A stretch of 38,710 bases of DNA, taken from positions 1 through 38,710 of the forward strand of contig JAGGUQ010000008.1 in assembly GCA_021158435.1 (NCBI GenBank), in the 5' to 3' direction. Below the pieces are notes generated by a model. The model saw only the letters and a program-made list of their open reading frames with translations. It did not search any database and was not told the DNA's origin. The position numbers were made by a program, and so were the translations under genes. Every line of letters begins with the position of its first letter. Position 1 is the first letter of the stretch. Shown here piece by piece: positions 1-38,710 of the stretch. Source of the DNA: a bacterium. Lineage in GTDB: Bacteria > Patescibacteriota > Patescibacteriia > UBA2591 > MWDC01.

Positions 1-1353
1 CCCATTCCCACTTTTATCTAAGTCACTAGTTATATAAACCTCACCATTAGTAAAGGGAAACCATGTATGAGCACCACCATCAGCCATCTGGAACCTGATT
101 GTATCTCCCTTTACATCTAATTTCGCCTCTGGATCCGTTGTCCCTATCCCAACATTACCAGTATGATAAATCTTCCCAGTCAAAGTGGGGTTCCCTCCTA
201 CCCCAGCCCAGTCATTGTCACCACTGGTTATAGCACTATCAACATATCCCTTGGTAGCTGCATCTGCATCTGCTGTTGGAGTGGCCAAGCTAGTAATTTT
301 GTGGTTCATTACATCAATGGTTCCATTAACAACCAATTTCCCCTGAGTAGGGCTTGTTGTCCCGATGCCGACGTTGCCAGTAAAGAATACATTTTTATTG
401 TAATCCCAATCTATAGGAATCATGGAACTGATTAATTTGCTCCCACTCCAATGCGCAGGAGAATAGTAAGCAATCTCTCTTAATTCAAGCATCCATGTGG
501 AACCTGCGGGTCTCGAAACATCAAGCTGAATTCGCAAATATCTCCTCCAAAAAGTACTAGTTGGGACAATAGTAGTCCCATCCCCTCCTGCTTCTATTCT
601 AGAAGTAATCTCTTTTAGCGTCCCAACATTTGTAGTAAACACACTATCATCTGCTTGCTCAACTTTTAGATAGTCAATATAATGCAGATGCTGCCTATAA
701 ATAACTAATTGACTAGCAGGGGTTACCCACTTCCTACCAAAATCATAATACAATCTTATTTTTGACGCATCAGTGGTATAGCTGAAATTAATTGCGTTAA
801 TTGCAGTAGATGGTTTACCATCTGTAAGGTATCCCCATGTAGCATCATCAGTAATATCTACCCATGCAGAACCATCCCATTTTTCTACTTTGTAAGGAGT
901 TCTAAAGCCCAACGCATTATCTACATAAGGGGTCATTGTAAGTAAATTACTACCTCCGGCACTCACCCAAGTAGAATTTGGGGTAACTTGGTCGGTTTTA
1001 ATATAACTTGTAGCTCTTATACTCCCATCAACATCCAACTTGTATTCAGGGTTCGTCGTCCCAATACCGACGTTGCCAGTATGATAAATCTCCCCAGTCA
1101 AAGTGGGGTTCCCTCCTACCCCAGCCCAGTCATTGTCACCACTGGTTATAGCACTATCAACATATCCCTTGGTAGCTGCATCTTTATCTGCTGTTGGTGG
1201 GACCAAATTAATAATCTTGTAGGTACTTCCCATATCTATATCTTTCTCGAAAGTAACTGTACCTGCCCACACCTGAACATAGGTCAAAAATAAAAGAGCA
1301 GTCACAACACCAAGTGTGAAAAATAAAATTGAGAAAAAAGCTTTTTGTTTCAT
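1..1353 (-). CDS. Partial secreted/surface protein with phage tail-fibre-like repeats (GNVGIGTTxPxxKLDVDG, ATKGYVDSAITSGDNDWAGVGGNPTLTG); C-terminus beyond window
   Basis: Reverse-strand frame open from ATG at 1353 (MKQKAFFSILFFTLGVVTALLFLTYVQVWAG..., N-terminal hydrophobic/signal segment) to the window edge. Absent from the ORF track, probably because the stop is outside the window. Confidence 0.85.
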   Translation of the reverse strand, partial: MKQKAFFSILFFTLGVVTALLFLTYVQVWAGTVTFEKDIDMGSTYKIINLVPPTADKDAATKGYVDSAITSGDNDWAGVGGNPTLTGEIYHTGNVGIGTTNPEYKLDVDGSIRATSYIKTDQVTPNSTWVSAGGSNLLTMTPYVDNALGFRTPYKVEKWDGSAWVDITDDATWGYLTDGKPSTAINAINFSYTTDASKIRLYYDFGRKWVTPASQLVIYRQHLHYIDYLKVEQADDSVFTTNVGTLKEITSRIEAGGDGTTIVPTSTFWRRYLRIQLDVSRPAGSTWMLELREIAYYSPAHWSGSKLISSMIPIDWDYNKNVFFTGNVGIGTTSPTQGKLVVNGTIDVMNHKITSLATPTADADAATKGYVDSAITSGDNDWAGVGGNPTLTGKIYHTGNVGIGTTDPEAKLDVKGDTIRFQMADGGAHTWFPFTNGEVYITSDLDKSGNG

Positions 1354-1448
1354 ATTTTTCAAAATTAAAATAAATGTAAGATATAAAAGAACTTTTTAAA
1401 ACTTTAATATAAAAATATAAAAGGATCGTTTAAACAAGGAAAAGCAAC

Positions 1449-2303
1449 CTATTCTAAAGGCATAAAAACATCTGGATCCAAGATATAAAGGTCTGGCCTA
1501 ATATCTACCCTTGTTGCTGAAGGAAGAATGTATGGCCAAATATATTCTATCTGCCTTTGTTCCTTGCTTTTCAAGTATTTAACACTTAAAGCTCCCAAAC
1601 CAATAGGCCTTGTCCTTTGATAAACAACTAAAACTAAAGGCACCTCCCAAAAACTATAAACTGTTGGATTTTCAATTTCAAAGCTTAAACGGGTTATACT
1701 TTGATTTTGCTTTTCTGAAAAAAACCTATCTAAAGAAACTTTGGAAAATTGAAAATCAAGCAAAGGGTTTTCTCTTAGAATCTGCTTATCCTTTTCTTTT
1801 CTAACCCTTTTCCAGGATATTTTATCAATAACTAAATCTACTTTTCTTAATGAGTGATTTAAAGAAACATTTGTAGCAAAAATATATTTTTCAGAATTAG
1901 GAAGAAGAAAAGACTCTCCCTGAGATAATACTTGCTGATCTGAAGAACTCAAATCAAGAAATGAATAAGAAAAATTAACCAACCAATCTGAATTATTATT
2001 TTCAGCCAAAGCAACAAGGTCATAAAACTGATTAGCAATAATAGGAGGACTAATTTTAACTATTAGCTCTTGGGGGCCCAACAAACTGTGAAAAAAAAGA
2101 TAATCTGTTCTTTGAATTGCCAAATCTCTAGCTAATTGATGACAATCTGTTGAATAATAGTAGGTTATAAACTTAAAACCAGCAAAAATTAGCCAACTCA
2201 AATCAAAAAGGACAAAGGTAATTATAAAAAAGGTATAAATTTTTCTTTTGTTTGTCCAATACCACTTAGCAATTTTAAACTGATAAGAAGAAATATCTTC
2301 CAT
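1449..2303 (-). CDS. Hypothetical single-pass membrane protein
   Basis: 284-aa ORF with one N-terminal hydrophobic segment (IYTFFIITFVLFDLSWLIFAGF). Confidence 0.75.
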   Translation of the reverse strand: MEDISSYQFKIAKWYWTNKRKIYTFFIITFVLFDLSWLIFAGFKFITYYYSTDCHQLARDLAIQRTDYLFFHSLLGPQELIVKISPPIIANQFYDLVALAENNNSDWLVNFSYSFLDLSSSDQQVLSQGESFLLPNSEKYIFATNVSLNHSLRKVDLVIDKISWKRVRKEKDKQILRENPLLDFQFSKVSLDRFFSEKQNQSITRLSFEIENPTVYSFWEVPLVLVVYQRTRPIGLGALSVKYLKSKEQRQIEYIWPYILPSATRVDIRPDLYILDPDVFMPLE

Positions 2304-2345
2304 AAATATATTATCTCAAATCAAAAAAATAAATAAAGATATATC

Positions 2346-3347
2346 CTACCAAACCCCCTTAATTTCATAACCACAAGAAGGACAATGCCCTTTTTTATCA
2401 AACCGAGTTATTTGATAACCAAACCTCTTAATAACTAAAGAACCACACTTAGGGCAGTAAGTATTTGCCTGCTTAGAAACATTTCCCTGATAAATATATT
2501 TTAATCCCTGCTTTCTCCCTATTTCATAAGCTTGATCAAGCTCTTCTAAAGAGGTTGGAGGTACATCTTTCATTTTATAACATGGATAAAAAGCACTAAT
2601 ATGCCAGGGGGTCTCTTTTGAAATAGAATTAGCTATAAAATGAGCAATTTTCTGTATTTGCTGGTGAGTGTTTGTCCAACCAGGAATAATTAAAGTTGTA
2701 ACCTCTAAATGGATCCCTTTTTCCTTAATTCTAATTAAATTATCCAAAACAGGCTTAACCAAACCTCCAGTTATTTCTAAAGAAATTTTCTCATCAAAAA
2801 ACTTTAAATCAACATTAATGCCATCAAGATAAGGAGCAACCAAATCAAAAGCTTCTTTACTAAAATAGCCATTGCTTACCCAAACATTAAAAAGACCGGC
2901 TTTTTTTGCCAGCCTCATAATATCCAAAGCATATTCAAGAAAAACAGTTGGCTCTGTGTAAGTATAAGCAATTATTGGAACTCTTTTTTCTTTAGCCAAA
3001 TTTACAATCTCTTTTGGAGAATAATCTTCTCCAAGAATTTTGCCATCTAATTTTACTTGCTGGGAAATCTCTGCATTTTGACAATGAGCGCATCTTAAAT
3101 TACAGCCAACTGTAGCTAAAGATAAAGCCTTTTCACCAGGGAAAAAATGAAAAAAAGGCTTTTTTTCTATTGGATCAATAACTAAAGCACAAACTTTTCC
3201 ATAAACCAAAGAATAAAGCGTCCCATTAATATTCTTTCTTACCCCGCATAAACCAACCTGATTATTGCCTAAAACACATTTTTGGGAACATGTTTTGCAC
3301 TCTACTCTGTTCCCTGAAATTTTTTTAAATAAAAGGGATTTTTTCAT
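2346..3347 (-). CDS. amrS: AmmeMemoRadiSam-type (AmrS / PflA-like) radical SAM protein
   Basis: CNLRCAHC (CxxxCxxC) radical SAM motif, N-terminal C..C..C ribbon (CKTCSQKC...GLCGVR), C-terminal zinc-ribbon-like CPKCG...CPSCG. Confidence 0.85.
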   Translation of the reverse strand: MKKSLLFKKISGNRVECKTCSQKCVLGNNQVGLCGVRKNINGTLYSLVYGKVCALVIDPIEKKPFFHFFPGEKALSLATVGCNLRCAHCQNAEISQQVKLDGKILGEDYSPKEIVNLAKEKRVPIIAYTYTEPTVFLEYALDIMRLAKKAGLFNVWVSNGYFSKEAFDLVAPYLDGINVDLKFFDEKISLEITGGLVKPVLDNLIRIKEKGIHLEVTTLIIPGWTNTHQQIQKIAHFIANSISKETPWHISAFYPCYKMKDVPPTSLEELDQAYEIGRKQGLKYIYQGNVSKQANTYCPKCGSLVIKRFGYQITRFDKKGHCPSCGYEIKGVW

Positions 3348-3349
3348 AT

Positions 3350-3673
3350 TTATTCCCCTTTTTTCTTGTTTTTAGTCTGCTTTTTGTCTTTTTTAAAAGC
3401 TTGACGAAAAAAAGATAAACTTTCAGCCAAAATACCAACAATACTTAATGACTCAATTTTATCCTTTATATCCTCTCCCATATCCCTAACCTGCTCCAAC
3501 ATTTCATCAATTCTCTGATTAAAACTAGCAATCAAGCCATATAAACGAAGAAAAAACTTAATCAGCATCACCAAGAAAACAACAATAAACAAAGCAATCA
3601 ACCCTATAGCTATTCCAGAAACAATATAAAAGAATTGTTCTGCTCCGTTGCACATAATAGACATCATAAGCAA
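3350..3673 (-). CDS. Small membrane protein with coiled-coil tail
   Basis: 107 aa, one TM segment then charged helix, Lys-rich C-terminus. Confidence 0.6.
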   Translation of the reverse strand: MLMMSIMCNGAEQFFYIVSGIAIGLIALFIVVFLVMLIKFFLRLYGLIASFNQRIDEMLEQVRDMGEDIKDKIESLSIVGILAESLSFFRQAFKKDKKQTKNKKKGE

Positions 3674-3722
3674 GTATTTTAATATAATATAATTAATTAA
3701 ATTTTAACATAAGTTATCTAAA

Positions 3723-3750
3723 TTGACAAGCAAGAAAAAAATGATAAAAT
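3723..3750 (+). promoter_or_regulatory. Sigma70-type promoter for clpB
   Basis: TTGACA (3723-3728) - 16 nt - TAAAAT (3745-3750), upstream of ATG 3793. Confidence 0.6.
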
Positions 3751-3792
3751 GTTGCTTGAAACAAATTTATTTTAACTTTAACCAAAAAACAT

Positions 3793-6399
3793 ATGATGAA
3801 TAATTTTACTTTAAAAGCTCAAGAAGCCATTCAAGAATCTCATAGATTAGCTGAAGAACAAGGGCAGCAGGAAATTGATGTCTCTCATCTTTTAATGGCT
3901 TTAATCCTTCAAGAACAAGGAGTTGTTCCAGCTATTCTTAAAAAATTAGAAATCAACTTGGAAAACCTTCAATTTGAACTTAAAAAGCTAATTGAAAAAA
4001 TCCCTGCTGTTTACAGCAGTACAGGTGTTGCTGAAATGTACATTGGCCAAACACTCCAAAAAGCGCTCTTAAAAGCAACCCAGGAAGCTCGTCAATTAAA
4101 AGATGAATACATTTCTACAGAACATTTACTTTTAGGAATATTAGATGTACCTAGTTCAACAAAAACTCTTTTAAATGATTTAGGAATAGATAAAGAAAAA
4201 GTCCTAAAAGTCCTTAAAGAAATAAGGGGGACAGAAAGGGTTACAGAAAAAGAACCTGAAGCAAAATATCAAGCTTTAACGAAATATACAATTAACCTTA
4301 CTGAACTAGCCAGGTCTGAAAAATTAGACCCAGTAATTGGTCGAGACAATGAAATCAGAAGAGTAATGCAGGTTCTTTCCAGAAGAACAAAGAATAACCC
4401 TGTTCTTATTGGAGAAGCTGGTGTTGGGAAAACTGCTATTGTTGAAGGTTTAGCCCAAAGAATTGTTCAAGGGAATGTACCTGAGTCATTAAAAGGGAAA
4501 GAATTAATTTCTCTAGATTTAGCTAGCTTAATTGCTGGGACAAAATTTAGAGGAGAATTTGAGAACAGATTAAAAGCAGTTCTCAGAGAATTAAAACAAT
4601 CAGGGAATTATATCCTTTTTATTGATGAACTTCATACATTAGTTGGAGCTGGAGCAGCTGAAGGAGCTATTGATGCTTCTAATATGCTTAAACCTGCTTT
4701 AGCTAGAGGAGAACTTCATTGCATTGGAGCAACAACAACCAAAGAATACCAGAAATATGTTGAAAAAGATGCGGCTTTAGAAAGAAGGTTCCAGCCTATT
4801 TATGTTAATGAACCAACTATTGAAGAAACAGTAGCAATTCTTAGGGGAATTAAAGAAAAATATGAAGTACATCATGGAATAAAAATTTCAGACGAAGCTT
4901 TAATTGCTGCAGCCAAACTTTCAAGTAGATATATTCCTGACAGATTTCTCCCTGATAAAGCAATTGATTTAATTGATGAAGCTGCTTCTGCTCTAAGAAT
5001 AGACATTGAATCAGAGCCCGAAGAATTAGAAAGATTAAAAAGTAAATTCCAAAAACTCCAAATCTCTAAAGAAGCAGCTAAAAAAGAAAAAAATCAAGCA
5101 AAGTTAAATCAAATTAATAGGCAAATTGCCAATCTCCAAGAAAAAATAAAAAAGATAACTCTTTCCTGGCAAAGAGAAAGGGAATATATTTCAGCTATCC
5201 AAAAAAATAAAAAAGAAATTGAAAAACTAAAAGCTGAAGCTGAAATTGCTGAAAGAGAAGCAAATCTTCAAAGGGTTGCTGAACTAAAATATGGCTTGAT
5301 CCCTGAATTAGAGAAAAAAACTAAACAAATTGAAAGAAAATTAACTCAAATCCAGAAAAAAGAAAGACTTTTAAAGGAAGAAGTTGGGAAGGAAGATATT
5401 GCCAGAATTGTAGCTAGATGGACAGGTATTCCTGTTGAAAAAATGCTTGAAGAAGAAGCAGAAAAATTAAAAAAATTAGAAAAAGAAATTCACCGCAGAT
5501 TAGTTGACCAAGAACAAGCAGTTCAGGCTGTAGCTAATGCTATAAGAAGATCAAGAGCAGGTGTTTCAGAAGAAAATAGACCAATTGGCAGTTTTATCTT
5601 TTTAGGCCCAACTGGAGTTGGAAAAACAGAATTAGCTAAAACATTAGCTGAAACTCTTTTTGATACAGAAGACGCTTTAATTAGATTAGATATGAGTGAA
5701 TACTCTGAAAGGCACACTGTTGCTAAAATGATTGGCTCCCCTCCTGGCTATGTTGGCTATGAGGAAGGAGGGCAATTAACTGAAAGGGTCCGACGAAGGC
5801 CCTATAGTGTAATTTTGCTTGATGAAATAGAAAAAGCTCACCCAGAAATATTTAATATCCTTCTTCAAATTTTAGATGATGGACGATTAACTGATGCTAA
5901 AGGGCGAACAGTAAACTTCAAAAATACCATTATTATAATGACCTCTAATATTGGCAGTGAATACATCCGCGACTTTGCCCAAAAAGTATCTTTAGGTTTT
6001 ATTTCTGACAGAGAGGAAAAAAGCAGTCAAAAACAAATGAATGAGAAAATCCAGCAAGCACTAAGAGCAAGGTTTAAACCTGAGTTTCTTAATAGAATTG
6101 ATGAAATAATTATTTTCCAGGCTTTAAGAAAAAAACATATAGAAAAAATTATAGAACTACAATTAGAAAAGGTTAAGAATCGCTTAAGAGAACAAGGAAT
6201 TGAACTTACTGTTGATGACAAGGCAAAACAAGAAATCATTAATCAAGGATTTGACCCAATCTACGGAGCAAGACCTTTAAAAAGAGCCATTCAAAGGTTA
6301 ATCCTTGATCCTTTAGCCTTAAAAATCATTTCTCAAGAAATAAGAAAAAGTAAAAAAATTAAAGTAACTAAGAAAAATGGAAAAATTGTCCTTGTTTAA
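3793..6399 (+). CDS. clpB: ATP-dependent chaperone ClpB (Hsp100 disaggregase)
   Basis: Two Walker A motifs ([16 protein letters not shown]), N-terminal Clp repeats, long middle coiled coil, GAR...RAI C-terminal region. Confidence 0.95.
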
Positions 6400-7864
6400 A
6401 CTGAACTGGATGAACTTTTTTATCTTTCAAATAAAAAAAACTCAGAAAAAAATCCCTGAAAAGGGATTACTAAAAACAAGGTTCTGGAAAGTCGCTTCCA
6501 GAGCCTTTATCTTAATAATAACCTGTCTTATCTTATTCCTTTTCATTCCAGCAATTTGTTTTGCTGATGAAGACACCCAAAAAATATCTTTTGACCCCTC
6601 ATATATTCTTTCTGACCATACTTTGACTAACTGGCAGGCAATGACTGAAGAACAAGTAGAAAATTTTCTTAAAGAGAAAAACGGCGCTTTGGCTAATTAC
6701 CGAGCAATAGATATTGATGGAAAAGAAAAAAGCGCTGGGCAAATTATTTACCAAGCAAGCAAAAGACATCAAATTAACCCTCAGGTTATTATTACCTTAA
6801 TCCAAAAAGAGCAGACTTTAGTTACCCAGCAAGCAAAAAAACCTAGCCAATTTGACTGGGCAACTGGATTTGGTTGTTTAGACAACAGAAGTCCTATAAA
6901 AAAATTTGCTGGATTTAGTCTCCAAGTAGATAAAGCAGCCTGGCGCTTAAGATACTATTTAGAACATCCCTGGGAATTCCCTATTGCCAAAGGAAGAACT
7001 ACTTATATCAGTGGAGTATTAGTAACTCCAAAAAATGCAGCAACTGCTGCTTTATACAACTATACACCTCACCTTGCTGGGAACAAACTATTTTGGACTA
7101 TCTTTCAAAAGTGGTTTAGAGAATATGAAGATTCTATTGGCGAAAATTCTCTTGTCAGAGCACAAGGGGAAAAAGGTGTGTGGCTGATTTCTAATGGAGA
7201 AAAAAGGCCATTTCTCTCTAAAACTATCTTTCTTTTAGGCTATAGATTTGAAGATGTAAAAGTCATTCCAAAAACCATCCTTCAAAAATACCCTTTAGGA
7301 GAACCAATGACCTTTCCTAATTTTTCCTTAGTCAAAACTCCTCAAGGAATTATTTATCTAATTGATAATGGGAAAAAAAGACAAATATCTGAAGAAATGT
7401 TTAAAAAAATAGGGTTTCACCCAGAAGAAATTATTGAACTTAATCAACAAGATCTAAAAATTCTGGACACCTATGAACAAGGAGAGCCTATAACTACTCT
7501 TTGGATAAGAGAAACCCTCCTTCAAGATAAAACTACTCATGGAGTCTGGTTAGTAAAAGATAACTACCGGCAAGCAATTATTGATAAAATAATTTTAGAA
7601 ACAAACTTCCCTTATCAAAAAATAATTAAAGTTGATCCAAAGGAATTAGAATCTCTTGAAATTAGATCTCCTTTAAAGCTTCAAGACGGCACTTTAATAA
7701 AATTAGAAAACAAACCTGAGGTTTACGTTATTGCTCAAGGGAAAAAACTCCATATTCCCAACCCTGAAACATTTGAAGCTTTAGGCTATTCCTGGAGTGC
7801 AGTAATTACTGTACCAGAAAAAGTTTTTAATCTTCATCCATCAGGAGAACCAATTGCCATCTAA
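6377..7864 (+). CDS. Secreted/anchored protein with lytic-transglycosylase-like N-terminal domain and repeated C-terminal modules
   Basis: Signal/TM near N-terminus ([21 protein letters not shown]); [31 protein letters not shown] resembles lysozyme-like folds; repeated 'G.W.I.NG.KR.....F...G.....' units. Overlaps clpB by 23 bp, so the exact start is uncertain. Confidence 0.7.
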
Positions 7865-7890
7865 TTCCTCTAAAAATTCCCTGAGAACTT

Positions 7891-7950
7891 TCCCGAAGAC
7901 TGCCTCCGGAGTCTACCTCCGGAGACTGCCTCCGGAAGAACTCCGGGAGA
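7891..7950. repeat. GC-rich 13-bp-unit palindromic element, copy A
   Basis: tcccgaagactgCCTCCGGAGTCTACCTCCGGAGACTGCCTCCGGaagaactccgggaga. Confidence 0.85.
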
Positions 7951-8024
7951 AGGGATTGACTTTATTGTTTAATGTGTTATTTTCTTAGTAAAAAGAGGAG
8001 GGTAAAAAATAGCTTTGCATTTTA

Positions 8025-8049
8025 AGGGCAGGTCTAATGTCCCTGCCCT
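8025..8049 (+). promoter_or_regulatory. Leader hairpin upstream of the 8069 gene
   Basis: AGGGCAGG (8025-8032) / CCTGCCCT (8042-8049) perfect 8-bp inverted repeat, 9-nt loop; not followed by a T-tract. Confidence 0.5.
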
Positions 8050-8068
8050 AAACTTTTAAGATTGGAAT

Positions 8069-8344
8069 ATGAATAAAATAAAAGCAAAAAAGAGGAAAAG
8101 TATAATTATGGTTATTTGGAAGGATGCTGCTTATTCAAACCAGCGCAGACTTCCTAAAAAAATCCCTTCAGATGAGATAACTTTTGGTGTATCTATTAAT
8201 GAAACAAAAAAAGCAGTAAATGTTTGCATGAATGCTCATATAGAAAACAAGAAAATTGTTGGTTGTTCAGATGGATTTTTGATTCCGAAAAAAGTCGTTA
8301 AAAAAATCAAAGTTTTAGGCACATTAGATGACTATGAAGTATAA
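8069..8344 (+). CDS. Small hypothetical protein (possible start at 8108), paralog of the next ORF
   Basis: 91 aa; V.WKDA..Y start and GFLIPKKVVKKIKVL end, mirrored in the downstream ORF. Confidence 0.55.
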   Translation: MNKIKAKKRKSIIMVIWKDAAYSNQRRLPKKIPSDEITFGVSINETKKAVNVCMNAHIENKKIVGCSDGFLIPKKVVKKIKVLGTLDDYEV

Positions 8345-8579
8345 AAATGTTAAAGTTTTTTGGGATGATGCTAAATTATATCATTCTCTTGAAAAAAGAG
8401 ATTCTTTAACACCTACTATTTGTCAGGGGAAATTAATAAAGAACACTAAAAATTTTGTTGTTCTAAAAAACTGCCAACAAAAGATGTATAACAAAGAAAA
8501 GAAAAAATATGTTTTTAAAAGAAAAGCTTATTTTTTCTTTATCCCTAAAGGAATGATAAAAAAAATAGAATGGCTTTAA
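8328..8579 (+). CDS. Small hypothetical protein (alternative start 8334), paralog of the previous ORF
   Basis: 83 aa; VFWDDAKLYHS...FFFIPKGMIKKIEWL. Confidence 0.55.
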   Translation: MTMKYKNVKVFWDDAKLYHSLEKRDSLTPTICQGKLIKNTKNFVVLKNCQQKMYNKEKKKYVFKRKAYFFFIPKGMIKKIEWL

Positions 8580-8600
8580 ATTTTTAATTAATTGACATTT

Positions 8601-8691
8601 CTGGAGTTCATTCCCGGAGTCTACCTCCGGGAAATTTTTTGTCCGGAGTTTACCTCCGAAGTCTCTGCCTCCGGAGTCTGCCTCTGGGAAT
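8601..8691. repeat. GC-rich 13-bp-unit palindromic element, copy B
   Basis: ATTCCCGGAGTCTACCTCCGGGAAATTTTTTGTCCGGAGTTTACCTCCGAAGTCTCTGCCTCCGGAGTCTGCCTCTGGGAAT. Confidence 0.85.
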
Positions 8692-8721
8692 ACCTGGAAA
8701 ACCCAAGAGAACTTCAAGAGA

Positions 8722-11277
8722 TTAAACTTTTCTTAAAGAGCTTTTGTTTGAACGAGGGATATTCAAATTTAAAATAGATTGAGCAACTTGATGCCAAATA
8801 GCAGAATTAAGTTGTCTAAATTTAATTAGAGATTCTCTTCTAAACTCATCAAGAGGGTCTTTTTGCCCATAAGCTCTTAAACTAATTCCTTGTTTAAAAT
8901 ATTCCATTTCTTCCAAATAATTCTGGAAAAAATAATCAATTATCTGCAGGATTAATCTTTTTTGAATTTTAACAAACTCATCTTCAGATAAAACAGGAGG
9001 CTCTTTAGAAAAAAGAGCTCTTTGTTTTTCTTCTAAAAACTTTTTAGCTAAATCAAAATTGTATTCAACTAATTTTTCTTCTAATTCCTTGTTTTTATTG
9101 ATAGAAAGTGCAACTTGTTTTAATTTTTCTTCAAAATCTAAAGGTACAGGAAATAAATTGCTCATTTCATCAGCAATAAGTTTAAAATTAATTTCTTGAT
9201 AATCTTTAGTATTTTGAAGCAAAGAATGAATAATTTGCCTAATTTCTTTTTTAATTACTTGCAAAATAAACTCTTCTAATTGCTCTTTATTCATTCCCAA
9301 AACTTCATCTCTTTGCTGGTAAATTTTTTTACGCTGAGCATTTAGCACATCATCGTACTCTAAAAGTCTTTTTCTGATGTCAAAATAAAAGCCTTCTACC
9401 ATTTCCTGAGCCCTTTCTAAAAGCCGGCTAATTGTTCTATTTTCTATAGCATAATCAGGGGGCAAATTCAAAGATTTCATTAAATTCTTAATTCTCTGGC
9501 CATTAAAAATTCTCCCTTTTTCATCTCTAGCAATATCATCCTCTAAAGAAATAAAGAATTGGCTAACACCTGGATCACCTTGTCTCCCACTCCTTCCTCT
9601 TAACTGATTGTCTATTCTTCTTGATTCATGTTTTTCTGTCCCTAAAACGCAAAGACCTCCCAATTGAATAATTTTTTTTCTTTGCTCTTCATCAGGGGGG
9701 TTCCCTCCTAAAATTATATCAACTCCCCTTCCAGCCATATTTGTGGCTACTGTTATTGCTCCTAATTTACCTGCTTGAGCAATAATTTCTCCTTCTTTCT
9801 CATGATATTTAGCATTAAGCACCTGACAGCTTAATCCCTGCTCTTTCAAGAGACGAGCAATTAGCTCACTTTTTTCTATAGAACGTGTTCCAATTAAAAT
9901 CGGTTGTCCTTTCTCGTGTCGAGCTTTTACTTCTTGAATTAATGCTTTAAATTTTGCTTGCTCTGTCTGATAAATTTTATCTGGCAAATCTTTTCGTATC
10001 ATTGGGCGATGAGTTGGTATAGCTATTGTTTCTAAATTATAAATTTTGTAGAACTCCTCTGCCTCAGTCATTGCTGTTCCTGTCATTCCAGCTAATTTCT
10101 CATATAATCTAAAATAATTCTGAAAAGTAATTGTAGCTAATGTTTTCATTTCTTGCCGAATACTAACCCCTTCTTTAGCCTCTATTGCTTCATGAATACC
10201 AGCTGACCAACGGCGGCCAGGTAAAATTCTCCCAGTAAATTCATCAACTATTAAAACTTGACCATTTTTTACAATATAATCCCGGTCTTTTTTAAACAAA
10301 AATTGAGCTCTTAAAGCAGCTTCTAAACGATAAAGCAAAGGAATATTATTCTCTGCCCATGGGTCCTTCCCTAACCAAAGCACAACCTTCCCTTGTCCTT
10401 TTTCAGTTAAAACAACTGTTTTTAACTTTTCATCAATATCAACATCTTCCTGAGGAGAAAGCTTTTTAACTAAATTTGCTAGTCTGTATAAAGTATCCAG
10501 CGATTCTCGACGAGGAGCAGAGATTATTAAAGGAGTTCGGGCTTCATCAATAAGAATACTATCTACTTCGTCAATAATTGCATAATGCAAAGGTCTCTGA
10601 ACTTTATCTTTAATATCATAAACAAGATTATCTCTTAAATAATCAAAACCAAAATCATTATTAGTCCCATAAGTAATATCTGCTTGATAAGCCTGCTTTT
10701 TTGTAATTGGGCGAAGGAAATCTTTAACTACTTTAAAGCCCCCTATTTTATCTCTTTCTTTATCAAGTTTTTCTCGCCTTTCCCTATCCTTAATATAATC
10801 AGGGTCATAAAGAAAGGCACTTTCTCTAGTTAAACAGGCTACACTTAATCCCAAAGCATGATAAATTTGCCCCATCCAAACAGTATCTCTTTGAGCTAAA
10901 TAATCATTAACTGTAACTAAATGAGCTCCCCTACTTTTTAAAGCTTCTAAAACTAAAGGCATTGTTGCTGCTAATGTCTTGCCTTCCCCTGTTTTCATTT
11001 CTATAACCTTTCCTTGAGCCAAGGCTATCCCTCCCATAACCTGAACATCATAAGGTCTCTGGCCTAAAGTTAAACGAGCAGTTTCTCTAACTAAAGCAAA
11101 AACTTCTTCTAATTCTTCCTCTGTATATTCTTGTCTATCAGTTATTGTTTTCTTTAGTTCTTGAATCCTTGCTTTTCTTTGCTCCATAGTTAAACAAGCA
11201 ACTTGTTTTTCCAAGTCATTTATTCTTTTTACTAAATCCCAAAGCCTTTTTTCTTTTTTTCTTTTAAACAAAAACAT
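8722..11277 (-). CDS. secA: Preprotein translocase subunit SecA
   Basis: MKTGEGKTLAA Walker A, VNDYLAQRD, IDEVDSILIDEARTPLIIS, NMAGRGVDIILGG, RGRSGRQGDPG. Confidence 0.97.
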   Translation of the reverse strand: MFLFKRKKEKRLWDLVKRINDLEKQVACLTMEQRKARIQELKKTITDRQEYTEEELEEVFALVRETARLTLGQRPYDVQVMGGIALAQGKVIEMKTGEGKTLAATMPLVLEALKSRGAHLVTVNDYLAQRDTVWMGQIYHALGLSVACLTRESAFLYDPDYIKDRERREKLDKERDKIGGFKVVKDFLRPITKKQAYQADITYGTNNDFGFDYLRDNLVYDIKDKVQRPLHYAIIDEVDSILIDEARTPLIISAPRRESLDTLYRLANLVKKLSPQEDVDIDEKLKTVVLTEKGQGKVVLWLGKDPWAENNIPLLYRLEAALRAQFLFKKDRDYIVKNGQVLIVDEFTGRILPGRRWSAGIHEAIEAKEGVSIRQEMKTLATITFQNYFRLYEKLAGMTGTAMTEAEEFYKIYNLETIAIPTHRPMIRKDLPDKIYQTEQAKFKALIQEVKARHEKGQPILIGTRSIEKSELIARLLKEQGLSCQVLNAKYHEKEGEIIAQAGKLGAITVATNMAGRGVDIILGGNPPDEEQRKKIIQLGGLCVLGTEKHESRRIDNQLRGRSGRQGDPGVSQFFISLEDDIARDEKGRIFNGQRIKNLMKSLNLPPDYAIENRTISRLLERAQEMVEGFYFDIRKRLLEYDDVLNAQRKKIYQQRDEVLGMNKEQLEEFILQVIKKEIRQIIHSLLQNTKDYQEINFKLIADEMSNLFPVPLDFEEKLKQVALSINKNKELEEKLVEYNFDLAKKFLEEKQRALFSKEPPVLSEDEFVKIQKRLILQIIDYFFQNYLEEMEYFKQGISLRAYGQKDPLDEFRRESLIKFRQLNSAIWHQVAQSILNLNIPRSNKSSLRKV

Positions 11278-11279
11278 AT

Positions 11280-11615
11280 TTAATTAATTTCTTGATTTTC
11301 AATTGCCTTTTTTATCTCTAAAGGAATAGGTATTTCTTCTCCAGGTTGAGTCCTACCTGGATAACGCCAAGCAGTAATTATTTTTTTTACTTGCCCTTTA
11401 GGTTGATAAAGCAGCCAAATTTCTGTTTGCCTTTTTAATGATCCAACTGTTTTCATATGAGCAATTGTCCCAGGAACAATGCCTTTTTCTACTCTTTCAG
11501 GATGAAATAAAAGATTTAGCACTTTTTTTTCACTTAAACCATAAAATCTCATTTTTTCTTTAGCATGGCGAGTCCAGTAAACCTGAGAAGTATTCTTTGG
11601 CGATTTAAAAAGCAT
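11280..11615 (-). CDS. Hypothetical protein, possibly DUF4258/RelE-like fold
   Basis: 111 aa; YWTRHAKEKMRFYGLSEKKVLNLLFHPERVEKG resembles short DUF4258-like proteins. Confidence 0.55.
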   Translation of the reverse strand: MLFKSPKNTSQVYWTRHAKEKMRFYGLSEKKVLNLLFHPERVEKGIVPGTIAHMKTVGSLKRQTEIWLLYQPKGQVKKIITAWRYPGRTQPGEEIPIPLEIKKAIENQEIN

Positions 11616-11654
11616 ATTGGATATAAAAAATTAGAACTTCTATTTTACAAAACC

Positions 11655-12095
11655 TTATTGGCAAGAATATAACCCTATTAACTGAGCTTGATCTAAAATA
11701 TGCCCTTTCATAGCTCTTTCAAGGTCACTCTTTGTAGAAGATGTATCTAAATTAAGAATTGTATCCAAAGCATAAAGTTTAAAAAAATAACGATGAGTTC
11801 CTGAAGGAGGGCAAGGGCCTCCATAAGAATGTTTTTGAAAATCATTTAAACCTTCAACTGCTCCTTGAGGAAGGCTTTTTTCAGAAATTTCTTTGATTTT
11901 TGGAGGAATATTCCAAACAACCCAATGAACCCAAGTTCCCATTGGAGCATCAGGATCATCAACAATTAAAACTAAACTCTTTGCCTCCTGCGGAACTTGG
12001 CTAATCTGTAAAGGAGGGTTTATGTCTTCCCCTTGACAGGTATATTTTGAAGGAATGTAACCATTGTTTTCAAAAGCTGGGCTTTGTATTTCCAT
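11655..12095 (-). CDS. YbhB/YbcL family PEBP (Raf kinase inhibitor-like) protein
   Basis: DDPDAPMGTWVHWVVWNIPP and YGGPCPPSGTHRYFFKLYALD are PEBP signatures. Confidence 0.93.
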   Translation of the reverse strand: MEIQSPAFENNGYIPSKYTCQGEDINPPLQISQVPQEAKSLVLIVDDPDAPMGTWVHWVVWNIPPKIKEISEKSLPQGAVEGLNDFQKHSYGGPCPPSGTHRYFFKLYALDTILNLDTSSTKSDLERAMKGHILDQAQLIGLYSCQ

Positions 12096-12149
12096 AGTTT
12101 ATAGGCTTAATTTTACTATATTCCATTGACCTTTAATTATCCCTAAGTT

Positions 12150-12230
12150 CTCCCGGAGACTACCTCCGGACAAACCCTGCCTCCGGACAAACGAGCTCCC
12201 CGGAGAGCTTCCCGGAGGTAGACTCCGGAA
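12150..12230. repeat. GC-rich palindromic element, copy C (both orientations present)
   Basis: tctcCCGGAGACTACCTCCGGACAAACCCTGCCTCCGGACAAACGAGCTCCCCGGAGAGCTTCCCGGAGGTAGACTCCGG; begins 6 nt downstream of the mnmA stop. Confidence 0.85.
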
Positions 12231-12235
12231 TAAGG

Positions 12236-13288
12236 TTAATGTGCAGAAGAGATTACTCCTCCGCCTAAGCAAAGACTGTTTTTATAAAAAACAGCAAACT
12301 GCCCTGGCGTAGGTGCTTTTTGGGGGTTTTTAAAAACTAACTTCAATTCTTTTTTTGAAAGAAAATAAAGGTTAGCTAAAGATAAAGCAGATTGAGAGCG
12401 CAATTTTGCTTTTACTTGAATAAATTTCTTTCTAGGAAATTTCTTGAAAAAGATAAAATTATAGGGAGAGACTATAACTTCTTTTTTAAAAAGCAAATTT
12501 TTGTTCTTACTTACAATTAAATTATTATTCTTGTAATCAAATCCTACTACCCAAAACGGTCCCCTTGATAAATGTATCCCTTTTCTTTGCCCTAATGTAT
12601 AAAAATGTAACCCCTTATGAGAACCTAAAACTTCCCCTTTTTCATTGACTATATTGCCTGGTTTTTCTCCTAAAATCAAAGATAAATAATGACTGATCAA
12701 CTTTTCTCCTAAGAAACAAAGATTCTGGCTTTCTTTGTAATCCTTTTTCAAAAAACCTATTTTCTTTGCTATATCTTTAACTTGTTCTTTTTTTAAATTC
12801 CCTAAAGGGAAAATAGCTCTTTTTAATAATTTTTGATTTAAAAGGCAAAGAAAATAACTTTGGTCTTTAGCTTTATCTTTAGCTATTAAAATCTTATTTA
12901 CCTTCCTTCCCTTTTTTAAACGCACATAATGACCAGTAGCAATATACTTTATTTTTCTTTGAGAAGCAAGAGTGCTTAATAACTCAAACTTAAAATAACG
13001 ATTACAAAAAACACAAGGATTAGGAGTATGCCCTTTTCTATAAGAGTCTTTAAAATACTTTAAAACAATGTTTTTAAATTCTCCACTACATTTATGAATA
13101 AAATAAGGAACATTTAATAAAGAACAAATTCTTTTTACTGATTCCCTTTGCTCTTGGTTTGAACACTGGGAAAAATCCAAAAACACACCAATTGGACTAT
13201 AACCTTGTTTTTTCAAAAGATATAAACAAACAGCGGAGTCAACTCCGCCAGATAACCCAACTAATACTTTTTCTTTAACAGCTTTCAT
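12236..13288 (-). CDS. mnmA: tRNA-specific 2-thiouridylase MnmA
   Basis: GLSGGVDSAVCLYLLKKQGY PP-loop, NPCVFCNRYFKF, YTLGQRKGIHL; likely start MKAVKEK at 13288. Confidence 0.93.
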   Translation of the reverse strand: MKAVKEKVLVGLSGGVDSAVCLYLLKKQGYSPIGVFLDFSQCSNQEQRESVKRICSLLNVPYFIHKCSGEFKNIVLKYFKDSYRKGHTPNPCVFCNRYFKFELLSTLASQRKIKYIATGHYVRLKKGRKVNKILIAKDKAKDQSYFLCLLNQKLLKRAIFPLGNLKKEQVKDIAKKIGFLKKDYKESQNLCFLGEKLISHYLSLILGEKPGNIVNEKGEVLGSHKGLHFYTLGQRKGIHLSRGPFWVVGFDYKNNNLIVSKNKNLLFKKEVIVSPYNFIFFKKFPRKKFIQVKAKLRSQSALSLANLYFLSKKELKLVFKNPQKAPTPGQFAVFYKNSLCLGGGVISSAH

Positions 13289-13289
13289 T

Positions 13290-13532
13290 TTAACGTATAA
13301 ACAATCTTGCAATAAAATTCATTATATCCTGAATAAGCCCACTAATTATTAAAAGCCCAAAAATAATAATTGCAAAACCAAGCAAGATATAAAAAAGCCT
13401 ACTCCCTCCTTCTGTACTCAAATGAACTTCTGCCCATTCCACTCGGCCAAAATTTCTCAAAATCCAATCTGAATGGGTTGAAATCATAAAACCTATAACA
13501 ACAACTCCTAATCCTAAAAAAAGGTTAAGCAT
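13290..13532 (-). CDS. Small two-TM membrane protein
   Basis: 80 aa with two hydrophobic segments. Confidence 0.6.
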   Translation of the reverse strand: MLNLFLGLGVVVIGFMISTHSDWILRNFGRVEWAEVHLSTEGGSRLFYILLGFAIIIFGLLIISGLIQDIMNFIARLFIR

Positions 13533-13549
13533 AATCAGCTAATAATACT

Positions 13550-14146
13550 TCAAAACATTATATCTTCTTCAGCTCTTTTGTAATCATGAATTTCTTCTGG
13601 AGAAAACCAAAAGCTAATTTCATGTTCTGCTTCTTTTTCATTGCCTGAAGCATGAATAATATTTCTAATAGATCTTTTTTCTCTATTTGCTGCTGTTGCA
13701 TCATCAACCGAAAAATCCCCTCTTATTGTTCCCATTTCTGCTTGGGAAGGCATAGTTTGACCAACAATTTTTCTTACCATACCAATAGCATGAATGCCAC
13801 TAACAACCATTTTTACAACAGGCCCAGATGTTAAGTAATCAATTAACCAGCCCCTAACCATTTTACCTATTTCAAAAACATCGTCTGTGCCTAATTCTTT
13901 TTTAGCATCAAAACCATACTTTTTGTAATTAGCTAAAGTTTTCTCACCTAATTGCCTAATATACTCTTTATCTTTAGGATAATGACGGTCAATTTGATCT
14001 TTTGTTGCCCAAATCATTTGCAGAGCAATAATTTTTAATCCTCTTTGCTCAATTCTTTTAATTATTTCCCCAATTAAACCTCGCTTAACCCCATCTGGTT
14101 TAATTAAAACGCAAGTTTTTTCTTGTTTTAAATCTTTTCTATTCAT
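13550..14146 (-). CDS. ndk: Nucleoside diphosphate kinase, long form with insertion
   Basis: TCVLIKPDGVKRGLIGEIIKRIEQRG, TSGPVVKMV, GTIRGDF, catalytic-type NIIHASG. Confidence 0.92.
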   Translation of the reverse strand: MNRKDLKQEKTCVLIKPDGVKRGLIGEIIKRIEQRGLKIIALQMIWATKDQIDRHYPKDKEYIRQLGEKTLANYKKYGFDAKKELGTDDVFEIGKMVRGWLIDYLTSGPVVKMVVSGIHAIGMVRKIVGQTMPSQAEMGTIRGDFSVDDATAANREKRSIRNIIHASGNEKEAEHEISFWFSPEEIHDYKRAEEDIMF

Positions 14147-14181
14147 ATCTAAAAATATTTATTATTCTCATTGTTTTCTAA

Positions 14182-14442
14182 TTATTCTAAATATTCGTCC
14201 ATTTTTAATAAATCTTGTTCCTGCTCTTCCATTTGCTTTTTTATTTCTTCAAATTCATTTTTAACTTCTGAAAGTCTTGTCTTGCAAAACTTAATTAACT
14301 CAACTCCTTGCTTTACTTTTTCTAATCCTTTTTCCACATCAACTTCTTGCTGAGAATTAAACCATTCAACAATTTCTTCTAATTTTTTTAAACTAGAAGC
14401 TAAAGTTTTGTTTGGATTTTGTTTTTTTGATGCTCCAGGCAT
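14182..14442 (-). CDS. xseB: Exodeoxyribonuclease VII small subunit
   Basis: LEEIVEWFNSQQEVDVEKGLEKVKQGVELIKFCKTRL; directly downstream of xseA. Confidence 0.85.
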   Translation of the reverse strand: MPGASKKQNPNKTLASSLKKLEEIVEWFNSQQEVDVEKGLEKVKQGVELIKFCKTRLSEVKNEFEEIKKQMEEQEQDLLKMDEYLE

Positions 14443-14447
14443 ATAAA

Positions 14448-15686
14448 TTATTTTTTATTTTTTATTTCTGAATCAGCCCAACCTTTATAAAATTGAAGTT
14501 TAACTAAATCTCCTTTTTTAATTTGTGCTGAACTTTTAACAACTTTTCCTCCCTTTAAAACCAAACTATAGCCTAATTTTAATTGTTTCTTTGGGTCTTT
14601 ATCTAATAATCTCTGAGAAAGAAACAAAATTTTTTCTTCCTGATTTTGGATTAAAGACTGCATTCCCTTTTTTATCTTTCTATTAAATTCCAAAAGCAAG
14701 GTGTTTGCTCCTTTTAAAGAAATATCCATTTTTCTTAGACAATGCTCAAAGTATTTTACTAAATTAGGAAATATTTTACAAATAGCTTCAAACTTAGAAT
14801 TAATTTCCTCACTTCGTTTTTCAATTAGCAACTGAGTGTTATAAAAAGACGAGCTAAAGCTATTAAAAATTTGAACTTGTAAATGTCTAAGATGCTGTTT
14901 TAATTCCTTCCAGGGTTGGCTAAGAAACTGAGCAGTTGCTGTTGGGGTAGAAACTGCTTTGTCAGCGACCAAAGAAACAATTGGCACATCCCTTTCATGT
15001 CCAATGCCACAAAGAACAGGTATTCTTGAATTAGCTACAGCTCTGGCTACTGCTTCATTATTAAAAGCCTGTAAACTTTCCCAACTGCCCCCTCCTCTAA
15101 TAATTACCAAAACTTGGCAATCAGAATTCTTGTTAAACCACTCAACTGCTTCTATTAAATCTGGAACAGCTGATTGCCCTTCTACTCTGCTATCATAAAA
15201 TTTTACCTTAAAACCCACTTTTTCTAAATTCGCACTAAAATCACCTAAGGCATCACCATAACGAGAAGTAATTAAACCAACTTTTTGAACATAAGGCGGG
15301 ATTTTTCTTTTTCTTTTTTCTGAAAATAAGCCTTGTTTTTCTAATTTCTTTTTCAATTCTTCATAAGCTTTTTTTAAAGCTCCTTGACCAACCAACTCAA
15401 CTGTTTCAACAACAATAGAAAGCCTGCCTAATGGCTTATAAATATTCGGTTTACCAGAAATAATTACCTCTAAGCCTTCTTTAAATTCCACCCCCATCAT
15501 TTTATAACGAGAGCGGAAAATTAAACAATTCAAAACAGCTGATTCATCCTCATTTGAATCTTTCAAGGTAAAGTAAATTGTCTTTTCTCTTTGTTCAACC
15601 TTACCAATTTCTCCTCTTATTTGCGGATTTTCCAGCTTAAGAAGGTCATTTAACTTATCTAAGTATTGGCCAACAGTATAAATCAT
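14448..15686 (-). CDS. xseA: Exodeoxyribonuclease VII large subunit
   Basis: OB-fold start, GLITSRYGDALGD, RGGGSWESL, GIGHERDVPIVSLVAD..STPTATAQ. Confidence 0.95.
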   Translation of the reverse strand: MIYTVGQYLDKLNDLLKLENPQIRGEIGKVEQREKTIYFTLKDSNEDESAVLNCLIFRSRYKMMGVEFKEGLEVIISGKPNIYKPLGRLSIVVETVELVGQGALKKAYEELKKKLEKQGLFSEKRKRKIPPYVQKVGLITSRYGDALGDFSANLEKVGFKVKFYDSRVEGQSAVPDLIEAVEWFNKNSDCQVLVIIRGGGSWESLQAFNNEAVARAVANSRIPVLCGIGHERDVPIVSLVADKAVSTPTATAQFLSQPWKELKQHLRHLQVQIFNSFSSSFYNTQLLIEKRSEEINSKFEAICKIFPNLVKYFEHCLRKMDISLKGANTLLLEFNRKIKKGMQSLIQNQEEKILFLSQRLLDKDPKKQLKLGYSLVLKGGKVVKSSAQIKKGDLVKLQFYKGWADSEIKNKK

Positions 15687-15696
15687 AAATTAAATT

Positions 15697-16998
15697 TTAA
15701 AGAGGGATGTCTTTAATTTCTACTTCTTCTCCATTACGCAGAACTGTAAAACTAATTTTTTCTCCTTTTTGCTTCCTTAAAATAAGGTAGGTTAAATTGT
15801 CTTTCTCTGTAAATTCCTCTCCATCCACTTTAATAATCAAATCAGCATTCCTTAAGCCTTTAGTATAAGCAGGACTAGATGCTGGAGGGTTCCCATAAAC
15901 TATTGCTCCACAAGTAAAGCCTTTAAAACGGGCGCTTAAAAGTCCTGGAGCTTCCTGAATCAAAATGTAATCTATTCCTAAAACTGGATAAGTTATTTGT
16001 TTATCCTGAGATAAGCAATTAATAGCCTTTTGTACCTGCCAACTTGGAATAAATCTATTAGCAGGCAAACTCCCCAGGGCTACTAACTCTCCTTTTAAGT
16101 TAAAAACCAATGAATTAGGGAAATTTTGAACAGACACACCTTGGCAAAGAATTGACTCAGAAAATTTATCACTTGAACGAACCAAATCTTCTGTTTTGCT
16201 TATTGCTCTCCAATGAGCATGACTAATAGATGTATAAAGCCATCTCAAAAACTTATCAACAACAAGAATTCTTTGCCCTGTTTTAATCTTCTTAAAATCA
16301 GCTAGTTTAACAAAAGGAATATTTTCCAAATTGAGTTTTAAAAAGTACAATCCTGTTTGCTCGTCTTTTTTTATTTGGTCAATACTATAAACAGTTGAGT
16401 TGAATAGTATTTCCCAATTTTCTTTAATCTGATCTAATTCTTGCCCTTGAAAATCATCAGAACAAACAAACCACCCATCTTCAGAAATAGCTAAAACAAG
16501 AGACTTTCTCTGCCAAGGCGCATAAATTTGTTCCAAAAAAGCAGGATGCTCTCCTAAATTTTTTTTAGGGAAAACAAAACCAATACTTTCTCCTAATTTC
16601 TCAATCAAATCAGTTTCTCTTATTTCTTCAGTAACTGTTATGTTTTTTTCAACAACCTGAGTTACTTTTTTCTCAGGGAAATATTTAGTAATATCCACTT
16701 CCCCTGCCCAGGGTAAAGAAATGGTCTCTGAAGAGAAAATAAAAATTGAGCCAATGCATCCAGCAATAAAACCAACAACTAAAGTCAAAATAATTAAGCC
16801 AAAAACTGCTCCTCCTGATAAAGAGGCAGGCTTTTCCAAAGAATCAAATGGCTCCCTATAAAAATGAGCAATCTCCTGGTTGCTAATCTTTTGTTCTTTT
16901 TCTTCCCGTTGTTTTTTTATCTTAACTTTTGATGTGTTTTCTTGTTTATCACCACTTTTAATTTTAATTTTTTTTGCTTTTGATTCTTCTTTTCCCAT
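15697..16998 (-). CDS. Membrane-anchored HtrA-like trypsin-fold + PDZ protein lacking the catalytic triad (predicted pseudoprotease)
   Basis: Lys-rich N-terminus, TM segment, S1-like region (SLVLAISEDGWFVCSDDF ... GLYFLKLNLENIPFVKLADF ... NFPNSLVFNLKGELVALG), then PDZ (GNPPASSPAYTKGLRNADLIIKVDGEEF). Confidence 0.75.
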   Translation of the reverse strand: MGKEESKAKKIKIKSGDKQENTSKVKIKKQREEKEQKISNQEIAHFYREPFDSLEKPASLSGGAVFGLIILTLVVGFIAGCIGSIFIFSSETISLPWAGEVDITKYFPEKKVTQVVEKNITVTEEIRETDLIEKLGESIGFVFPKKNLGEHPAFLEQIYAPWQRKSLVLAISEDGWFVCSDDFQGQELDQIKENWEILFNSTVYSIDQIKKDEQTGLYFLKLNLENIPFVKLADFKKIKTGQRILVVDKFLRWLYTSISHAHWRAISKTEDLVRSSDKFSESILCQGVSVQNFPNSLVFNLKGELVALGSLPANRFIPSWQVQKAINCLSQDKQITYPVLGIDYILIQEAPGLLSARFKGFTCGAIVYGNPPASSPAYTKGLRNADLIIKVDGEEFTEKDNLTYLILRKQKGEKISFTVLRNGEEVEIKDIPL

Positions 16999-17002
16999 AT
17001 TT

Positions 17003-17341
17003 TTATATTTGCTCTAAACTCATTTCAACCCAATCCCCTTTTTCTTTATCCCATTGATAAACTTTAAATAAGACCACTTTTTCTTCTGGGGAATAAACAA
17101 AATCCTCAACAACTCTTCCTCCTACTCTTTTGCTTGAAATTATTTTTTTCCCCAAAACTCTAGGTTTAGTAATTTTTTCTACTTTCATTTTCCCCTTTGG
17201 AGCAGAAAAAATAACAATTTCTTTTGTCCCTTTAATCACTTCACCATTTGAAAGCACATCCACATCAAATTCTTCTGTTTTTGAATCAATAATTTTGGCT
17301 CTTTTTTCTATTTGGAAAAGAATTCTTTCCCACTTGTCCAT
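17003..17341 (-). CDS. Hypothetical protein
   Basis: ORF track start 17353; internal ATG at 17341 (MDKWERILF) follows a GGAGGT SD-like sequence. Confidence 0.6.
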   Translation of the reverse strand: MDKWERILFQIEKRAKIIDSKTEEFDVDVLSNGEVIKGTKEIVIFSAPKGKMKVEKITKPRVLGKKIISSKRVGGRVVEDFVYSPEEKVVLFKVYQWDKEKGDWVEMSLEQI

Positions 17342-17364
17342 TTTTACCTCCATAAGTTCTTAAT

Positions 17365-18087
17365 TTAGAAAACCCAAAAACCAACAAAGGGGATATTAAA
17401 ACTTAATACATAAAAAACTGAAGCAAGAAAAGAGTTTACAAAAGCTCCAAAAGGTAGAAAATTGCAAACAATTAAACTCTCTATTCCTAAAAGTGAAAAA
17501 ATAAAAACAAGAAAGAAATTAATTTTTTTGTCTTTGGTTAAATCAAGATATCTTTCTTTTTTTTCATTAAGAAAATAGCGCAATCTTATAGTATAAAAAT
17601 TGTAAAGGCTTAGCCAAGATAAAGAAATAAACAAAATAATAAAAAGAATTACCCGGGAAACGCCTAAAAATTGAATCAAAAAATTAACTGAAAAAAACAG
17701 AAAATAAGTGATTAAAAAACAAATCAAAGGTGCGCTTAAAGTAATCCACTCAATCCTCCAAACACGGGGAGAAAAGTTTAAAGTATAGAAATTATAGAAT
17801 AATAAGCCAAAAATTGCCAAGCAAATAAAAAGAAAAATATACTGAATAAGATAATTACCAGCAGTTAGCCAAAAAATATTTAAAGATAACAGTAAAAAAA
17901 TTGTCTCTCCAACAACAGGCCAATAATAATAAAGTATTCTAAAACTGCCTAGCGAAAAAATAGTTAAAAGAACCAAAAGCAAATTAAAGATAAAACTGCT
18001 AATTAAAACAATTGGATAAGGGAAAATAATAGTTAAGCTAAAGGACACTAATAAAAGGGCTAAACTTATTCCAATTATCTTTTTCAT
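17365..18087 (-). CDS. Hypothetical polytopic membrane protein
   Basis: 240 aa, about six hydrophobic segments. Confidence 0.7.
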   Translation of the reverse strand: MKKIIGISLALLLVSFSLTIIFPYPIVLISSFIFNLLLVLLTIFSLGSFRILYYYWPVVGETIFLLLSLNIFWLTAGNYLIQYIFLFICLAIFGLLFYNFYTLNFSPRVWRIEWITLSAPLICFLITYFLFFSVNFLIQFLGVSRVILFIILFISLSWLSLYNFYTIRLRYFLNEKKERYLDLTKDKKINFFLVFIFSLLGIESLIVCNFLPFGAFVNSFLASVFYVLSFNIPFVGFWVF

Positions 18088-18090
18088 ATA

Positions 18091-18861
18091 TTACATCTTC
18101 AAAACTATACCAAAAAATTCTTTAGGATTTAAGGATGCTCCACCAACTAAAAATCCATCAATAGTTTTTTGTTCTTTAAAACTAACAACATTTTCTTCGT
18201 CAATGCTTCCTCCATAAAGAAAACTCATTTTTTGCTTAACAAAGTCCAAGGGTAAACAGTCAATAGCTGTTTGTTGAATAACCCTATTAGCATATTCAGC
18301 CTGCTCTGGTTCAACTGCCTTGCCCCGACCAATAACCCAAACTGGCTCATAAGCAATTAAAATCCTCTTGCTTTCATCCACTTGAAGGCCTTCTAAAGCA
18401 GTAGATGTTTGATGCATTATTGTATAATCTCTTTTCCCTTCTTGTTGCTCTTCAAAAGTTTCACCAACACAGATTATAGGACAAAGATCATTTTTAAGAC
18501 AAGCCCTAACTTTTTTATTTATCATTTCATTTGCTTCTCCTAAATAAGTCCTTCTTTCTGAATGACCAAGAATAATAAATTCAATACCTATCTGCTTTAG
18601 GTATAAAGGAGAAATTTCTCCTGTATAAGCCCCTTTATCCTCCCAAAAACAATTCTGAGCTCCTAAATGAAAGTTAGGCAGTTCTTTTATCACTTCTTTA
18701 GCTTGCTTTAAGGCTAAAAAACTAGGACAAATAATTATTTCTAAATCAGGAATATTTTTCTTGTTGTTTTTAAATAAATTAGCTACTTCCTTTAACAAAG
18801 AAATTTCTTCATCAGGGCTTAAGTTCATTTTCCAATTTGCCACTAAAATTTTATTCTTCAT
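18091..18861 (-). CDS. tpiA: Triosephosphate isomerase
   Basis: VANWKMN, GHSERR, AYEPVWVIGRG, LYGGSI, GFLVGGASL. Confidence 0.97.
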   Translation of the reverse strand: MKNKILVANWKMNLSPDEEISLLKEVANLFKNNKKNIPDLEIIICPSFLALKQAKEVIKELPNFHLGAQNCFWEDKGAYTGEISPLYLKQIGIEFIILGHSERRTYLGEANEMINKKVRACLKNDLCPIICVGETFEEQQEGKRDYTIMHQTSTALEGLQVDESKRILIAYEPVWVIGRGKAVEPEQAEYANRVIQQTAIDCLPLDFVKQKMSFLYGGSIDEENVVSFKEQKTIDGFLVGGASLNPKEFFGIVLKM

Positions 18862-19744
18862 AATAATCTTTATTTTTAAAAATTTCTTTTATTTTGCCTA
18901 AAAAATTTTCTAAAGCACTTTGACTATAAAACTCAAAAACCAATTTTCCGCCATTTTTCTTTTTAAAAAATCTAATTTTAGAACCAATTAAACTGCTTAA
19001 TTCATCTATTAAAGGAAATGACTGTTCTATAAAATTCCTGCTTTGCTTCTTTTTTTTCGCAAAAATTAACTTTTCTGTGTCTCTGACACTTAAATTTAAA
19101 CCCAAAATTCGTTTAAAATAAAGCAATTGTTTTTCTTTATTTTCTAAACCAGCTAAAATCTTCCCATGACCTTCGCTAATACTCCCCTGCTTCAGGGCTT
19201 CCTGCACCTCTAATGGCAAAGAAAGCAAACGCAAACTATTAGCTATAGAAGAACGTGATTTACCTAAATGTTCAGCTATTTGTTCTTGGGTTAAATTAAA
19301 TTCTTCAATCAAACGAAGATAAGCTTCTGCTCTTTCTATAGGATTAAGGTCTTGCCTTTGAATGTTCTCTAAAAGAGCTATTTCTAATTTAGCTTGTTGG
19401 TCAGCTTGTCGAACAATTGCTGGGACTGCCTTCATCTCCAAAAATAAAGCAGCACGAAATCGTCTTTCTCCAGCAATAATTTGATATTTACCATTGTCTA
19501 AAGGACTAAGAATTAAAGGCTGAATTATGCCATAAGCCCGGATAGAATTAATCAATTCTTCTAAGGAGGAATAAGAAAAATCTTTTCTTGGTTGAAAGGG
19601 GTTTGGCTCAATTTTGTCTACTGGTACATTAATTACTTTCTCTCCTTGCTCTTTTATTCTTTCTTTATTTTGAGAGATTGCTCGAGAAGAAACTTTACCT
19701 GAAGAAGTTGGAATTAAAGCTTCTAATCCCCGTCCCAAAGCCAT
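18851..19744 (-). CDS. parB: Chromosome partitioning protein ParB
   Basis: LGRGLEALIP, NPFQPRKDF, GERRFRAA, ENIQRQDLNPIERA, HTH QIAEHLGKSRSSIANSLRLL. Confidence 0.96.
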   Translation of the reverse strand: MALGRGLEALIPTSSGKVSSRAISQNKERIKEQGEKVINVPVDKIEPNPFQPRKDFSYSSLEELINSIRAYGIIQPLILSPLDNGKYQIIAGERRFRAALFLEMKAVPAIVRQADQQAKLEIALLENIQRQDLNPIERAEAYLRLIEEFNLTQEQIAEHLGKSRSSIANSLRLLSLPLEVQEALKQGSISEGHGKILAGLENKEKQLLYFKRILGLNLSVRDTEKLIFAKKKKQSRNFIEQSFPLIDELSSLIGSKIRFFKKKNGGKLVFEFYSQSALENFLGKIKEIFKNKDYYEE

Positions 19745-19749
19745 ATAAA

Positions 19750-20124
19750 CTATAATTTAATCTCCGAATATCTCTTATCAGATAAATAAAAAAATGACTC
19801 CAAAAGACCTAAAATAACTAATAACAAAAGAATATTCGGCAGGTAAAAAACCTGAAATCTATAAAGCAAGAGCAAACCAAGAGCTAAAATGGCAAGCCAA
19901 AAAGAATGACGAAAAGCAATTTTAATTTGGAGAAAAAGGGGCCTTTTCTTAAAGCGAGTTCGGAAAATAAACTCAATAAGACTCCAGCCAGTATTAATTG
20001 CCAAAAAAACAGACAAGTAAAAAACAGGCAGGGTCTTTTGGTTTTTAAATAAACAAATCGCCAAAACCAACAAAGAAAAAACAAAGCAAATACTATTAAT
20101 TTTCAAATATGTTCTTAATTTCAT
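19750..20124 (-). CDS. Hypothetical membrane protein
   Basis: Start trimmed to ATG at 20124 (MKLRTYLKIN); multiple hydrophobic segments. The ORF-track start at 20160 is TTG and lies inside the dtd terminator. Confidence 0.65.
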   Translation of the reverse strand: MKLRTYLKINSICFVFSLLVLAICLFKNQKTLPVFYLSVFLAINTGWSLIEFIFRTRFKKRPLFLQIKIAFRHSFWLAILALGLLLLYRFQVFYLPNILLLLVILGLLESFFYLSDKRYSEIKL

Positions 20125-20151
20125 ACATTTATATTCTACCAAATCCAAATT

Positions 20152-20180
20152 AAAAAGCAAGCAATTTTGCTTGCTTTTAT
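20152..20180 (-). terminator. Intrinsic terminator of dtd
   Basis: Perfect 12-bp inverted repeat AAAAGCAAGCAA-TT-TTGCTTGCTTTT with T-tract on minus strand. Confidence 0.8.
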
Positions 20181-20206
20181 TTCCTCATTCTAATATTTTA
20201 AAAACA

Positions 20207-20644
20207 CTAAATCTCTAAAACAATTGTCACTGGCCCATCATTAACCAAGTTTACTTCCATATAGGTACGAAATTGCCCTGTTTTTACTGGTAAGCCTGTT
20301 TGTTTAAGAAAATTAATAAACTCTAAATAAATTTTTTCAGCTTTCTCTGGGTCTTCAGCATTAACAAAGCTTGGCCGATTGCCTTTACTAAGGTCAGCAC
20401 ACAGAGTAAATTGAGACACAACTAAAATTTCCCCATTTATTCTTTCTAATGACAGGTCTATTTCTTTATTTTCTGAAGGGAAAATTCTTAATTGAGCAAT
20501 TTTTTTTGCTAACTTTTTTGCTTTTTCTAAAGTATCTCCTTTTTCTACTCCCAGAAAAACCAGAACACCTTTATTAATAGCTGAAATTTCTGCTCCTTGA
20601 ACTTTTACGCTTGCCTTTTTAACTCTTTGAACTACTGCCTTCAT
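20207..20644 (-). CDS. dtd: D-aminoacyl-tRNA deacylase
   Basis: MKAVVQRVKKASV, GVEKGD, SQFTLCADLSKGNRPSF, NDGPVT. Confidence 0.96.
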   Translation of the reverse strand: MKAVVQRVKKASVKVQGAEISAINKGVLVFLGVEKGDTLEKAKKLAKKIAQLRIFPSENKEIDLSLERINGEILVVSQFTLCADLSKGNRPSFVNAEDPEKAEKIYLEFINFLKQTGLPVKTGQFRTYMEVNLVNDGPVTIVLEI

Positions 20645-20652
20645 AATATAAT

Positions 20653-21210
20653 TTAAAGTCCTAAATCATCAGCTATGCCCTGCATTGCTTTTAAACAAAT
20701 TTCAATAAACTCTTCTAAACTAAGATTCAAATATTCCTCACATTTTTTAATAATTTCTCTGTTAGCTCCCCGAGCAAACTGTTTTTCCTTAAAGCGATTC
20801 AAAACATTTTCAGTTCTTAAATCTTTTATCTTTTTTGAAGGTAAAACCAATGTAGCAGCAACAATCAATCCGCTTACAGGATCAGAAACAAAAAGGGCTT
20901 TTTCCATTAAAGTTTCAGGAGTAATGCCATGGGCTTCATTATGAACTTTTACTGCTTGGCAAATATCCTCATCTAAACCTAATTCCTTAAGCATTTTTGC
21001 TCCAAGCAAAGAGTGTTCAGCCAAATTTTCCTGGACCTTTTCGTAATCAATATCATGCAAAAGTCCTGCTAACCCCCATTTCTCTTCATCCTGCTGAAAA
21101 TGCTTAGCTAAAGCCCTCATAATTGCCTCAACAGCTAAAGAATGTTTAATTAAATTTTTATTAGAAATATTTTGTTTAAGAATTTCTAAAGCTTGCTCTC
21201 TACTCATCAT
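20653..21210 (-). CDS. HD-domain phosphohydrolase
   Basis: HSLAVEAIMRALAKHF..., GLLHDIDYEK, HSLLGAKML, VKVHNE. Confidence 0.9.
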   Translation of the reverse strand: MMSREQALEILKQNISNKNLIKHSLAVEAIMRALAKHFQQDEEKWGLAGLLHDIDYEKVQENLAEHSLLGAKMLKELGLDEDICQAVKVHNEAHGITPETLMEKALFVSDPVSGLIVAATLVLPSKKIKDLRTENVLNRFKEKQFARGANREIIKKCEEYLNLSLEEFIEICLKAMQGIADDLGL

Positions 21211-21243
21211 AAGGCAATATAGTTTTCAATTAAATATCTAATT

Positions 21244-21410
21244 AATCAACCTTTAGACCTCCCAGAGACTTTGTTCTCCTGGAGTGTTCTCCCGGAGTCA
21301 GTGTTCTCTGCCTCCGGAGACTGCCTCCGGAGTCTACCTCCGGGAAATTCGTTTGTCCAAAGTCTACCTCCGGAGTCTACCTCCGGGATGGTTCTGGGAA
21401 TCAACCTTTA
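21244..21410. mobile_element. Putative non-autonomous insertion (copy D) with 12-bp direct repeats AATCAACCTTTA at 21244-21255 and 21399-21410
   Basis: Exact 12-bp direct repeats bracket the palindromic array; the right copy includes the yjbQ stop codon. Confidence 0.5.
21258..21400. repeat. GC-rich palindromic element, copy D (longest)
   Basis: Several 13-bp units (CTCCGGAGACTGCCTCCGGAGTCTACCTCCGGG), GGGAAATTCGTTTGTCC spacer, second array, degenerate edges; lies between 12-bp direct repeats. Confidence 0.85.
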
Positions 21411-21799
21411 ATTATTTTAATCAAAATTCTTCTTTGCCTTGGACCATCAAATTCTGCTAAAAATATTTGTTGCCAAGTACCCCTTATTAATCTGCCATCC
21501 TCTATTACTAATGTCTTTCCCTGACCAACCAACCCAGACAAAAGATGCGAATCAGCATTATCATCAATCTTGTTGTGAGCGAAGTTAATACCAGAAGTAA
21601 TTTTTTTAAACAAATTAAGCCAATCCTGAATTAAACCCTGCTCATTTTCTGTTAAAAGAATCCCAGCTGTTGAATGAGGCACAAAAACAATGGCTATACC
21701 TGAATCAATTCCACTTTGAGACACAATTCCCTCAACTTGTTCTGTTAAATCAACCAATTGATAACGTTTATTTGTGCTGACTTGAAGTTCTTTCACCAT
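21401..21799 (-). CDS. yjbQ: YjbQ/UPF0047 family protein
   Basis: VFVPHSTAGILLTENE, GTWQQIFLAEFDGPRQR. Confidence 0.95.
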   Translation of the reverse strand: MVKELQVSTNKRYQLVDLTEQVEGIVSQSGIDSGIAIVFVPHSTAGILLTENEQGLIQDWLNLFKKITSGINFAHNKIDDNADSHLLSGLVGQGKTLVIEDGRLIRGTWQQIFLAEFDGPRQRRILIKIIKG

Positions 21800-21941
21800 A
21801 TTTTTTATTTCTTAAACCTCTTAAACTTTTTATTTTCCCTCTTAATCGATTAACTCTTAAAGACTTCAAAGCAATAAAACAGGAAGGAGTTCTAAAAGCT
21901 GGATTCCCTTTTTGATTACCAACTTTTGAGCGATTTTTCAT
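21768..21941 (-). CDS. Possible short basic protein (57 aa) overlapping the yjbQ start
   Basis: MKNRSKVGNQKGNPAFRTPSCFIALKSLRVNRLRGKIKSLRGLRNKKYGERTSSQHK*, below the ORF-track length cut; fills the gap between helicase and yjbQ. Confidence 0.35.
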   Translation of the reverse strand: MKNRSKVGNQKGNPAFRTPSCFIALKSLRVNRLRGKIKSLRGLRNKKYGERTSSQHK

Positions 21942-21953
21942 AGAAAATAAAAA

Positions 21954-24900
21954 TTATCTAAAAGATTTTTCACGAAACTGACAAATATGATAATAATCAC
22001 AAAACTGGCAATGATAACCTGGCTGAGGAGGAAAATCGCTTTTCATTAATTCTTCAATAACCTGGACTATTCTAGTTTTTATTGAATTTATTTCTTTTTC
22101 AGAAACCTCAAACTCAAGTTCTTCTCCGCTTTCCAAATAATAAGCAGAAAGTTTTTTTACTGGCTGCAATTCAGAAAAGGGAGAAGAATTTAAAGCTAAA
22201 CAATAAATAACTAATTGATCTTTTACTGATGATGATTTAATATCCTTTTTCTTTCCTGTTTTATAATCTATTACCTTGAAACCTTGGTCTATTTTGTCAA
22301 TCCTGTCAATCCTTCCCTTAAATATATATTTATCTAATGGAAAAGTAAATTCTTGTTCTACAGCAACAATTTCTGGCATCTTTTTCTTAAAGTTTTCATA
22401 AAAATTAACTAAAATTTCTTTGCCTTTTTCCTTATACTCCTGTTTTTGCTCTTTGCTTTCATACCATTCTTCAATCCAATTTTTCTCATATAAACGGAGT
22501 AGTTCTTCTAAGGAAGGAATTATTTTCTTTTTCTTCTGAGCATTTTTTAAAGAAAACAACGAGTCTTGTTCTTGTTTTGCTTTTAAATACAATTTGCTAA
22601 ACTCAGCTAAAGTGTTATGAATACTTTTGCCAAAACTATATGTTGGGCGGCCAGCAGTAGGGATATTTAATAAGTATCGATATTTGTACTGTAAAGGACA
22701 GGTTGTAAAATCTATAATTTGAGTAAAGCTAAAACTTTTTGGCAAGGGCTTTTCCTTAACCTGTTTTTTAACCTTTGCTTTAGCTGTAATTGGGATATGC
22801 AGTTTAATTTTTTCTTTATCAATTTTCTCCTTTTCTTGCTTTTCTAACAAATCTAATTCATAAAGAAATCTTGAGGGTTTTCTTAAAGTCTTTGTTCCAT
22901 AATCTTTTGCCCAGCAAAGAAAAAGACCATCTTTTGCTCTAGTTAACCCTACATAAAACAATCTTCTTTCTTCTTGTAAATGAGTATCACCACTAGGAAC
23001 AATCCCTTTTATTAAAGAATCAGGGAAAGGAATAAGATCTGGACGTTGAGATGTTGGAAATTGCCGATTAGTTAAATCAACAATAAAAACATATTTAAAT
23101 TCCAAACCTTTTGCTGCATGAACAGTTAAAAGTTTAACAGACTCAGGCCCTTCAAGTTCAGGACTAATTGCTCCAAAATCACCTAATTGAATTAGTCTAT
23201 CAATTGATTCTATAAAATTTCTAACCAAACAATCAGGGTTTTCCTTTTCAAATCTTTCTATCCGCCTAAAGAATTGATTTAAAAAAGAAATACTCTCCCA
23301 GGCCTGAGGATTATCTTTATCTGCTTGATCTTTTAAAATTTTCAAATAACCGCTTTCATTAAGAAATCTGTAAACTATTTTACTCACTGGCTCAGACCGG
23401 GCTAAAAGAGAATGTTTCTCAATAAGTGAAAGGAGTTTATTAATGGATAACAAAGCTTTTTGCGACAATCCTTTTATTAAATTTGCTTTCTGAAGTGTCT
23501 CAAAAAGAGACCAAGAATTTTTTCTTGATTCCTGAGTTAAAAGAGACAAGTCTTTGTTTGTTAAAGAGTTTAAAAATAAAGGGGAAACTAAAATTCGATA
23601 AACACTTGAGGACTCATGATAATTATCCAAAAGCTTTAAATAAGCTAAAATATCCAAAATCAAGGGCTTAGAAAAAAGTCCACTATGAGCTAAAAACTGA
23701 TAAGGAACAGCACTATACTCCAAAAGTTTAGAAAAAGGTTCTAGGGATTTGTTCGTTCTTGCTAAAATAGCAAAGTCATTCCAGCTTAATTCAGGATTTT
23801 TATTTTTTAATTCTATTATTTTCTTTATTACAAATTCAACTTCCTGCTCATGGGTTTGCCCACTAAATACCTTTATAACCCCCTTACCCTGACGGACAGC
23901 TTGAAGTTTTTTGGAAATCTTTTTTTTGAATACATTATTCTCTATTTTAGAAATCTGAGCTTCTAAACGGTCTGGGTTATTTTTTTGGATAAAGTTATAA
24001 GCTAAATCTAATATATTTTGATAAGAACGGTAATTCTTTAAAAGAGTAATAGCTTGCGCTTGAGGATAATCCTTTCTAAACTGAAAAACATTGTTATAAG
24101 AAGCTCCTCTCCAAAGGAAAATAGCCTGGTCATCATCAAAAACTACACATAAATTATTTCTTGGCGCAGCTAAAGCTTTCATTAATTCATATTGGGCAAA
24201 ATTAGTGTCCTGAAACTCATCTATTAAAATATACTTAAATTTATCCTGATATTTCTTCAAAATACTTGGTCGCTGTTTAAAAAGTTTAAGGGTATAAATA
24301 AGTAAATCTCCGAAATCAAGCATTCCCTGCTCAAGCAAAAGTTTTTGGTAAATGCTATAAGCTTGGGCAATTTCTTTTTGTCTTTTTATTTCCTCGGATA
24401 TTTCAGAAGAAGATAAGGATGAATCTTTGTTTAACTCTAATTCCTTGATATAGTTAAAGTAATCCTCAGGTGAAACCAGCTCATCCTTTGCTCGAGAAAA
24501 ATGTTTAATTAATGAATGAATAAAACGATAAGGATTACCTAAAGGGCGATAATAATCTAAATTAAAACGGGAAAAATTATTAAAAACAAAAAGGGCTTGA
24601 GCTGATTCATCTAAAATCTTAAAATCTGGGGATAGTCCAATTTCTAAAGCATTTTCTCTTAAAACCCTTTCACAAAAAGAATGAAAAGTAGAAATCCATA
24701 AATCTAAATATCCATAAGGAAGGAGCCTGTCAACTCTTTCTTCCATTTCCTGAGCAGCTTTTTCAGTAAAAGTAACTGCTAATATATCTTCTGGGTTAAT
24801 TTTTTGATTTAAAATTAACCAAGCTAAACGACGAGTAATTACTGTTGTTTTTCCTGTCCCAGCTCCAGCAATTACTAAAAAGGGACCCTGTTTATAAGTA

Positions 24901-24959
24901 ACTGCTTGTTTTTGTTCTTTGTTTAATCCTTCTAAAATTTTATCTTCTTGCTTTTTCAT
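21954..24959 (-). CDS. UvrD/PcrA-type superfamily 1 helicase fused to a C-terminal PD-(D/E)XK nuclease domain with Cys cluster (AddAB/AdnAB-like)
   Basis: GPFLVIAGAGTGKTTVI, LIDEFQDTNFAQYEL, VHAAKGLEF, GLTRAKDGL; C-terminal GRIDRIDKIDQGFKVIDYKTGK nuclease motif and C...C..C....C Fe-S-type cysteines (TTCPLQ ... HCQFCDYYHIC). Confidence 0.9.
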   Translation of the reverse strand: MKKQEDKILEGLNKEQKQAVTYKQGPFLVIAGAGTGKTTVITRRLAWLILNQKINPEDILAVTFTEKAAQEMEERVDRLLPYGYLDLWISTFHSFCERVLRENALEIGLSPDFKILDESAQALFVFNNFSRFNLDYYRPLGNPYRFIHSLIKHFSRAKDELVSPEDYFNYIKELELNKDSSLSSSEISEEIKRQKEIAQAYSIYQKLLLEQGMLDFGDLLIYTLKLFKQRPSILKKYQDKFKYILIDEFQDTNFAQYELMKALAAPRNNLCVVFDDDQAIFLWRGASYNNVFQFRKDYPQAQAITLLKNYRSYQNILDLAYNFIQKNNPDRLEAQISKIENNVFKKKISKKLQAVRQGKGVIKVFSGQTHEQEVEFVIKKIIELKNKNPELSWNDFAILARTNKSLEPFSKLLEYSAVPYQFLAHSGLFSKPLILDILAYLKLLDNYHESSSVYRILVSPLFLNSLTNKDLSLLTQESRKNSWSLFETLQKANLIKGLSQKALLSINKLLSLIEKHSLLARSEPVSKIVYRFLNESGYLKILKDQADKDNPQAWESISFLNQFFRRIERFEKENPDCLVRNFIESIDRLIQLGDFGAISPELEGPESVKLLTVHAAKGLEFKYVFIVDLTNRQFPTSQRPDLIPFPDSLIKGIVPSGDTHLQEERRLFYVGLTRAKDGLFLCWAKDYGTKTLRKPSRFLYELDLLEKQEKEKIDKEKIKLHIPITAKAKVKKQVKEKPLPKSFSFTQIIDFTTCPLQYKYRYLLNIPTAGRPTYSFGKSIHNTLAEFSKLYLKAKQEQDSLFSLKNAQKKKKIIPSLEELLRLYEKNWIEEWYESKEQKQEYKEKGKEILVNFYENFKKKMPEIVAVEQEFTFPLDKYIFKGRIDRIDKIDQGFKVIDYKTGKKKDIKSSSVKDQLVIYCLALNSSPFSELQPVKKLSAYYLESGEELEFEVSEKEINSIKTRIVQVIEELMKSDFPPQPGYHCQFCDYYHICQFREKSFR

Positions 24960-24967
24960 AATATCTT

Positions 24968-26077
24968 TTAAATCAATTCCCTCATTTTTTTAAATAATTC
25001 TAAATAAAAATAAATATTATGTATCACTGCCAATCTTTGACCTAAAGGATCTTTAATTTTAAAAAGATGATGAATGTATGCTCGGGAATAATTTTGGCAG
25101 GCAAAACAGCCACATTTTTTATCTAAAGGAGACTTATCGTTTTTAAAGACAGAATTTTCAATTGAAATTTTCTGATAAAACTTCTTTTTTAACAAGTCTT
25201 CTAATCTCCACTTTTTTAACCTTTTAAAGATGTAAATTAACCCATGCCGTCCATTCCGTGTAGGCAAAACGCAGTCAAAAATATCAAAGCCATTAAGTAC
25301 AGCCCAAACTAATTGAGATGGCTCGCCTAAACCCATTAAATAACGAGGCTTATTAGATGGCAAAAGGGAAACAATTTTTTTAGATATCCGACGAGTTTCT
25401 TTAAATGGCTCTCCAACAGCTAATCCACCTAAAGCATAACCATCAAAATCAAGATTAATTAATTCTTTGGCACACCTTTCTCTTAAATCTAAAAATTTTC
25501 CTCCTTGAACAATTGCAAATAATAAAGGCCTGTTTTGTTTTCTAAACCTAAATGCCTTTTTTGACTGCTTAGCCCAACAAATAGTCCTTTTTACTGCTTT
25601 TTCTGCTTTTTTATAAGAAGAATCATAAGGGATACATTCATCTAATGGCATAAAAATATCTGAGTCTATTATCTTCTGTAAATCAATCACTTTTTCTGGA
25701 GTTAAAACGATTTCTTTGCCGGTTTTTGGATGATGAAATCTAACGCCATAGTCTAAAACCTGCCTCCATTCATTTAGTGAAAAAACTTGAAAACCGCCAC
25801 TATCTGTTAGAATAGGGCCAGGCCATTTCATAAAATTCCCCAAACCGCGAAACTTCTTTAAAACCTCAATGCCTGGCTCAAAAAAAAGATGATATGTATT
25901 TGCTAAAATAATTTGAACTCCTGCTTGTTTTAATTCCTGTGAACTTAAAAGCTTTACTGCTCCCCTTGTCCCTATTGGCATAAAATTCGGAGTTCGGACA
26001 ATTCCATGGGGAGTCATAATTTTCCCTTGCCTTGCTGAATATTTTTTTGACCTCTTAATTATTTCAAAACCTGACAT
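24968..26077 (-). CDS. tgt: Queuine tRNA-ribosyltransferase
   Basis: LANTYHL, LTDSGGFQVFSL, GGLAVGE, MGLGEP, zinc site CGCFAC..YSRAYIHHL. Confidence 0.96.
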   Translation of the reverse strand: MSGFEIIKRSKKYSARQGKIMTPHGIVRTPNFMPIGTRGAVKLLSSQELKQAGVQIILANTYHLFFEPGIEVLKKFRGLGNFMKWPGPILTDSGGFQVFSLNEWRQVLDYGVRFHHPKTGKEIVLTPEKVIDLQKIIDSDIFMPLDECIPYDSSYKKAEKAVKRTICWAKQSKKAFRFRKQNRPLLFAIVQGGKFLDLRERCAKELINLDFDGYALGGLAVGEPFKETRRISKKIVSLLPSNKPRYLMGLGEPSQLVWAVLNGFDIFDCVLPTRNGRHGLIYIFKRLKKWRLEDLLKKKFYQKISIENSVFKNDKSPLDKKCGCFACQNYSRAYIHHLFKIKDPLGQRLAVIHNIYFYLELFKKMRELI

Positions 26078-26160
26078 ACTTTCAATCTAAATCACTTTTA
26101 GAATAATTGATTCCCTATAAAAATCAAGAATTATTTATAGGAAGCAGGCGAGAAAACTCA

Positions 26161-26265
26161 TTTCCGGATTTCAGGATTCCGAAAGAGATTCCGGAGTCTG
26201 CCTCCGGGAAACTCGTTTGTCCGGAGTCTACCTCCGGAGTCTGCCTCCGGAGACTGCCTCTGGGA
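26161..26265. repeat. GC-rich palindromic element, copy E
   Basis: gattCCGGAGTCTGCCTCCGGGAAACTCGTTTGTCCGGAGTCTACCTCCGGAGTCTGCCTCCGGAGACTGCCTCTGGGAC. Confidence 0.85.
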
Positions 26266-26282
26266 CAAATTCACGAAAAGCA

Positions 26283-26310
26283 AAAAGCCCCTAAATTAAA
26301 AGGGGCTTTT
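26283..26310 (-). terminator. Intrinsic terminator of the 26337-26807 gene
   Basis: AAAAGCCCCT...AGGGGCTTTT perfect inverted repeat with T-tract. Confidence 0.85.
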
Positions 26311-26336
26311 ATTTGTTATTTGTCTACTTACTCTGA

Positions 26337-26807
26337 CTATCTTTTAACTACAAATCCGATTTCATTTTCTAAAAATGAAAGAACCCAAACAAAAGTTAAA
26401 CTGATTTCTCCTTTCTCATTTATTCGCACTGCTGGGTGATAGCGAACCGCAGAGTCTCCCTTCCCATAAGCTTCATCCTCGTAGACATAACCTAAAGCTA
26501 TATACAATCCTGGGGATAAATCCTCCTCTAAAACCAACATTAACAAATCTCTTATTCCTCCTGGCTGAAAGTTCATTGCTGCTATTTCTTTTCTAACTTC
26601 TCCAAAACTTACTCTTTTTTCTGTCGAGTAAAATTTTAGAAGAAAAACTTCTCTTGTTTCTGGTCCTGAATTTATTAATTCTCTGCATTCTAATATCCTT
26701 TTATCCCATACTTTCACTGTTCTTTCTTTGAACAAACTTTCTAAAATCCGGGGGACTGATTTTGCTTCATCTTTTAAAAGATAGGCTTTACTAAGATTTG
26801 TTCTCAT
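26337..26807 (-). CDS. Hypothetical protein, paralog of the 26936-27427 product
   Basis: 156 aa; own SD (AGGAGG), own terminator; shared FQPGGIRDLLMLVL...GYVY...RINEKGEISL pattern. Confidence 0.75.
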   Translation of the reverse strand: MRTNLSKAYLLKDEAKSVPRILESLFKERTVKVWDKRILECRELINSGPETREVFLLKFYSTEKRVSFGEVRKEIAAMNFQPGGIRDLLMLVLEEDLSPGLYIALGYVYEDEAYGKGDSAVRYHPAVRINEKGEISLTFVWVLSFLENEIGFVVKR

Positions 26808-26925
26808 TTTCCCCTCCTTTGTTTATGAATTGTAAAGAAAATTATCTATTACTCTTATATTATTAAAGCAAATTTCCTTAAATCTGTCAAATTTTCTTCT
26901 TGAGCTTACATCAAAAAACAAAAGA

Positions 26926-26950
26926 AAAAGGCCCTTTATAAGGGCCTTTT
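26926..26950 (-). terminator. Intrinsic terminator of the 26936-27427 gene; stop codon lies in the hairpin
   Basis: AAAAGGCCCTT-TAT-AAGGGCCTTTT perfect 11-bp inverted repeat; stop codon 26936-26938. Confidence 0.8.
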
Positions 26951-27427
26951 GCCAAAACAAGCTAAAAACATCGTATTCTTGGTTTCCCACATCTGATGAT
27001 AACGTGGAAGGGAAAAAATTTTTTCTTTTTTGTTAAAAGACAAACTTGGCACTCTTTTTAATCCTTCTTTGTCTATTAAATAAGACCCAAAAGCAACAAA
27101 TGTGCAATGATCAAAATTCTTGATCCTAAAAGCCAAAGCAACTAACTCATAAATTCCTGCTGGTCTTAAGCTCAACCTGTAAATAGTTCGCACAACTAAA
27201 CCTGAGGAAACTTTTGGTTTCAAAAAGCTGCCATCAAAATGCAAACAAGCCACAGATCCTTTTTTTACTCCTTGCTCCCATTCAGGAAAATTTTCTGTGT
27301 TTATTCTTGAATCACAATGAACTGAACCCAATCTTTGAAATGCTTCTTCTAATCTCTGAAAATTCCTTTCAACAAAAAATACTGATGAAAGTACTTCCCT
27401 TTCCCATTCATTAGATAAGGCTTTCAT
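26936..27427 (-). CDS. Hypothetical protein, paralog of the 26337-26807 product
   Basis: 163 aa; SLRPAGIYELVALAF...FGSYLI...SFNKKEKIFSL; strong SD AGGAGG. Confidence 0.75.
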   Translation of the reverse strand: MKALSNEWEREVLSSVFFVERNFQRLEEAFQRLGSVHCDSRINTENFPEWEQGVKKGSVACLHFDGSFLKPKVSSGLVVRTIYRLSLRPAGIYELVALAFRIKNFDHCTFVAFGSYLIDKEGLKRVPSLSFNKKEKIFSLPRYHQMWETKNTMFLACFGKRPL

Positions 27428-27478
27428 TTCCCCTCCTTTTATTTATTGTTTACTTTTTATTTAAAGAACGTACACTTT

Positions 27479-27976
27479 TTATATTATCACTGCAGCAGAT
27501 AAAACGCAAGTAAACGCCTCTTGGCAAACTGTGCTTGCGCTAATAAAAAACTTTTTATCTATTTGCACCCCCCTTTGTTCAAATCCTTGTTCAAGCATTT
27601 TTTCACATTGCTCTTTAGCCTGATCCTCTTCTAAATTAGAAGAAAACTCAAAAATAAGGCCATTTATTTTCTTGTAATCTTGTTTCTTAGGAATACCCAA
27701 ACTAAGAACAGCAGATATTCTTTCTCCTTTTTTCTGACTAAAACAAGCAGCATAAACTACAGGAAGCAAAGAACCTAAAGGAAGTGAAATTGATTTAGAT
27801 TTTAAATCCTTTAAATAAAAAATTTTAGCTTTTGGAGGGACAATGCTGGAAACTCTAATTAAATTATAATTAGCAATACCTGCGTCAAGTAAAGCATTAT
27901 CAAATGCGTTTACCTGACTAATTCCCCTCCCAATTCCTTTAGTTAAGATAACTTTTTTCGGCAGAAATAACTTCAT
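27479..27976 (-). CDS. pdaD: Pyruvoyl-dependent arginine decarboxylase
   Basis: LIRVSSIVPP self-cleavage motif (Ser-Ser), NAFDNALLDAGIANYN, C-terminal domain typical of PvlArgDC. Confidence 0.88.
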   Translation of the reverse strand: MKLFLPKKVILTKGIGRGISQVNAFDNALLDAGIANYNLIRVSSIVPPKAKIFYLKDLKSKSISLPLGSLLPVVYAACFSQKKGERISAVLSLGIPKKQDYKKINGLIFEFSSNLEEDQAKEQCEKMLEQGFEQRGVQIDKKFFISASTVCQEAFTCVLSAAVII

Positions 27977-28033
27977 TTTTCTATGAAAATAAACAAACTT
28001 AAACTTGTCCTAAATATAACAAAAATAAAACTA

Positions 28034-28062
28034 TTGACAAGGAATAATTATGGATATATATT
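28034..28062 (+). promoter_or_regulatory. Sigma70-type promoter for the redox/metal operon
   Basis: TTGACA (28034-28039) - 17 nt - TATATT (28057-28062), about 50 nt upstream of ATG 28114. Confidence 0.65.
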
Positions 28063-28113
28063 CAAAATGAATAAAACAAAATAACAATTTTTAATAATAT
28101 AAAAATCAACAAA

Positions 28114-28458
28114 ATGAAAATAGCAATCAGCTCTAATGGAAAAGATTTAAAAAGTAATATTAGTGAAGTTTTCGCTAGATGCCCTTATTTTTTTATTGCT
28201 GAAATTGAGAACGGAAAAATTCAAAAAACAGAAGCTATAGAAAACATTATTGCAAATCAAATGGTTCGAGCAGCTGGCATTTCAGTTGCCCAATTCATGG
28301 CAGAAAAAAATATTGAAGCTATAATTACGAAAAATGTCGGGCCAAGAGCTCTAGATGTATTAAATCAATTCGGAATAGATATTTATATTGGAGAGGGAAC
28401 AGTAGAAAAAGCCCTCCAAGAATTTATCAATGGAGAACTTAAAAAAATTGAAAAATGA
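28114..28458 (+). CDS. NifX/NafY/ORP-fold (dinitrogenase Fe-Mo cofactor family, PF02579-type) protein 1
   Basis: MKIAISSNGKDLKSNISEVFARCPYFFIAEIE...IITKNVGPRALDVLNQFGIDIYIG. Confidence 0.92.
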   Translation: MKIAISSNGKDLKSNISEVFARCPYFFIAEIENGKIQKTEAIENIIANQMVRAAGISVAQFMAEKNIEAIITKNVGPRALDVLNQFGIDIYIGEGTVEKALQEFINGELKKIEK

Positions 28459-28796
28459 AAATAGCAATTCCAATAAATAATAAAGGTGCTTTAGATAATA
28501 AAGTTGCTCCTCATTTTGGCAAAGCAAATTATTTTTTAATTTATAACACAGAAAAAAAGACTTTTAATATCTTACTCAATCCTGAAACTTCAGGGGGCTC
28601 AGAACTTCCTCCTGATTTTTTACATCGTCAAGGAGTAAAAGCAATTATTGCTTTTAGTTTAGGGCCTAAAGCCTATAATAAATTCAAAAACTACAATATC
28701 AAAACATATAAAGCAATTGAGGAAACAATCGAAAAAAATATCCAAAAATTAGAAAACAATGAACTTAAAGAACTACAAGAAGAAGACATTTTTTAA
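28455..28796 (+). CDS. NifX/NafY/ORP-fold protein 2
   Basis: MKIAIPINNKGALDNKVAPHFGKANYFLIYN...; ATGA overlap with the upstream gene. Confidence 0.9.
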   Translation: MKIAIPINNKGALDNKVAPHFGKANYFLIYNTEKKTFNILLNPETSGGSELPPDFLHRQGVKAIIAFSLGPKAYNKFKNYNIKTYKAIEETIEKNIQKLENNELKELQEEDIF

Positions 28797-28830
28797 TCCA
28801 AAAATCAATCAATATTAACAAAATTGAGCT

Positions 28831-30180
28831 ATGAAAACAGACATTTTAATCATTGGTGGCGGGCCAGCTGGAGTTGTTGCAGCTACCACTGCCAAAAAAC
28901 ATTACCCCCTAAAACAAGTCACTTTGATTAGAAAAGAGAAAAAAGCTGTTATCCCCTGCGGCATTCCTTACATTTTTAACCGTCTTGATTCAGTTGAAAA
29001 AAATTTAATGCCCGACCAGCCATTACTAAACAACCAAATTAATCTAATTATTACAGAAATTACAGAAATTAATCCTAAAGACAAAAAAGTTGTCGCAAAA
29101 AACGGAAATGTTTACAGTTATGACAAATTAATTTTAGCCTTAGGATCAACCCCACAATTAATTCCTATTCCTGGCTCAGAAAAACAAGGAGTGTGGTTAG
29201 TTAAAAAAGATTACGAATATTTAAAAAAACTTCGTCAAGCAGTTTTAAAAAGTAAAAATATAATTATTATTGGCGGCGGATTTATTGGAGTGGAATTTGC
29301 TGAAGAATTAAGCAATATTAAAAATTTAAACATTTATATCATTGAAAAACTAAACCACTGCCTTATTACAAATTTTGATGAGGAGTTTGCCTTAGCTGCA
29401 GAAGAAAAACTAAAAAACAAAGGAGTAAAAATTCTCACTAACAAAACAATAAAACAAATACAAGGAAAAGAGGCAGTAGAATATGTAGAACTAGATAGTG
29501 GAGAAAAAATACCAGCAGATTTAATAATTTTATCAATTGGAGCTCGGCCCAATGTAGATTTAGCAAAAAAAGCAGGTATAAAAACTGAAGAAAAAGGGGG
29601 AATAATTGTAGACGAATACATGAAGACAAATATCCCTGATATCTTTGCTATAGGTGATTGCGCCCAAACTAAAGATTTTATCACTAGCAAAAACATCCCT
29701 GTAATGCTTGCCTCAGTTGCTTCTACTGAGGCTAGAATTGCTGCTAATAATTTATACCAGATAGAACTTATTAGAGAAAACAAAGGGACTGTTGGTGTTT
29801 TTTCAACTTTTATTGATGGATTAGCCCTTGGAGTAGCTGGATTAACAGAAAAAAAAGTTAAACAAGAAAATATTGACTACCTAATTGGCGAAGCTGAAGC
29901 ACCAAATCATCATCCAGCTTATTTACCTGGAACAAAGAAAATTAAAGTTAAACTAATTTTTACTAAATCATCTGAATGTCTCCTCTTAGGAGGAGAAATT
30001 ATGGGGCCAGAAAGCATTGGCGAAATGTTAAATATATTATCTCTAGCCATCCAACAAAAAACTTCACTTTTTGATTTTAACACTTGGCAAATAGCTACTC
30101 ATCCTCTTTTAACTTCAGCACCAACAGTATATCCTCTTATTGCCGCAGCTCAAAATGCCTTATTAAAATTAAAAAAATAA
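28831..30180 (+). CDS. FAD-dependent pyridine nucleotide-disulfide oxidoreductase (CoA-disulfide reductase/NADH oxidase-like)
   Basis: DILIIGGGPAGVVAA, active-site-type PCGIPY, second dinucleotide site IIIIGGGFIGVE, DIFAIGDCA. Confidence 0.93.
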   Translation: MKTDILIIGGGPAGVVAATTAKKHYPLKQVTLIRKEKKAVIPCGIPYIFNRLDSVEKNLMPDQPLLNNQINLIITEITEINPKDKKVVAKNGNVYSYDKLILALGSTPQLIPIPGSEKQGVWLVKKDYEYLKKLRQAVLKSKNIIIIGGGFIGVEFAEELSNIKNLNIYIIEKLNHCLITNFDEEFALAAEEKLKNKGVKILTNKTIKQIQGKEAVEYVELDSGEKIPADLIILSIGARPNVDLAKKAGIKTEEKGGIIVDEYMKTNIPDIFAIGDCAQTKDFITSKNIPVMLASVASTEARIAANNLYQIELIRENKGTVGVFSTFIDGLALGVAGLTEKKVKQENIDYLIGEAEAPNHHPAYLPGTKKIKVKLIFTKSSECLLLGGEIMGPESIGEMLNILSLAIQQKTSLFDFNTWQIATHPLLTSAPTVYPLIAAAQNALLKLKK

Positions 30181-30206
30181 ATCTATCTTTAATTAATAAT
30201 AAAACA

Positions 30207-31073
30207 ATGAAAATCGCAATTACTGGTGGGAAGGGTGGTGTAGGTAAATCAATGGTAGCTACCTCATTAGCAACAGAATTTGCAAAAATCAACAAAACCA
30301 TGCTCATAGATGCTGATGCTGAATGTCCAAACGACCACCTTTTACTCTCTATAAAAAGAAAAAAATATACAGACGTCTATCAGGCAATACCAAAATGGAA
30401 TTTTAAAAAATGCAAAAAATGCGGAAAGTGTGCTTCTGTTTGTAAACAAGATGCTATTATCTTTGTCAAAGGGAAATATCCTGCTTTTGTAAAAGATGCT
30501 TGTATTGGCTGTATGGCTTGTAAAAACGTTTGCCCTTATGGCGCAATAACAGAAGCAAAAAGAAAAATTGGTACGATTTACACTGGCAAAAAGTATAATA
30601 TCAATCTAATTTCTGGCGAACTAAAACTAGGAGAGCTTCCTTCTGGTGAAGTAATAGCTAAACTAAGAAAGCACGCTGACAGAATTAACAAAAAACTAAA
30701 AGCTAGTACTATAATTATAGATTCCCCTCCTGGAATTGGTTGCCCAGTAATTGCCTCCTTGGTTGGAACTGATTATATCATAGCAGTAACTGAACCAACA
30801 CCTTCTGCTCTTTTTGATTTAAAAAGAGTTTTGTATTTAGCTAAATATTTTAAAATAGAACATGGGATTGTCATTAATAAATATGATTTAGCTAAAAACT
30901 TCTCTAAAGAAATAGAAAAATTTGCTAAGAAAAATAAAATTGAAGTCTTAGAAAAAATTCCTTATCAAAAAGATTTTATTAACTCTACCATAAAAATGAA
31001 GCCAGTTGTTGAAATAAACCCAAAATATAAAAAAATATTTAAAAATATCATTGATCAAATAAAATTTAAATAA
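30207..31073 (+). CDS. MinD-superfamily P-loop ATPase with inserted ferredoxin domain
   Basis: Start trimmed to MKIAITGGKGGVGKS (ORF-track start 30084 lies inside the upstream gene); CKKCGKCASVCKQ and CIGCMACKNVCP give two 4Fe-4S motifs. Confidence 0.95.
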   Translation: MKIAITGGKGGVGKSMVATSLATEFAKINKTMLIDADAECPNDHLLLSIKRKKYTDVYQAIPKWNFKKCKKCGKCASVCKQDAIIFVKGKYPAFVKDACIGCMACKNVCPYGAITEAKRKIGTIYTGKKYNINLISGELKLGELPSGEVIAKLRKHADRINKKLKASTIIIDSPPGIGCPVIASLVGTDYIIAVTEPTPSALFDLKRVLYLAKYFKIEHGIVINKYDLAKNFSKEIEKFAKKNKIEVLEKIPYQKDFINSTIKMKPVVEINPKYKKIFKNIIDQIKFK

Positions 31074-31074
31074 G

Positions 31075-32154
31075 ATGAAAGAAAAAATTGCCTTTATTTC
31101 AATATTAGCTAATGCAGTTTTAGCTGGAGGAAAAATCACTATTGGTATTTTTTCCAGCTCAACTGCTATCTTGGCTGAGGGTATCCATTCTTTTATGGAT
31201 ATTTTTTCTTCTGCTATCAGCTATATTGGCATTAAAATTTCTAGAAAACCAGAAGATCAAAAGCATCCCTACGGTCATCACAAATTTGAAGTTCTGGCTG
31301 GTTTACTAATTACTTTAATTCTATTCGGAACAGGTATTGGAATTATTTATGAAGCCTACCAAAACTTTCTAAATCCTTCTCCACTAAAAATCCAGGGCTT
31401 GGCTTTTGGAATAATGATTCTTTCAGCACTAGTTAACGAAATAATGGCTCGCTTAAAAATTCATTTTGGTAAAAAAGAGAATTCAATGGCCTTACTTTCT
31501 GATGGTTTCCACTCCAGAGCAGATGTTTATACTTCAATTGTGGTTTTTGCTAGTTTGCTTTTATCTAAATACTGGATTTACATTGACCCTTTGCTTGCTC
31601 TGCTTATTGGCCTTTACATTATTAAAGAATCATTCTCTTTAGGCAAAGAAGCAGCTGATTCTTTACTTGATGCCTCAGCAGGTCCAGAGATTGAAGAAAA
31701 AATAAAATCAATTGTTAAAAAAGAAAATATTGAACTTGATTCTTTAAAAACGCAGAAAAAGGGATCTGCTGTTACAGCTAATTTAGAAATAAAACTTCCC
31801 AGCAATCTAAATATAAAAGAAGCAACTGAAATTTCTAAAAATCTAAGAAAAAAATTAATGAAAGAAATTGAAACCCTTTCCTATGTAGCTATTCAGATTA
31901 AAAGTCATGAGATTGAAACTAATTTTTACAAACCAGATGTTAGTCCTATTCTTCGCCGAGGTTTTGGTATAGGTAGAGGCTTTGGATGGCAGCGAAGGGG
32001 TAGATTTAAAGGAGAAATAAAAGGAGCAGCTGGACGAGGTCCAAGTGGTTATTGTGTTTGCCCAAAATGCGGGTATAAAATTCCTCATCAACGCGGAGTC
32101 CCCTGCTCTACACTTCAATGCCCAAATTGTAAAATTAATCTACAAAGAAAATAA
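31075..32154 (+). CDS. Cation diffusion facilitator (CDF) transporter fused to a C-terminal Gly/Arg linker and Cys-rich ribbon
   Basis: AEGIHSFMDIFSS, HPYGHHKFE, DGFHSRADVYTS; C-terminal GYCVCPKCGYKIPHQRGVPCSTLQCPNC. Confidence 0.93.
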   Translation: MKEKIAFISILANAVLAGGKITIGIFSSSTAILAEGIHSFMDIFSSAISYIGIKISRKPEDQKHPYGHHKFEVLAGLLITLILFGTGIGIIYEAYQNFLNPSPLKIQGLAFGIMILSALVNEIMARLKIHFGKKENSMALLSDGFHSRADVYTSIVVFASLLLSKYWIYIDPLLALLIGLYIIKESFSLGKEAADSLLDASAGPEIEEKIKSIVKKENIELDSLKTQKKGSAVTANLEIKLPSNLNIKEATEISKNLRKKLMKEIETLSYVAIQIKSHEIETNFYKPDVSPILRRGFGIGRGFGWQRRGRFKGEIKGAAGRGPSGYCVCPKCGYKIPHQRGVPCSTLQCPNCKINLQRK

Positions 32155-32181
32155 ATTTAACTCTTCTTTAAAGAGAAATAG

Positions 32182-32217
32182 AAAATTCTGCCTTTATTAA
32201 TATCTGGCAGAATTTTT
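32182..32217 (+). terminator. Intrinsic terminator of the redox/metal operon
   Basis: AAAATTCTGCC...GGCAGAATTTTTT inverted repeat with T-tract. Confidence 0.8.
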
Positions 32218-32226
32218 TACTTAAAC

Positions 32227-32290
32227 GGTTTCCCGGAGGTAGACTCCGGAGGTAGACTCCGGGAAATTCTTGAACTGTGTCTGGGAAACC
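32227..32290. repeat. GC-rich palindromic element, copy F (reverse orientation)
   Basis: GGTTTCCCGGAGGTAGACTCCGGAGGTAGACTCCGGGAAATTCTTGAACTGTGTCTGGGAAACC; perfect 8-bp terminal inverted repeat GGTTTCCC/GGGAAACC. Confidence 0.85.
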
Positions 32291-32306
32291 CCTGAAGATC
32301 AAACTC

Positions 32307-32801
32307 TTAGGGTTTAGTAAATTTGCCATAAAGCTGAGTAAGCACTTCCTCTTTTGATTCTGCTAAGAGCGCCTCGATGCCTTCTTTTTTTAACTTATCT
32401 CTTTTTCTTTGAGGTAATTTCTGTGATCCTTCAAATACCCTTAAAATTGCCTCCTCGCTGTCGTCTGCTGTAATTCTATTTATAGAAATCTTCCCGCACC
32501 CAGTACATTCATGAATCAACATAAGCTCTCCTTGCCGACGTCTCCCATATTTATCTACACCCTCATGCTTAAATGTTAATCCAATTGGTTTCATTCCTGC
32601 TTGACATTGAGACATTCTATCTCCTGGCTTTTCTAAATCAACATGTTTAGACCACAAACAAAACGGGCAATGATTACGATGTGCCGTCCCTATAAATCTT
32701 GAAAAAGGAACCCATTGTTTGCAATAGCAACAACGAAATCCTTTCTCTCCCCCCTCTAACCTTAACCCTTCCCTTTTCCTTCTCCTACGTGCAATAAACA
32801 T
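32307..32801 (-). CDS. RNHCP-domain zinc-binding protein
   Basis: CCYCKQWVPF...GTAHRNHCPFCLWSKHVD matches the RNHCP signature. Confidence 0.9.
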   Translation of the reverse strand: MFIARRRRKREGLRLEGGEKGFRCCYCKQWVPFSRFIGTAHRNHCPFCLWSKHVDLEKPGDRMSQCQAGMKPIGLTFKHEGVDKYGRRRQGELMLIHECTGCGKISINRITADDSEEAILRVFEGSQKLPQRKRDKLKKEGIEALLAESKEEVLTQLYGKFTKP

Positions 32802-32857
32802 TTGCCTTCTTATTTAAACCTCCCTCTAAACAAGATGCCATCCAAACCATTTTATTG

Positions 32858-32931
32858 TGGTGGACCTAGGCAGAATCGAACTGCCATCTGCGCATTGCAA
32901 ATGCGCTGTTCTACCATTGAACTATAGGCCC
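32858..32931 (-). tRNA. tRNA-Ala (anticodon TGC), CCA encoded
   Basis: Cloverleaf GGGCCTA/TAGGTCC acceptor, GTTC/GAAC D-stem, GCGCA-TTTGCAA-TGCGC anticodon arm, GGCAG-TTCGATT-CTGCC T-arm, ACCA end. Confidence 0.96.
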
Positions 32932-34004
32932 AAAACATCTTTGTATTCATCCAAAATATTCTGTGCTGAAGCAAAAACTTTCATTTTTTTAATATTTTCT
33001 CCCAGCTCTTTTCTTAATTCTGAATTTTGGATTAATTTCCTAATTTCTTCTAAAAGCTTCTCTTTGTTTTGTTCATTTCTAAAAAGAGCCCTAATAGCCT
33101 TATGTTCCAAAAAATATAAAGCATTTGCCTCTTGGTGAGTATAAGCAATGGGCAAAACAATGCTTGGTTTGCCTAAAAAAGACAATTCCGATAAAGTCCC
33201 CATACCTGCTCTGCAAACAACTATATCTGCCATTTTATAAGCCAGAGGCATTTCTTTACCTAAAAACTGGAAAGAACGATAATTATCTTTCAAATTTTCA
33301 GATAAACTTACTGAACATTTAAAATTATTTCCTGTTAAATGAATAATTTTGCTAAATTTTAATAAATCAGGGAGTAAATTGCAAACTAATTCATTCAAAA
33401 GTGCAGCCCCTTGAGAGCCTCCAAAAATTAAAATTACTGGCAAACCATTCTTGCTAAAAGAAAAAAATTTTTCTGCCTGTTTTTTAGAAACTTTATCCAA
33501 ATCTTGTTTTACTGGATTACCTGTAAAAACCGTTTTTTGAGGCGGGAAATCCTTTAAAGAGCAAGCTAAACTAACTGTAATTTTACAAGCAAAAGGAGAA
33601 AGCAAGCGATTTGTTAAACTGGGAACAACATCCTGCTGATGAATAAAAACAGGTATTTTCAACAACCATCCAGCTATGCCTACGGGAACAGCAGCAAAAC
33701 TCCCTGAAGAAAAAATAGCTTTTGGTTTAAATTCTTTTAATAGTTTTATAGACTCAATTATTCCCAAAAGAACTAAAAAAGGCGCAAGAAAATTTCTTAG
33801 ATCAAAGTATCTTCTTAACTTACTGCAATGAATTCCTTTATAAGGCAAAGAAAAATCTTTGGCTATTCTAATAATTAATCTATCCGATTTCGGTCCAATA
33901 AAAAGAAATTGCGCATCTTTTTTCTTTTTTTGAATTGCTTGCTTTAAAGACAAAAGAGGACCAACTGAACCTCCAGTTCCTCCTCCAACAAGAACAATCC
34001 TCAT
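32922..34004 (-). CDS. murG: UDP-N-acetylglucosamine-N-acetylmuramyl-(pentapeptide) pyrophosphoryl-undecaprenol GlcNAc transferase
   Basis: MRIVLVGGGTGGSVGPLL, FIHQQDVVPSLTNRLL, FGGSQGA, CRAGMGTLSEL; start trimmed from 34019 to MRIVLVG. Confidence 0.94.
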   Translation of the reverse strand: MRIVLVGGGTGGSVGPLLSLKQAIQKKKKDAQFLFIGPKSDRLIIRIAKDFSLPYKGIHCSKLRRYFDLRNFLAPFLVLLGIIESIKLLKEFKPKAIFSSGSFAAVPVGIAGWLLKIPVFIHQQDVVPSLTNRLLSPFACKITVSLACSLKDFPPQKTVFTGNPVKQDLDKVSKKQAEKFFSFSKNGLPVILIFGGSQGAALLNELVCNLLPDLLKFSKIIHLTGNNFKCSVSLSENLKDNYRSFQFLGKEMPLAYKMADIVVCRAGMGTLSELSFLGKPSIVLPIAYTHQEANALYFLEHKAIRALFRNEQNKEKLLEEIRKLIQNSELRKELGENIKKMKVFASAQNILDEYKDVLGL

Positions 34005-34008
34005 AAAA

Positions 34009-36429
34009 CTAAACAACAAAATTAATTAACTTATTAGGGACAAAAACAACTTTCTTTATTTCTTTATTTTCTAACCACTTTTTAACTTTAGGCCTATTTA
34101 AAGCCATATTTTTAACTTCTTCCTCTGAAACATCTTGACTTACTATTAGTTTATCTCTTAGCTTACCATTAATCTGAATAATTATCGTAAATTCTGTTTG
34201 TTTAACTAAAGCTGGATCATATTCAGGCCAAGGTTGCTGATGAATAGAAAATTCTCCTCCTAATATCTCCCAAATCTCTTCACTAAGATGAGGGGCAAAA
34301 GGGGCTAAAAGTTTAATAAATCTTTTTCCATCTTCCAAAGAAATGCTTTCTTCTTTTTCCCAAAGGTTTGCAAATTCAATTAAACAAGCAATTGCTGTGT
34401 TATATTTTTTATTTTCTATATCTTCTGTTACTTTTTTAATTGTTCTATGTAAAGCTCTTTCCAGATTCTTTGTTGTTTGCTGATGAAGGTTAACTTTCAG
34501 GTTCAAGGATAAACGAAAAACTCTATTTAAAAATCTTTTTATTCCAATAATACCTGTTGGATTAAAATCTCCCCCTTGATCAAATGGTCCTAAAAACATT
34601 AAATACATTCTCAAAGCATCCGCCCCATATTTTTTAATATACTCATCAGGAATAACAACATTCCCTTTATTTTTACTCATTTTCGCTCCTTGGCTAATTA
34701 TTAAACCATGGGCATAAAAATTAGTAAAAGGCTCCTCGAAATCAATATATCCTAAATCAAATAATACCATAGTAATAAACCGAGCGTACATTAAATGCAA
34801 GACAGAATGCTCTGCTCCGCCAATATACATATTAACTGGAAGCCACTTCTTAGTAATCCGTTTGTCGAATGGTTTGTCTTTGAATTTAATTGAAGGATAA
34901 CGCAAAAAATACCAAGAACTATCTAAAAATGTATCAGAAACATCTGTTTCTCTTCTTGCTGGGGCCCCACAAACAGGGCAATTTACTTTAAGCCACTTTT
35001 CTGCTTTATCTAAAGGAGACTCTCCAGTACCAATTGGCCGATAATCTTTTAAATAAGGCAATTTTACTGGCAATTCCTCTTCAGGAACTGGGACCCAACC
35101 ACATTTAGGGCATTTTATCATTGGAATTGGCGGCCCCCAATAACGCTGTCTGGAAATACACCAATCTCTTAATTTGTAAATCACTTCTCTTTTCCCCCAC
35201 TCTCTTTCTTCCAAAAACTCTGTAATTTTTTCTTTAGCTTCCCTGCTATTTAAACCATTCAAAAACTCTGAATTTATTATTTTACCATGCCCTTCGTAAA
35301 CTTTATCAATACTTGTAATTGCAGAATCATCTCCATCTTCACTAACAATAACTCTAATTACTTCTAAATTAAATTTCTGAGCAAACTCAAAATCCCTTTT
35401 ATCATGAGCAGGAACGCCAACTACAGCTCCTGTTCCTACATTATCTAAAACAAAATCACTTACCCAAATGGGCATTTTTTTGCCATTCAATTTATTCAAA
35501 CAATAAGAACCAGTAAAAACACCTGTTTTTTCTTTGTTATCTGCTGTTTCTTCTGGAGATACTTTTCTTTTTTTTACCCCTTCAATGTATTCAACTACTT
35601 GCTTTCTGTAATTATCTTTTGTAATTTTCAAAACTAATGGGTGGAAAGGAGATAAAACAACAAATGTTGCTCCAAAATTTGTTTCTGGCCGAGTGGTAAA
35701 ACAAACAATTTTTTCTTTTTGACCAACAACCTCATATTCAATATTTACTCCCTCAGAACGCCCAATCCAATTCCTTTGGGCAATTTTTACTTTTTCTGAC
35801 CAATTAATTTCATCTAAATTATTTAAAAGTCTCTCTGCATACTTAGTAATCCTAAAAAACCATTGTTCTAATTCTTTTACTACTACCTCTGTGCCGCACC
35901 TCTCACACTTGCCACTAATAACTTGTTCGTCAGCCAAAACAGTTTTGCAAGAAGGACACCAATTAACTGCTGATTTTTGTCGATAAGCTAAACCATTTTT
36001 AAACATCTGAATAAAAAGCCATTGAGTCCATTTGTAATAATCTGGATCATAGGTTTCTAAAGTGTTTTCCCAAGCGTATCCATTTCCTGTTGCCTGAAGT
36101 TGGGAATAAAAATATTTTTCTGTTTTTTTAGCAAGTTTTAAAGGATGTTTATTTATTTTTAAAGCATAATTTTCTGAATGAATTCCAAATCCGTCTAAAC
36201 CAATTGGTTCAAAAACATCATATCCTTGCATTCTTTTAAATCTGCCATAAATATCTGACCCAGTAAAAGCATACATATTGCCAACATGCAAGCCTTTAGC
36301 TGAAGGATAAGGAAACATCATTAGGTTATAAAAAGGTTTTTCTGCATTTTCTAAATCAGGCTGATAAATTCTTTTTTTTCTCCAAATTTTTTGCCACTTT
36401 TTTTCAATTTTGTTATGTTTATACTCCAT
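34009..36429 (-). CDS. leuS: Leucyl-tRNA synthetase
   Basis: FPYPSAKGLHVGNMYAFTGSDIYGRFKRMQGYDV, CP1 editing region, KMSKNKGN. Confidence 0.97.
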   Translation of the reverse strand: MEYKHNKIEKKWQKIWRKKRIYQPDLENAEKPFYNLMMFPYPSAKGLHVGNMYAFTGSDIYGRFKRMQGYDVFEPIGLDGFGIHSENYALKINKHPLKLAKKTEKYFYSQLQATGNGYAWENTLETYDPDYYKWTQWLFIQMFKNGLAYRQKSAVNWCPSCKTVLADEQVISGKCERCGTEVVVKELEQWFFRITKYAERLLNNLDEINWSEKVKIAQRNWIGRSEGVNIEYEVVGQKEKIVCFTTRPETNFGATFVVLSPFHPLVLKITKDNYRKQVVEYIEGVKKRKVSPEETADNKEKTGVFTGSYCLNKLNGKKMPIWVSDFVLDNVGTGAVVGVPAHDKRDFEFAQKFNLEVIRVIVSEDGDDSAITSIDKVYEGHGKIINSEFLNGLNSREAKEKITEFLEEREWGKREVIYKLRDWCISRQRYWGPPIPMIKCPKCGWVPVPEEELPVKLPYLKDYRPIGTGESPLDKAEKWLKVNCPVCGAPARRETDVSDTFLDSSWYFLRYPSIKFKDKPFDKRITKKWLPVNMYIGGAEHSVLHLMYARFITMVLFDLGYIDFEEPFTNFYAHGLIISQGAKMSKNKGNVVIPDEYIKKYGADALRMYLMFLGPFDQGGDFNPTGIIGIKRFLNRVFRLSLNLKVNLHQQTTKNLERALHRTIKKVTEDIENKKYNTAIACLIEFANLWEKEESISLEDGKRFIKLLAPFAPHLSEEIWEILGGEFSIHQQPWPEYDPALVKQTEFTIIIQINGKLRDKLIVSQDVSEEEVKNMALNRPKVKKWLENKEIKKVVFVPNKLINFVV

Positions 36430-36495
36430 TTTCCCAAGTTTTAATAATTAACCCAAACAAATTTATTTTAATATCTCCTTGAAAAAAATCAAGAA

Positions 36496-37626
36496 TTAAT
36501 CAGACTCAACTGTCTGCCGGGAAATATTTGCTAAAATACCAAAAGCAGATAAAAATACTATCATACTTGTTCCTCCATAACTCATCAAAGGTAAGGGTGT
36601 ACCAGTTAAGGGCAATAATCTTAAAATAGCCCCCAAATTAATAAGTGTCTCAATAACAAAACAAAAACAAATTCCATTTGCTAATAAATAACCAAATCTA
36701 TCTGGTGCATAACGAGCAATAAAATGCCCCCGCCAGAAAACAAGAAAATAAAAAAAGATAATTAAAAACGCCCCAATAAAGCCCAAGCCCTGGCAAGCTA
36801 GAGCAAAAGTGGAGTCACTCAAAACTTCAGGTAATCTTAATGAAGATATATGACTCAATCCTTTTCCAAAAAGCCCTCCTGAAGCAATAGCTGATAAAGC
36901 CTCCCTGCTATGATAACCTGCCCCTTGAGGATCAATTTCTGGATAAAGAAAAGCCAATAACCTATTAAAACGATACGGAGAAAAGTTTATCCAAAGCAAA
37001 AGAAATATTCCTAATAAGCCAGCAATAACAAAGAAAATTCTCCATGGGGAATTAGCCAAAAAATAAATTAAAACCAAAGAGCAAAGAATAATAACCAAAG
37101 TACTTAAATCAGGTTGTTTGATTAGCAAAAAAGAAATAATACCTAAAATAAAAATAAAGGGGAAAAAATAATCCAACCAAATTTTTTTTGAATACTTTTC
37201 ATAATTTTTCTTTGATTCTAACCAGGCACTTAAATAAATAATTGAAGAAAGTTTTAAAATCTCGCTTGGCTGGAAGACTATTCCAAAAAAATTTATCCAC
37301 CTCCTTGACCCTTGAAAGCCAAGCCCAAAATAAGGAATAAAAACCATAGCCACAAGTACTAAAGAAATTAAAAAAAGCAATAAGGATACTCTTTTAAGCC
37401 AATGGTAATCAAGGAAGAATAAAACCCAAAATAGAAATAAGCCTGGGATTAAGCCAAAAATAATCTGATGGCGAACATAAAAAAAGCAATCCCCAAATGA
37501 ACAGCCCTCTACAAAACTAGAGGGTATTAAAACAATTAATCCAAAAAAAATAATAATCCCTAGAGATATTAAAAACAAAATATCAGGTGAATGAATTTTG
37601 TGTTTATTCCCCCTTACTCCAGCCAT
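36496..37626 (-). CDS. ftsW: FtsW/RodA/SpoVE family lipid II polymerase
   Basis: FQPSEILKLSSIIYLSAWL, KQPDLSTLVIIL, GYHSREALSAIASGGLFGKGLS, LPLTGTPLPLMSYGGTSM. Confidence 0.94.
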   Translation of the reverse strand: MAGVRGNKHKIHSPDILFLISLGIIIFFGLIVLIPSSFVEGCSFGDCFFYVRHQIIFGLIPGLFLFWVLFFLDYHWLKRVSLLLFLISLVLVAMVFIPYFGLGFQGSRRWINFFGIVFQPSEILKLSSIIYLSAWLESKKNYEKYSKKIWLDYFFPFIFILGIISFLLIKQPDLSTLVIILCSLVLIYFLANSPWRIFFVIAGLLGIFLLLWINFSPYRFNRLLAFLYPEIDPQGAGYHSREALSAIASGGLFGKGLSHISSLRLPEVLSDSTFALACQGLGFIGAFLIIFFYFLVFWRGHFIARYAPDRFGYLLANGICFCFVIETLINLGAILRLLPLTGTPLPLMSYGGTSMIVFLSAFGILANISRQTVESD

Positions 37627-37646
37627 TTTTATAACAATTTAAAATA

Positions 37647-38696
37647 CTAAGCCAAAATCAAATCAGCAAAAAATATGATTAAACCAATAAGTGTTCCAAG
37701 CCCAGAAATAACCCAAAAGCGCATAACAATTTTAGGTTCAGGCCACCCAATTGCTTCAAAATGATGATGAATAGGTGTTGAAAGAAAAATTTTCTTTTTT
37801 CTAATCTTCTTAGAAAGAACCTGAACAATAACTGACAAGCTTTCAATAACCAAGATGCAACCAATAAATGGTAAAAGTAAAAAGGTATTTGTCAGCATAG
37901 CAATTACTGCTAAAACTATTCCCAAAGACATTGAGCCAGTATCTCCCATAAAAAATCTTGCTGGCCAAATATTAAACCACAGAAAAGCAACTAAACTCCC
38001 ACTAATTACTCCACATAAAGCAGCTAAATCATATCTTCCCTGAACAAAAGAAATGCCCCCATAAGCAACAAACATACTTAATAAAACCCCGCCAGCTAAT
38101 CCATCTAATCCGTCTGTTTCATTAACTGAAAACGCAGTGGCAACTAAAATAAAAATGAAAAGGGGCACATACCAAAATCCAATATTAAAATCACCAATAA
38201 AAGGAATATGGATCAAATCCCATTCCAATTTAGAATAGAACCACCAAGCTCCGACAATAGCAATTAAAGTATAAATAATTAATCTATAGCCAACAGAAAT
38301 CCCCCCTCCTTTTGCCCCTATTCTTTTAACATTTAACCAATCATCTATTAAACCAACCACAGCTGAAGCTACTAAAACACCTAAAGGTAAATATGTTTGC
38401 TCTCTGGAAAGAAAATTAAATCCTTTTAAAAAACTAGAACCTGTCAGCTTAGCAAACAAAGCAATCCCTAATGTCAAAATTGTTGCTGTAACCCAAACTA
38501 ATATTCCTCCCATTGTTGGTGTGCCTGATTTTGCTTTGTGAAGGCGTGAATAAATAGGGGCAGATTTTTCATCGCGAATTTTCTTCCCTAATTTATTCTT
38601 ATAAAGCCAATCAATCAAAAAAGGAGCCCAAACAAGAGCTAACAAAAAGGAAATTGTAAAAAGAATAGAAATGCGCAAAATTTGATAAATCAGCAT
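37647..38696 (-). CDS. mraY: Phospho-N-acetylmuramoyl-pentapeptide transferase
   Basis: KSGTPTMGGILV, VGLIDDWLNVKR, NETDGLDGLAGG, FMGDTGSMSLG, PIHHHFEAIGWPEPKIV. Confidence 0.97.
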   Translation of the reverse strand: MLIYQILRISILFTISFLLALVWAPFLIDWLYKNKLGKKIRDEKSAPIYSRLHKAKSGTPTMGGILVWVTATILTLGIALFAKLTGSSFLKGFNFLSREQTYLPLGVLVASAVVGLIDDWLNVKRIGAKGGGISVGYRLIIYTLIAIVGAWWFYSKLEWDLIHIPFIGDFNIGFWYVPLFIFILVATAFSVNETDGLDGLAGGVLLSMFVAYGGISFVQGRYDLAALCGVISGSLVAFLWFNIWPARFFMGDTGSMSLGIVLAVIAMLTNTFLLLPFIGCILVIESLSVIVQVLSKKIRKKKIFLSTPIHHHFEAIGWPEPKIVMRFWVISGLGTLIGLIIFFADLILA

Positions 38697-38710
38697 AATT
38701 TTTTGATTAA

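Follow-up and report, generated by a model that had tools for sequence, protein, structure and literature searches.

How does a single ferredoxin-MinD ATPase relate to the pairs of such proteins found elsewhere, and what do the genes packed around it do? Ferredoxin-MinD pairs encoded beside NifX-fold proteins are common in anaerobes. The window analysed here, a stretch of 38,710 nucleotides that constitutes an entire contig of a genome with 551,941 bases (98% complete, in line with an earlier impression of a reduced genome), carries one such ATPase gene in a compact operon.

A five-gene operon on the plus strand

The operon is real and encodes two NifX-fold proteins, a flavoprotein, a ferredoxin-MinD and a CDF transporter. 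As a preliminary description made from the sequence alone had it, the five genes are tightly packed on the plus strand (28114–32154) and the flanking genes on both sides lie on the minus strand. The intergenic gaps, from NifX1 to the CDF gene, are −4, 34, 26 and 1 bases, and the GC and GC3 of the cassette are similar to those of the remainder of the window. The operon had also been credited with a promoter of its own: the promoter-like site TTGACA-N17-TATATT at 28034–28062 (plus strand) is the top match of the region (11/12), but it is a consensus match only, and promoter-like matches in the region are not enriched overall (27 observed versus 20.5 ± 4.9 expected). The terminator said to close the operon is an intrinsic one at 32180–32218 (plus strand) with a 13-bp stem and a T run (−15.4 kcal/mol, z = −6.5), which none of 200 shuffles equalled; it is absent from the list of the terminator scan because its 13-nt loop is beyond the loop limit of that scan.

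The first two genes, NifX1 (28114–28458, plus strand, 114 aa) and NifX2 (28455–28796, plus strand, 113 aa, of a cysteine-poor subtype), overlap by 4 bases in an ATGA, and their products score 69.5 and 72.2 bits with PF02579, for which the cut-off is 26.3 bits, which agrees with their earlier assignment to this family. They are followed by the gene of an FAD-dependent, CoA-disulfide-reductase-like flavoprotein (28831–30180, plus strand, 449 aa; Pyr_redox_2, 229.8 bits), whose protein sequence contains the PCGIPY motif that had been read in it, by minD, and by the CDF gene (31075–32154, plus strand), likewise correctly named. The latter comprises a transporter core with an HxxxD (TM2)/HxxxD (TM5) site (31075–31935; Cation_efflux, PF01545, 176.2 bits; dimerisation domain ZT_dimer, PF16916, 29.4 bits) and a C-terminal linker with a zinc ribbon of the form CxCxxC...CxxxxCxxC (31936–32154), in which six cysteines and one histidine are invariant in 17 CDFs. 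This ribbon of about 45 residues had been overlooked in the preliminary description.

The single MinD and its paired relatives

The ATPase encoded at 30207–31073 has the CbiA/ParA fold, the GGKGGVGKS deviant Walker motif and the two 4Fe-4S motifs ascribed to it. Its start is the ATG at 30207 (288 aa); a longer 329-aa open reading frame that begins with TTG runs into the flavoprotein gene. The predicted model of the protein (pLDDT 93.2) has MinD, FleN, ApbC and the nitrogenase Fe protein as its nearest folds. The observation that only one MinD is present holds for the whole genome: a second copy was found neither there nor in 11 further genomes with a solo MinD, each of the 12 being searched in full.

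A scan with a MinD alignment yielded 80 loci, and a tree of 132 MinD proteins resolved three groups, namely MinD1 (61), MinD2 (50) and solo (21, including the protein of the window). MinD1 and MinD2 occur together in 50 loci, in all of which MinD2 follows MinD1 in the same orientation, and neither was found in any of the solo loci. The deviant Walker A motif and the eight ferredoxin cysteines are invariant across the solo clade.

In sliding-window comparisons, the solo proteins resemble MinD1 until about residue 130 and MinD2 beyond it, while their identity to the non-matching paralogue stays near the MinD1–MinD2 baseline along the protein. A single break fits best between residues 129 and 130, with a score of 49.3 versus a maximum of 27.8 over 5,000 permutations. 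For the MinD of the window, the N-terminal half is nearer to MinD1 and the C-terminal half nearer to MinD2 in all 50 pairs (means of 0.56/0.36 and 0.33/0.46, respectively). The comparison with one archaeal contig (L099) displays the same pattern: residues 1–127 share 63% identity with its MinD1 and residues 158–282 share 54% with its MinD2, whereas the same segments are 35% and 33% identical to the opposite paralogue. Of the diagnostic residues, DxECPNDH at 37–44 is MinD1-like and the switch II sequence DSAAGxGCPV is MinD2-like; three positions of the C-terminal half (186, 204 and 212 in the numbering of the break-point analysis) appear MinD1-like.

Sequence comparison thus establishes the solo MinD as a mosaic, in which residues 1–129 (30207–30593, plus strand), with Walker A and the two 4Fe-4S motifs, are of the MinD1 type and residues 130–288 (30594–31073, plus strand), with the remaining ATPase core, are of the MinD2 type. 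In the predicted model, the break coincides with a turn between strands 114–129 and 132–139, where the chain exits the ferredoxin insert. The preliminary description had counted a single MinD and left its hybrid nature unnoticed.

Trees of the separate halves agree with this assignment. In unrooted trees, the solo proteins join MinD1 in the N-terminal half and MinD2 in the C-terminal half, each on a branch with 100% SH-aLRT support; without an outgroup, these trees gave no demonstrable nesting of solo inside MinD1 or MinD2. Upon rooting with Mrp/ParA, MinD1 and solo form one clade in the N-half tree (support 98/94), and solo lies inside MinD2 in the C-half tree (83/99 and 82/89). As MinD1 precedes MinD2 in all 50 pairs, a single deletion between the paralogues would give the observed order of an N-terminal MinD1 part and a C-terminal MinD2 part, and we favour, without regarding it as proved, an in-frame deletion between tandem minD1 and minD2 as the source of the one-gene hybrid.

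The same trees bear on a different history, in which an unduplicated solo MinD was the ancestor and gave rise to MinD1 and MinD2, the two then diverging in opposite halves by subfunctionalisation. The trifurcation obtained without an outgroup is compatible with such an ancestor, a single clade for MinD1, and likewise for MinD2, is not rejected in the unrooted half trees, and the approximately unbiased (AU) test does not reject it (p = 0.068 for the N half and 0.21 for the C half). Its likelihood is nevertheless lower by 13.9 (N half) and 7.1 (C half) log units, it requires a many-fold speed-up of the MinD2 N half and the MinD1 C half while the other halves remain static (the stems measure 1.1 and 1.6 changes per site in the half trees), and it conflicts with the nesting of solo within each paralogue in the rooted trees. 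Furthermore, the solo group is shallow, with members seen in no lineages other than Patescibacteria and DPANN archaea, whereas the pairs are more widespread among the loci found. We therefore consider a solo ancestor quite improbable, and, given that the AU test leaves this topology unrejected, we count the mosaic as established but the deletion only as its favoured origin.

The one-gene version predicts that a single N half and a single C half suffice, and it predicts their meeting point. A natural one-gene MinD in genomes of about 0.5–1.6 Mb also offers the simplest version for expression and structure determination.

Distribution among Patescibacteria and DPANN archaea

Conservation of the gene neighbourhood had been proposed as the check on whether the five proteins belong together, and relatives do keep the cassette: it reappears in two further families of the order and in many Patescibacteria and DPANN archaea. 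In one of these families (G018, locus L014), the gene order is DUF5320-NifX1-NifX2-MinD-[DsbD/glutaredoxin]-CDF-DUF134-FeoA-FeoB, and in the other (G008, locus L015), it is DUF5320-NifX1-PanD-NifX2-MinD-CDF-DUF134. An 'AbrB-like' identity for a cassette gene was dropped, the gene being an aspartate decarboxylase. A NifX gene lies within 6 kb of minD in 19 of the 21 solo loci, and in the remaining two the contig reaches no further upstream than 69 bases (L027) or 1.9 kb (L037) from minD. Across the 21 solo loci, the partners are DUF134 (16/21), DUF5320 (12/21), CDF (10/21) and DsbD (8/21), and some cassettes have metal importers inserted, namely ABC-3 with its ATPase (L022, L036), ZIP (L028, L030, L037) or FeoAB (L014). 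The cassette of the window contains neither DUF134 nor DUF5320. Tandem MinD1–MinD2 cassettes of DPANN archaea and bacteria share the neighbours NifX, DUF134, DUF5320, CDF and DsbD with the solo loci; they differ in having two ATPase genes in fixed order and a CDF that is often NifX-tailed.

The strongest evidence that these parts form one system comes from domain fusions. The type of zinc ribbon found on the CDF is attached to DUF134 in about 25 loci and to NifX in L070, and more than a dozen copies stand alone; other CDFs, such as that of L046 (60.6 bits), end in a PF02579 domain in place of the ribbon, and NifX1 and NifX2 are fused into a single protein in L024. By joining CDF export, the zinc ribbon, DUF134 and NifX, the fusions make a role in metal handling directly testable. 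The cassette is a patchy accessory one in Patescibacteria and DPANN, usually accompanied by DUF134, DUF5320, DsbD-like proteins or metal importers.

Metagenome assemblies are the source of nearly all loci, which leaves room for the view that the association reflects chance or an assembly artefact. We give this view hardly any weight: three families of one order share the gene set, many independent assemblies contain it, and the solo mosaic is present in 21 genomes with flanks that fit their hosts. A chance neighbourhood is ruled out by the conservation across relatives.

The lateral transfer that had been suggested for the cassette gains from two observations, the presence of closely related MinD proteins in bacterial and archaeal contexts and their patchy distribution. 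Bacterial and archaeal solo MinDs alike are about 70–77% identical to that of the window, the deepest (L037) being 62% identical. None of 200 bootstrap trees grouped the archaeal solo proteins as one clade; monophyly of the archaea among the solo proteins is disfavoured, although the AU test (p = 0.071) does not reject it. Mis-binning is an unlikely source of this mixture of bacteria and archaea because the flanks hold domain-specific genes: L7Ae (L023), DUF655 (L032) and Kae1/TsaD (L037) at archaeal loci, and bS6 (L031), bL20 (L035) and MraW (L083) at bacterial ones. The cassette was found in 3 of 26 genomes of the window's order, one in each of three families, and any such MinD in 9 of 380 genomes of a sample of the phylum. 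Together with the genome size, these relatives suggest that the window organism is itself a Patescibacterium. A congener (G001) lacks the cassette, its tgt–murG spacing being 90 bases versus 6.8 kb in the window, and the G018 cassette is adjoined by a serine recombinase and tRNA-Lys. Integration at tRNA-Ala (window) or tRNA-Lys (L014) was set aside, as no attachment repeat was found at either site. We favour, short of proof, a spread of the hybrid among Patescibacteria and DPANN archaea after its formation. The cassette is a clear example of a multigene unit common to ultrasmall bacteria and archaea, and its standout feature is a hybrid single ATPase common to two domains of life.

Related systems and proposed function

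A Mo-Cu sulfide cluster on a PF02579 protein is a trait of ORP complexes, as is a one-domain (Orp8-like) PF02579 protein, which the window encodes. ORP complexes unite PF02579 proteins with ferredoxin-MinD pairs (PMC6345978). The window system resembles that of D. vulgaris (Orp3/Orp4/Orp5/Orp8/MrpORP; PMC6345978) in combining, as in anaerobes, a PF02579 protein with a MinD-like ATPase that has two 4Fe-4S motifs; it differs in having one mosaic MinD in place of the Orp3–Orp4 pair and no MrpORP, and cassettes of its kind have CDF, DUF134, DUF5320, DsbD or the flavoprotein as partners. In a search for MrpORP, an Mrp-Di-Nase fusion, the five proteins gave no NF041136 match near the 450-bit cut-off. 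The window system is accordingly a variant of the ORP/NifX-MinD kind, for which the Desulfovibrio ORP system is the closest known kind, but of which it is not a member. Within the literature collection that we searched, no paper on the cassette was found.

The closest solved structure to NifX1 is MTH1175 (1eo1, 86 bits), with D. gigas ORP (2wfb) reaching only 35 bits. An FxRCPYF motif is common to NifX1 and its orthologues, and the FGRC cysteine of most NifX2 proteins is replaced in the window, L022, L083 and L036. The PF02579 fold also links the NifX proteins to Pyrococcus furiosus IssA, which stores thioferrate (PMC5524996), and to MrpORP, which transfers Fe-S (PMC6345978). It is possible, albeit doubtful, that the cassette stores or delivers Fe-S clusters or thioferrate, in which case NifX1/2 would play the part of IssA or of the Di-Nase domain of MrpORP, and the ATPase would reduce or mobilise the store. 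Both known proteins belong to PF02579 and bind Fe-S (PMC5524996, PMC6345978), and MTH1175 served as the template of the IssA domain model; yet NifX1 and NifX2 stop shortly past the PF02579 domain and lack the long cationic Gly-rich C-terminal tail of IssA, their genes sit with an ATPase and a CDF, and the solo MinD has a ferredoxin insert instead of the Mrp/NBP35 CxxC, only C179 being conserved. The genome of the window encodes a SUF core protein. The connection to FeMo cofactor drawn earlier from NifX-like proteins is not supported: a PF00148 search of the 98% complete genome returned zero nitrogenase-type proteins, so that maturation of a nitrogenase cofactor, a true NifX role to which only the family name points, is rejected as next to inconceivable.

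The flavoprotein shares the FAD fold and the active-site cysteine in PCGIPY with CoA-disulfide and CoA-persulfide reductases (TIGR03385; PDB 3cgb, 8a56), and 6pfz is a further structural relative. In contrast to these enzymes, it has no rhodanese domain, and its TIGR03385 score of 259.9 bits is far below the equivalog cut-off of 578.8. It was found in just 3 of the 21 solo loci and is therefore an optional part of the cassette; a supply of sulfur by this protein is possible.

Combining these findings, we consider it probable that the window carries a laterally acquired cassette of the ORP/NifX-MinD kind, in which a hybrid MinD formed by deletion between tandem genes uses ATP and electrons to handle a metal-sulfur species on NifX-like carriers, alongside divalent-metal efflux. 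The hybrid MinD would form an ATP-dependent homodimer that replaces the MinD1–MinD2 heterodimer, and the four [4Fe-4S] clusters per dimer would donate low-potential electrons, under ATP gating, to NifX1 and NifX2, the putative carriers of metal or metal-sulfide species. The flavoprotein, an optional component, may feed the system by reducing thiols or persulfides with NAD(P)H, with DsbD/glutaredoxin as the presumed electron or thiol supply in other versions of the cassette. The CDF would export surplus divalent cation via its HD-HD zinc-type site, its ribbon acting as a cytosolic sensor or docking tail. Our confidence is evenly divided on a stronger proposal, that one deletion collapsed the MinD pair into a self-sufficient, homodimerising hybrid and that the result is a minimal ORP-like metal/redox machine moving between Patescibacteria and DPANN.

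A competing account, plausible enough to keep in view but less favoured, takes homeostasis of divalent metals (zinc, iron, manganese) as the whole function, with NifX proteins as buffers, the ribbon and DUF134 as sensors, the CDF as exporter and the ferredoxin-MinD regulating or placing the transporter. Cassettes do contain CDF, ZIP, ABC-3 and FeoAB genes, the zinc ribbon is common to CDF and DUF134, and most ribbon-tailed CDFs have the HD-HD site. The eight conserved ferredoxin cysteines and the redox partners (DsbD/glutaredoxin, flavoprotein) nonetheless suggest electron transfer in addition to buffering.

The transporter is a clear member of the CDF family (TIGR01297, 249 bits versus a cut-off of 82) that scores under the cut-off of all CDF equivalog models. 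Import and efflux of a metal had both been entertained; an exporter is more likely for this CDF than an importer, and its site is mostly of the Zn type. The HD-HD arrangement is tied to selectivity for zinc over cadmium, according to Hoch et al. (PNAS 2012) as cited in PMC11549101. The zinc specificity of the CDF is uncertain because the TM2 pair varies among relatives (HD, DD or ND). Its structural relatives are FieF/YiiP, and it shares the CDF fold, the dimerisation domain and the TM2/TM5 metal site with FieF/YiiP, ZnT and MamM/MamB; its model (pLDDT 70, about 30 in the linker) is usable for helices only. Compared to FieF, which has DxxxD in TM2, the CDF of the window has HxxxD and, in addition, the C-terminal zinc ribbon.

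Region between tgt and murG

Comparison of the window with its congener G001 shows that a 6.8-kb region located between tgt and murG (26078-32921), which carries the five-gene cassette, is missing in the latter. Apart from the cassette, this region encodes an arginine decarboxylase of the pyruvoyl-dependent type (27479-27976), an RNHCP protein and tRNA-Ala, and it also includes two unknown ORFs. The leuS gene (34009-36429) adjoins murG in the window and is not at the corresponding place in G001.

Intergenic repeats

Repeat units of the CCGGAGTCTGC type with a 13-base period form intergenic arrays in the window (26186-26270 and 32233-32263) and in many other places of the genome, and the cassette region of the window is also flanked by such repeats. 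With up to two mismatches allowed, a search of the 0.55 Mb genome gave 96 matches to this unit and none to the reversed CCGGAGTCTGC control.

Cassettes and NifX-like genes at other loci

The cassette of G018, a genome from another family of the same order, is immediately preceded by a large serine recombinase adjoining the 3′ end of tRNA-Lys (locus L014, 6277-7840); no attachment repeat was found in the stretch of L014 that was searched. Several cassettes contain an aspartate 1-decarboxylase gene (PanD, PF02261), for example at 3405-3746 of L015 (genome G008) and at 891-1232 of L028. On a Pacearchaeota contig (L099, 8001-9688), MinD1 and MinD2 are both disrupted by frameshifts, which represent either decay or an assembly error.

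A third NifX-like gene is solitary and lies directly upstream of a conjugation-type ATPase gene (L003, contig C11 of G000, 1438-1788). Single PF02579 genes, with weaker matches, are also present in several relatives within the window's order.
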